64,000 nucleotides of DNA from Lepiota brunneoincarnata (Eukaryota; Basidiomycota; Agaricomycetes; Agaricales; Agaricaceae), in NCBI GenBank assembly GCA_023014365.1, contig JAEBUN010000051.1:1-64000 (forward strand), in the 5' to 3' direction. The notes beneath the pieces were generated by a model. That model ran no database searches and was not told the DNA's origin. It worked only from the letters and a program-made list of their open reading frames with translations. This document shows positions 1 to 64,000 of this stretch, one piece after another. The position numbers were made by a program, and so were the translations under genes. How positions within the stretch are numbered: position 1 is the first letter of the stretch; each line of letters opens with the position of its first letter.

Positions 1-1178
1 TTCCAGATCCATCTGGGGAAGAAATGATCCAATCAAGCCAGATCTCAGGCCAGGTGAACAAGAGATAATTGCTGAATTTCAAGATGAAAGCTGTTGTCAA
101 GCAAACAATCACACTTCAACAGCCTGGTATGGTTAATCTCTGATTTACTCATTAATTTGATTAATGATAAATAACCTAAGGCTCCCTGAGGGAAAACAGC
201 CACTATGGAAGAAAGGCCAGGGTCACTTGATCCATATCTCTGATTTTGTGGAGCAAGTGAATGGACGTCTTGTTGTTTACGATGAAAATGGCTCCATCAA
301 GAAAACAGCTTGCAAAATTATCCATCCAGGATTGGGTGGTGATCCATATTGGGATTGCCAACAATTAATTGTACAGGTGATGGAAGCTATCACAATTTTT
401 GAAGAAGCCCACCCTGGATGCCAAGCTTTATTTATTTTTGATCAGTCATCTGCTCATGCATCCCTTGCACCTGATGCACTTAAAGCTTTTGAGATGAACA
501 AGACTAATGGTGGAAAACAATGTTTCCAGAAAGATACAATAATCCCTGACTCAAATCCTGATCCCCACTCCCGAGGCTTGCCCCAGAGGATGACTACCAA
601 AAATGGCAAACAGAAGGGCCTCCAACAAACCCTCCAAGAATGAGGTTTTGATGTCTCACATATTAAAAGGGCAAAGTGCAGTCCAGTTTGTCCCTGGGAG
701 AACAATGATTGTTGTATGGCCCACCTCCTCAGTGAGCAAGAAGACTTCATTAATCAAGAATCAATGCTCAAGAAGGTCATTCAAGATGCTGGTCATGAAT
801 GCATTTTCATCCTGAAGTTTCATTGTGAACTTAATCCAATAGAAATGGTACTTACTCTTGCTTCTCACCTTTTTGATTCTCAGTGACTTATTCTTATTTT
901 CACAGTATTGGGGATGGGTGAAATTCTGCTACAGACAGGTCCCAAAAACATCCTTTCAAGAGGCAAAAAATGCAGCTGTCACGGCCTTGGATGCTTGTCT
1001 GACAGATGTCATCTGCTGGTTTATTAACTGTTCCTGGTGCTTTATGAGTGCTTACCAGATTGGCTTGACAGGCAAGGCAGCTGCTTGGGCTGTTCGTAAG
1101 CAGAAGGGCCATCAGGCAATCTCACAGGGTGCAATGATGCATCTCAAGGCTATCCTGAACCAGAATAACGGTACCTAG
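1..1178 (+). pseudogene. DDE transposase (IS630/Tc1-like signature), 5' truncated by window, one stop
   Basis: Three exons read as one protein. Exon 1 (to 126) contains FQDESC, exon 2 (181-847) contains FDQSSAHA, and its end carries NPIEM. Together these give the D, D and E expected of a DDE transposase, with the final glutamate in the NPxE context typical of IS630/Tc1-like enzymes. Introns 127-180 and 848-905 have GT-AG borders; the first splits a Trp codon, and splicing the second gives NPIEMYWGW. One in-frame TGA (641-643) interrupts exon 2, most simply a CGA-to-TGA change. The 3' exon ends at 1176-1178. The enzyme would cut and paste its element in the nucleus. The start lies left of the window and no terminal repeats were found, so element borders are unknown. 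The family is inferred from motifs only. Confidence 0.75.
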
Positions 1179-1462
1179 GGCTGTCATGTTTGAAATTTTT
1201 TCCAAAAAATAATGGCCAGAACCAAAAAAGCATGCAAAAATTATTGGACATGTGTTTTTGGGCTCCCTTACTCAATCTGAGCTCAGTGCTGAAGTTTAGA
1301 AAAGATTCAACAAGCACTTATAGAGATATTAAATTGGTGGACTTTGAGTGTCCTCAACTGTATCTCAGCCTCATGTGTCCCTTCTTCCCTATCCCTGGGT
1401 GGTGCTGTTGGTGGATTGAGTAAATATACAGCTTGGACATGAAACAGTTGGGCCTTGCATTG
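1179..1462. other. no gene seen between transposase and hAT-like element
   Basis: Short AT-rich stretch with no convincing coding signal. It may include the unrecognised 3' end of the transposase element. Confidence 0.4.
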
Positions 1463-1470
1463 GAACGCAC

Positions 1471-1494
1471 TAGGGGTGCCAAAGTTCAGTTCAG
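1471..1494 (+). repeat. left terminal inverted repeat of hAT-like element
   Basis: 24 bp, the perfect reverse complement of 3986-4009. It begins TAGGGGTGCCAAAG. Confidence 0.9.
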
Positions 1495-1559
1495 TTCAGT
1501 TCAGCACCCCCTCAGCCTGAACCTGAACCTGAACCTGAACCTGAACTGAACCTCCTGAA
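1495..1559 (+). repeat. left subterminal GTTCAG / CCTGAA array
   Basis: Tandem TTCAG units followed by at least four CCTGAA units. Similar units recur at about 2262-2311 and 3915-3990. Likely transposase-binding repeats; the nested LTR inserted into this array. Confidence 0.75.
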
Positions 1560-2257
1560 TGTTATGAACAGTCCAGACCGGGAGGAACAAGAACTACTGT
1601 TCGACTTCACAAGATGGGTACAGGAGACTACAGACCAATTACAGGCACAAGAATACGAAGACGAGGAAGGGGAATATTACACTGCCATGCAGGACCTGGC
1701 GAGAGAAGCAGGAATGGAGATAACCTTGGAGGATATATTGGAATACCCCGAGGACGAAGAAGATAACCATGGACCAACCGATCCAACCTCCGATACGGAT
1801 GAAAGCACTGAGAGAATGGAGAGCGAGAACGGAGAGGACTCCATGGAGATACAATCGGGAGAAGGAGATTATGAGTCAGAGGAAAGCGATGGAACATCGC
1901 ACAGCAGTAGCGGGAGTACTGACTCATTGTAATATAAATAACGCTAGGATGCCATCAGCCAGGATGTGCATCATGGTCAGGACTGCGCACGACCAGTAGA
2001 ACAGCCAAGTAACCTATAACGAGTATATAGCACCTCATAGGTATATAAGGCCTGTACAAGTAGAGATTAAAGCCTCAAGCTTTAATCTTGTTAACAGCGG
2101 TCGTTTACCTCTCTGTCTTAACTTGGCGTCTTCCCTCGTTATCTCATTGAGCGCGATCCACTAAGCTCTATAAGGCCAACCGTCTCGGACACCTTGTAGA
2201 GTGATTGAAGGCTGTCTCCAGTTATCCTCGGATACAGAAGGAGCACGGATCATAACA
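1560..2257 (+). mobile_element. solo LTR, family A, copy 1
   Basis: 698 bp starting TGTTATGA and ending TCATAACA, flanked by the exact 5-bp duplication CTGAA (1555-1559 and 2258-2262). A TATA-like GTATATAAGG lies at about 2041-2050, marking U3/R. Two further copies (16379-17076 and 18666-19375) share the ends and also have perfect 5-bp duplications. No internal retroelement sequence is attached, so this is a solo LTR left by recombination. The U3 carries an open frame (1564-1932). Confidence 0.9.
1564..1932 (+). CDS. acidic 122-aa ORF inside the U3 of family A LTR
   Basis: The ATG is bases 5-7 of the LTR and the ORF ends upstream of the TATA-like box, so it lies wholly in U3. The protein is strongly acidic, with many Glu, Asp and Ser residues and a Ser-rich tail (STDSL end). 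It has no recognised domain. The same ORF is open in the other two LTR copies (122 and 125 aa), with in-frame length change only. Because U3 is transcribed near the 3' end of the full element, it may be the 3'-terminal gene of the parent retrotransposon, overlapping its 3' LTR. Function unknown; it could also be an old reading frame not yet closed. Confidence 0.5.
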   Translation: MNSPDREEQELLFDFTRWVQETTDQLQAQEYEDEEGEYYTAMQDLAREAGMEITLEDILEYPEDEEDNHGPTDPTSDTDESTERMESENGEDSMEIQSGEGDYESEESDGTSHSSSGSTDSL

Positions 2258-2262
2258 CTGAA

Positions 2263-3985
2263 CTCAGTTCAGAAGGTTCAGTTCAGGGTTCGAACAGGTT
2301 CAAACTTGAACTTTTTGTACTATGTTATAAAAAGTGTTTATATTGGCAATAAACTAATCAAAGTTCCATTCCTTGAGCTCCCATTCCTTTGCTTCTGCTC
2401 CTCCATCTAGAAGTCCAGTTTTGTAACCATCTTTTCCATACACATATATTAGCCCCTCCAAAAAAAGAAAAAAACAGGTACAAATAACCAAAGAAGGGTA
2501 GGAAGGGTGAATAAGAGTAAAATGTTAGAATATGAGTGATCATTAGCCTCAGAAACTCATATATGCAAGAACTGATGTATTCTATACCTGTTAGAGGACA
2601 AGTAATTGTTCTACAGACAACATAAGTAATAGTCATGAGAGGAAAGTGATAAAGACTACTCACAGCCTCAGAAACTTGTATGTGTGACTCTGTGAGAATT
2701 GAGACTGTTAAATAAAGTGACAGATCAATTATTAGTTAGTAACAAATTATAATATATAAGTAATTGGTTGTTATGTACACCCATCCCTTGGAGATGTCAA
2801 TTAGTGGACACTGAGTCTCATACCTCGTGTCCATTTTGACAGGATGGGACCTTAGACTAGCCAAATCCTATTATGTGAAGGGGAGTTACATATGAAGAAC
2901 CTTTACACTTGACCGAATTAGTGGGCTTATCAAATCACACTATTATTAACAATGTGTGAATACATCAGTGATTGTTGATCAACTTGAGCTAGTGACTAGT
3001 GATCAGTGTGTCACTGATACTATTGACTCTACTCAGTTCAACAGAGACTGCAGGGGATTCTTGCTATGGTATTTAAAGTAAAGCCAGAACAATAGAATGA
3101 GTAGATAACTATCCTGGCATGCTGGCTACCTTTTACATAGAGGATGAGAGAAATAAAATGCTCAGGAGCCAAACCACAGGGAGGTGGATGATCATAGGGA
3201 CAAGCAGTCAATGCTTGGACCCCCTGTGCACCATGACACTCACAATTGGTTTTTATTTCCAACATAAAAAAGATAAGCCCAAGCATGTTGAAGCAAGGCA
3301 GTGGGCCCAGAAGCCCTGCAAGGAGGGAAAGTGATGAGACAACAAAGATCCTCAATTTGCAAGACAACCGCCAAGCGCAACCGGACGTGAGTGAGATTGT
3401 TGGAAAGGCACGGGGAGACCTTCCAGATGTAAGTTACTGTATCCCGAGGCGTTGAGAAATGGCCCCAGAACAAAGACATCTGCGTGGGGATGGTGATCAG
3501 CAAGGAAAATGTGTTTTAGCTCACTGAAAGAGTGTTTCCCAGGATGTGCAATATGGCGTTGGAAAGCCCTTAACGATGTGCATCAAACAGTGGTAGTGAT
3601 AAAAGGAATGGTGCAGTGTGAGATTATGAAATGAGAAATGAATCTAGGCAATGTTGACGGCGATGATGAGGGAAGGGGTGGGTCAATTGGGGCATAAAGT
3701 GGTGCGTTCAAGAGGTGTCAGCAGGGGCTATCGAACAGCAAAAACCGCTTGCTGATCCCTGCAGTCATCCCCAAGATATACATCAATCTTCCCATTTCTA
3801 CTGGGAAAATTGTTGTAAATTGTTGTATTTACTGCGAGGCTCTAACTTATCGGTTCAAACATGATCAGGCCCATCATTTTGAGCCTGAACCATGAACCAA
3901 ACCAACAGGCCAGGGGCTGAACCTGAACCTGAACTGGACTGAACTTTTAGGTTCAGTTCAGGAGGTTCAGGTTCAAACCGAAGTT
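2263..3985. other. interior of hAT-like element, non-coding
   Basis: AT-rich sequence with only short random-looking open frames; no transposase motif was seen on either strand. About 3910-3985 holds the right subterminal CCTGAA/GTTCAG repeats. Confidence 0.6.
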
Positions 3986-4009
3986 CTGAACTGAACTTTG
4001 GCACCCCTA
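3986..4009 (-). repeat. right terminal inverted repeat of hAT-like element
   Basis: Perfect reverse complement of 1471-1494; followed by target duplication copy 4010-4017. Confidence 0.9.
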
Positions 4010-4018
4010 GAACGCACC

Positions 4019-5141
4019 ATGTCTCCTGCCCACAAGCTCCTCAAGGTGCGCAATAGGGAAACCAATCAGCAACACTCCATCACCTACAAAGAGTGTTAGG
4101 GGAAGTAAGAGCGCCGGAACCAATTTGATATTCAGGTGGCGATTACAATTGCCACCCACGCTACATATATACATAGCGGTCTGCGCACAGACCAGGTAAC
4201 CAAACACTACAGTAGCTACCAGAAATAACACACACAAACAATATACAAACAACTATAGATGATAAGGTTGTCCGCGGATCGGGCTTGGGGATGGGGGTGG
4301 CCGAAGGCCAAGACTGGGCTTGGACATCAGGCATCGGCTAAGAAGGCCAAGCCCGGACATCCAACTACAAGTCCCTAGACGTACCTTGCGTAAGGGGGGG
4401 GGCATGACACGGAATGTGATGCCCGTCCCCTTACAAAGAGGATTTGACCACTCCAACCACTTCGCATTCTTCTCAAACATCCCCAGACCTCCACCGTCTC
4501 GCCATCTTCATTGTTCTTGAGGCTGCATATATTGCATTAACATTTTATTGCCTCTGGTCCCCCCATCGGCTGCCAATCGCAAATTACAGTACCACACTTG
4601 TCAAGGGTGGAGTCATTGCCATTTTCACACTGTGGCATACAATTGCTGTGACGTCTGTTGCAGGGATTTGCATGAATACCTTCAGCAGAGAATGGGCTGC
4701 ATGCCAACCCCCAACCGATGTCATGTCAACTGTGACTGCAAGTCTCCTGGATCGCGCATCATATTTCTTCACCACAAGAGCCACCAAAACATATAGAATG
4801 GCACTTGCTGCCTTTGTGATCCTTCTCGCCATAGGGACAACAGGGCGGTCCGCTATCACTGCTTCCTTTGGGGCCAATTTTCTGACTACCATCTCCATCG
4901 CTGTCATCAACTCAAAGAATACTACTCTCGGAGTTGATGATAACTATTTCAATTACCCTTCAATTCAAACGGCCCAAGTTGTACAACTGGAGAAGGTTGG
5001 GGGCTTGCTTGTGGGCTATGCGCCAGAGCCCAACTGGGTCATTCCTCTTCTGGCTGCCAACCAGAACCTCTCATCTCGCATTTCTTATGAGACAGACCTT
5101 GTACATTTCCAATACTCATGTGAATGGAGAGTGCCTGATAG
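4019..5141 (+). pseudogene. multi-pass membrane protein family, copy 1, 5' part (broken by two LTR insertions)
   Basis: The ATG at 4019 opens a frame starting MSPAHKLLKVRN that runs to codon 25 (4093), where a solo LTR is inserted. With the LTR and one target copy removed, the frame continues at 4441 with no change. It encodes hydrophobic segments (around IFIVLEAAYIALTFYCLW and a second near VIAIFTLWH), the family motif FSREWAACQP and a third segment (AAFVILLAIGTTG). At 5141 the Copia-1 element interrupts codon GAT-AGG and the gene resumes at 20138. Copies 2-4 of the same family lie at 21118, 42241 and 62271. The family is basidiomycete-like and of unknown function, probably at a membrane with a large extracellular loop rich in N-glycosylation sites. 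Copy 1 cannot make a full protein. Confidence 0.8.
4094..4435 (-). mobile_element. solo LTR of the KH-element family
   Basis: 342 bp starting TGTTAGGGG and ending CCCCTTACA on the plus strand, flanked by exact AAGAG duplications (4089-4093 and 4436-4440). It aligns in reverse orientation with the LTRs at 39064-39374 and 40656-40966, including the TATA region and the GCGCACAGAC stretch, but is more diverged and longer. It shows that the KH element moved in this genome before and inserted into a coding exon. Confidence 0.88.
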
Positions 5142-5494
5142 TGTTGAAGCAGTGAGGCATAAGCGAAGTGGCACTGGACACTCACATTGTAGCTTGAGAG
5201 AGTTGCTGAGAGAAGATAAAAGTGAGTTGTAGAGCAAGTAGATTGTTCTAAGGTAATACAAGAAATGTAGAGCTGTATTTATACTTGTAAGAGTCCACAG
5301 CGTGTACTATTCATGTAGAGACAAAAGGAGTCATATGTATGCATAGTGAATCATAGAGGTCAACACAGTCAGGATGAGCGAATAGCATTTCAAGCTCAAG
5401 ACTACGTATGACTAGGCATATGTCATAGATGTAAAGGTGCAAGCACAAGATGGCATCAGTGACCAGAAAAGGAAAATATATATTATTTTCAACA
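5142..5494 (-). repeat. 3' LTR of Copia-1 (family B)
   Basis: 353 bp, TGTTGAAG to TTCAACA. A TATAAATA box is readable on the minus strand at about 5274-5281. By eye only about 4 CpG sites remain, against 16 in the copy at 31453-31805. Confidence 0.92.
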
Positions 5495-5503
5495 TTCCCC
5501 CTT
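5495..5503 (-). other. polypurine tract of Copia-1
   Basis: Minus-strand AAGGGGGAA directly next to the 3' LTR; the plus-strand DNA primer site expected at this position. Confidence 0.75.
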
Positions 5504-7700
5504 GCTCAGACATTGGGAAGAGGAATTAAGAGGTAGAGTTCATAAACTCAATACCTAACAAAGGACAGAAACATTCAAACTTCATTTGACCTAGGTTTTT
5601 CATCAAAAGATCAGCAGGATTTTCATTCCCATCAATCTGAGATACCACAATCATTCTATTTTCAATGCATTCCCAAATGTAATGATATTGGATATCAATA
5701 TGCTTTGATCATCTTTCCATGGCAGGATTAACACTCAAGAAGATAGATCCCATGTTATCACCATTCAGGGGTATTGTTACCCGGGTTAGGGGTTCGCTCT
5801 TGAGTAGCACAGGGTTCGACACAGGATGTCTATACAGACTTGGTCCTGTCCTACTGAGTGTGACTTAGAGACAACAGAGCACTATAGTCCAGCTGGTTTA
5901 AGGGCAAAGAAATATATGTAGGAGGCAAGAACTGTATAACACTAAGATAAGGATACAAGGTATTGTACTGTATCCTTATATACTTCTAAGTGTGGCTATA
6001 CTCCTACTATAATAGTCCGGACCAAGGTAACTATGAGTCAGAGATAAGAGACATGAGGCATGTGGTAAGAATCGTCCTTCTGATGTACCCTACTGATAGT
6101 TTCATAGTGACATGGGAAATGTAGCTAAAAATAATTGTCCCTCTGATGGAATTCTGATAACAGGTATAGTGGGAAGTTCAAACATAAGCTCACTTAATAA
6201 GGAGCATATCCACATCAGTTGACAGCTACAATCAGAGAGAGCCATATATTCTGCTTCAGTGGAAGATAGTGTGATCGTTTTTTATTTACAGCTAAGCTAG
6301 GAAATGGTGCCAGAAGCAATGTTGACAAAATTCCTGGTTACAGATCGTTGCTTAATTGGATCTGATGCCCAATCTGAATTGGAATAACTGATAATTCCTT
6401 CACCCTTCTTTCCGTCATAGACAATTTGATAGTTGGGTGTGCTGAGCAGATAGTGACAAATATATAGTGCTTTATCATAATGCTCTTGCTTAGGATTTGC
6501 AGAAAATTGTGCCAGATTGGTGATGGCATATGCAATATCAGGTCACATGCCAATCATCAAGTACATCGAAGAACCAATGATCTGTTGGTACTTTGTACAG
6601 AGATCTGGATTGACTTCTCCATCATTTGTGGAAGGTCAGTAACCAGTAGGAAGGGGAGTGGGAGCAGGTTGAGCAGTGACTCCAAAATGCTCTAAGACCT
6701 TTTTCAAGTAACTCTGTTGGTCAAGGTATATCTTTCAATTTTTCCTATCATGCACAATGCGCATACCAAGGAATTCTTTGGCTTCACCAAGATCCCAGCA
6801 ATCCCAGTGCTCCATAAATTCTCCTTTCTTCTGTTTTAGAAGGGCAGAATTATTTCCCATGAAAAGCACATCATCGATATAGACAATGGCAATTACTATA
6901 TCACTGGTCTTTTTATCTTGATAAATATATATGCCAGCATCAGATTTACATCACTTAAAGCCAAGCATTTGCATAGATTCAGACATCTTGTGCCACCAGG
7001 CTAAGCCGGCTTGCTTAAGGCCATATAATGCACAGTCATAACCTCCATACCAAATTCTCTTTGCTGGGGATGCGAAATCCTTCCGGTTGTTCCATGTAGA
7101 TTTCTTCATCCAGTTTGCTGTTTAGAAAGGCAGTTTTAACATCTAACTGCTTCAATGTTCCAGTTTTCAAGCGCTGCCAATGCAAGAAGTATTCTGGTGG
7201 ACTTGTAGCAGACTACTGGAGAGAATAACTCATCAAAATCAATACCTTCGATCTGAGAGAAACCCTTTGCCACTCAGTGAGTACGTTTATGGCCATCAGA
7301 TTTTTCAGCAAAAACCCAATGGTTTTTGATAGCCTTTCAACCTTTCAGGAGTGGCATCAAATCATATACTTTATGCTTCTTTAAAGCTTCTAATTCCTCA
7401 AGGCATGCCTTTAACCATTCATTGTGTGATGCTTTTGAAAGCTTCATTAAATCATGGAAATTGGTGGGTATACCTTCTTGTTTTGCAGTACATTGTGCTA
7501 ACAAGTACTCTATGAAATCTACTCCTTGTTCTCTGCAAAACCAGTTGAACTTCTGGTTCCCCCTGAACCAGATATCCTGGTCCCCAAGGGAAATCAGGAG
7601 GAGCACACCACATGCAGTTCACAAATGCATTTGATTTCCTCCAGATCATGCAATTGACCTGGATGTCCATGGGTAGGATTCCAGTGTGGACTGATCCTTG
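5504..7700 (-). pseudogene. Copia-1 reverse transcriptase and RNase H
   Basis: Minus-strand reading gives the Copia RT start (near 7440, NEWLKACLEELEALKKHKVY), a GFSQ-type block, ALYGLKQAG, and the catalytic YIDDVLFMG at about 6880. RNase H follows with STEAEYMALS near 6250 and SKHIDIQYH near 5700. At least six in-frame stops interrupt it, so it is dead. The solo LTR 5775-6162 sits in the RNase H part; removing it and one GGTAT copy rejoins the frame (ELPTIPLNGDN). It would copy element RNA into DNA in cytoplasmic particles. Confidence 0.85.
5775..6162. mobile_element. solo LTR, unrelated family, inside Copia-1 RNase H
   Basis: 388 bp starting TGTTAC and ending GATAACA, with exact GGTAT duplications (5770-5774 and 6163-6167). 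No similarity was seen to the other LTR families in the window. Orientation is not certain. Confidence 0.85.
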
Positions 7701-9500
7701 GCTATATCATCCTTGGCTTTCCTCTTTCATCCTTGGGACAAATCACTTCTCTTCGTAATCTGGTTGCTGGACAGGTTTAGGAATCCTAGCAGAGCATCTC
7801 GGTTTGGGAGGAGGAGGTGGAGCTGGAGGAGATGGAGACCAAGAAGGTACACTAGGTGCTTCTGGGGTCATAGCTCCAGGAGTGTCTGGGGGTGATGGCA
7901 AATTGTTAGGAATCGTCAGTGTTAGGAGGATTATTATTAGAAGGAGGAACTGATGGTGGAGATGGAGGTCCACCTTGTGGTAAATCTGGAATGGGAGATT
8001 GGTCAAAATTGGGAAGAGGAGGACTTAACTCAACTTGTTTCTTTCATGAGGACTCTTGGCACTTGGGAAATAGTCCTTCATCAAACTGGGCAGTAGGAGA
8101 AACATAGATAACATTGCCTTGGTTGAATCTAATAAACCGATAGGCTTTTGTTGCATATTCATATCCCACAAAGAGCATAAGCTCAGATCTAGGTGCCAGT
8201 TTGTTGTTGCACATTGTGGTAGAAGTACGTATGCTTCACAGCCAAATACTCTAAGGTAAGAAATATCTGGTTTCTTACCAATTGCCATTTCAATCAGGGT
8301 TTTCCATTTGAGACGAGACATGGGAGTTCGGTTATAAACATGTACTGCTGTATCCAATGCAAACTCCCAATAGGAAGGAGGAAGACAAGCCTCAAGTTGC
8401 ATGGCACATGTTTTGTCCATTAATGTTCTATTTAAATGTTCCGCTTGACCATTCTGTTGATGCACGTTGGGTGCACTAGTCTCGTGTGTAATTCCATGTT
8501 GTTTTAGGAAACCCAGGAATTCTGATGACATATATTCTCCTCCACAATCACTGTGCAAGCATGTGATTTGCTTCTTGAATTGTAACTCAACATTTGCTTT
8601 GAAGTCACAGAATGCATGGAAGGCATCGGACTTAGCTTTGAGGAGTACTATCCAAGTGTGGGAAGAGAAGTCATCTAAGAATGTTATCACCCATTTATAT
8701 TTATGGTATGAGAGCACTGGAAGTTCAAGAAGATCCATATGGATCAATTCTAGGAACAATGAAGCTTGTTTATGGGATTCTGTAAATGTTTTCTGATGCT
8801 GCTTTCCCAAAGCACAACCAGGACACATGGAATCCTTTCAGATATCCAAATGGAGAACATCCCTGAGTATTTTTGGTCATATGTCTGAGTACTTCTTCCA
8901 AAGCATGACTGAGTTGACTGATGCCAGGTCTCTGCAGAAGGACCCTTTAGGGAGGACATACTCTCATGAAGAATGCATTGTCCTTCTACCCAAAAGATAG
9001 TAGGGTGCAGGAATGAGGGACGAGCCTACAACACCTCTTTTCCTTGCATATCATGGAAGGTTATCTGATCCGCATTTCCTTCTACTTTCCATCCTGTATG
9101 GAGCAGGGTTCCCACAGAAAGTAGTCTCATTGTAAGTCCAGGACAATAATAAACAGGAGTCAAGCGCGTAATTGCAACTTCTGATTTGTCACCATGCTGG
9201 ATCTGATGATGCAAGAGGATGGAACCTATTCCCTTGATTATCAATGGGGCATCTTTGTTGGCGGTACTAACCAGTCCGAAAATTGCCTTCTTTGAGATCA
9301 TCAAAGTCCTCTAGACTCCCTGTAAAATGATGGGAGGTGCCTGAATCTAAGATCCATTCAGTGCTATTGGGCTCAAGCACTTTCTTCTTTCCCTTACATT
9401 TTGTGCACTTAGATATATCACATGACATGCCACATATATTTTTAGTAAAAGGCATACAAGAACAGGTAGTTACTATAGTCCAAAGCACCTACATGGGTGC
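7701..9500 (-). pseudogene. Copia-1 protease and integrase
   Basis: In minus sense from the right: protease core WILDSGTSHHF (near 9340), the GAG-pre-integrase zinc region with CPGCALGKQHQ (near 8810), and an integrase core with HMDLLE, HSDCGGEY and QNGQAEHLNRT supplying D, D and E, followed by LRVFGCEAYV (near 8260). A proline-rich linker with PRCSARIPKP (about 7760) leads to the RT. Frames are shifted between the parts. The integrase would insert element DNA into the genome. Confidence 0.85.
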
Positions 9501-9543
9501 TGGCATATTGGGTGGAGGAGTTCCCCAAAGTGTAGGGTCCTCC

Positions 9544-10882
9544 TCATCGAACTTGGGACTGTAAGTTGTTGTCAGTGAGATTCATCTGCGAGAATTGATC
9601 TATGCACATGTATACATCATTGTCCTCTTCCATTCCAGATATATCTTCTTCATTATCATCCTCAAACATTTTCTCAACAGGTGGTAACGGTGTTTTCTCC
9701 CTTCTACTTGGAGTTAACTCCACGAGTTGTCCTGCCTCTTTCATCCTCATGTTGTAAGATGTGCAGGCTCAGGCCTTTGCAGATTTGAAAGGTCCCTTAG
9801 AGGAACCGGCAATGGGGGACAATGGTTTGGAATGGGAAGAGGTTGCAGGATTTCCCACATGACCAGAAGGAACAGGCCAATTATCGAAAGGAGCATGATC
9901 AGGACCAGTATGGTGCCTTGCATCGCAGATGTTTTTTACAAGGGTATGAGTAGATGGGGGGGAGGAAGGAAGGTTGGCAATTGTTGGTGAACATATAGCA
10001 AATTGTCCTGTAGCTGCTGGCAGGGTGCTTTCAGGAACCATCGCTTTGGAAGCTTTCTTTCCTTTTCCACCATGGCATCCATGCTTCTTCTTTAGTTCTT
10101 TGCTGGAGGAGTTTCCAGGGTTCCCCTGTTGCTGCTGCTGCTGCTTTTGCTGCCTTTGGGGTGCATTTTGCTGCTGCAGCTGCTGCTGGCGTTGCTGCTG
10201 CCACTGGGGTTTACCACCTTGCTGGTGGACTCCTGAATTGCAGGCTGCATTAGCGGTGGCAGCACCATTGCACCTATTCCATTCATTTGTTATTTGGGTG
10301 CATACGTTATCGAAGGTGATGTGTGCTAGATCCGTAGTCAACAGAATGATCCCCTGCAGATTGTCCCATGGAATACCATTGATCAGTGTCATCGCCTATA
10401 GGAGCACTGGCACCTCTACATTTGCAGCATGCAATTGGTGGAACTTAGTAGCAAGATTTGAGATCTCGACACTTGGATCGGTAGTTCTGGACAACCAGAA
10501 GTTGAGGGTACTCTGGAATATGGCAAACGTAGCCAAAGGGCCAGTTATACCATAGAGTGCTTTGAGGTGTGTCCACAACTTGGCAGCAGTGTCTTTACCA
10601 TCCTCAAGCAAAGCATCAGAGAGACAGATCATAATGGCACCATGGGCCTGCATATCACGTGTTTCCCACACAGTGATTTCATCTTGGTTCATTATGGTAA
10701 CTGCGCCATCTGCAGCAGTGATGGTCTTTTGCATAGGGTGGAAAGACCTTCCATTTATGACATCCCAAAGCCCAACACACTTGAAAGCAGCAGTCATGCA
10801 CTTAACCCAGGTGGAATAATTTCCAGCACTGGTAAGAATGGGGATGGAAGTGAAGATTGATCCATTAGAGCTAGTAGAAGAC
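9544..10882 (-). pseudogene. Copia-1 gag
   Basis: Probable start at 10882 (MSSTSSNGS). The N-terminal half is a Copia gag/UBN2-like domain (GNYSTWVKCMTAAF, then LWTHLKALYG). One in-frame TAG at 10396-10398 divides it from a C-terminal half with a glutamine-rich stretch (about 10115-10230, poly-Q coded by CAG/CAA) and a charged tail. A second stop lies near 9769. Gag forms the particle that packages element RNA. The gap 10883-10984 is the element's own leader. Confidence 0.8.
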
Positions 10883-10984
10883 ATAGTTCTAAATATAAAA
10901 CTTGTTAGCGAACATGCAGCTAGTAAAGCACAAACAATGCAGAAATGAGCCTGCAATTGTCTGTAGTGATGAGGGAAAGGACAT

Positions 10985-11305
10985 CGTTATGCTTGTTAGG
11001 TTGGTTAATGCGAGCAAGTCTAAGGTGATGCCAAAGAGCAGGAACAAATACGATGTATAATAAGACAAAGCTAGGGATTACAAGTAATACCTAAGTCTAT
11101 ATATACTACTGGGGCAACTGACATGTGATAAAAGAAGGAAATCACATGCAAACAGGCTGAGAATCACAAGCCAAAGGAGAACTAACTATAGCTGGGCAGT
11201 GGCATGTGATAACTAAATATATACAGGGTGCTGACAGCAGGGTGGTGACATGTGATACATAAGCAAAAATAAATAGGCAGGTGCATCAGTGGGAAAATGG
11301 TAACA
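10985..11305 (-). repeat. 3' LTR of the Gypsy chromovirus
   Basis: 321 bp; lacks a block of about 39 bp (after TGTTAGG) that is present in the 5' LTR. The minus-strand polypurine tract AGAAGGGGGTAA adjoins it at 11306-11317. Confidence 0.88.
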
Positions 11306-11317
11306 TTACCCCCTTCT

Positions 11318-12400
11318 AAACTTTGAACTCTGTTTTGAAATCAATAACTGGCAGGGTATGGGTGTGGGATGCAGGTTGCAGGCTGCAGTTGGCTCTAGTC
11401 GTAGCTGTAACCATCATAGGTGTAATCATAGTTGTTGTATTGGCTGTTACCAATAATATCATATGTTTGTCCAAAGGTGGTGGGATAGCATTGCACCATC
11501 CTTTTGAGCATGGCGTTATGGTGGTTCTGATGATAGACAGGGCAAGTATGCATGTAGTGGCCAGGGTGTGGAGTGGTTACAGTGGCAGCAGGTGTAGAGG
11601 GGGCAGCTGTGAGCCCAGTGGCCATCCTGATGACATTTGAAGCAATGATTTCTTTCAACATCATATGAGCAGGTTGTTGTGGTTTGGGGTGTGGGGGCAG
11701 GGGTTGGCATGATGTCAGGGGGGTCTCTGGGGTAAGGGGTGGGTTTCCTGCTGTTGATGGGCTTCCATTCGGCGGGTGAACTTGTCCACTGTTTGTCTTT
11801 GAGTTCTGGGTGGTGGTGCTGGAGGTGGGGGGTATGACAACAGGTGGGGTAGTAGGGTTTGGAAGTTGTTCAGGTTGAACTCGTTGATGGGTGGAGTGGA
11901 CAGGGGACTTGTCAGGATGGTCTGTCAGGTGGCATATGTAGGTTGAATCAAACTAGGGATTGCGGGATGTAATCCGTATACTGGTTGTGGAGCTGCAATG
12001 CTTGGTGAATATTTGACTGGAAGGTGGGGTCGGACCACAGGTGGTTGAACGTGTTCTGGTTTGCTTCCTTGACTCTTTCAACACTTTGTTCAAGGCCATG
12101 GAGACAGAGGAGGTTTTCACTGGAGTTGGAAGAACCCATCACGAACTTCTGTTGGTACTGCTGGTATTGGTGTGCATAAGAAGCGAGAAGATGAGGGTAG
12201 AAGCACTGTCGACTTCATTAATATAGTAACTAATGGTAGCAACAAGCAGGGGAGTAGGGGATGGCAGTTGGCATTTCTGGGATGGGTGGAATGGGATTTG
12301 GGGGAGTGGTCTGTCATGGTACATGGCAGAGTGGGGGTGGTGTGTCCTCAGTGGTATTAAGGGCACTTTCAACAAGGAATTGATAGAGGATGCGGTTGGA
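11318..12400 (-). pseudogene. extra 3' ORF of the chromovirus with zinc knuckle
   Basis: Downstream of the chromodomain, minus-strand frames include a region coding CFKCHQDGHWAHSC (about 11600-11645), a CX2CX4HX4C knuckle, followed by a second Cys/His cluster (TCCHCNHS). Upstream pieces (about 11948-12142 and 12139-12375) look like one protein broken by frameshifts, including an amphipathic stretch (LEQSVERVKEANQNT). A Pro/Thr-rich linker joins them. A gag-like nucleic-acid-binding protein encoded after pol is unusual for Ty3/Gypsy. The exact limits are not resolvable and no start is assigned. Confidence 0.55.
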
Positions 12401-12579
12401 GTCAGGGTTGGGTGGATGAGGACCTGGTGGTTCCATCTAATGTAGGCAGGGGTAGAAATAAGAGCTGGATTCAGATGGGAGTGAGCAGGACAGAGGAAGG
12501 CATTGTGCTGTTAAATGAGGTGGTATGGTTTTATTTTTGGTAAGGGTGGTGATGAGAACGTCATGGTTTCTTTGTGGCT

Positions 12580-15500
12580 TTAAGGGAATGAACAACAGGC
12601 GTGTTTTCATCATCTTGGTCTAATCCTTTGAGTCGCTTGTATTCCAATAGGAATGCTACTGCGTCTCCTTTGTCATGCGTTTTGGGGATGATGGTTCCAT
12701 CTGTAGTTTCAGGTCTGATTTCATCGGGTACAGACTTAAAGTGGGACTCAGGGTTCCCTATGTGTTTTCAGATTTGGGCCATCCAAGCCATTTGATTAGA
12801 TATTCAAGGCGATTTCGTCGTTTTCGATGATTCAGTATAGCTTCTATTTTGTATACTTCTTCGCCTTTGATGATTTGAGGTGGGGGTCAAATGTAGTTGG
12901 GACCATACATTTTGGTTTCAGTATACAGCATGAGGAGTTGGGTGTGGAAAACAGGGTGGATCTTCCAACATTTGGGGAGTTCAAGTCGATATGAAACAGG
13001 GGATAGAATGTCAAGGATATGGAATGGTCTGAGATGTTTGGAGGCCATTTTGCACATGGACATATGGGGTATTTAAGTTCTGGGTGTCAAGCCAAACCAT
13101 TTGATTTTCATGGAATGGGGTGAACTTTGATTGACATTGGTTTTCCATGTGTTTCATGGCAGTCTCAGTGTGCAGTTTTAGCAGTTTCTACAGTATAGAT
13201 CTATGAGCTCTATGTGGTTGTTGATGGTGGGAGATTTGGTTTCAAGGAGGATGGTGGGAAGTGCTTTTGGTTGTATTCCCATAATAATTTCGAATGGTGT
13301 TTGTTTTCATAAGGCATGCAGGTCAGCTATTGTAATGCAATTCGAGGATGGGGAGAGCCTAGTGACCAATTTTCAGGGTGATGTGAGCAGAAAATGGAAA
13401 GATACACTTGGGTTTCCTGATGAGAACATTTGGTTGCCCCATCTGCTTCAGGATGGTAGGCCATGTGGTCATTGTGGGGGTTATTTTGAGTCATTCTAAC
13501 AGTTTCTGGAATGAATGCAGCAGTAAAGTGCAGGTTGCAGTTGGATATGATATGTTCAGGGTAGGCCATAGTGCAGGTAAACCTTGTTGAGAATGATGTC
13601 AGCGATGTCATTGGTGGTTGTGGTTTTGTTGGTAGTGGTGAGAATTACCCCCTTCAAGAGTCCATGGTCCACAATGGACAAAATTGAGTCATAGCTGGCA
13701 GAGGGAGGGAGGTTGGTGATGAGATCCATTCGCGATTTGAGCAAATGGGCAGTTTGATTCGGGCACTGGGATAGGGGTAAAAGTGGGCTTGGCAGGGTGT
13801 CAGTTAATTTTAAATTGTTGACAGTCAGTGCATCCTTTGACATAATCACATGTAAAACTGGCCATACTAGGGCCAGTAGAAATCACATTCTAATGCATGA
13901 AGGGTTGTATCGATACTGGGATGTCCTGTGGTGGGAGAATTGTGGTACTTCCATATGATACATTGGCAGAGTTCAAGGTCTTCTGGTGGAACAGTTCTGC
14001 CTTCATATGTTACAATTAAACCTTTTGGGGTTCATGTTACAGAGTATTAGGAATCCATTGAGATATATGGGGAGGTCATGAGGGCAGTGATCTGCTTCAG
14101 TGGTATGTGGGTTGTAGTTATTGTGGTGAAGTATATTGTCATGGGTTTCTTGGTTGATGGTGTTGACAAATATAGACTCAGGGTAATACCATTACGGATT
14201 TATTGTCCTCATCTTCATTGGGAATATGGTCAGGACAGTGGGAGAGGGCATTCAGCAGCAGGTATTTTTGTACCTGGTACATGCTCAATCTGGAGAGGAA
14301 TTGATGCCAACAGGCTTAGCATTGGTTTATATCCTGCAGTTTCTTCCAATAAGTAAGATTTTGATGATCAGGTACAAACTTTAACAGGGAAGGGTCCTCC
14401 TTCCAGATAATGGCAAGTAGTTTGCTGGTCATGAATATCATAGTTCCATTCAGGTGGGCATAAGGGTTTTTCGATAGGAAAGCCACAGGGTGGCATTGGT
14501 TATTAATGTCAGTTTGGTAAAGTACAGCTCCAGTAGTGTACTTTGAAGTGTCGCATTTCTCAGTCTTGAGATAGATGTCATTTAGGGCCAAACACTCAAG
14601 AACTTCTTCCATAATGCAGTTGTGTTCTTCCTGATCATGGGCAAAGATGAGTATATCATCCATATAAATGACAATTCCTCCTTTCTGAATTGGGGATGCT
14701 AAGATGTTGTCCATAAATGCTTGAAAGGTTGCAGGGGAATTGCACATTCCAAAGAACATGATGGTCAGTTTGAAAAGACCAAGTGGGGTGTTGAATGCAC
14801 CTTTCCATTCATCTCCTTGCTTAATACAAATGTTGTTATATCTGGTGTGGACATTGAGTTTGGAAAATATTCAGGCTCCTTTGAGCTTATCCATAATTTT
14901 GGTAACCATCAGGATTCGGTACGCATTCTTGACCATATGCTTATTGACATAGCAGTAGTCTTGACAGGGGCAGAGTGAGCCATCCATCTTGTCAACAAAG
15001 AAGAACAGGGATGCCATCAGGGATTTCAATGGGCAGATGTAGCCTTTTCAAAGATTGTTGGAGATAAACTCTTTCAAAGAGTTATCTTGGTTTGGGGAAA
15101 GCTTGTATGCTTTCATTGCGATGGGTTTGAACTTGGGTTTTAATTCAATAGCATGGTCATAGGATCATTGGGGAGGGAATCATTCAGTAGCTTTTTTGCT
15201 GAAACGACTCAACCATCAGTGAAATTGACAGGGAACTTTAATGGTGGGGTTATCAACCTTTTTGTCTCCGTATTTAATTGCAAGTTCTGTAGCCTGACTG
15301 GTTCGGTTGATCTCAAGCTTGACGTGAGTGAGTTCAGCAGGCATACTAATGATTTGACACATCTTGGACTCTAGAGAGAACTCTTCATAGTCCTCATCGA
15401 GAAGAGGTTCATAGATCAGTTTCATGCAGAGTGTAGGAAAATTTTCCTTTGGGGTCGAATGCATTTAGTTGGTCCATAGTGAGGGTAGCAATATTGATCA

Positions 15501-15900
15501 GATGGTTGTTGTACATCAAGTACTTGGGATGGTGGTTGCGCTTCTTCTCTTTTCTCCATTGGAACATACAGTGTTTCCAATCAATTTTTGGGTTGACTTT
15601 GTTAAGCCACAGGAAACCAAGGACCATTGGTTTCAAACTGGTTGCTGTGATGTAGGCAGTGATAGGAGTCAGTTGACCATCAATTATCATGCAGAAGGTA
15701 GAGTAATGCATAATCATTCCGTTCAGGTTGTTCAATCCATCAAAATTGCACATGTTGATTGCTCAGGGAAGTGCTTGCTTCCATAGACAGTGTTCAGTGA
15801 CAAAATCTTCAGATATAAAGTTTCCTTGAGCTCTGGAGTCAAGGAGGGTGATAAGCAGGACATCTTTTTGTTCTCTCAGGCTCTGCACCTTTAAAAGGAA
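12580..15900 (-). pseudogene. chromovirus pol: protease, RT, integrase, GPY/F, chromodomain
   Basis: Minus-sense reading: protease LLDSRAQGNFI near 15840 (the active-site DSG reads DSR), then RT with FFVDKMDGSL (about 15000), GDEWKGAFNTPLGLF (about 14810), MFFGMCNSPATFQ and IVIYMDDILIF (about 14670). RT then runs directly into RNase H-like TTGAVLYQTD, so connection sequence is missing. Integrase remains include MDLITNLPPS (about 13730) and TAYHPEADGAT-like sequence at about 13440. A GPY/F-like RPFHILDILSPVSY (about 13020) precedes the chromodomain. Many stops; non-functional. Confidence 0.82.
12738..12880 (-). other. chromodomain at integrase C-terminus
   Basis: Minus-sense EEVYKIEAILNHRKRRNR then LEYLIKWLGWP, followed by an ENT-stop where ENTWEP is usual. 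The aromatic residues and the LIKWxGWP core identify a chromodomain, which in chromoviruses directs integration to marked heterochromatin. Confidence 0.8.
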
Positions 15901-16378
15901 GATATATGGATTTATTGTTTGAAGTAGATGTGAGAGTTACAACATTACAAGAGAGAGGGAAACTGGGAGGGGCTGGCATTGAACAGAACCTCCAAATCAA
16001 AAATTTGCAAATGGTTGCATAGTCAGGTCTTTGGACCAAGTCTTGTAGACTTCACTGGCTTTGGTTTCAGGAATAGATTTGATGATGGAACAGATTTTAA
16101 GGGACGTGTTTTGTATGTTGGTTGCCTTATCAATTTTCAGTTGTGGTTTAACAATGTTTGGGCACATGCGGGAGATGTGACCAGGTTTAAAGCAACAGAA
16201 GCACAAGCCTTTCTCATGGGTGCACTTTTCTTCAGATGTAAAGACAGCATTGACATCGATGTCATCATTGTGGGGGAAATGATCTGGTTGGTCTTCTTTG
16301 GCTTCTTCATATTCAGGTTGCAGATCACCAGGGATATTAAAAGAAGGGTAATATTTGGGACCTTCATTAAGGTATGTG

Positions 16379-17076
16379 TGTTATGATCCGTGCTCCTTCT
16401 GTATCCGAGGATAACTGGAGACGGCCTTCAATCACTCTACAAGGTGTCCGAGACGGTTGGCCTTATAGAGCTTAGTGGATCGCGCTCAATGAGATAACGA
16501 GGGAAGACGCCAAGTTAAGGCAGAGAGGTAAACGACCGCTGTTAACAAGATTAAAGCTTAGGGCTTTAATCTCTACTTGTACAGGCCTTATATACCTATG
16601 AGGTGCTATATACTCGTTATAGGTTACTTGGCTGTTCTACTGGTCGTCCGCAGTCCTGACCATGATGCACATCCTGGCTGATGGCATCCTAGTGTTATTT
16701 ATATTACAATGAGTCAGTACTCTCGCTACTGCTGTGCGATGTTCCATCGCTTTCCTCTGACTCATAATCTCCTTCTCCCGATTGTATCTCCATGGAGTCC
16801 TCTCCGTTCTCGCTCTCCATTCTCTCAGTGCTTCCATCCGTATCGGAGGTTGGATCGGTTGATCCATGGTTATCTTCTTCGTCCTCGGGGTATTCCAATA
16901 TATCCTCCAAGGTTATCTCCATTCCTGCTTCTCTCGCCAGGTCCTGCATGGCGGTGTAGTATTCCCCTTCCTCGTCTTCGTATTCTTGTGCCCGTAGTTG
17001 GTCTGTAGTCTCCTGTACCCATCTTGTAAAGTCGAACAGCAATTCTTGTTCCTCCCGGTCTGGACTGTTCATAACA
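16379..17076 (-). mobile_element. solo LTR, family A, copy 2
   Basis: 698 bp, minus orientation, with perfect ATGTG duplications (16374-16378 and 17077-17081). Very close to copy 1, so a recent arrival compared with copy 3. Confidence 0.92.
16704..17072 (-). CDS. acidic 122-aa U3 ORF of family A LTR, copy 2
   Basis: Same length as in copy 1, with about four residue differences (for example QLR for QLQ and HGSTD for HGPTD). It starts at base 5 of the LTR. No domain recognised. Confidence 0.5.
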   Translation of the reverse strand: MNSPDREEQELLFDFTRWVQETTDQLRAQEYEDEEGEYYTAMQDLAREAGMEITLEDILEYPEDEEDNHGSTDPTSDTDGSTERMESENGEDSMEIQSGEGDYESEESDGTSHSSSESTDSL

Positions 17077-18579
17077 ATGTGTTGTTGATCTCCATAGTGT
17101 TCAGATCATGCAATGGGCAGAATTGGTAATGGCAGTTTGGTCCAGTGTAAGATGATTGTTGTTGTGGTCAGTGATATGGTTGTTGCTGATGATGGTAGTT
17201 GGTGGCGGGTGCAGGGCATGGATGGAATCCTGGATGTGGTCCAAGGATTGTAGAGGTGGTGAGCCAGTTGTGGTCAATCTGAATAGCATGATGATACCAT
17301 TCATTTATGGTGTTGGGCAGGTTTGGATTGGTAAGGATTTTGTAGGCGAGGTTCCAGTTGATAACATTTTGGAATTTTTCTACGAGGGTGCAATCTTCAG
17401 TAAGTCCTGAATGGTGGACAAGCGTTTTGAATTCTATGATGACATCTTCGACATTGTGGGATCCTTGACGGAGGGTGTTGAGGTCGTGGAAGGCTTGGGA
17501 GGGAACGTTGACAGGCAAAAATGCTTTGGTGAACTCTTCAATAAGTTCTTTGTACGATCCAGGGGTGAATAAACCCCAAGTTTGTTTGGACTGAAAGTAC
17601 TGATTCTTCCAGTTGCTGGCTTCTCCGGTTTTAAGCAGGGACAAGAAGAATATGATCTTCTTATCATCATCATAGTAAATGTCAGTGTTACTGTAGAGGT
17701 AGAGCGCTACAGAATTAATGAACTCTTGGAAGTTTTTGTGGTTGCCATTGAACAGTGTCGGTTTCTCGAATGATAGTTCTTTGTATCTGTTATGTTGTGG
17801 CTGTGGTAACGATGGATGGGATAGGCCTCGTGGTGGTCCAGGTGGTCCTGGTGGGCCAGAAGGTGGGTGGTTAGCAGGCAGGTCACCCATAGTCTCAGAC
17901 ATGGGTTCAGAGGGAGGGGAAGATGGTGGGAACGGTTGTAGGTTTTGGGGGAGTTGGTACTGTCCAAGTTTGATCTGATGGATAGGGAAGTGTAAGGGAC
18001 CTCCTGTACTTGTGGTTGCTTCAAGCAGACCAAAGGGGAATTGAGGTGGTTCTACTGAGGATGGTTCGGTGATTTGAATGGCTACGAGAATGGTGGTATC
18101 CACTGGTTCTGGCAGGGTTGCATATATGGGTTGGTCAGACTCAGGAGAAGATGAAGGAACATGAAAAGAAGGAGTAGGACAAGGAGTTGATGGAGTGGCA
18201 CGTGGGGTAGCAGACAATTGAGAGGGTCCTGGAGATCCAGAACTGGTTTGGGAAATATGAGGGTTAGGACAGTCTGTCCTGGCTTTGAAGTAACTACCTG
18301 TGATGGGCAACAATGTCTTTTCCAGTAAAGAGGAACCAACAAGAATTTAAGATTTGCTAAGATGTTCGACAAGATGAACAAGGAATCCGAGAACCTATAG
18401 AGATGCTGGGGTGCAAAGGTCCAGAAGAACAACAGCCAGAGTTCTTCAGGGTGAAGACTGTGTCAGACACTTGAATAGATGAGCGATGATCCTCAACAGA
18501 TTACGGTTCTGTCTAGACCTCACAGTTAACAGTACTGTGCAAACCAAGGAGAGCAAGAAGAGAGAAGAGAGGCAATGAG

Positions 18580-18591
18580 TAGCTTTGTCTT
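18580..18591 (-). promoter_or_regulatory. self-priming primer-binding site of the chromovirus
   Basis: Minus-sense AAGACAAAGCTA begins one base after the 5' LTR. It is complementary over 12 bases to TAGCTTTGTCTT in the LTR (minus sense, plus-strand 19424-19435; also 11062-11073 in the other LTR), which starts about 33 bases after the TATATATA box at 19461-19468. No TGG-initial tRNA site is present. This matches the Tf1 mechanism, in which the mRNA 5' end folds back to prime. Confidence 0.65.
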
Positions 18592-18665
18592 TTGTTACAC
18601 TTGTTAGGCATCTGCAAGGACCAATGCAATCTACAACAAGTAGACCGTTGGTTAATGTGAGCAAG

Positions 18666-19375
18666 TGTTATGAACAGTCCAGATCAAGAGGAACAAGAAC
18701 AATTATTTGACTTTACAAGATGGGTACAGGAAACCACAGACCAGTTGCAAGCACAGGAATATGAAGACAAAGAAGGGGAATATTACAGTGCCATGCAGGA
18801 CTTGGCAAGAGAAGCAGGAATGGAGATAACTCTGGAGGATATTCTGGAATACCCCGAGGATGAAGAAGATAGCCATGGATCAACCGATCCAACCTCCAAT
18901 ATGGATGGAAGCACCAAGAGAATGGAGAGTGAGAATGGAAGAGAATCCATGGAGATAGAATCAGGAGAAGAGAATTATGAGTCAGAGGAAAGCAATGGAA
19001 CATCGCACAGCAGTGGAATGGAGAATGAGGACACTGACTCATTGTAAGATATAAATAACAGTAGGATGCCATCAGCTAGGATGCGCATCATGGTCAAGAC
19101 TGTGCAGGACAAGTAGAACAGCCCAATAACCTATAACGAGTATATAGTATCTCATAGGTATATAAGGCCTGTACAAGTAGAGATTAAAGCCTCAAGCTTT
19201 AATCTTGTTAACAGCAGTCATTAACCCTCTCTGCCTTAACTTGGCGTGTTCCCTTGTTATATCATTGAGCGCGATCCACTAAGCTCTGCAAGGCCAACTG
19301 TCTCAGACACCTTGTAGAGTGATTGAAGGCTGTCTCCAGTTATCCTCAGATACAGAAGGAGCATGGATCATAACA
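18666..19375 (+). mobile_element. solo LTR, family A, copy 3
   Basis: 710 bp with perfect GCAAG duplications (18661-18665 and 19376-19380). More diverged than copies 1 and 2; most differences fall at former CpG sites (for example ACGAAGACGAG has become ATGAAGACAAA), pointing to methylation-linked decay. Confidence 0.92.
18670..19047 (+). CDS. acidic 125-aa U3 ORF of family A LTR, copy 3
   Basis: Still open despite numerous CpG transitions in the surrounding LTR. It has about 18 residue changes against copy 1 and a 3-residue in-frame net gain near the C-terminus (GMENEDTDSL). No domain recognised. Confidence 0.5.
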   Translation: MNSPDQEEQEQLFDFTRWVQETTDQLQAQEYEDKEGEYYSAMQDLAREAGMEITLEDILEYPEDEEDSHGSTDPTSNMDGSTKRMESENGRESMEIESGEENYESEESNGTSHSSGMENEDTDSL

Positions 19376-19767
19376 GCAAGTCTAAGGTGATGCCAAAGAG
19401 CAGGAACAAATATGATGTATAATAAGACAAAGCTAGGGATTACAAGTAATACCTAAGTCTATATATACTACTGGGGGCAACTGGTATGTGATAAAAGAAG
19501 GAATCACATGCAAACGGGCAAGAATCACAAGCCAAAGGAGAGCTAACTATAGCTGGGCAGTGGCATGTGATAACTAAATATATACAGGCACTGACAGTGG
19601 GCAGTGACATGTGATAAGCAAAAATAAATGGGCAGGTGCATCAGTGGGAAAATGGTAACAGACATGGTGTGGACTTGTCAAGTTGGAACAACTCTCAAGC
19701 TCACAACAGGGTGATCCAGCTTGTTGGTATGCAGCATGTAAATGCGCAAGCCAACAGGTGATCATCA

Positions 19768-19779
19768 GGGCCCATAACC
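19768..19779 (-). promoter_or_regulatory. primer-binding site of Copia-1 (initiator-Met half-tRNA type)
   Basis: The plus strand reads GGGCCCATAACC directly beside the 5' LTR, matching the anticodon stem-loop of eukaryotic initiator tRNA-Met (CAT anticodon). Drosophila copia and relatives prime from a cleaved initiator tRNA in this way. Copia-2 has the identical site. Confidence 0.75.
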
Positions 19780-20132
19780 TGTTGAAGCAGCAAGGTGTAA
19801 GCGAAGTGGCACTGGACACTCATGTTGTAGCTTGAGAGAGTTGCTGAGAGAAGATAAAAGTGAGTTGTAGAGCAAGTAGATTGTTCTAAGGTAATACAAG
19901 AAATGTAGAGCCATATTTATACTTGTAAGAGTCCACAGCATGTACTACTCATGTAGAGATGAAAGGAGTCATATGTATGCATAGTGAATCATAGAGGTCA
20001 ATGCAGTCAGGATGAGCGAATAGCATTTCAAGCTCAAGACTACATATGACTAGGCATATGTCATAGATGTAAAGGCACGAGCACAAGACGGTGTCAGCAA
20101 CCAGAAAAGGAAAATATATATTATTTTCAACA
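19780..20132 (-). repeat. 5' LTR of Copia-1 (family B)
   Basis: 353 bp, same ends as 5142-5494. Differences between the pair are mostly CpG-type transitions. Confidence 0.92.
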
Positions 20133-20137
20133 GATAG

Positions 20138-21117
20138 GCTAAATGAGTCTACTGTTTTCATTAATGGCGAGCTGTGGACGTTTTATAGGGATGTTGAGGC
20201 ATTTATGCTAAGTGAGTATGGCCCTGACTTGAGGGTTTTCCATACTGATGCTGGCATCAGGTATGTCAGAAGTATATGATTATACCAATGGCTCAACCAT
20301 AAAGCCACTGGTAATGCCGGAACTGGAGAAGACACAAGGAAGATCAGCGTATCTTTTTCTTGGTGGAAATTTGACATTCCCCATCGCCAATCCCACGATC
20401 CCAAATGTCACATATGTTGACTTGTCTGATTTGCCTGCCCTTTATGACCCACACCAGTTTTCCTCGCCCGACTTGAGCTCTATCCGCACTGACAGAGAGA
20501 CATCCAACATGATGTCATATCTGCACCTCACATCACCGCTTGCTGCTGTTCTAATGTGTACACCAAACTCGATTTCACGACAGGCACAGTAGCGCTCGAG
20601 CGAAATGCCAATATTTCCGGACCGGATTTGACCATTACCCCCCTGACAGGAGGACTGCAGTCCCCTGGCACTATATCAGTGAAATCTTTGCCACATCATT
20701 ATTCTACCCCACATCAATCCTAAATCTCCTCCGCGGGGGAAATTCCACACTCTATCCAGTCAATGCCAATGAAATTGCATCCCACATGTTCCTGGGGGCT
20801 TCAAGGGCAGGATATTGGCAGAATTCTTCTGCTGTGCGACCGTTACCCCCTGATATGATCAATAGAAACTTGGATGACCACATGCTTTCCGCGTTGAAAG
20901 TCTTTACATCTGTCAGGGATCAGGTGGCAAACGATACTGAGGTGCCAGTTCCTGCAAGATATCGAATCGATGGCTCCGTTTTGGCATCTAGCCACTTGCT
21001 TGGTCTCCTTCATCTGGTGTTGGTGACGACATCCGCTGTATTACTGGCGACCCTTGTGAACTTGAGCACCAGGCAGCCTCGCGTGCCATTTGGCCTTGAG
21101 CATATCCAAATTCATTA
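20138..21117 (+). pseudogene. membrane protein family, copy 1, 3' part
   Basis: Continuation of the gene broken at 5141: with Copia-1 removed the junction codes VPDRLNESTVF. Family-typical blocks follow (SAYLFLGGNLTFPIANP, DLSDLPALYDP, LAAVLMCTPN, YWQNSSAVRPLPPDMI) and a last transmembrane segment (LGLLHLVLVTTSAVLLATLV). Frameshifts occur near 20262, 20570 and 20780. The tail after about 21100 reads, with another shift, into the open frame of copy 2. Confidence 0.75.
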
Positions 21118-22849
21118 TTGTCCTCCGCAACCGAGCACATTGCGTCCCGGGAGAACAAGCCACTTGTGGAGAAAGGCAGGGAAACTGGCGAGGAAAATTC
21201 GGTGGGTTCCAAGGCCAGGTGTACGCATTCGAATGCCCCTCACCCTCCAGAGTCAAACTTCTCGGATATCTGTAGCCCGACTACCTTCGTTGCTCTTGAG
21301 GCTGCATTTATTGTGTTGGCCCTATACTGCCTCTGGTCTCCCCGTCAACTTCCAATCACAAATTACAGCACCGCATTTGTCAGGAGTGGCTTTATCACTG
21401 TGTTCACTCTCTGGCACCTCGTTGCCCTGGCATTTGGCTCGAGGGCTTGCACGAACACATTCAGCAGAGAATGGGCTGCATGCCAACCACAAACAGACGT
21501 CGTCTCAACGGTGACTTCAAGCTTGTTGGGTCGCATGGAGTACTTCTTCACCCCTCGGGCCACAGGAGCGTATAAAACAGCGTTTGTTACATCTCTCATC
21601 CTCCTTGTCATGGGAACAACGGGTCCATCCACTATCTCAGCCTCATTTGGCACTGATTTTCCAACCACCGTTCCCATCACTATTGTTAAGCCGATGAACT
21701 TTGGTGCTGGATGGCATGCGGCCCCGGATGGCATGAACCTTGAGAGTCTGTTCGTCAGAGCCATGGAGGGGGTTTTCTTGGAAAAGAGTTATGTGCCTGT
21801 AGGGTATGCATCACCACCTAATTGGATGATTCCTCTCCCGGCCATGGATCAAATTATCTCACCTCATATCTCCTACGAGACCGACCTCGTACATTTTCAA
21901 CACTACTGCGAATGGAAAGCACCTTCTAGTTTCGATGGAACAGATGCTGTCATAGACAACCAGTCATGGCAGGTTCCCGTACAGTGGGACATACTTCGTG
22001 AGTACTGCAACATTAATTGGAAGGGTCTCATAGTGACATTGATGTCAGCCCAGATAGTTTATAAAAACGGCTCAGCCATAATACCACTGGTGGCACAAGA
22101 GCCAGAAACGATACAAGGAAAATCAGCGTACCTCTTCCTTGGTGGGAATTTGATACTTCCTATCACCAACTCCGCATCCCCAGATTTCGCAGATATTGAT
22201 TTGTCCCATTTACCCTCCCTTTATGAACCTCGCCAATTTAATTACTCCAGCATGAGGAACAGGGTCATCAGTTCGCCACTTGCCACTGTTTTGATGTGTA
22301 CACCAAACCTCGAGTTTACAACAGGCACAGTGGTATTCAAGCGAAAGAATGATAATTCCAATCCAGATTTGATCGTCACCCTCCCAACAGGGGGTCCACG
22401 ATCTCCCGGCAATATCCATCCCAATGCTGCCAGTCAAATCTTTTCTACATCACTATCCCTTGTTATGTCAAATAACTTGAATCACATTGTGTTCAACACA
22501 TCCCTAAAGACAAGAGATTGGCAGAATTCTTCTGCCATGCAACCACTCGCTCCTGGAATCATCAGCTCCCGTCTGGATGACTGCATGTTTTCTGCCCCGA
22601 AAATCTTTGTCTGCTCCCTTATCAACGGATGAAGGCGCCGGGGATGGAGATCCTCTTTGGGCCCGTGTACCTGGAGTGTATCGTTTCGATGGCTTCGCTT
22701 TGGGCACGAGTAGCCTCTTTGCACTTCTTCACCTGCCATTGACGATGGTGTCTGTTGTGTTGCTCGTGATTCTCACAGTTTTGAATATCAAACAGCGTCG
22801 TGCACCGTTTAATCTTCGTCACATTCGAGAGGTTCAAGGACTCTTTTGA
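21118..22849 (+). pseudogene. membrane protein family, copy 2 (one frameshift, no clear start)
   Basis: A 504-codon frame ends at 22632 and the homologous C-terminus continues in another frame (22577-22849), so one frameshift lies near 22600. It has transmembrane segments near residues 58-73 (FVALEAAFIVLALYCLW), 84-100 and 160-178, the family motif FSREWAACQP, a long central region with cysteines and N-glycosylation sites, and a C-terminal segment (LFALLHLPLTMVSVVLLVIL). No in-frame ATG precedes the first membrane segment; the frame is open from the tail of copy 1, so the two tandem copies look joined. Function unknown. Confidence 0.7.
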
Positions 22850-23660
22850 TATAGTCATAACTACGGTAGTAGAGTCGAGCATGTTTCATTGCGAATGTCG
22901 ATGTACATTTGGGGACATATACACCTTGTTATGCGAGCCTCTCTCGTCGGAAGAAACAAGTCAGCGATTTTGCGAATCATAGACTGAATCGAAAGATCTT
23001 CAGCCGGAGAGCATGTACAGAGTAACATTATGATAGAACTTTGACTCCGACAAACATCCAAACAGTAGGGGAGTATCATGAACTGAGGTAGTTGTTAGGA
23101 TTACGGTGTGATTAATTCCGACTGTGAGAGTGCTGATCTCACCCACGTGCGTGACCAGAATTACCTCTCTCCCTGTCCCTACTGTCTTTCCAAGTTCGAA
23201 TACCTCCTGGATCTCTGGACACCGCAATAATTGCTTCTGTGATGTCGGTCCGTCTGTGCTGGCGGTCGAAGTCACAATTCCTACCATCGTGTGTGTGTGT
23301 GCTTTGGCCGGCCGCGTCGTGGGCCTTTTTTTTTTTTCGGTTGTAGGGTTAGCGGCCGGAGGGTAGTTTTTGAGAGGGCGAGTGGTAAGTGGGGCCAGGC
23401 TCGAGTTTTGACACAGCGGTTCGCTTACTCTCCCTCGTCTATCCAGGATTATCCGACCTATCCCTCCCTGGCTCTGCTCGTTGTGCTTTCCTTCCTCAAG
23501 CCCAACTAATTCTTGTGGATCACCTCTGGCGTGCGCCCCTCCTACAACCACTACCCTGGTCCGTGCCCTGCTCTCCGCCAACCCTTCGGCCGCTTGATAT
23601 CTTGTGCTTCAAGGCTTGGCAAGAATGGACGCTTGACTGCTAACCAGCGCATTGCCGGGA
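22850..23660. other. no gene recognised
   Basis: A minus-strand open frame (23000-23581, 193 codons) has low-complexity content and no recognisable domain. A T-run and CT-rich stretches suggest intergenic DNA. Confidence 0.4.
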
Positions 23661-25980
23661 GATGACGAGTAGAGTGAAAAGCGCAGTTCGTACTGGTGAG
23701 CATCTTCCCCCTTGCTCTTGGTGAACAAGAGCTTTGAAGCGCGATTTACTTTTTTCAGTGGAGGTACATTGGTCTCGGACTCGCCCGATGGTTACTACCC
23801 CGCGCGCATCTAGGCTCATAGCACATGGCCTTTGAATGTTGAAGTGGCCATGGCATCTCCACCTTCCCGCTTCGCCCTCACAGTACTTGTGATCTATCCC
23901 TCATGTACCCAACCTGCCTTCGACAACGGTTCCGCCGTCTAATACCTTACTCCCCAGGGTCACCTCCTAGTTACACTGGCGCTTTTTTACCCTCGGTGAC
24001 TTTTCCAACCAACTCATCGTTGGAACCAGATGGCCTATCTTTGGCTCCATGGCTCCATTTCCCTCAGGCCCACCTGTTCCTCTTTGGATCGCGCTCTCCC
24101 GGGAAATTTCGTTATTTTACCCATACCCTGTCAACAGGCGCGTGACTGGGAAGATCGTGTCGTCTCTGGTCTCAGAATCCCTATCCACGAGCCCCAACAT
24201 TCTCAAATCCATTTCTATATTCTCCACGTGGAGCAAGGGTACAAGTACGTCGAGAAGGCCAAGGGAATGCTCAAGCAGCGTCGCGTGACACGTTCCATAT
24301 TACCTCGGATTACACCACCCTCAGATGCTCCAAAATGAACCGTGGATTGCCGTTCTTGATGTTTATTTGCATGGCCGGTTTGGAGTGGGGTTTTGTCATG
24401 TCGCTCGCCACATGAATGGCATGGGGTTGTGCGGAGGTCATCGGCGTGGCCGTGTGTTGATCCCTCGTATTCGGCTGTGAGCTGAGAGAGGAACGTCAAG
24501 ACCTCAACCCCCCCACGGCTGCGAGGGCGAGGGAGGGTCTTAAAATGCAGGATGAGCAATGCCGATGAGGAGCGGAGAGAGGAGCTTGCATGTTTTTATG
24601 GCTTGGGCGCTATGTGGGACGTGATCGAAACATTGTCTTCTCAAACGGTCGTGTCCAGCTTTCCCAACTGTCCTGGTCCGCCACTAGGACCAGAACTGGA
24701 CCCCCATGTTTTGTGATCATTTTCACGGCACAGCGACGCGAAGGTGGTGGTTTGGCTCGAATCCCCTCAACATACCACCCCTCCCCACCCCAAGTCCATT
24801 TGTCCCGGCATCTGCCAGGTGGATTACTAGTGAACGTGTCCCAAGAAGACCACGTGTAAGCTTTCCTGGGTGCTATGTTCGGGGACTACTATCCACAGAC
24901 TGGTCTACAGTAATTCACGACTGAGACCATCCTCCTCACTTTCGGTTTCCCATCCACCTCATGGATGCTCATGACGTCCAGACACGTGCACCCCGTATCC
25001 CAACGATCTCTGCAGTGTGCTCCACGATATTCACTCGAGATATGGGAGCCATCGCGTCTGTGACACGAGAAAACGCGTGAGGAAGGGATTGGGTGTGTTG
25101 TGTGTTGTTGACCATGTGTGGCGCACTTGACGTTGAGTGATTTGCTAGCTTCTTCCTTCTGCCCTATCAGCCGCTGTAGAGCGTGGTATGCTTAGGGAGG
25201 TCTCTGGGGCGATGCTTTTGCCGTTGTTGTTGGTGTTTGTGTGTTGACAAGGGAGTGTGGGGTGGAGGTGGTGTGGTGCGATGCCGGTTTGTGTGGACAA
25301 GTCTTTCAGCTTCCTGCCTCCTGCAACTGTTTGGTGGAAGCTGGGATTTGGATCAATGGGTGATGACTACGACCCTTTTACGACGCTGGTGTTCTAGCCT
25401 GCACACAGTCAAAAACCTGCTTGCCAGTCTGCGCTCTCGATCTGAACATGAACATTGTGTCCGGGTTTCCCCGAACCCCTCTAATTCCATTGCCCACGCT
25501 CATAGCAGACAGGTTGCGTGAATGCGTCAAGGAATGGGTAATAATCAAGGTCGCGTGGTTTCCAAGGTCGTCTTCGTGGAGTCGCTATAGGAAGGACGGA
25601 CGCGTATTTGGTGGCCACTGGTAACTGGGGGCAATTGGACAATTTCGGTCACCGGGTGTAGGTGACTTGCGTGGATCAGAGTCTAGAAGGTAGTTCCGAA
25701 CTGGGTACATATTCCTGTGAGAAACGGCGGATGATACTGAATGTGTTATTTGAATTTGGACCCTCTTCCATCCTGCGTGGAACACTTGTTCATCTTAAAA
25801 TCATCTCGAAAACCTTCGCAACATACCCGGTAATCAACGAACTGTGTATACTTCTATTGCCAGGTTTATCCACTCCTAGTTTCTAGATGTGGCGGTTGAT
25901 TTATGACCGAGCTGCTGCAATCGCTGGATGTACCCCCCACGGATGCACGGTCTGACCAGTGGATGCACACATGAGCCTAC
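23661..25980 (+). other. possible multi-exon gene, unresolved
   Basis: GC-rich stretch with frequent CpG and several plausible short coding blocks and splice sites on the plus strand: an ATG at 23663 followed by a GT-AG interval to about 23758, and a block near 24940-25078 reading FTRDMGAIASVTREN before a GTGAGG donor. I could not join them into a single protein or recognise a family. From 25530 to 25980 I see nothing. Confidence 0.25.
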
Positions 25981-26060
25981 TTTTGTTGTTCCACCTCAGC
26001 TCCAATGTTGCAAACTGATATGAGAGGACCTCCTGGTTGGAACGGATGGGATGTTATTGG

Positions 26061-26120
26061 AAGCATCAGGCCGTCTCCGAAGATAGGGCCGCAAGATGCG
26101 AAAGTGCAAGGTCTTTGGAT
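26061..26120. repeat. dispersed short repeat, copy 1
   Basis: About 60 bp (AAGCATCAGGCC start) resembling 44101-44164. The shared block ends with GCGAAAGTGC(A/G)AGGTCTT. Nature unknown. Confidence 0.5.
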
Positions 26121-26428
26121 TGCACACACAATCATACTCGGGAGTGAAGGAATCGAGAATGAGGGAGAAAACGGACCAGTTGGTACCTTGCGGTTTGCTA
26201 ACAGCAGGCAAGGCCGAGGGGACGAGAATATATGGCTGGGTGCAGCTGGAGATCCAGGACGTTTGTAAAGTAATATTATTTTATTCATTGGACCCCTTCA
26301 ATATGTGCTGGTATTCAAATGACGACGAGAACAAGGAACAAGCGCGAGGTATTCTCGTGTATCTAGGTGGCATATAGGCATGGAAGATCCCAATTGGGTC
26401 TCGCGCTAATACCAACCATGAGTGGCAT

Positions 26429-27050
26429 TTATCCCAGTACGACATCCATCTCCGTCATACCATCATCCGCCTTGGAGGAGAAAACTTCAGCTCCAGATGC
26501 TAAAGAGTCGATGAGAAGTGCCAGTCGTGCAGTGCCGAGATTAGGCTCCTGAAAACAGTTCCAGAGTCGTTATTCTACAGGAGAGAGAAAACCTGACTTT
26601 TCGCAGTTCCTCAAGATCGTCACGGAAACCGTCAGCAACAGATGACATCCAAAACTTGCGAAATTTTTCTTTCATCTCCTTCTCCTTCTCTTCGCCACTG
26701 GGGTCCTGCTTTCCTGGCAGGAACGATGGAATTTCTGGTGGGGCCGGGGAGGGCGACGGGGACTGGCGTGCCTTGGTGGACTTCGATGGTTGGGCTGGCT
26801 CGGCTGCATCCTCTTTCTGTCTTGGTGCTATCGAGCTGGAGCTGGAATCTGAGGACTCTGATTCTGATTCCGAGTCCGATAGCTGACCAACAGGTGGGGT
26901 GATGGGTTGGATTATTGTGGGATTTTTTTCTTCATCTGAGGACGACGAGTCAGAAAGTGAGGATGACGAGCTGGAGGACGAGGCAGCGCGTCTCTTGCGC
27001 TTTCTTGTGCGCTTCCTGGGGGGAGGCTTTGTTGCCTTTGCTGGAGGCAT
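26429..27050 (-). CDS. RSA3: ribosome assembly protein 3 (RSA3-like)
   Basis: Two exons: 26598-27050 and 26429-26548, with intron 26549-26597 (49 bp, GT-AG). Product 190 residues. The N-terminus is basic (PPRKRTRKRKRR), followed by long Ser/Asp/Glu-rich stretches (about residues 28-85), which suggests an intrinsically disordered, possibly casein-kinase-2-phosphorylated region. The C-terminal RSA3 domain runs from about residue 132: EKFRKFWMSSVADGF, then across the splice ELRKEPNLG, and LALLIDSLASGAEVFS. RSA3 acts in the nucleolus in early 60S ribosomal subunit assembly with DEAD-box helicases. The start at 27050 (MPPAKATK) is chosen because the upstream in-frame sequence has no conserved look. 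It appears intact, an ordinary core gene within a repeat-rich region. Confidence 0.85.
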
Positions 27051-27151
27051 GGATGTTTGTGGCAAGGGAACCTTAACCCTAGGATAGGGTCTTGCGACCC
27101 GAAAAAAAAAACACATCACAACAGCCATGAAAACAGTCTAAATAAACCGCC

Positions 27152-28390
27152 ATGCCGAAGGCTACCAATACCCTCCACAGCATACGCCGATGTATTTCTC
27201 CTTCTCTTCATGATGCACTCAACCACCACCGCCTTCTCCCACTCGAAATATGGATTCTCGTCTTCCACAACATCTTGTCGATGAACGGGGCCCAGGATCG
27301 GTGTTGGCGCGACAGGATCCTGTATTTGCTACATCCATCTGCGACGCAACCTGCTGTTTACGTGTAAATGGTGGCATATCTTGATTACGACTGAGTCCCA
27401 CCTGCCTTGCCTCATTATCGATCGCAGCTCAGAAGGACTTTTGCAATTTCTCCAGAATACGACCGGAGCTGTAACTTCTGCCCAGGAAATACGAATTCAT
27501 CTGAGCAACCGCCGCCCAGACTTAGAGACCATTCCACAGGTCCTTGAACTCTGCCCCCCAGTCCGCTACCTAGCACTCACTTTCAAATCTGTCTCAACAC
27601 CTGGTTCACGAGTCGGGCGCAGGGATTTGGTTTTCTAACGACGATGATAATACCCAAGTCCATCCTGATCTCACTTCGGGGTCTCGATTGGCGTATCCTA
27701 GGACACGGCCCCAGAGCCGCCTATCTCGATACCACTTTGCTTCAGACACTGCTACACGAAACACCAAACCTCGAATATCTGAGTTTAGGGCACCTTGACC
27801 ATAGCTTGCTTAGCGCCATCTCCCTCCCAGCTCTGTTCGCACATATCAACGTCACGACTCTTCGCATTGAAATGAAGATCGACCGGAACACCACTATCAG
27901 CTGTTTTTTTCCCCGGCTTCACACACTCATCATCACCACCCAGTCACTTCCCTCTATTCTTAATTTTGGGTTACACTCGAATGGTCCTGGTAAACAACTT
28001 CGCGTCTTGGACCTCCTCCAGGAGATACCAGAATATGCAGCCTGCGAATCCCAGTACGTTGGCGTTTATCTTGTGCCAAACGACAAGTCTGGAGGAGTTC
28101 AACTTTTGTTTGAGTGACCTTATCCATTACTACCACAACCACTTCTCTACCAACAAACCACTTCTGCTTCAAAACATGTCAGTCCGGCGCATGCGATTTC
28201 ACCTTGGAGGGGATATCAGTCTTGGATATCTGCAGTCCCTGGCCAGCGACTCCATTTTTACCAAGGCACAGTTCCATAAACTGATACGGTGGTGGTATAT
28301 GGAGCTCAAGACGTAGGGGGTGTGGCATTGGACCAGTGGAAGGAGCAGGGTATCATGGTTCTTTTCGATACTCGGAGCAGCTCCTCATAA
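27152..28390 (+). pseudogene. F-box-like protein, probably decayed
   Basis: The ATG at 27152 starts MPKATNTLHSIRR, followed by an F-box-type core (LPLEIWILVFHNIL, about 27230-27270). Later blocks look like the usual fungal F-box tail with leucine-rich segments (PQVLELCPPVRYLAL; LHETPNLEYLSLGHLD; TSLEEFNFCLSDL), ending VALDQWKEQGIMVLFDTR with a stop at 28388-28390. The blocks lie in different frames with stops between some that no clear intron removes, so the gene is probably broken, although unrecognised short introns could explain part of it. F-box proteins select substrates for SCF ubiquitin ligase. Confidence 0.5.
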
Positions 28391-29860
28391 GGACCGCGTT
28401 ACTGCAACAACTTACCAGTATGCACATGTCGTGCCGGACACGGCCACGTTGGAACGCATCACACTACCAGAAACCTTCATTTGCAGTATATAAATGCAGA
28501 ATACAAAAAACAAAAAAAACAAAAAGACGCGGCCACGTGACTGCCATCCTCCGTTGAGTACCACTACGGCCTTCACCACGATCCCGGTCGGGCATTATAC
28601 CTGTCTGCCCCCAATGACTCACGTTCCCGCTGACGTGTGCTACCTACGCAGCACCGGCCCTGGCCCCAGTCCAGAACGGAAACGACATCGGGCAAAGGGG
28701 TGCTCTCCCCTGCTCTTGTACCTGAGGAAGGCAATATGGCGGGATCCCGCTGGGCTCCCGAATCTCAAGGATCTAGCCGATGCGAGTCTTCAGTATAACA
28801 GGCTAAAGCGGCGAGGCAGCCGAGTACGCGCCCCCGCTCACTCGGAGATCGCGCTTTGGCGTCAAGGAATGCAGAGGCGGAGGAACGGATACTTACTGAA
28901 TGAAGAGCTTGTGGGACGAGGGCTGTATAACAGAAATCCGGACAGAACCATATCGCCGGCTGCTCTTCCCCCAGCCGTACACTTCGGTGATTACTTCCAT
29001 AATGACAATTCCCTCTTCCTTGCCTATCCCCTCAGGACCACCTCCTACGCTCTCTCATGCCTCCTCAACCCCTCCATATTTTCCATAACATCCTTTTCGC
29101 CGTTGTCCCTTACCGCCCCCGTTTTGAACACCTTGATTCAAAGCCCCATCTGCGCCAATCCCCGCCAGGTTATGGGCAGCGGCAGAGGCGGTACGGCTTT
29201 TCCTCAAGGGTTATCCAGGCATTGTTGTCATCAACGCCGCTTACGACAAGGGATAGCCCAGGGATATTATTGGAGAGGAAGTAAAGCATGGCATTAACGA
29301 TCTAGCTGCTCTACGTGGACGGGAGGGAGTGGAAATCCTATACAGGATGCCGGTCATGGTAAGTCGGAACATCTAGGCTCCTGTTTCGAGATGCTAGGGC
29401 CTCTGCACGCAGCGGATTCCTGTATTCATTTCTTGCCTACGCCCACTAGATTGAGCACCGTTCGTCTCGGACTCAGCGCTCAACCTTGGTCCGACTGCGC
29501 ATATATGCGCCCTATACTCTTTCTGATGCTGCCGTCCGGGACATTACTACGAACCTTCGCTTATCTGTATTCGACTGGTTCCAAAGGGAACATACAACTA
29601 CTTGTCTTCCACCACCCCATCCCCCCGGTGATTGGTCGCACTCCTCATGCTTCCAGAGCTTGACCCGCATCGAAGTCCACCCCGTTGTAAATATCGGGTT
29701 GATGTTTGGGCTTTGGGATATTCTGTGCCAGTATCAGTGCGTGGAAAGAATGCTGCGGGCAGCGTCCAATGTTGAGATTCAGAAGGCCCTTGTTACGCCT
29801 CCTTTGGTGAGGTTCTTGTATAGGATTAATAATATCATTGATTTTCCGAACGCTTAAATC
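28391..29860 (+). other. unresolved coding-like region
   Basis: A run with good codon-like composition includes FLKGYPGIVVINAAYDKG near 29200 and a block ending RFLYRINNIIDFPNA with a stop at 29855-29857. These could be exons of one gene or a second decayed F-box-type gene. No family is recognised, and I could not assign exons. Confidence 0.25.
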
Positions 29861-30619
29861 CGTTCCGAGGGTAAGGCCTTAAGGGCCTGTTTGGACACTG
29901 CAGGGTAATTACAGATAGGATGTCCAGCTTATGTTTCGGCGCAAAGATCCGAATCTGATGTCTTATTCCGACTGGCCTTGGTCTACTTAATACCGCGGCT
30001 ATTGTGATGATCCCGAGAAGCCGAATTATCACAGGGAGCGTCCATTTTCATTTTGGTATCCACGAGAATCACTAGTAAGACAAAGTGCGGTAGACATTGC
30101 CCACCAGACCTGAGAAAAGAATGTGATATGCGTCACCTTCGAGAATACAATTATGGCGTGCGACAGGACTGACCTTTGTCCCAGATCTGCATCGATTAGC
30201 GGGGATGTGGTTGTGATTGTGAGAGACCGAAGCAAGTGAGCAGCAGCCGGGCAGCCCCGGTTCGGAGCGGTGATCAAGAAGGCCAATGAGCATTGAGTTG
30301 GGCGTTGACCCGGGCGGGAGCTTGGTTGCACGGCGGGCGTTGGGAAAAGAGATTTTTTTAACTGCGTAAGGTCTTCTGAAGATCTGTGCAAGGTAACCAT
30401 AGGACTCATTACAATATGCGCTTCGCCGGCAGCAGGCAACTTGTATTCCCGTACGGGTAACGTTCTATCATGAAGAATCTGTATCTGGCATCTACCTCTA
30501 TTCGCCACAAAACCGAGGAATCGCCGTGCGCCAACAATACCACCGGCTGATCTGCAATGTCCCACTCACCGTGGTGTGAGACGCAGAAGTTCATCATTTT
30601 TATACCAGCTCCAACTCCT
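29861..30619 (-). other. no gene assigned
   Basis: The minus strand has a possible small exon set (about 30409-30597, containing PVVLLAHGDSSVLWRIE, and 30072-30160, containing DAYHILFSGLVGN). The layout faintly recalls small beta-trefoil proteins, but the match is too weak to name. Confidence 0.2.
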
Positions 30620-31190
30620 GCTGATGATCATAATTTGTGTGTACTATCAGCTGATGAGGTATAATTACTGTCTTCGTAACCCTTAGTACTTACCTGGACG
30701 TTGTTGTTAGTTTGCACCTTGGGGAGCCCCGGTTGACCGACTCACTCATCCACTTGCCAATATGGCAGGCAATGTATGTGAATTAACACGTTCTCCCCTG
30801 CTGGTATATGTACTAATAGAGGACAGACTTTGTATCTGTGGTAGGAAATGGTCGTTTTTATCTGTTGGTCATTCAATTGATACTCCAGTTGAATTAACAA
30901 AAAGACCGGTAATTCTCCATGGTCCCACTTGAAGTGCCTGACAACTCTTGGTAACTGATAGGTGGTTTGGAGTTGTGTATTGCAATTGCGTAAGTGCGCA
31001 CAAAATATTGATTCCGCAATTCGCTGAAGCCGCTCATTAGGGAACACGATTGATCATAAACTTGCGTGAGGCTAAGTGCGAACTGACGGGTTATTTGGTT
31101 TCGCGCACCGTCTCTGGCACCTCTACTTTGCATTTTAATGGTCCGGATCGCCAGGCTACTTTCTCTACAACAGAGGAATGGCAAGATTAA
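30620..31190 (+). pseudogene. DUF6533 seven-transmembrane gene remnant
   Basis: A shortened copy of the gene at 51070-52995. Similar blocks are the upstream region (CAGCTGATGAG at 30647, and the CTCATCCACTT before the start), the exon-4/intron border (GGTAATGTATG-like at about 30768) and the complete C-terminal exon (LIINLREAKCEL to TTEEWQD, stop 31188-31190). The first exons and the middle of the gene are deleted: an ATG is followed immediately by sequence matching the end of exon 4. It cannot fold as a seven-helix protein. Confidence 0.7.
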
Positions 31191-31452
31191 AAAGTTGCCA
31201 TCGAGTCTTCATCTCTAGGGATTGAGATAATGTCTCGATGGCACTGCACACTGTGATACCGTCAAAATTTCGGTTTTCTTTCATAATTCAGTGTTCGGTT
31301 GCGCCTCTATCGCTTGGTCTTCAAGCTCCAAGCCCCAAGCTTTAAGTTCCATCAGTGCTTTCTATTTTTATCGTTCCGACCTATATACATGAGTTATCCG
31401 GGTAATAGCCCGAGGTAGACTAGATATTTCTGGGTCAGAGAGGGAGTGGTTC

Positions 31453-31805
31453 TGTTGAAAATAATTTATATTTTCCTTTTCTGGTCGCTGACGCCGTCTT
31501 GTGCTCGCGCCTTTACACCTATGACATATGCCTAGTCATACGTAGTCTTGAGCTTGAAATGCTATTTGCTCGTTCTGACTGCGTTGACCTCTATGATTCA
31601 CTATGCATACATATGACTCCTTTCGTCTCTACATGAGTAGTACACGCTGTGAACTATTACGAGTATAAATACGGCCCTACATTTCTTGTATTACCTTAGA
31701 ACAATCTACTTGCTCTACAACTCGCTTTTATCTACTCTCAGCAACTCTCTCAAGCTACAACGTGAGTGTCTAGTGCCACTTCGCTTACACCTCGCTGCTT
31801 CAACA
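31453..31805 (+). mobile_element. solo LTR of the Copia-1 family (family B)
   Basis: 353 bp, with exact GGTTC duplications (31448-31452 and 31806-31810). Opposite orientation to the Copia-1 LTRs. It keeps 16 CpG sites, against about 4 in each Copia-1 LTR, so it is younger or lies in unmethylated DNA. TATAAATA lies at about 31663-31670. Confidence 0.9.
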
Positions 31806-31879
31806 GGTTCACCTCTCAATACTCTGGCTTTTATCTACCCCCTAAAAGAGGTCCAATGTCGGTTCGCGTGAAACTATAC

Positions 31880-32671
31880 ATCAACCTCGGTATTTGTAAA
31901 CTATGGGAAGGTAAAAATTTGATTGGTCTGCCCTGGAACAAAGGGTAGGAGCTTGACCTGAAATGAAACGAGTAGTCATGCCGAGCGCATGAGCACCATC
32001 AAAAGCATAGAGCGATTTACGGCTCACAAGATGGCCGTTATCAGCTTCTGTCGTTACAGTCCACACCAGGTTGATGGGCGAATTGGGGAGCCCGATCTAG
32101 TTAGGAGGGAACGAATTAAGGAAGCGTCACTCGGGCGGACAGTATATTGGACGCACAGTATTTCCTCCCTGGACGGCTTTGATTGCAAATTGGGTGCTAT
32201 TGGAACTGAATGCCAGGACTTGTTCACCCTGCGGTATTGGGATAAGTGGACCCTGCAGATAACGAACATCCTGCTCGGAGTACTCACCGCCCTTTGATCA
32301 GGGACGAATGCCATAGTGCGGGCTAGGATATGCAAGAACGTGGTCAGGCCACCAGATGCGATAAGTACCCACTAAGAGGAGAGCCACCTAGTTAGAATTC
32401 GGACGGTGAAACTAAGGAGGAGGAAGTCGGTCTCACCAAATCAGAACCATCTGTGGGATGGGGACCAAAGACGATGCTACCCAATATGGTACCATTGGTG
32501 CGAGAAATCAGCCCTCCGCTCGCACTCACAATCTGATGCTAATTTCATGAGTCAGTGGTAATTGAAATCGCGAGTTTAGGAACCAAAAAAATCTACAGCT
32601 TGGGCTTGAGCCAGAGTCGCGCTGAGTAAAGCGTTAACAGCAGCGAAGAATGTTGCGATGGGAATCTTCAT
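31880..32671 (-). CDS. possible small secreted protein (multi-exon, incomplete model)
   Basis: Minus strand, ATG at 32671, begins with a clear signal peptide (MKIPIATFFAAVNALLSATL, cleavage probably near AQAQA). Downstream coding blocks include SGGLISRTNGTILGSIVFGP (about 32500), YSEQDVRYLQGPLIPIPQG (about 32260) and INLVWTVTTEADNGH (about 32050), the last followed by FDGAHALGM. They lie in different frames; short introns are likely, but the first junction is out of phase by one base at a T-run, so either the model is wrong or the gene is broken. No known family. Confidence 0.4.
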
Positions 32672-34870
32672 AATCGTGCTATCAAGCTTGGGAAGGAGTC
32701 GAAGAAGCGTCCTTCTGATAGTGAACCCGGCGTTTCATACAGCAATGTTCAAGTTTTTATACACACACCCCGTAACAGCACCCATTTTTGTCCCGGAAAC
32801 ACAAGTCAAAACAGGACAATGAGGACCGGTTTCTAGCTGCCAGGACCACCTGTACAGAGAATCTTGACCACATGGTTATAACCTAAGAAACGGAGTGCAC
32901 AGGTTCTGAATACGTCTCTTGAGCTGCCACTGACCATCCCACGCTGTATATCAATAGTGATCTACGAGTGGTTCCGCCTTTGGCACATGAGAGGGCAGTC
33001 TCTCTATCCCATGTTGAAGGTGGGAGAAAAAGAGGCGCAAGAGAACCCATACGAACTTGCCCCAACTAATCCCCTCACGCTCAGATTCGCGGCATTGCCG
33101 CAGAGGCCGGACAAAGACATGGACAAGGAGGTGAGTAATTGATGACATGTGAGCTTGAGGAATCGCCGTCCCATCAGTGACGGTGCGAGGTTCCTATCGT
33201 TCTTACATGGCTTCTTCTGAAAGCTGAACCCTTATTGTCTGACAGTTATGATGGAGGACGCACTTAGCGGCTTGCTAGGAGCACATGAGTACTACATTTC
33301 AGGCTTCTGAATTAGCCACTGCTACGCTTCGGATCTTTCCTAGGGGAAGGCGCCTCTAAATTAATGTAAGCCCGTGGGCTCACTAGTATCAGAGACTCAC
33401 AAGTCACGCGCGACAAGAGTGGTCCCAAACGTCTATTCAGATTAGAGAGAATACGCGTATGGAGTAAGAGAAGATGATAGTATCAGAAGAAGAAAGAAAG
33501 ATGATTGTTTACATCGCGGTTCGTTATTTATCTAGGGGTTAGTATACGTGATCACGATCGATGTAAGTTCAATGCTTACAATTAACAGGTTGGCTTTGAA
33601 AGCCGTAGCTTTAGAGAACAAGGAATCACCAGTTCCCACAGGCGATGGAAACAGTCTCAATTTACGGTTGAGTGAATAGTAATGATCGCCCAATCTTCTT
33701 CTGTGCCAGCCACCTTACCCCTCACTGAAGCTTGTCTGCCTAGACTCTCATATTCAGCGCCACCAACGCGACCGAGCCACGTCTGGCACGGTACCATCCG
33801 CCCTCTTTCCTACCTATCTGCGCTCCCCTCAACCGGTGTCTGTGTCCTGCACTGTTCGATATAAATATCGTGGATTTTCGAGTCGAGTTTCCCTCTATAA
33901 TGCGAGGTGGGTGGCAGAGTACAGTTCTAGGATCGTTTTGGGCAGGGTTCGATTTTGATTCAATACACCGCGTCCGATCCGCTTATACATATTTGAATAA
34001 CTCAATCTGGAAGCGTACAAGATAGTTCTTTTCGAGTAGCTATAATCTCGGTCCATGAAGATAAAAAAAGCGAAGTCTTTCCAGTCGCGGAGGTCCGGCA
34101 ACAGCCGATAGCCAGGTTGGTTGTGGGGATGATGATGAGAGAAATGATGGAAATCAGCCGTGGTAGGGTTGTTAACCCATGTACGATTCACTGGAACTGG
34201 ACAATTGTTGGCATACACGCCTACACTGGGTGTATTGACACCGATGGGGAAATCAGTGGTGTGAGGGTGGTGTGTGCGCTGGGTGTCACGAATGCGTTCT
34301 GTTCGATCAGTTTGGGGAGACGCAGGAGGCAGGGTGGGATGGCAGAAACGCAAAGGACAGCTATAGATGCACATGTTAATCGCCTGGAGAGAAAACCTGT
34401 GGTATTATTCTGGGTTTTGAGGTTTCATTAATCCCGAACCCAAGATTGGCGCCTACCATTGCCCTTGAACCCTTAACCAAGCTTAACCAAGTGCGACCTA
34501 GAAAGGCTATTGCTTCTCACTGGAATGATTACCGCCAAGGACGTAGGCGTCACGATCTCGCAGAAGGCGGCCAGGACACATTGGTCGTTCCGTGTAGCGC
34601 GTCGAGTCCTTTTACTTCCAATGCTGTAGTAGTACACCTTTGAGTTCAGACATCACTTGCAAAGGTGTAATATATAGAAAATGTAATATAGAACACTTGA
34701 GGTTTTGCCAATACAGAAGCCAGGAGGCTATATAAATGGAACCAGAGTGGCAATGGGTTGAGATGAAAGCGAAGGCATTCCGAAGCATCCACTGGTGATG
34801 AAGATGAAGGCATTTGGCCATGATGCAAGGATGCTTGATATCTAACTCCTCCAGGCGAGAACTGAGTACT
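32672..34870. other. no gene recognised
   Basis: Short open frames on both strands (for example 32957-33142 plus and 33895-34374 minus) show no recognisable domain. The last 400 bases are the left flank of Copia-2. Confidence 0.35.
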
Positions 34871-35216
34871 TGATGATTGGGTATTCGCGCAGACGTATGA
34901 CTCGAGACACAGTATGTATAAGTTTGGGACCACTGGGACCCAGTATAGGAAAACTTGTAAGCACTCGTAAAGATACGTCGAGGGTATGAACGCACCTGGG
35001 ACCCAGTATAGGAAAACTGGGGTCCACAGGTGCTCGGACCACTACCTAAGTACGACGAGAATGTGTACAATTATTTGCTAAGTAATGTAACTCGATCGTC
35101 GTTGCTAGCAGGAATATAAAAAGTCCATAATGAAGTACCTACGGTGACTAAGGACAATATGAAATAGCCAAGAAAACAATAAGCGACATCGAGCTGGACG
35201 GCTCGGTATTTCGACA
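34871..35216 (-). repeat. 3' LTR of Copia-2
   Basis: TGATGATTGG to TTTCGACA. Contains two copies of a segment reading CAGTATAGGAAAACT. A purine-rich GTGGGAG (minus sense) lies beside it at 35217-35223. Confidence 0.93.
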
Positions 35217-38200
35217 CTCCCACTCAGTGAGATGTCAGTTAGGAGGCAACACGCCGAGACGAGCGCGGAACTTAACAAAGGACTCTCGAGGGAGAGCCTT
35301 GGTGAAAATATCCGCGAGCATATTTGTCGTAGACACATAGCGCAACTCGATCTCCTTGGTCTCCACGCGTTCACGGATAAAATGGTGACGTATGTCAATA
35401 TGCTTGGCGCGAGAATGGGCAACCGGATTGGTGGAAAGCGCGATACACCCCTGGTTGTCTGCGTGGATGATGGTAGCGATCGTTTGTGGGAAATCCAGCT
35501 CCTTGAGCAACGTGCGAAGCCAGATCACCTCCTTGGTGGCATTGGCAGCCGCAACATACTCGGCCTCAACGGATGAGGTGGCAACTGTGGGTTGTTTCTT
35601 CGAAGACCACGAAATAGAGCTACCAGCGACTTCAAAAACAAAACCTCCGACGGACCTTCGGTCATCGGAATCCTGAGCCCAATTGGAATCCGTCCAACCA
35701 ACCAAGTCGAGAGCATCCTGCCCACGTCTTCCCAAGATCAGACTGTAATCAGCTGTACCCTTGAGGTAACGGAGAACGCGCTTCGCAGCCTCCAAATGAG
35801 CGATGCCTGGGTTACCACCAAATTGGGCAATGAGGCCGACAGCGAACTGGATGTCAGGTCGCGTCTGTGTGGCAAAGAGGAGCGAGCCGACGAGGGACAG
35901 GTAATGGATATCACCCGCATGTTCAACATAGGCGCGTTTTTCATTGGTGGTGCCAGGGGAATGAGACCGGGTGAGGTTATGTTTAACAGGAAGGGGGGTG
36001 GAAACCGGGTTTGCATCCTGCATGCCGAACCGGACAAGCATTTGGCGGATGTAGGCTGTTTGGTTGAGATATATGAGGCGATTTGCGCGATCTCGTACAA
36101 CGGCAATTCCAAGCATGTACTTGAGCTCCCCAAGATCGGTAATGTCGAACTCTCCACCTAGAGCTGACTTGAAGGACATGATCTTGCATCCTCCAGGACC
36201 TGCAATAGCCATATCGTCAACATAAACGAGGACAATGAGTATAATCTTGCCGTCTTCCTTGCTGAAATACAAACAATCATCAGCAAAGGCACGCGTGAAG
36301 CCAAGTCCGGTGAGGACTTCATGTAGCTTCTTCTTCCATTGTCTTCCGGACTGACGTAGGCCATATATTGGTTTCCTCAACCTCCAATAGCGAGCACCTG
36401 ACCCGTACTTCTCTACACCCTCCGGAACCTCCATATAAATTTCTTCATCTAATTCCCCTTGAAGATAGGCTCCCACAACGTCCACCTGATGAATATCGAA
36501 ATCGAGGTGAGCAGCATAAGCGAGGAAAACACGGAGAGTGGTGAATTTAGCGATGGAGGAGAACGTTTCAGTGAAGTCTTCACCAGGGACCTGCGAGAAG
36601 CCCTTCGCAACGATCCAGGACTTGTATTTGACCAGATTCCCATGCTCATCAGTTTCCACACGAAAAACGATCCGACTCCCAACAGCTTTCTTCCCCTCCG
36701 GTAATATATCCACCTCCTCAAACACGCCTCGTGCCTTGAGCTGGTCAAATTCAGACTTGATCGAACTCTCCCACTGCTTCACAGCAGGGGACCATTGGAC
36801 TTCACGGTACGTGCGAGGCTCATTGCGTATAGCCACAAACGCAAAGTTAATGCCATTATCCAGAGATACTGCACCGTCAATGGCAAGGTTCCCAAACCGC
36901 TCTGGGACTCGACGTTCACGCCCAGAGGGTTCACGCTGGGGAAGGGAGGCCCACTTGGAAGACTTCCGAGGGGCAGGAGGCGGCTCAACTCTCCCACTGG
37001 GGATAGGAGGAGGGGGTGTAGATGGGCGTCCTGGCTCAGCAGGGGATGAGGGAGACTGAACGGTAGGAACAACGTCCAACTCGGCAGTGGTGGGACTGAG
37101 CTCAACTGAAGCACTAGGCCCAGGAACGATGCCAACAGCATTATCCACCAACGTATCAACTTCTTCAGCAGAAGGCGCAGGATCACTAACTTCCATGATC
37201 GCTAACTCGCTGGGGGAGCTATCCTCATAGAAACGAACATCCCTGGATGCGATTAACTTGCCATTCTCAAGATCTTCAAGGCGGTATCCCTTCGTCTCAT
37301 CAGTCCACCACCCTAGCATGCGGACCTTAACGGCCCTCGACTCCAGCTTCCCTTTGCGTACCTGCTTGGGGACGTGGGCCCACCCAAGAGACCCGAAAAT
37401 GCGGAGGTGCAAAATGCTGGGCTTATGCCCGGTCCAAGCCTCATAGGGAACGATGCCTTTCAACCCAGAGGTGAGAGTGAGACTCCTGATGTGTACAGCG
37501 TACATAAAAGCTTCCCCCCAGTAGCGCAGGTCAACTCCTGCAGTATATAACATGCAGCGGACCATTTCGAAGAAGACAGCGATCGCACGTTCTGCAATAC
37601 CATTTTGCTCGGGGAGGTAGGGGTTGGACGTCTCATGAATGATACCATTGCGGCGGCAGAACTCATCCATGACAGAATTAACGAACTTGGTGCCGTTGTC
37701 ACTCCGGAAACGACGCGTCTTGAGACCTGATTGGCGTTCCAACATCGCAACCACATCCCATACAGCCGCTCCAGTCTCCTCTTTGTCCTTTAGCAACCTC
37801 CCGACTGGGTAATGACAGCTGACTTCAACAACAACAAGGGCATACAGGTGGCCATCCCAAGTGGGGACGGATATAGGGCCAGTGAGATCCATGACAACTA
37901 GCTCCATTTTGGCATACTGACTTGAGCTTGCAGCGGGCAAAGGTAGACGGTGAGACTTTCCGTTTGCACAACCGCTGCAAAGGTGATCAAAATCATGAGG
38001 GGCTCGAATATCAAGACCCTTAACAGCATGTTGGCGAGACATAGCATCAATGGTAGAGGGGCTCAAGTGCCCCATACGTCAATGCCAAAGACGCATGGAG
38101 GGGCCACCTGCAAGGTAAGCAACCTCGCCCCTATTCTCTGCACAGTGAATATGGTATAGAGTACCAGCCGATCCGGTAAGAATGGCACGGAACAAATCCT

Positions 38201-39063
38201 CGCCACTTGCCGAAATCACCAACCCATCTTCGCTACTCTGCACGGAGGCACCTTCACGCTGTAGGACACCAAGACTGACTAGATTTGCGCCCAACTGCGG
38301 AACATGGAGAACATCGTGTAGGGTCACATTGAGGTATCCACCAGTCAATACAGCCTTGAACCTTACTGATCCACAACCCTTCACGGCAACTTTGTTATGC
38401 CCACCCACAGTAACATACTTGTTGGACACCTCTCGGTTGGAAATGAAACGCTCTCGGTCCATGAACATGTGAGTGGTTGCACCACAATCAAGGATGATTC
38501 CGATAGTGGTGGTAGAATTCGAAGAGGCCATCAACATTTTTCCGACCTCACGTTCCCCCAGGGATTTCAGATCGTCAACAGCCAAGTTAGCAGATCCACC
38601 AGACTTGGTGGGCGCATCCTTGCCCTTCCGTCTTGGCTCGGGGCAGTCAGGACTCCAATGTTCTTTTTTGTGGCAATTGTGACATTCATCAGTGGGTTTA
38701 ACCTTCTTCATCCGCCTAGCTTTCCTCGTATCCTTATTACCTGAGTTTCCAGAACCGGTCAGCCGTGACTTGGCAACCAAGGCCAGCTGATCAGACTTGG
38801 CCTTCAAGGTATCACCACTGGCATGCTCGCGTTCGATTCGGTGGTGTGTCATAATCAACTCAGCCTTCACCTTGTCAAGGGTAAGGCTCTTTCCTTGGCT
38901 GAGGAGGGATTGTTTGACGACATCCCAGACACCGGAGGAGGGGAGGGAAAGGAGTATATTGTGGATGAGAATGGTGTCTTCAAGCCTCTCGCCCGCTTCG
39001 ACAATGCGACGGCGACGGCTCAAGAAGGCACCAATATGTTCGGTCATGGAGGTACGTTCCTCC

Positions 39064-39374
39064 TGTAAGGGGACTATACCCCCTTACGCAAGGTACGTCT
39101 AGGGGCCTGTGGTTGGGTATCTGTGCTCGGCCTCTCTAGCCGATGCCCGATGCCTAAGCCCGGCCTCGGCCTTCGGCCACCCCCATCCCCGAGTCTAACC
39201 CACGTGCGACTGACGTTGTTTGTATATTGTTTGCGTATGTTATGTTCTAGTAGCTACGTAGTGTTTGGCTACCCAGTCTGTGCGCAGGCCTCTATGTATA
39301 TAAGTAGTGTGGGTGTCGATTGTATTCGCCACCCAAATATCAACTTGGTTCCGGTGCGCTTACTTCCCCTAACA
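39064..39374 (+). repeat. 5' LTR of KH element
   Basis: 311 bp; TATATAAG at 39297-39304; expected transcript start near 39331. Confidence 0.93.
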
Positions 39375-39386
39375 GAATATTTGGGT
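39375..39386 (+). promoter_or_regulatory. predicted self-priming primer-binding site of KH element
   Basis: ATATTTGGGT (39377-39386), two bases after the LTR, is the perfect complement of ACCCAAATAT at 39331-39340, which begins 34 bases after the TATA box. With one bulged A the pairing extends one more base. This mirrors the chromovirus arrangement at 18580-18591. Confidence 0.6.
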
Positions 39387-39455
39387 CTCTACGCAGACTC
39401 GCCAATCTAGCCCTCTGCACCCCACCTACCCTGTCTTCTCAGCTCTAACGCTAGT

Positions 39456-40607
39456 ATGCCCCGCCGAAAGTCCTCAGGCAAACAGAAAGCGACTGTGCCC
39501 GCCCTACCGACAATGGCCCCTGCCTCGGCAGGACCCTCGCGTTCAGGCGAGGATACTCAGGCCTTACTGGCCCGGATCGGCGAGCTTAACCGCTCGATCG
39601 GTTCGCTCTCATCCCGCCTGCGCACCCTCGAGGATCGCACCTCGACGGCTGCTGCCGGTCCTACTCCAGCTGTCATCCAAGCAGCTACTACCCAGAAGGG
39701 TCGCTCGCGGATCTCCGCGGATGTCCCACGCACTTCTAACCGCCCGGGCCCCACTCGCCCCACGGTAAAAGGCACCTCTACCGCCCTCCCGCTGTCGGCT
39801 CACTACCCACGGGACGACGAGGCCGATCGCTATCAGGCCACCCTTGTCATCGCCGACGACATGGGTGGGCACGTGGTTGGTCGCGGCGGCCGCGGCCTTA
39901 AACAGGTCGCCGACATTAGTGGCGCTCACCTCCGGGTCTATTCTGTGGCCACGGATGGTGCCGACGAGCGCCATGTCTCTATCAGGGGGACCGAGCAGCA
40001 ACTCGGTGATGCCCTTGTGGTATTAGGTAAGCGGATTGCGCGCAAGCGCGTCCACCTTCCAAAGACAAAGAAGGAGAAGACAACGGCGGCTTCCGGCCCC
40101 GCCCCAGCGGCCCCCGGACCGTCCGCTCCTGCAGCGGCGCAGGCTCCCGCTCCAGCTCGTGTGGATCCCACTGCCTCCGGCTCTGCTACCCCGGTCCCTG
40201 ACTGGGCGCATCCGGGTGCACGGTCTTCCTCGCAGGCCTCTTCTGTCGCTCCCACTCCCCCCATGATCTCTACCCCGGCCGGCGTCCCATCGACTACTAT
40301 GCGTACAGCCGCACCTACTCCTACCCCTATGCGCTCGCCCGCGGTTTCTCGGCAACCGTCGCGCGGCTCCCCTATGCCCATCTCTACCCCCTCCGGTGCG
40401 TCTACTCCCGGAGTCCCATCAGTCCGGATGGGAAGCGCTACCCCTACCCCGGCCTTGACCCCGATGGAGGTCGACAGTGTCATCTCGACCTGGGGCCAGG
40501 GACTTCCGCCTGTCGCCTACCCGGCCCGTCTTGACTATGCCCGTTCCCTTCTGGCGGATGGGCTTGTCATTCGGCTTGTGGATGGTCGCTGGGCTCGTGC
40601 TGCTTAG
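39456..40607 (+). CDS. KH-domain protein encoded by the LTR element
   Basis: Intact 383-residue frame from an ATG 81 bases after the 5' LTR to a stop 48 bases before the 3' LTR. The N-terminus is basic (MPRRKSSGKQK). Residues about 33-60 form a probable coiled coil (LLARIGELNRSIGSLSSRL). A KH RNA-binding domain spans about 128-198: YQATLVIADDMGGHVVGRGG contains the GxxG loop (GRGG), followed by the helix LKQVADISGAHLRVY and SIRGTEQQLGDALVVL. Residues about 205-350 are a Pro/Ala/Thr/Ser-rich disordered region; the last 40 residues are more ordered (LPPVAYPARLDYARSLL). Coiled coil plus RNA-binding domain suggests a gag-like role, binding element RNA for packaging, but no gag fold is recognised. 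High GC and CpG content fits a young insertion. Confidence 0.85.
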   Translation: MPRRKSSGKQKATVPALPTMAPASAGPSRSGEDTQALLARIGELNRSIGSLSSRLRTLEDRTSTAAAGPTPAVIQAATTQKGRSRISADVPRTSNRPGPTRPTVKGTSTALPLSAHYPRDDEADRYQATLVIADDMGGHVVGRGGRGLKQVADISGAHLRVYSVATDGADERHVSIRGTEQQLGDALVVLGKRIARKRVHLPKTKKEKTTAASGPAPAAPGPSAPAAAQAPAPARVDPTASGSATPVPDWAHPGARSSSQASSVAPTPPMISTPAGVPSTTMRTAAPTPTPMRSPAVSRQPSRGSPMPISTPSGASTPGVPSVRMGSATPTPALTPMEVDSVISTWGQGLPPVAYPARLDYARSLLADGLVIRLVDGRWARAA

Positions 40608-40642
40608 GACGAAGGAACCGAGTCGTCGGGTCATCGACTCTT

Positions 40643-40651
40643 AAGAGGGGG
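40643..40651 (+). other. polypurine tract of KH element
   Basis: AAGAGGGGG four bases before the 3' LTR, the usual position for plus-strand priming. Confidence 0.65.
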
Positions 40652-40655
40652 CTGG

Positions 40656-40966
40656 TGTAAGGGGACTATACCCCCTTACGCAAGGTACGTCTAGGGGTCT
40701 GTGGTTGGGTATCTGTGCTCGGCCTCTCTAGCCGATGCCCGATGCCTAAGCCCGGCCTCGGCCTTCGGCCACCCCCATCCCCGAGTCTAACCCACGTGCG
40801 ACTGACGTTGTTTGTATATTGTTTGCGTACGTTATGTTCTAGTAGCTACGTAGTGTTTGGCTACCCGGTCTGTGCGCAGGCCTCTATGTATATAAGTAGT
40901 GTGGGTGTCGATTGTATTCGCCACCCAAATATCAACTTGGTTCCGGTGCGCTTACTTCCCCTAACA
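40656..40966 (+). repeat. 3' LTR of KH element
   Basis: 311 bp, three transitions from the 5' LTR (for example GGGGTCTG for GGGGCCTG). Confidence 0.93.
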
Positions 40967-41403
40967 CCTCCCACTTCATAGTAAAGAGTTCTTGGTAGGA
41001 ATAATGAATGCTGACATCGCGGCATTGGTCCACATAGAATGTACGAAGTTTGTCCCACATCTCCTTAGACGACAGGACTTCGCCAATGTGTTCTCGCTCG
41101 CTGAATTCGATAGCGCCTCTTATCAACCCCATCGCAGAAGCATCAAGCTTCTTCCAGGTAAGGTAATCCTTCTTCGCCTGCAACCATTCCTTGTAGATGG
41201 GTGAGTATGTCGTTAACGGCTTCGATTCATCACCAGTAGGAGGATCAGCAGATGGCTTTGGGGGACATTCCTCCAGTCCCTCAACATGGAACCAGAGTTG
41301 GCGTGCTTGGAGCGCGGCTTTCATATTGTCCGACCACGCATAGTAGTTTTTGCCGTCCAACTTGGCAAAGTGGACAGATGTCTCGGAAACGGAATCACTA
41401 GCG

Positions 41404-41415
41404 GGGCCCATAACC
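41404..41415 (-). promoter_or_regulatory. primer-binding site of Copia-2, overlapping the gag start codon
   Basis: Plus-strand GGGCCCATAACC adjoins the 5' LTR and matches the initiator tRNA-Met anticodon loop. The complement of its CAT (41409-41411) is the ATG that opens gag. Confidence 0.75.
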
Positions 41416-41761
41416 TGATGATTGGGTATTCGCGCAGACGTATGACTCGAGACACAGTATGTATAAGTTTGGGACCACTGGGACCCAGTATAGGAAAACT
41501 TGTAAGCACTCGTAAAGATACGTCGAGGGTATGAACGCACCTGGGACCCAGTATAGGAAAACTGGGGTCCACAGGTGCTCGGACCACTACCTAAGTACGA
41601 CGAGAATGTGTACAATTATTTGCTAAGTAATGTAACTCGATCGTCGTTGCTAGCAGGAATATAAAAAGTCCATAATGAAGTACCTACAGTGACTAAGGAC
41701 AATATGAAATAGCCAAGAAAACAATAAGCGACATCGAGCTGGACGGCTCGGTATTTCGACA
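41416..41761 (-). repeat. 5' LTR of Copia-2
   Basis: 346 bp; one base different from 34871-35216. The minus-strand frame stays open from within the LTR into gag. A minus-sense TATA-like TTTTTATATTCC lies at about 41656-41667. Confidence 0.93.
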
Positions 41762-41766
41762 GTACT

Positions 41767-42240
41767 GAGTGCCATATTAAGAGGAGCCGTCAAGCTTGGG
41801 GCAAACACATGGTTACCTGTTGGTGAGATGTGGTTCCTGTGCCCACGTCCTGCGAAGGTATCGACTCGGTATAGACGCGCAGCAGAGACTGGAACTCCCA
41901 CGTTCATATACTAGATCTGGCTATGAGCACACTAGCGCTTTGCAGTGCAACGTTCAAACCACACAGCACATCCTGAGTTTCTACAAGTTCTCCCGAGCCA
42001 CTTTTGGCTTCGTCTTCTCGTGTGATCCCGTATGTATGCGGTCCATGGCCTGCGCGTGTTTTGTGCTAGGCTGAACATTATCACCGGCCTTTGTCTGGGT
42101 AGGAGTAGTGGGCGCTTCGCACAAGACCATAAGAGAACGAAACTTTGCGGTTTCCTTCGCGTCAACTCAACTCAGACTCCCAGCGGAACCAATAACTCTC
42201 CGAGCCAATCCTCGTCTTGGCTTCGATTTCGAATAACTTT
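41767..42240. other. intergenic; 5' flank of membrane-family copy 3
   Basis: No gene seen. Segment 42109-42234 is duplicated in diverged form at 44435-44559. Confidence 0.45.
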
Positions 42241-43929
42241 ATGGAAGCGCCTCCTTCTTGGACGTCCGAGTCCTACAACTCTAGTCCCCTCCTCTTCGGC
42301 TCCATTACTGAACAATTATCGCCGTTGTGGCCTGTTCTTCGTTGTCGAGGTCGCCTTTCTCGCCTTGGCAGCCTACCTTCAGAACAACACCATTCCCCTA
42401 CCACATCGCTTACCTGGCCCTCTCGCGTCCTTCAACACTACCTCACTGATTAATGGTGCGGTTATTGCCCTATCCAACTCGTGGCACGCTTTGGCGGCTG
42501 TCTTTACTGTGAGAATCCTCAATGATGCATACAGCAGGGAATGGAAGGTCAGAATGGAGCAGAGGGAGTCCAACCCCAAGGCTTCAACTTCCGTTGATTC
42601 CGTTTCCATCATCACCTCGGGCGAATTGGACCGCTTGCGATATTTGTATTCCAATCGCGCCTCCTCACGAAAATTCATCTCGGCGTTCATTGCGTCAGTC
42701 TCGCTGGGAGCACTGCTTAACTTCGGTCCATCTGCAATCGTAGTTGACAACGAGGCGATTGCTATAGGTGGCCTCATATTCGGTACCTCTCGTATGACCC
42801 GTTCCATCCTAATGAGGGAGCATGTTATGGGCGGCAAACTGGGCTACAAGACTCAGGAGCACTGGATTATACCGAAACCTCCAACGGTGCCTTGCAGACT
42901 GGCAACTGCATCGGATACAGCAGTGACATCGTTCGCTTCAATCATGCATGCCAATAGTATGCCCTGCAGTTCAGTAATATCTCACTGGGGGGTGGAAAAG
43001 TGGCCATTGGGAATGAAGTGTTCGACTTTAAGCGGTTCAGACCGCCTCCCAACAGGACGGCGCTTGGTGAGTTTGGTGGTTCCGTGGGGTTTCGTCACTT
43101 GCTGACACAAACATCTCCAGATGCGACCACGTTTGGAACCGCCTTCTACCCCCTCCTTCCATACACAAATCACACCAGGCCTACCTCCACATTCCTGGTT
43201 TTTGGTGGAAATTCCTCATTTTCACTGAATACAGACCCTGTCACAGGGGACAATGCGACTCAGCGGAGCGTCCAGGGGACACGAGCGCCCGGAAACACGA
43301 TTGACCTTAGCGATCTTCCAACCACGCATGTACAATGCATCTTGGTATAACTTCTCAGCAAACAGATTTAGCACCTCTGATGGTCGCTCTCTTGTATTCC
43401 GGGCGCCGCTTGCCACCGCACTTCTCTGTGACGCGCAGCCCTTGCTGACCGCCGGCAAGGTGCGGCTTGCTTCGAACCACCTGACTGTAGAGTCGCTTGA
43501 TCCCTCCTCTCGGGTGGGTAACATCAATGAGATGGACATACCCAGGTATTTTTCACTTGCCCTCAATGGACTGAGCAATACGGACGAGTGTATCATGGCT
43601 CCTAGCCCCTCGGCTCTCCAACCCCTCTACTCGTCGACCCCACCCGACTTTTACTTTCCCAAGTTGTGACCGGGGGCTGGGTGGATGGGAATAATCGTCC
43701 GCTTCCCCCGGCCCAAGGCTCTGGCCGATTGCATGCTACAGGGCAGACCCCGAATCAAGTTCTCACCTCCAGTCCTGCCTGGTTTTCTCTCGCTGCGTTC
43801 AATGCACTCTTCACTTTCTGCTCATGTCTCTATATCGCGCGCCACATTAATAATGACGATCAAAATACTCGCCGTCCAACCTGGCTAATATCAACCCCTC
43901 ACTCAAATGACTTCGTATTGATGTTTTGA
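42241..43929 (+). pseudogene. membrane protein family, copy 3 (decayed)
   Basis: The first candidate ATG (42241, MEAPPSW) is in a different frame from the first membrane segment (CGLFFVVEVAFLALAAYL), so a frameshift near 42300 is likely. Family features follow: SWHALAAVFTVRIL, the motif YSREWKVRMEQ, FISAFIASVSLGALLNFGPSA, and a block HWIIPKPP. A frameshift near 42890 and a TAG soon after break the central part; an intron with a GTGAGT donor and CTCCAG acceptor lies at about 43068-43121. The C-terminal segment is WFSLAAFNALFTFCSCLYIA (near 43780). At least three disruptions make it a pseudogene. Confidence 0.7.
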
Positions 43930-44100
43930 TATTTTGTATACCCTTGTGGCATGTATGCGCAGCGAACTGGATAACCACAGACTCTTAACACAATGTGTCG
44001 CTTTACCCTTGAACGGTGCGTCGGCACTAAGCGGTCCACCCGTGTGATCTTTTACACCACGGCTTTTTCGCGTGTGTAGATCCAGCCAAACCTCTTACCG

Positions 44101-44164
44101 AAGCATCAGGCCGGCCGTCTTCGAGGATAGGACGGCAAGCTGCGAAAGTGCGAGGTCTTGGGAC
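44101..44164. repeat. dispersed short repeat, copy 2
   Basis: Counterpart of 26061-26120. Lies between membrane copy 3 and the NLR fragment. Confidence 0.5.
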
Positions 44165-44434
44165 CGAACCAGGATGGATAGGTGGGGGTTGGATGTTAAT
44201 GCGAGTTCTGTCAGCAGTTACAAACTCGGAGATCCGCACTGGGACCTTCCACAACACCTGCAGAGGAAGCAATTGTGGTGGAGCCGAAGAGAACACGGAC
44301 GCTAGATACGGCACGCAGACAGGGACCGTAGCGGGAATGAGTGACCACCACCTCGCCCTACTCCATCGTTGTCGCTGCGCACTCGGTCGCGGACCCACAA
44401 CTTTACACCAATCTCGGGCTAGATAGGAAATGAT

Positions 44435-44559
44435 AGGCGCTTTCTGCAAGACAATAAGCAAACAAAACCTCGCATCTTCCTCCGCGTTGACTCAAGATAA
44501 ACTCCCAGTAGAACTAATAACACTCCAAGCTGATCGTCATTTTTACTTCGATTCCGAAT
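44435..44559 (+). repeat. diverged duplicate of the 5' flank of membrane-family copy 3
   Basis: Aligns with 42109-42234 (both contain GGCGCTT near the start and a TTCGATT(T/C)CGAAT end) but is followed by unrelated sequence. Confidence 0.5.
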
Positions 44560-44719
44560 GGTTCCTGATCTTTTATTGAACCCCCTCCTCTCTCGACTTT
44601 CTTCTTTTCCAGACTGAACGACCGGAACGATCCTCTCCGTGTCATTCCCACTCTCGCATATCAACTTGTTGTCAATTCCCCCCATTATAAACGCCTGGAC
44701 ACACAGATACCTGCAGACG

Positions 44720-45480
44720 ATTTAACAATCCCCAGCGCTGCCAGTTCAAAAAGCTCCTCATTGAGCTTTTTGCCATCTTGAAGACCCGTGAGTTAATCAC
44801 TACATACCAGCCGTTGACGATCACGATGCGCATCCTAGGCTTCTGCGTTATTAATCCCCGGATTTTACCTACACGGATGCTCGCGAGCTTTTATTTCCTG
44901 AGTCAAGGCACATTTTATAGCTCTATCCGAAAATTGCACTGTGCTATATATTCCACTACCTGCCGAAGCTTCCAACCAGCGTTTGCGATTCTATCATGCT
45001 TCATTTGGCGACTTCCTCAGTGACCCGGGTCGGTCGGGACATTTCGCGCTAAATATGGACCAAATCCGCAACGAAGTTACGATCTTATTGTTCCAGCGCC
45101 ATAACTATTTGAACGAGCCTCACCGTGCACTGAACGGTAAGTAATACAACCTACATCTGGAAACCTGGCCTTGGGTTTCGACTTTCCACAGACAAGAGCT
45201 CGCGTTGTGACCTGTCTCTGGAGGTGAAATAGAACCGAGTAGATCGTCAAGGAAGAGATCTGCTGGGCCCAGCTTTATACTCCTTTGTGAAAGAGTTTGT
45301 TTGGGGTGTGTGCCTCCATAGCAGCAAAGAGGCCACCGCAGATGTGGTAGCCGAACTCTGCCAATTTCATTTCTGCCGTTTGGTCCCCATGTCGCCGTCA
45401 GTTTTCTCGCAGTTTGCCGATTGGTTTAACTCCCTGGTCAGACTCGAATTTTTGTTTTTATGCTTCCCCGCCCCATGAGA
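44720..45480 (+). pseudogene. NLR (NACHT-type) C-terminal fragment
   Basis: The plus strand codes QFKKLLIELF (the block following the NACHT P-loop region in these proteins), then after a gap ILGFCVINPRILPTRMLASF, IRKLHCAIYIP and LRFYHASFGDFLSDPGRSGHF, ending with a FHFCRLVPMS block near 45380. These match the region C-terminal to NACHT in basidiomycete NLR-type NTPases, and parallel 60611-60990. The P-loop and Walker B parts are absent, and frames shift near 44950 and 45140. A relic of a second NLR gene. Confidence 0.6.
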
Positions 45481-46849
45481 TTTAACTCCATTCTCGCCCC
45501 GTCAACTTGTGTAATCTACTGTGGCTGTAAAGCAGACGCAAAAAATGAACAAAAACCGGTCGACCGCCCTGCGTCGCAGATGAGTGATCTTAGTCGATTG
45601 GTTGTACATTGGAACAAGGGGCACGATACGGTATCCTAACTTTGGTATATCTGTCACCAACTATTTCGCGGGCGTTCATCGATCACCCACACCTCTCCGT
45701 CAACTCGCAACTGCTGACCCGCCGCAAAGCCATAGCCCCGAGACACTGGGTTACCCATACTACACTGGATGCAGATAAAACGTGAGGAAGCCAGCAAAGC
45801 ACTCGGGGTCGAGTGTACATACAACGGAAGATCAACCACGCACCTAATCCCCACATCGCGTGTCCCCTCACATCATAGACGTGGCGTCGAAACCTCTCGT
45901 GCATTTCATAGAGGAATTGTAGAAGTCGTTGGGGTAACGGAAGTACGGGTCCTAACACGGTGGGTCCGAAGGGAGAGGCAGGAGCTAGATGGATGAGCCA
46001 TCATGGGGTTTGCGTCCGACATAGACACCTAGATTACCTATGCATGGCCCTCTCTGGATAGCTCCACGAGTAGTACAGAGCGCAGATGGCGCACCAAATG
46101 GGCCAAGGGGGCGCATGGCTAGGCGACCTTATGGTGCTCGTCTGCACTTGGAGAATTTCCTTCTTATAGCCAGCAAATATGTCGAATCATTGGCGCCCAT
46201 TTCGTAGAATAGCCTTCATAGCACTAAGATCAGTTGGTAAACATAAGAGACAAGTATCAGTGTACAGCTCAAAGTTGGAACATTGGGGACGATGGCTCAC
46301 AGTTGTATGTGGCGTATCAACAAGTACTCATAAAATCGTTCTTGAACAGTTCCCTGGCATTGCCAGCTGTTCGGGTTTGCTCCACATGAAAAGTAGAGAT
46401 TGTGTGAGTGTTGTCATGACGCGTGACGCAGGTGATACAGCGTAGACGAAAGGAATGTCGCGAGCAACAGGAAGGGAAAAAAGCGCCCCGGCGGTGGTGG
46501 GTGGCCGGAGGGTAGGTATAGAGCCGCTGATAGTCCTGGCTTCCTTCGAAAGTCCGAGCGATCTGACGGTGAGGTAAAAAGATAATTATATACCAATAGT
46601 TCTTCACTCCCGTATTTCTGATGTCAGGCATACTAATTTTATTTAACTTGATAATCCCAATTATGGAACTATCACAGACTTTTGCGTGTAGTGAGCAAGC
46701 CAACAGACCCTCCCCCAGCGATGGTAGGAGTTCTGAGAACTGAAGGGGCGAACAAAAGGAACATAAATACGAGGTGGGCCCGCGTCTAGCATCACTGACA
46801 ATTATGAATGAAAACGGTTAACGAATGTGGGTCCTAGATACTAAAAGCA
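45481..46849. other. no gene recognised
   Basis: Several short open frames, none with a domain or plausible splice chain. Confidence 0.35.
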
Positions 46850-47640
46850 CTTACCGAGCTATTGCTCTGGCTAGCCAATGTCAATCCTCTGGTGTGAATC
46901 GAATGTACGGTAGACGTGTATTGCGTCGATTGTTACTCCATCTCGCTCCCGCGGAACCTGCACCTCTGCCGATCCCATCTAGGTCCTGCATCAGCTCACT
47001 CACATTCGGGTGCGAGTGGTTGAAACGAAAGTCAATATCGCTGCGAGTAGGCGGCCCGCCTTCAATTAGCGGTCCAACGGGCAGATTTGTGTAGATATTC
47101 CTTCCTCTGCCATGGGCTCGGCTGCCAACGACATCAACAGTCGTAGCGTACTTGTTTGCGAGTGCCTGGGATTTCGGAACATTCTGTAGTCGTTAGGGTT
47201 CCATTTCCTCCAACCAGCGGCATGGGGCCAGAGTGTTGGCCACAAAGCCTTGGCTGCGGAATATTGATATAGACCAGGTCGGGCTGGTTCACGGGCACGG
47301 ACCCTCCCGTGAGCAGTGCACCAGAACTATCCCCGAGATTAGCGTAAGTATCGAGCAGTTCCGTTTGCCACTAGCTCAGGTATAACCTCTCCACCAACAG
47401 TTAGTGAGTTATTTGTTACTGACATATGTAAGCATACCGGCTCGTACATCATCCATCGACCAGAGTGTTGGCGCTACTCTTGTAGTGACATCGATGGAGG
47501 ATCCTCCGAGTACTCCGTGGATCACAGGGATTAAGGCCAGCCCCTCCGCGAGCAGCATTGGTCCTTGAGCTTGAAGGTACATCGGCGACTGAAGAGCTTG
47601 CATAATTAGAGCGGTATCACAGGTTGGGAATGCAGTCTGA
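46850..47640 (-). other. unidentified coding remnant
   Basis: Minus-strand blocks look like protein: LQAQGPMLLAEGLALIPVIH (about 47560) with VAPTLWSMDDVRAGM, then SSGALLTGGSVPVNQPDL (about 47300) and RSDIDFRFNHSHPNVSEL (about 47010). They are in different frames; introns or decay would be needed to join them. No family recognised. Confidence 0.35.
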
Positions 47641-50600
47641 GGGGAGAGGCATAAGGAGCAGATTTTTCAACTCATAAGGCCATGTTCGGGTCCCCACTCT
47701 CGGAACGCGATGTCGACCGGAAATGTACCGAAAATTTTAACTTGGTGGTAGTTACTATTGATGACGTGAGGGAGGGATGGCGAGAAACGCAAGCAAAACC
47801 TTGGTTCCGAGTAAAAGTGTCAAAGCTTCAAGTTCACAATACAGTATAATTCGATTAAAGAGCTCTATCTCGTAATGTAACAAATAGAATTACTTTGTCC
47901 CGGCCAGTTCTCGGCCGCCTGATCGTTTTTGTACATCAAGCCCCAACCCTCTGCTGATGTCCTATCGCGTACAGCATACATATACTACCCCGTATCTGAG
48001 TTTTGTTTTTCCTTGTAGACGATTCTCACATGAATGTTCGTTACCTAGGCCTTAGAATCGTTTAATTCGCTCTGTCGACTCCATTGTGCCGACCATACTG
48101 TGTATCGGGAATTATTACGGCACTCGGACGGAGGCCGCTTTTATCGAAAAATTGACGACATGGCCGTAGGCAGACCCGCCATTTCTGCTGAAAAATGTTA
48201 TATAGATTCTTAGCAACCCATGGCAACTATGATTTTGTTCTACCACTCATGATTTACTACCAGCTAGTGGGCACAACATCAATGAAAGGTGAATACGAGT
48301 GGGATTATTCCTGCATCACGTGCTGGGCAAATGACCGGATCAACCCCGCAGCTCCTCCAACATTGCGTAATCCTTGACAATGTATCATGTAAGAACCCTT
48401 ATCAGGACTTTGAAACGGATGGGGTGGAATGTTTGAAATTCCGAGTTTTCAGAGGAACGATTTGGCTTGACAACGTGGAAATATCTAAGTATATGCTCTA
48501 ATGGTTCATAAAATAACCCGTGCTTTTCACGGTGGAAGGGAGTGCAATAGTGGCGAAATACATGGATTTCCGAAGCACTTCCTCATGGCCAGAATGCCCA
48601 TCAAAGCTGGGTCAACCCAGATCTCTCACGCTGCTTACATTCAAAATTGTATGGTAGTGATGGTCCGACTGACTCTTGTCGGAGATTGCAAAATCCAATG
48701 ACAATCCCTGTCCTATCCTCTGAAGCTGAAATTCACGCTTAAAATCAAAGAAATTGGTTTTCGTGTACTTGAAACATCCACCAACCTACAACTCAAGTTT
48801 GATGGTGTGACATGCTAGAGCCGGGGAGAAATTAAGTCGCGGCTGAAAAGTTACAAACACTTTATCAACGTTAGTATAGCCAAACGCTTGGCTCATCGTT
48901 GACCCTTGTGAGTAACCTAGCATTACTCTTGGATGCCTTAGTCCAATATGGTGTAACGATTGGAGTGGATGCGTGGATAGGGGAGATGTAGCATGGACAA
49001 GAGGAATGTCACAGCCTAAGCAATCATGATAAACAGAAAATGAAAATGAATGCCTTGGGAATATTCCGATGGAGATAGGTGGATGGAAAATAATTATGGG
49101 GACATTGGTGGTCCCAACATGCCAAGCATTCCCTCGAAGTTCCAATGATGAGCCAGACTTAGAAAGATTTTGTTACAAATAAACCAGCACCTGTCGAATC
49201 CAAGCATGGCGAACGATCCCGAACACAAGTTATGAGGCGGCAGAGTTATTGATGGAGACAGGTTAGGGAACAGGAAGAAGTGAAAACGGAGTGCAAAGCA
49301 TAGCTACTCCAGTAATCACGACCATGCGATTTGAACCAGGCATGCAGGGGGGGGTGGACATCCGGCAAGTACAGGCGCGATGTACCCTTCCCTATTGGGT
49401 ACCACAAATTAGGGTTTTTGTCCGCCAGGAGCGGGAGAGAAGGATGACTTACCTCCAGAACGAATTTTTCATGCTCTCTGGCATCTCCTGAGGGTGCGTT
49501 GGTCACGGCTAAAGAACATAAGCACCCGTCAGGCACGAGTCCAATACCGGGCTGACGAAAAACTTACGGAGAGGAAGCCTCGCAAGATATGGACTAGGGT
49601 GGAGAGTAGAAAAGGGTACTATGCTTCGGGTACCATTGACATGATGCGTCGAGGCAGAAGAAAAGCTCGATGGTGGAGAAACCGGGAAAAGTTAACAGTG
49701 TCACAATTGGATAGATGGGTGTTTGCTCTATGAGACTTTGACATCCGATCCATCACCCAGGAGATCTTCCAATATCAACTTGTAAGGCTTGGCCCGAAGT
49801 CGGACATCCGCATAGAAAAACTTATGTGCGCGTGGTAGCACACTACATCTAGGGCCATGCTGTCCGCGGCGTGGATCGTTTGACGTGAAATGCTACGGTC
49901 ATACTGGCTTGGCGGCAAGAGGGCAAAAGGGCGGAGTAGATATATTAAGATGAAGCAAGCACGCTTATTGCCCTACACTCTTCCTGAAGTTATCGTACAG
50001 GATCTTCAAAATCCCTCTTGCGAACGTTCGCATGACATTCACTATCGGGACCCTATGGTCTAAAAAGTCATTTACTCCCACATACTCTTAGATCCGATAC
50101 TGGGGCTTGTAACCTTGGTGTGTATCGTATTATGTTTGGACTCGGGACATTCGTCGGGGGTTTATGTGGCACGGGAAGGGGGTGGCGTCGATGGCAATCA
50201 ATGGCCGAAACGCACAAGGCGGCCTTAATTGTATCCACACTCGAAGTGGCATTTGGAAGTTTTATTTCAAGCCGGGTAGCTGGTCATCTTGCGCCGCCTT
50301 TGATTGCGGTATGTTAAGGCCGGTGTTTGGTGGGTCTTCGCATAGGATTACATATAACAGCCTTGCAATTCCCAAGCCTTCGAGCTCGGCCATAAATAAA
50401 GGCTCGTTGGGATGGTACTCGGTGATTATCACAGATCCGGTATCCCCGGATTCAATTCGGGTTGTAGGGATATTTGTGATTTGCAGCCAGCGATTACCCC
50501 CTGAACTGCGCCTGAACCTTCGTCGTCGCAACAAGCCGAACTGCCTCGGAAAAGAACGCTGATTGGCCGCCCCGGACCCCAGGAGAATACTTGCAAGACA

Positions 50601-51069
50601 ACTTGGGAGTAGAAGTTGCCAACCGTACCTGAGGAATTGTAGCAAATGCTTCAACGCTCCCATACTCAGTACCGAGCCACCAACACACAACAGTCACAGC
50701 ATATTTGTTCACGATGAACAAAAGTAGCCTCCATATATGGTGCCATGTGTAGATTCTGATAAACATCGACAAGGAAGCTTGCTTCTTCATCAGAAGATAT
50801 GGAAGAGAAGTGCATAATTTGACGGTTACTTTTATGTATTGCATTACCATTGGCAAATTCAAATAACTTTTGGACATGTCACTGGAGCAATTATACGACA
50901 TCCTGCCAGTGGGGGATGAAACGTAGAAGTCCAGACTCTTTTTTATATTCGTGTTGGGCTCAAGACCAGCTGATGAGCTGTGTTACTGTCTTCCCAGCCT
51001 TCGGTATTTAAGTGATAACGTGTATCTTTGGAGGCTTTGGTTCACAAACCCCCTCATCCACTTTCCAAC
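47641..51069. other. gene-poor stretch
   Basis: No convincing gene. Minus-strand open frames at 50262-50690 and 49246-49536 have no recognisable domain. From about 50955 sequence resembles the upstream region of the DUF6533 remnant at 30640-30760, so this is probably promoter of the gene that follows. Confidence 0.35.
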
Positions 51070-52995
51070 ATGCCAGACTACCAGCTCACGCCGGATGACT
51101 ACATAGCAGACTTAAGATTACTACAACTCACTTGCTTTGCTTACTGTATGCTTGTTAATGCTATCACTCGTCAAAGAACAGAAGCTGACATGATTTGCTG
51201 CTAGATCCCGCAATCGTCGTGCTCACATATGACAGCTTCCTCCTACTGTCACAGGAGGTGAGTATATACTAACACCCTGACTATCGAACTCACAAGATCG
51301 CAGATCAAATATATATACCGGTACTTGTAGCGATGTCCGTACATGATTTTTCAACTCATATCAGAATAGCGGATCGTGGACTATTCCTCAGACTATCTAC
51401 ATCTCGCTACGAGCATGGGCGTTCGCGCAGGTAATGTATGTAACTATACTCTCTCCTGCTCGGGCACGCACTAATGGAAGCTAGATTTTGTATCTATGGT
51501 AGGAAATAATCTTATCTTTCCGTGTGCCCGTAGTCACTAATATTCCAGTTGAATTGACGAATTTCCTTTCACCTCCTGTGAGTCCATCCAACATGGCACT
51601 TTGCTTACAGCTTCATTCCATCCTCAGGTGTAAGAGATCTACTGTGTCTTATGCTAATACTCAGGGTGGTCCTTCCTAGGTGCATAGTTTACAGTTTGAT
51701 CAAAGGATTGCGAGTATTTTGTGTCCAATGTCCCCAAGCCAGAGCGATTGCTCAACATGCTGACTAGGTCAATCAATCTTATTCTCCCCGGCGTCATCAA
51801 GACATTGCTTATCCTGAGAATACGTGCATTGTGGCACCGTGACTTCAAAGGTGAGTGCTTGATTGGAAATGACTTTGTGTCAACGCCCCGGCTCCAATCA
51901 TTGCGCCTATTAAACGACTCATGATAGTGTCAATCCTCCTCTATTTTATGATAATTGGTGTGTCCCCGATTCTAAAGGAGTATCTAAGTTGATAATTCAG
52001 AGTGCTATAGTCGAATTACTCGTATGTTTAAGAGTTGCCAGGCTGTGAGCATCGCTGAAGACAATTCAGCTTGGCGTGGTGAAGACAACTCTAGATGTAT
52101 TTACTAAGACGAAGGGACCCCCGTCCGTTCTACCCATTACACGGATGCTTCAGCAACCCCCCTCCAGCTCTCTTTAGCCTGACACAGAATGTTCATTCGA
52201 CTACATGGTCAGTGGTACATGTAACCGTCATGCTACATGTACTCAAACATATCAAACAGGATTTGGCGGTTTGTTAGTGCTAGTACGTTTAGCTACCCTC
52301 TGTACCTGTTGTGGCAGGTTCTCACCCGCCTTAGGTGTTGAGCTTCTGTTAACGCTCATAAGGCTCTATCAATATCTACAGCAAGTCAGGGTTACTGAAG
52401 ACTCGCTCAGGAAAAGGATAGGGACACTTACGGAAATTCATGCCACTCGTCTATGTATTTTACCGCGACGGAACGCTATTTGTTATCCCGTGAGTCCGAT
52501 GCACTTTCTGCACTTTGCCGGGTGTGGAAACCAACCAGTGATCATACTGCCGCAGTTCCAAGACTTTTCAGTGAGATCAGAAGCCATCGAAATTCATCTT
52601 GTCCGCCAGAACTGACTCTGGTATCACAAAGTTGTAACCGCAATTGCGTTCCTGGGAAATGTGATGAGGGCCCCTGATGCCTTGAATTTCGCCTCACTGG
52701 GCTGGACACCGTAAGAAATCCATCGGCTCTATAATCTGTTTGAAACATCTCACAACTGCCGCTAGGTGGCTTGGGGTTGTGTACTGTATCTATGTGAGCG
52801 TGCTCAAGGCGTTAGGTTCTGCAGCCTGTTGAAGCCACTCATCAGGGCACAAGACTGATCATCAACCTTCGTGAGGCTAATTGTGCACTCACAAGATCTT
52901 TAGTTTCCCACAATGTCTCCGGTGTCTCTACCTTGCGTTTCCGTGGCTCGTATCACCAGACCCCTACTTCTACAACGGAGGAGGGACATGACTGA
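51070..52995 (+). CDS. DUF6533-type seven-transmembrane protein
   Basis: Start ATG 51070 (MPDYQLTPDDYIADL). First exons 51070-51145, 51205-51257, 51304-51320 and 51370-51430, with introns of 44-59 bp and GT-AG borders. Joined they read YYPAIVVLTYDSFLLLSQE, then IKYIYRGSWTIPQTIYISL, the N-terminal pattern of the basidiomycete DUF6533 family, whose members resemble serpentine receptors. Later exons include INLILPGVIKTLLILRIRAL (about 51770-51850) and a C-terminal exon LIINLREANCALTRSLVSH ending TTEEGHD with stop 52993-52995. The middle exons (51850-52760) were not resolved. Probable plasma-membrane sensor of unknown ligand. The C-terminal exon is conserved in the remnant at 31048-31190. Confidence 0.65.
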
Positions 52996-53445
52996 AAGCT
53001 ACAATCGGGTATCCCCTTTTAAAATTGATGTAACAGTTCGATAGCGTTGTCATTGTGGAGACGTTAGAACCTTGTTCCCCCTCTTCCCGGGCTTCATGAA
53101 TTCAGGCTTCGGTTATGCCCTTACTATTAGTCATTGCCTCGGGCCTTAGGTTCAAACCGGTCCTCCAGGGACTATTATCCTCTAGGTAGTTGGGGTGATT
53201 ACCGGCCGTTACGTTGTCCTTGTTGTCCTCATTGTTCACATACCGCCGACCGGATATGTCAACAGTTAAGAGTCGCATTTGATTGAATATGTTTGTGCCT
53301 GAATCCACTAGAGGCGTTGAGCGTCAATTTTCTGGAAAAACTCAGCGACTCCAACGAATGGACATTCGACGTGGGATTCAGATATATTTTTTAGCACTCG
53401 CAGACACGATCTTTGTTCATGTATTTATCGGGGGTTTTGTAGCTA
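52996..53445. other. intergenic, no gene seen
   Basis: Convergent 3' ends of the DUF6533 gene and the GH35 gene. Confidence 0.45.
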
Positions 53446-56400
53446 TCACCAAGCTTGTCGGTCGGTCCAGCCAGGATGATCACGACTAACCGGCCCGGGA
53501 CCTCCGCTATACACCCCGGTCGAAATCAGTTCCAGCGAAGGTATAGCTAGATCCGCAGAGGTTGTATCCATGCTCCACAACGACAATGCGAGTGTATTGG
53601 TTCCATGGATGTTGAGAATTCCTGGTTGAACCACAAAGGTATGTTGAGGCCCAAGATTTGCAGCTCGCTTACCCATTTGCCACCCGTTGACATACAGCTG
53701 AGCTACGGGAGCATAAGTTACGGGGGGTTCGCTGCGAACGATAGGTTGACAATACCTCGGTAAGCTCCAGGGGCATCGGCGAAAGCGAAGGAGATAGGCA
53801 CGTCGTGGTCTTTGGGGAGATCTAGGTCAAATGTCGTTCGGAACCAACCCACCTGTATAGGGCTGATCAGTCTAGGGATAGACGCAGGGGCGTAGATTCT
53901 CACACCGGGGGCGTCAAGACCCTTGAAGGGGGTCCTTGTTTCCCAACGAGAATCATCAAAACCTGGGAGATGGTATCCCATGCGCTATACATTTTTGAGT
54001 TAGCTGGTGCCCTAAGTTGGCTACTACGGCCTACTACCTCGCCAAACAGGCCACCTGGTTCGACACAGAGATTAACTCGTCAAGTGGAGGATCAATAACA
54101 GAAGTAATCACCTTCATTGAAAATCTTGCGTGTTTTATCGGGATAATCCTCTCCTCCAAAGTTCCCTTGAATCTTCCAGCGAGAGAACTGGGTCACATCC
54201 GGGTTCGCATCTTCTCCCTAGAAGGTAATAACCCTAGAGCATTAGAATATAAGGAGCGTCAAATCGAGGGGGAAGGATCTGGCATGCCTCGATGCCGCGA
54301 GGAGACTGTATGTCCCGCTGGCGACCACCAGGAGTACAGCAGACTATTTGACCTGAGTCCATCATTCATATCAGTTACCCTCAACTCTTGAAACAGGGAA
54401 AAGTTTGGAAAACTAACCCGCTAAATTGAAGCCCATGTGACTGAAAAGATCAGGGTCAACTCCATTGCATTTGCAGAGGGCTCACTCACTCTTGCAAAAC
54501 CGTGATAACATTATCGTTCCCGTCGCGCAGAGCACCATCAGGGAATGACCATGACACGTTTTGAGTCGGCACAGTGCCCTCCATCGCTCCCAAAAAGGCG
54601 TCATTCAACCAAGCAGAGGCGGCAAAATTATGACCTCCTGAAATAGACAAGTTAACCGCTTTTTGTCCCGCTCCGGTGAAATGACCTCTCCAAAGGATGT
54701 TTCCGACCTTGAACGTACCAGTTAAAACAGCCAAAGGAGTGAACTGCACATCACATACATGGTAGCCATAGTCACTGGCAACACTTAGATTCCAAGGACC
54801 ACCGTAGTATCGAGGGAACTTGCTTGTTGTAGTAGTGTGATTAGCATCAACCCACTTGCTGTCATCATATCCATCCTTAACCTCCGGTAACGAGTCTGCG
54901 TATTTCCAGGTCAAATCCTTCAACGACGGAAGCGACGCAGAGATTCCTGTTGGACCAGGAAGAGACGCAGATAGCGATCCCCAGGAAGTTTTGGACAGTT
55001 TTAACGCTTGTCCATTCCACTGAATGCGGTTAATCGAACTTGGCCCGAAGACTTGAAGTGTCGTAGTTTTGTTGAGGTCGCCAGTGATGGAGAGGGTTTG
55101 GCCCTCAAGGGTGGCATTGCGAACGAGGTAAGGCCCTATGACAAGAACTGGGGTGGTACCAGCGATGTCTGCATAGTTTCCGAAAGTCCCTTGACCTGTA
55201 ATGACTGGTTGCCAGAATGTCGTAGCGGTAACATAATCGGCAATGATAACTTTGATAGCCATGTGCGTGCCAGTAAGCTGGGCTGTATGAATGCCGGATG
55301 CAAACTTGAAGTTGATGATGGCTCGGCCCTAGCAAGGGTCTCATAATTAGAGTAGGGAGGGGATGGCAACACGAAGGAACTTACTCCGGCGACACGCGTC
55401 TTAAGCGCTCAAGCCTTCAGTTTTCACACTTGCGGATGATCCAGTGGGGAAACCAAGCTCGCCCGTTTGTCCAATATCACCGTAGATGACTAGCACATCC
55501 GCTCCGTCCACATCGAAAGTCGTCAAAATATGCGCCGTTGAGTACAAGAGCTTTGACTTGCTGCCGAAAGGCCATGTTCGCTCTGGATAGGACAAATCAG
55601 TTGTGAACACTCCACACATGTTACTCTGGGCCTGGACGTACACAATGACGCGCGAGTCACGTCCATTCAGAACCAGATCGCCACCAAGCTGAGGGACAGT
55701 CACATCGTCAATATGCAGCTTATAGTTTTGCACATCCCTGAATCGGAGTAAGCGCTCTAAATTCTTTGACGCATTGCTAGACTTACTCCCAGCTGGCGTT
55801 GACCTGGCGCGTAATGTAGAAGCTTCGCCTGGGTATCAGGATTTCGAAGCCAGGTTGTGTAAATGCTGGGGTTTGTGGTGAGATTGGTACCGTTCACTTT
55901 GACGGATAGAAATTAGCGTGAGCTACAGCACTTTGAGGGGAGCGCTAACCGATAAGATCTGTCTTGTATAAATCTCGTGCCGAGCGAAGGAAGAAAGATT
56001 GCAACTTCAGCTTCGTCGTATTTTGTTGTAAGTTCACGACTTTCGGTGATTGCAGCACCGTAATCATAACTGGTATAAGCCACTTTGAACAATAGGTGAG
56101 TTTATGATCTCGTGAGGTTGGAGCTAAGAGTATCTGCTTACTGGGAAATGACACCTGGCCCCAATTGGTACCTCCCTGCCCCAGAATGTTAGATGAGGTG
56201 GAAAGCACGTCGTAAGTGGAGCGCACGAAGAACATGTAAAAGTTCGAAGCAGTGACGCCATGAGCCCAGAGTTGGTGATTAAAGACTCTTTGGAAGCTGA
56301 AGAACAGTCAAGTCAATCAACACTGGTCGTAAAATGTTTAAACCGATATCATGGTACTGACTTAGGACCCGTGAACTCTCTACACGTATCATAAGTAACG

Positions 56401-57795
56401 TGGGATGCCCATGCATTGAAACCTCTATTCTCGTTTGACGTGAGAGATACTCGATATCAGCTGGATGGGGAAGATACTGACCCACCTTGAAACCTAAAAC
56501 CACACCGTCGGATCAGATCTTTGAGGCGAGAAAAGAATACACGGACTCTGTGAACATGAAAGGCGTCCCTGGCATAACAGCTTCATGGTATGGCCTCCAT
56601 GTTGTCGGGATATCACGCCAGGTGTGCGGGGTGGCGCAAGCCGACAGACCGATCTATGAGAAGAGTGATGGGATGAGCAAGCAAGAATGGACAAGAGCCA
56701 CTGCTCACGGGATAGGCGTCGATGGTGTAGATGTTAGTTTCGTTGACCAGATTTCGGAATAAACCAGGATCGTTAACAGAGGTAGGGACAACCTGAGGCG
56801 ATGAGATGTTCAGCACAGCCCTGGAATTGTATGAGAAAAGCTGGACAACGCACAATCCCAGCATCACGGAAGGCGCTCTGCAATTCGAGAATGTACTCGT
56901 TCTGACCGGCTAGCCAGAAGTCAGCATTGATTTCTGATAAGCCCTTCTAGTGTGAACGATCGTGTACTAACGGCCGTTATAGAACTCATTTTCAACCTGA
57001 AAGTCACAAAGTCAGGGTTAAGTTGCACAGCGGTCTAAGAAGCTACTTACTTGAACTAATATAACAGGTCCACCCTCTGTGATCTGGTTTTTCGCAATTA
57101 AACTAGGTAATGCCTTTTACCTACAAATAGCACGAGTTATGAGATGTATTTCTACGCAACTGAAACGCACGTAGAGTTGCCATGAGTTGTGGAACGTGGT
57201 GTCATTGCTCCTTAGTTCTCCATTGTATGGATTCCACGAAGGATCGCCTGGGAGGGTTGTGACCCACCCAGGCACGCCACCTCCAGATGTCTCTGAGCTG
57301 CGGCAGGTATATCAGATCCCAGTGCTCGGGGCGGGAAGAATGAATCTCACTTGATATACGGCCCAGGTCGAGCAAAGACCCACAGTCCAGCCTCTTTCGC
57401 AGCGTCGAAAAATGGCTGAAGATTATTAATGCCTTCCATGTCTAATACGCCATCCTTCGGATTCATCATTCCCCAATGCGAGTACAACGAAATGCCATTC
57501 AATCCCGCCGCCTTGGCTTTCTGGAAGATGTCGTGCCAGAGCTCGGGAACCGGCAGACGCCAATGGTGGTACTCTCCAGACTGGAGGAATATGCGTCGAG
57601 GTGTTGGTTGATCGGGGGTTTGGATAGAGAACGAATAGCCATCCCATTGGACTTGAGAAGTGTACCCATCATCGGTACGTGGAGAGAGTATATGTGCGCC
57701 GACGGCGTGTCTCTGCCCGAATGGTTAGGAACTGTGTAAATGAGGGACAGTAGCCCTCCCGCGGAAAACACGGTCAGCCTGGGGACCCACATCAA
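53446..57795 (-). CDS. GH35 beta-galactosidase (one probable frameshift; start unresolved)
   Basis: Long multi-exon gene, minus strand, about 1,000 residues. Catalytic barrel: RRIFLQSGEYHHWRLPVPEL and AAGLNGISLYSHWG (about 57480-57600), FARPGPYI (57360), SGGGVPGWVTT (57260), acid/base block QVENEFYNG (about 57000, split by an intron) and nucleophile block TEFQGGS assembled across an intron (about 56480-56560), then GGTNWG (56150). Domain 2 has VPQLGGDLVLNGRDSRV (55680); a later domain has LPSLKDLTWKYADSLPEV; the jelly-roll end has GYHLPGFDDSRWE and GTNTLALSLWSMD. The order matches secreted fungal GH35 enzymes that remove terminal beta-galactose from plant polysaccharides. A C-run at about 53720-53727 puts the last 90 residues out of frame by one. 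The first exon is uncertain: MWVPRLTVFSAGGLL (57795) would be a signal peptide but joins out of frame. Confidence 0.75.
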
Positions 57796-59284
57796 GCCTG
57801 GATTCAGGCCGACTGCTCATGTTTATTTGTTTTATACCACCTGAGCAGACCTGGTCAGGTGTTCGTTGGAGAGGCAGCGGCGAGGAGGCGGAGAAGCGAA
57901 GCTGGTGGAATCGACGGTCCGAAATTCGCAGAAAGAAGGCGGGAAAACATCGGAGCCGCACGGCCAGATTTTGGGTGAATGAACTTGGTGACAAAACCGG
58001 AGCTGCAGCTGCCTCATCGTGGTCGGAGTCTGTCCAGGGGTCTGAAAGCGAACTCAAAATTCTCGACCATGGCCATATGTCACTAACATATTGCAACGTT
58101 AGTCTGGGACAGGTAAAACTATTGGTCGAGCATGAGGTAAAAGTACCATGCGTTGATAAAAACACTCAATACCTGATTATACGGGTGCATACATGATGCA
58201 CGGACCCCAACCCGGACAGTGACAAGTCTTCGTTGTCATGCCTTCACTCGGCAATGTTCGTCTCGTCTTGCCAGCAGAATGATCCCTGCAAAGCGTCGAT
58301 AGAATTCTTGTTGACCATGCGCAGGGAAGGGTGGGCGCCCTTAGGCAGGCCATGTATTTGAATCCGATCAAGACTGTTAATAATCAGGTTTCAAGCCAAA
58401 AGACGGAGGATGTTTAGACGGGAATAGACGCGTGAATGAGTGTCAAGGACAAAAGCAAGCTTCCCCTCGAGCTCGGAGCCCTGCGGGCCGGGTAATCACT
58501 TGCAATCACAAGACAAACAAGCAGAGTCCTGTCTCCTCCTGGCATGGAGGTTTGGAACATCGACCTTTCGCGTATCAAGCGCCCCTGTGGCATCGCCGAC
58601 CCAGTAAAATTACAATTGGAAACGCCTTGTCGGCTCCCCCACCCAACGTCCCCAGAACCGAGAAAGTCGTCCTCAATCATCACTGATGCCTATAATCTAA
58701 CCGACTCTGTATCTGAGCGTGGGCCTTGGGATGGGGAGAAGTCTTGTTAATGACCCTCTCAAAGAGGGAGGCGATCAGTTTTGTGTCTGCGTTGCGTTAT
58801 GTTCCGTCCGTCCTCTGCTTAAATGCCGCTTTGTCTTCCTCACTCACTTCAACTGCAGAGGATCTTGACATACATAGGGAGTGATACATATGATCTGGTT
58901 ACTCGCTGTCTCACCTTGGTACAAAATATTGAGGCTTCACCACCCTCCTTGCTTTCCCGAAGACAGCTTGGGTCTCGCCGGCGGTCTTTAAACCTTTGAG
59001 ATCCTTTGACACCGGGGGGCTGGTGGCCCACACCACCCTTACTACGAGCGGTCAGACATCATCTAGGTTAAGTGAAAGGGGAAATTCCTCACCGATCCTC
59101 ACACACTCCAGGTTCCTTGCCTCTCCCACTTCACAACGGCTGCAATAAGCAGGATGTATCAGGTTGTGATCGGAGGCGACCATTGAGATCAGCCATGTTT
59201 CTGGAAATTACCTCCCACGTTTGTGCAGCAGAGCCCTGATCGATCACACAGCTTTGAACCTTGCACTCATCTTCAACCATTCCC
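57796..59284. other. no gene recognised
   Basis: Upstream region of GH35 (minus) and of the NLR gene (plus). Open frames such as 57725-58165 minus and 57819-58196 plus have no domain. Confidence 0.4.
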
Positions 59285-61000
59285 ATGAACCAGATCTCAA
59301 GTCGGAAGAAACTCTTCTCACTTTTCTCTCGGAAGCAGAGGCCGAGCTCCAACCCAGCGACTGCCGTGGAAACATCCACGCCTACCGTTGTCCCTGCATT
59401 TCCCCTCGATGGAGTTCGAGCCGACACACATGAATCCTCGGGTGCTCTAAATACGGGTAGCCGTTTCCCTTCACTCACCTCTTGTACTGGACTAAGCCAC
59501 TTCAAATCAGATCGTGCGCAGCCCCAGGCTGTGACAATAGGACATTTAAACAATGCACACAATCTTGTCGTGAATAACCCGGTCCTCAACGATATCACCC
59601 ACATTCATAGTGCCGATCAATCAAGTACAGGTATTGACCACATCCTATCATTTAAAGCCTAAGGGTTGAACGTTTCTTGCTAGCAATGGGACTACTTGTT
59701 AAACAGATCATGGAGGGGGCCGACCTCTACGCATCCGCAAGGGACCCTCCCCCTCGCTGTCACCCAGACACCCGTTCCGTTATGCGAGAGACAGTTTCCG
59801 GCTGGCTTCACGAGTTGGACCCAGAGAAGCGTCTACTATGGCTCCATGGCCCCGCAGGCGTAGGCAAGTCTGCCATCATCCAGACCCTCGCTGAATCTCT
59901 CGTCGAATCTACATTGAATATGCCCACACTGGGGGCAGCGCTATTCTTCTCGAGACCTAATGAGCGCAGTAATCCAAACCAAATATTCGTCACCATCGCC
60001 TACCAACTTGCAGTTGTGATCCCCGCATACAAGGCCTTCGTAGTCGAAGCAATTAATGCTGGACGTGACAGTTCTCCAGAGGGCCATGCGCGAGCAGTTC
60101 AACAAGTTCATTGTTGAGCCCTTTGCCAAGAGGGTGATATGCAGGAACCCGGGTTCGTGGGTCATCTTCCTGGATGGCTTGGACGAATGTGAGGGCGAGC
60201 AGGCACAACGTGATATTGTGCAATTGATCAGTGATTTTGTTCTGCGGTATCCGACCGTTCCTCTGTTCTGGATCATCGCAAGTCGCCCTGAGGATCACTT
60301 GAAGACTGTTTTCTTTGGGAGGAGATTAGGCCAAGCTACTGGGAGCAGGAGGTCCCCGTTAACTCAAAGCGATGCTTGCCAGGAGGTTGAACGCTATCTG
60401 GATGATGGATTCAAGAAGATTCGCAAAACAGTTTCCCCACTTCATGCCTTCGAATCGTGAAGTGGCCGAGTGAACAACAGTTTCTCAATCTTGCCAGAGC
60501 AGCTTCTGGTCTATTCATCTTTGCTTCGGTAGTGATTGGATACCTCAATGATCCTGAAGTCGGTGACCCTGTAGTCTCAACTTGATTCTGTCCTGTCTGC
60601 TATTGATCCAATGCTGCTCTCAGCCACTGGACATCTACTTGCCCCCCTGCACATACTATATGCCCAGATCCTGAGCAGTATTCCCCCTTCCACACTGCCA
60701 ATTACCAAACAGCTTCTTGTTACTACCATGATAGCTCATGCTCCTTCCCTTGCAGCAACATGCATTGTTCTAAAAATTGAGCAGCATATTGCATATCATT
60801 CACTTTCCAAACTTCACTCAGTCCTTTGGATCCCTTCTCCTGATAATGCTCATAACTTTGCTGTTCAATTTCTTCATGCTTCATTCTCTGATTATCTCTG
60901 GAAAAACTTAGGCTGGGGGGGATCTGTTGGAGCAAGAACTGCATTGTGGGAGTGTTGCTTTCAATATCTTCTTGAAGTAGCAAGATCATCTGGTATGTGT
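59285..61000 (+). pseudogene. NLR-like NACHT NTPase, frameshifted
   Basis: Start ATG 59285 (MNQISSRKKLFSLF). The N-terminal region contains NNAHNLVVNNPVLND, a block common before NACHT in basidiomycete NLRs. Intron 59631-59683 joins QSSTAMGLLVKQIMEGADLY, then SARDPPPRCHPDTR. The NACHT P-loop is WLHGPAGVGKSAI (about 59840) and the Walker B block is WVIFLDGLDECEG (about 60160). One extra G near 60061 shifts the frame; more shifts follow at about 60455 and 60590. The C-terminal part LAPLHILYAQILSSIPPS to VQFLHASFSDYLW (60640-60900) is typical. Such proteins act as cytosolic sensors in self/non-self and heterokaryon recognition. From 60563 on the gene lies in a CpG-free stretch. Confidence 0.7.
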
Positions 61001-62167
61001 TTATACTCTCTTGTTCACAGTCTGTAGTGACTTATGTATTGATGGTAATAACAGCTATTCAGAATCCCTCTTATTTTTGGCCTGGAACAGATGCTCAAAA
61101 TGTCATTAACTTTGCTCAACAAGAGTGGGCTAATAATTTGGATACAAGCAGCCTTAGCCATTACAACATTTCAGACTATGTTGATGTGCTTGAGGATTTT
61201 GATTTTGATTGTTTATTTGGAGCTGTTTCAGGCTTGCCCAATTTGTTGGAATGGCTGGAGAGGACTGAATATGTAGGTTGTATTTTTATTATTATTTTTC
61301 ACATATGGTCTAATCTAATGCTAGTATGAAGAACTTCAGCACAGAGGTATTTTGACAGTAGTTCCTCTTGCCAGCACAAATACAGGTTGCATTGTGGACA
61401 AAGATACAGTATATCATATTCGGTATTCTAAAAATGATGATACAAACATAAGGCATGGTAGGCCAATGGTACAAAAATATGTGAGTTATGGTTGTTTTTG
61501 ATTTTTTGGTTTATATTTTGATAATTTATAAACCCCAAAGGATCAGGTTATTGGACAACTCTTCTCTTTATCACAGTTATGCAAAGAAAAATATCCTGAT
61601 CAAGTTGGCTATATTATGGCACCAAATACACTTAGGAGTCACTTGGTATTTGGGCTCAAGAGTTCTTCATTTAATGATACCACATTTCAAACACTTTCAT
61701 TCTATAATGGTGATATAGTTGAGAGGTCTATGTGGATAGAACAGTATTTTGCTATTCCTTACAAACTTAATGTTGTAGGGTATCACTCCTGAATATCTCT
61801 AGCTGTACCAATTCTTTATATTTCCAACAAGTAGTTCTCTATGCTCACAGTTGTTTTTGAAATCTACCCTTCAATATAAGTCAAAGTGTTTAAGGAAATA
61901 TTACTGTATCTCTGAGTAGAAAAAAGTACAATGTATGTACAGTATACAGAGACACTCTGAAGACCCTATACATTTGTGGATTATTGAATAGAATTTGGAG
62001 GTAGGTGCCATAGGTGAGTAACTAGCCTCAGGATTTGTAGATCACAGCTATGTGGACTGGATGAACATGCAATGGTAGCTTTAGTTTGAAGCAATCTGAT
62101 CATTCCAAATAATGGGCCCAGCCCCAAAAATTACACCTCATGAACACAATCATGAAATTGATCATGG
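60563..62167. other. CpG-depleted segment
   Basis: Between the CG at 60561 and the CG at 62168, 1,605 bases contain one CpG (61421-61422). Flanking DNA has many. It starts inside the NLR gene and ends before membrane copy 4. From 61791 to 62167 no coding is visible. Confidence 0.85.
61001..61790 (+). pseudogene. unidentified coding remnant after the NLR
   Basis: Plus strand reads FWPGTDAQNVINFAQQEW, LFGAVSGLPNLLEWLERTEY, then after an intron-like gap (GTAGGT at 61274 to about 61326) ELQHRGILTVVPLASTNTG and GRPMVQKY, another gap (GTGAGTTATG at 61480 to about 61540), and DQVIGQLFSLSQLCKEKYP to IEQYFAIPYKLNVVG with a stop near 61790. It looks like a once-spliced gene, possibly the C-terminus of the NLR. 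No family recognised. Confidence 0.4.
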
Positions 62168-62270
62168 CGAGATTCAACTTGTTACAACAGAGGGTATTGA
62201 GAAGACAGGGATGATCTAAATGCTACATGAATATAAGAGTGCTACAAGTACGAAAGAATTTAACAGATAG

Positions 62271-64000
62271 CTAGAGTGACTTTTGACATGAGTGACAACA
62301 GAAATAATTAACACTACTTGCACTAATGTTGGCTAATTCGTGGGATGGTATGGGTATGGATGTGGGTGAGTGTGAAAGGTCCAGGCATTCAGAGAGTAAG
62401 GAGCGAGAGATGTTGTCCAAGTTGAAGCATAAAAGCTCTTCTGGCTTAACAAGAAGGAAAAGGATACCAAGGAGCAATGCCGCCAGGGCAAGAGTGACAA
62501 CAAGGCTGATAAAAAACGGTCGACTGGCGACCAATGCCATTTTTTCCACCCGGCCAACAGCTTCGGTTGAGAAGGTGTTGAAGTTGGGAATCGAAAGTGT
62601 TCCGACGCCCGGTCTGGTTCCGTTGTATCCGTCAAAGAAAGCCTTTGATGCTGAAGCAAAGAAACGATTCATGTTGTCGTTGATTACCGGTATCGGGAAA
62701 GGTTTGAAAGAGGTGTCACAACGATCTTCTTCTGTACAGAAGAATAGGAGTCGTGAGATTGAGTTGAACCCACTCGACGTGACCCCAAATACAGAATCAG
62801 GGAAGTTGAGGGCCATGTCAGGGACCAATCTTCCGGTGAATTGAGCACGAATCGTGGAATGGGAATCGATATTTCCGATTAGTGGATGATCAATTGGTGT
62901 GGAGGAGAGCAGACCACCCTCCAGGGTCACGTCTGCCGGATAGACCTTAACCTGGGGATCGCAAATCAGGGCAGTTACTGACTGAGCTGTTTGAGGTAAT
63001 ATCAGCCCTGTCCCCTGGGCCTGCGCTCGGATCTCGTCACGATTGGATACTGGGAGGCCAGTGAGGTCGAGAGTTGGAACATCAGGTTGGGAGGCGTTAC
63101 GGCCATAGTCAACGAACATCAGAAAGGCACCGAGAAACGTTGATGGCCAGGATCCTAAGAGAAGTAAACCTGCAAGTGTGCAGGGTGAAATGCTGTGAGT
63201 ACAAGGTCGCACAGTTGATGTATTCCAATCACCTGAATCTCCATCCAAGCTCGGCCCAACAAACGTGAGGTTTTCAAGTCTCCAAAAAATCGAGCCACCA
63301 TCCCAAGATGTAAAATTTTGGAAAGTTGGCTTACGCCATGAACAGCTGAAATTGAATGACATGACATCACTTTTGTACATGATCCTGCCGCCGTTCTCCT
63401 CTGACGCTCGTTTCTGTGGCCAGGGGATCATAACGCCCGGTGACGATTGAAATCCAAAGGGGGCCTTTTCGAAGAGCTCCATGCGAAGGATCGAATTTGC
63501 TCTGGATTCTATAACCCATGTGTTATCGTCTTTGAAATCGATGCCCGGCTTGACACCAAAGGGGAACGAGACATTAGCCACGGAGACCTCAACCGGTGCA
63601 TCCACGGACATCGTTATCACGGCGGTTGCGCTTGGACCCAAAACCCCAATGGTCGTAAGTAGTAGCGTCAATATCATCGCTGCTCGATATCGTGCCGTAG
63701 CGGCCTTCGAAAGGAAGTGATGAGCCCGGTTGGGGAAACCAGCGGTCAGTTTCGACACCCTGTCCGTGGAACCCGACTCCAACAATCCCGTCTGCTCGTA
63801 CTGCGCCAGCCATTCGGAGCTAAAAACGAACAAGAGGATGTCCTTCACAACCATGGCAGCTAATGCATGCCAAATAATGGAGATGACGGTGAAAGCACCC
63901 TTGGCCTCGGAGAGTGTGACGTGGCTAGGTAGATAGAGAATGATGGGTTTGATTAGCACGCTGGCGGATAGAGCGATGAAAGCAGTCTCGAGGAGACCAA
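62271..64000 (-). CDS. membrane protein family, copy 4 (5' end beyond window)
   Basis: The minus-strand frame is open from the window edge to a stop at 62271, over 570 codons, the least damaged family member here. Segments: GLLETAFIALSASVLIKPII at the edge, AFTVISIIWHALAAMVVKDI, the motif FSSEWLAQYEQ, AAMILTLLLTTIGVLGPSA, a long loop with many N-glycosylation sites and cysteines, and a C-terminal segment FFISLVVTLALAALLLGILF. The shared landmarks are the first hydrophobic pair, S-x-EW, the GxxGPSA-type third segment, an NWxIP-like block (MIPWP) and CTPN/CDPQ near the C-terminal third. A short intron near 63160-63180 is possible. Function unknown. Confidence 0.75.
   Translation of the reverse strand, partial: GLLETAFIALSASVLIKPIILYLPSHVTLSEAKGAFTVISIIWHALAAMVVKDILLFVFSSEWLAQYEQTGLLESGSTDRVSKLTAGFPNRAHHFLSKAATARYRAAMILTLLLTTIGVLGPSATAVITMSVDAPVEVSVANVSFPFGVKPGIDFKDDNTWVIESRANSILRMELFEKAPFGFQSSPGVMIPWPQKRASEENGGRIMYKSDVMSFNFSCSWRKPTFQNFTSWDGGSIFWRLENLTFVGPSLDGDSGDWNTSTVRPCTHSISPCTLAGLLLLGSWPSTFLGAFLMFVDYGRNASQPDVPTLDLTGLPVSNRDEIRAQAQGTGLILPQTAQSVTALICDPQVKVYPADVTLEGGLLSSTPIDHPLIGNIDSHSTIRAQFTGRLVPDMALNFPDSVFGVTSSGFNSISRLLFFCTEEDRCDTSFKPFPIPVINDNMNRFFASASKAFFDGYNGTRPGVGTLSIPNFNTFSTEAVGRVEKMALVASRPFFISLVVTLALAALLLGILFLLVKPEELLCFNLDNISRSLLSECLDLSHSPTSIPIPSHELANISASSVNYFCCHSCQKSL

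Follow-up and report, generated by a model that had tools for sequence, protein, structure and literature searches.

A stretch of 64,000 nt from Lepiota brunneoincarnata (hereafter, the window) contains an LTR element of 1,903 bp (39064–40966) whose sole gene is an intact 383-codon ORF for a KH-domain protein. In our judgement, this KH element is probably a non-autonomous satellite of a self-priming Ty3/gypsy chromovirus, and its protein an RNA-binding helper that acts in cis, perhaps in packaging.

Structure and copies of the KH element

The KH element has the features of an LTR retrotransposon: direct LTRs with TG...CA ends, a target duplication, a primer site and a polypurine tract. It lacks the Gag, protease, reverse transcriptase (RT) and integrase of an autonomous element, since its one ORF matches KH_1 only. 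The coordinates, the two 311-bp LTRs, the exact 5-bp duplication (CCTCC) and the polypurine tract given in an initial annotation of this DNA were confirmed to the base; the LTRs (39064–39374 and 40656–40966) have 3 mismatches between them. The features in the window are as follows (coordinates, strand, description and, where given, basis).

39059..39063, no strand, target duplication CCTCC, left copy (sequence)
39064..39374, plus strand, 5' LTR, 311 bp, TGTAAGGGGAC...CCCTAACA (LTR comparison)
39297..39303, plus strand, TATATAA box inside the LTR, a putative promoter; the box starts 34 nt before the self-primer (sequence)
39331..39340, plus strand, self-primer ACCCAAATAT, the predicted 5' end of the element mRNA (complement of the primer-binding site)
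39377..39386, plus strand, primer-binding site ATATTTGGGT, exact complement of the self-primer, beginning at the third base past the LTR
39425..39435, plus strand, leader 11-mer CCTACCCTGTC, common to the leader of the partner chromovirus (a lead)
39456..40607, plus strand, KH-protein ORF, 383 codons (ORF and Pfam)
39543..39644, plus strand, coiled-coil helix, residues 30–63 (model, pLDDT 85–90)
39795..40052, plus strand, KH type I domain, residues 114–199, with GXXG loop GRGG at 142–145 (Pfam, model, fold match)
40461..40475, plus strand, PMEVD motif, residues 336–340, resembling PM[DE][ILV]D of the partner's Gag family (putative function)
40643..40651, plus strand, polypurine tract AAGAGGGGG, followed by CTGG; the tract ends 4 nt before the 3' LTR
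40656..40966, plus strand, 3' LTR (LTR comparison)
40967..40971, no strand, target duplication CCTCC, right copy
4094..4435, minus strand, solo LTR of an older subfamily, with its own duplication AAGAG and self-primer version ACCTGAATAT

The last of these had also been recorded initially as an older LTR of the family, with bounds that proved exact. Given its ∼81% identity to the LTR of the KH element and its different self-primer version, we assign it to an older subfamily of the same kind.

The KH element sits within the gag region of a minus-strand Copia element. The flanking ORFs (38079–39047 and 40932–41411) match Pol_BBD and Copia-type gag in Pfam, and the LTRs of the host Copia (34871–35216 and 41416–41761; 346 bp, 1 mismatch) are flanked by duplication GTACT. 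The Copia LTR ends, TGATGATTGG...TTTCGACA, differ from those of the KH element. Other repeats in the window, which occur in direct and inverted orientations, include an inverted pair at 98% identity (1560–2258 and 16378–17076) and stretches at 5142–5507, 19776–20134 and 31440–31809.

In the whole genome (55.6 Mb, 95 contigs) we found at least 17 full-length copies of the element at 96–100% identity and others at 80–88%; these copy numbers are lower bounds, as the search scored 40 of 375 candidates. Thirty copies were fetched. An exact 5-bp duplication flanks all 27 that have both ends (L018, L019 and L030 have one end missing). The element is thus not a chance arrangement, given these duplications and the near-identical full-length copies. 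The two LTRs of a copy differ at 0–10 of 311 sites (median 5) in 16 copies of the young A type, and the 26 bases that end the LTR were found at 126 genome places with at most 3 mismatches, full-copy and solo LTRs being pooled in this count. Judged from these sequences, the KH-element family is real, recently active and has repeatedly transposed as whole LTR elements.

A candidate autonomous element with nearly identical LTRs, L067 (C21:503400–508200), was rejected. Its LTRs have separate duplications (CACAC; ATGCC) and are thus two KH-family solo LTRs, inserted separately in a decayed gypsy element, where they mimic an autonomous partner. In older KH copies (L054, L055, L057 and L059) the ORF contains stops, and at its ends many Arg residues have changed to Cys, His, Gln or Trp, the pattern expected from C-to-T decay at CpG. 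The genome also contains a distant KH relative with 38–41% identity, at C59:129439–129960 and C53:21453–21971; more than one paired match of this type occurs on these two contigs, which may represent alternative haplotypes of a single region.

Priming and the candidate partner chromovirus

Self-priming was surveyed in 27 copies, excluding L019, which has a single LTR, and L011 and L018, whose 5' LTR is missing or misassigned. Nineteen of them have the self-primer ACCCAAATAT with its complement ATATTTGGGT, and seven have a doubly compensated version, ACCTGAATAT with ATATTCAGGT, in which two positions are changed on both sides. A 10-nt self-primer is thus present in 26 of the 27 copies, L026 being without a match; when the 20 bases past the LTR were shuffled, a 10-nt complement was reached in 25 of 20,000 trials. 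The junction of LTR end and primer site has 54 matches in the genome, and a KH match (among those picked as likely first parts) follows immediately after 52 of them. The exceptions are a KH remnant within the fetched stretch L066 (C26:37884) and a place where the next KH match lies 7 kb on (C25:73442). On this pattern of complementarity, we class the primer site as a self-primer of the Tf1 type. The primer site recorded in the initial annotation is present, but as far as the sequence goes it is not a tRNA site: tRNA priming was rejected for the KH element, since the second version has lost the TGG start and kept the self-primer complement. Self-priming of Tf1 and Tj1 is reported in PMC4600332.

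An autonomous element with matching LTR ends, for which the initial annotation proposed to look, was found in the same genome. It is a Ty3/gypsy chromovirus, L066, with LTRs of 453 bp (0 mismatches) and duplication AATCC. Its Gag has Retrotrans_gag and a zinc knuckle, and its pol frame of 1,396 codons encodes protease, RT, RNase H, integrase, SH3_Tf2-1 and a chromodomain. The full pol frame is present in at least six genome copies, a lower bound since the pol/integrase search scored 94 of 1589 candidates. Like the LTR of the KH element, the L066 LTR starts with TGTAAGGGGAC and ends with CCCTAACA, followed by GAA. The KH element and the chromovirus have in common the polypurine tract/LTR start TGTAAGGGGAC, the LTR end CCCTAACAGAA and 5-bp duplications. 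L066 also has its own 10-nt self-primer, at the same offset as in the KH element (52 of 20,000 shuffles).

The pattern GGGGG-4N-TGTAAGGGGAC occurs at 88 genome places and at none in a reversed control; having 16 fixed bases, it would miss partners with other tracts. Of these junctions, 79 adjoin either a KH ORF (52) or a chromovirus integrase (27), in a typing based on 33 of 94 integrase matches and on the 107 KH matches less the final three, and 9 are near neither element. The 4-nt spacer CTGG adjoins a KH match in 52 of 53 cases, TAGA or TGGA adjoins a chromovirus integrase in 27 of 30, and five other spacers adjoin neither. When all 94 integrase matches and all 88 junctions were used, a junction was found within 1.5 kb of 28 of the 35 integrases with at least 77% identity, of 1 of 35 with 58–74% and of 0 of 24 with 42–43%. 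Frequent only near high-identity integrases, these ends thus mark a chromovirus clade together with KH elements, not gypsy elements at large.

Beyond the ends, likeness between the LTRs of the KH element and L066 was insignificant (18 of 300 shuffles were as good). In a comparison that covered the ends in L066 and the places of the pattern, the KH element shares with L066, and not with other gypsy clades, its LTR ends, tract junction, length of duplication and mode of priming. An L066-type chromovirus is, on these sequence features, the likely partner of the KH element, which, having no enzymes of its own and ends that match a complete element, probably travels on borrowed machinery.

Selection, fold and relatives of the KH protein

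Among the 19 readable A-type copies (a twentieth is truncated by a contig end), the ORF is open in 17: it has 383 codons in 16 and an in-frame 15-codon duplication in C52. The two exceptions lack a start (C17:679438) or are frameshifted (C20:195281). The ORF is open in all six B-type copies. Absence of the ORF from other copies, frameshifts in most of them or a match to one host gene had been named initially as signs of an incidental capture; the ORF is retained in 17 of 19 A-type and 6 of 6 B-type copies, most of the readable copies of these types are not frameshifted, and the 16 KH_1 matches outside the family are absent from the match list of the ORF.

A stop codon interrupts 5 of the 30 fetched ORF matches; the dN/dS analysis was performed on the 23 that are complete and stop-free. 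Between subfamilies A and B (96 pairs), dN was 0.094 and dS 0.289, with a mean dN/dS of 0.325 (range 0.26–0.38). By region, the A–B ratio was ∼0.23 in the KH domain, where dN is at its minimum, and in residues 201–335, 0.32–0.37 in the stretches upstream of the KH domain and 0.65 in residues 336–383. In a neutral null model the same substitutions were scattered with base and CpG type preserved. The null mean was 0.78–0.85. In four comparisons, made on three pairs with one of them run in both directions, the observed value was each time below 300 of 300 draws; 30–48 of 300 null draws were stop-free. A pair within A (dN/dS 0.60) did not depart from the null, 110 of 300 draws being as low, which is expected of copies drifting after insertion. 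The comparison of dN/dS between copies, proposed in the initial annotation, thus gave an A–B value below all neutral draws and, with the 27 of 27 duplications, agrees with its description of a mobile non-autonomous element with a maintained KH gene. Judged by these substitution patterns, the KH ORF is under purifying selection between subfamilies A and B. Selection alone does not establish a packaging role.

The only Pfam match of the 383-codon ORF is KH_1 (residues 129–187, E-value 2.6e-7, above the family cut-off), with no other family up to E-value 1. This agrees with the single intact KH ORF with a GRGG loop, and with the absence of protease, RT and integrase, that had been read from the DNA initially. 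In an AlphaFold2 model (mean pLDDT 64.8), the predicted coiled coil appears as a helix at residues 30–63, followed by a KH fold (114–199) and a small helix-helix-hairpin (336–381); the rest is mostly of low confidence. The capsid-like fold suggested for the N-terminal part was not found in the model, where residues 1–113 form one coil and low-confidence stretches. All 50 matches listed by Foldseek are KH domains, the best being KH3 of hnRNP K (E-value 1.9e-5), and sequence search agrees, with hnRNP K/PCBP KH domains best. With its KH fold and GXXG loop, the protein has a KH domain, and the model suggests that it binds RNA. Residues 336–383 have pLDDT of about 80–88 and yet the highest dN/dS; this fairly confident fold may evolve under different pressure.

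Related proteins numbered 37 in one search and at least 136 in a profile search, 120 of them listed; each search scored only about 8000 candidates. The named sources among the 120 are all agaric fungi: Mycena citricolor, Termitomyces and Phlegmacium glaucopus (two). Many of the others lie on contigs of 1–2 kb. KH_1 was found in 118 of 121 family members and other Pfam families in none, with no Gag or zinc-knuckle match among them. Of 121 aligned members, 112 retain GXXG, and 80 of 92 long ones have a basic, nuclear-signal-like patch after the KH domain. The breadth of this set indicates that the KH protein family is old. The 35 pattern stretches in viral_contigs and the 73 in genome_contigs, both non-fungal collections, yielded no confirmed relative. 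Nor was a close host parent gene found. The genome has 58 KH_1 matches, of which 16 do not belong to the family; these occur singly or in multi-KH clusters, and the match list of the ORF itself contains none of them.

Possible leads on the function of the protein come from the leader and from the C-terminal half. The leader 11-mer CCTACCCTGTC, spotted post hoc, is located at base 51 past the LTR in the KH element and at base 46 in the chromovirus; 18 of 3,000 dinucleotide shuffles shared at least 11 bases, none in register. All 29 leaders present among the 30 fetched copies retain its last 10 bases, L019 being without a leader. When the two leaders were aligned locally with gaps, however, 30 of 300 shuffles did as well. 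KH domains of the hnRNP K/PCBP type prefer C-rich stretches; a C-rich leader as KH target was rejected, since 2408 of 5000 shuffles were as rich. The motif PM[DE][ILV]D is present in 111 of 120 listed relatives of the partner's Gag (P0121–P0240; 0.3 of 120 in shuffles), 15–17 residues upstream of the zinc knuckle where both were found. PM[QED][IVL][DS] occurs in the C-terminal half of 50 of 91 long KH relatives, and a broader motif in 62 of 92 versus 0.7 from shuffles. This PM-type sequence, common to both families, may be a general motif. Derivation of the KH ORF from Gag was rejected, as comparison with the partner's Gag gave an E-value of 0.16 and matched the motif patch only.

Possible roles and known systems

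Together, the leader 11-mer, the Gag-like motif and the logic of a satellite gene favour a cis-acting RNA-binding helper in packaging or reverse transcription. The chromovirus would supply Gag, protease, RT and integrase, while RNA of the KH element could prime itself. Translated from the RNA of the element itself, the coiled-coil/KH protein would oligomerise, bind that RNA preferentially in cis and help it into the partner's particles or reverse-transcription complex. On evolutionary grounds a preference for cis is expected, because a gene carried by a satellite should persist only when its own transcript is favoured; LINE-1 ORF1p likewise acts on the RNA that encodes it, mostly in cis. Packaging, primer annealing, stability, export and translation are all candidates for the step that the protein serves. 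Tentatively, the satellite may encode a packaging adaptor: the coiled-coil/KH protein would bind satellite RNA and imitate the partner's Gag via PM[DEQ][ILV]D, so that satellite RNA replaces that of the partner in chromovirus particles. Such elements would be an old, widespread class of LTR parasite in mushroom-forming fungi.

The closest folds, KH domains of hnRNP K and PCBP, belong to proteins of mRNA fate, and together with the nuclear-signal-like patch they would fit a protein that acts outside the particle by stabilising or exporting RNA, boosting translation or shielding RNA from silencing. We regard this reading as rather doubtful, as it leaves the Gag-like C-terminal motif unexplained. 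That motif, common with the partner's Gag family, and the Gag-like order of coil, linker and nucleic-acid-binding domain could also point to a substitute Gag, as the initial annotation had it, which would pack RNA into its own particle or RNP and borrow enzymes only. The proposal is unproven and in our view unlikely: the model has no capsid-like fold, none of the 121 members has a Gag or zinc-knuckle match and homology to the partner's Gag is not detectable (E-value 0.16).

The shared motif and leader 11-mer would equally allow competition, with a KH protein that favours the satellite mainly by hindering the partner (e.g. poisoning Gag or occupying the packaging signal). Retention of the full pol frame in at least six partner copies and the identical LTRs of the fetched copy, L066, make such an antagonist very unlikely. 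Non-autonomous LTR elements do capture host genes, and dN/dS near neutral within the young A copies is what a host KH gene picked up by chance, with no role for its ORF, might give. Incidental capture is nevertheless extremely improbable in view of purifying selection between subfamilies, retention of the ORF across copies, at least 136 relatives with one layout and a match list with no near host gene. The cis-acting helper of a chromovirus satellite remains the reading that we favour.

By definition, a TRIM is a short LTR element with no coding gene; the KH element is not a TRIM because it codes, with a 383-codon ORF under selection. Fungal TRIMs such as Helenus are, like the KH element, small and non-autonomous with 5-bp duplications, and one fungal TRIM matches an autonomous Copia in its internal ends and not in its LTRs (PMC10886601), much as the LTRs of the KH element and L066 are alike only at the ends. 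Unlike the KH element, Helenus-type TRIMs carry a tRNA-like sequence in their LTR and are primed by tRNA, with Copia proposed as the partner, and the accessible text of that source makes no mention of a KH gene in them (PMC10886601). TR-GAG elements of plants are also short LTR elements with a single ORF, and have been shown to transpose despite missing most proteins; their ORF is a gag related to autonomous Copia (PMC8704663), whereas that of the KH element encodes a KH protein with no gag homology, and the element is related to a chromovirus. As no gag was found, the KH element is not a TR-GAG. In Tf1 and Tj1, as in the KH element, the primer-binding site is complementary to the presumed start of the mRNA (PMC4600332), and the partner chromovirus resembles them in its SH3_Tf2-1 and chromodomain. 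The KH element differs from them in having no Gag, protease, RT or integrase, and in 26 of 27 copies the complementarity, with its compensatory change, conforms to Tf1-type self-priming.

At the protein level, hnRNP K and PCBP have the same KH type I fold and are the best sequence and fold matches, though they are cellular proteins with several KH domains, whereas the protein of the element has one KH domain and an N-terminal coil. LINE-1 ORF1p offers an analogy as a coiled-coil RNA-binding retroelement protein that acts mostly in cis; it belongs to a non-LTR element, has an RRM and a C-terminal domain instead of KH and is not homologous. A literature search, with Repbase reports and most subscription journals outside its scope, found no paper describing an LTR element that carries a KH gene. 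The usual view of non-autonomous LTR elements is that they are passive and have either a leftover gag or no gene at all; in this LTR satellite a non-Gag RNA-binding gene has been preserved by selection. How TRIMs hold on to an autonomous helper is called unknown in PMC10886601. With a satellite, a candidate helper, shared ends and a possible link protein all in one genome, the question of the helper becomes directly testable.
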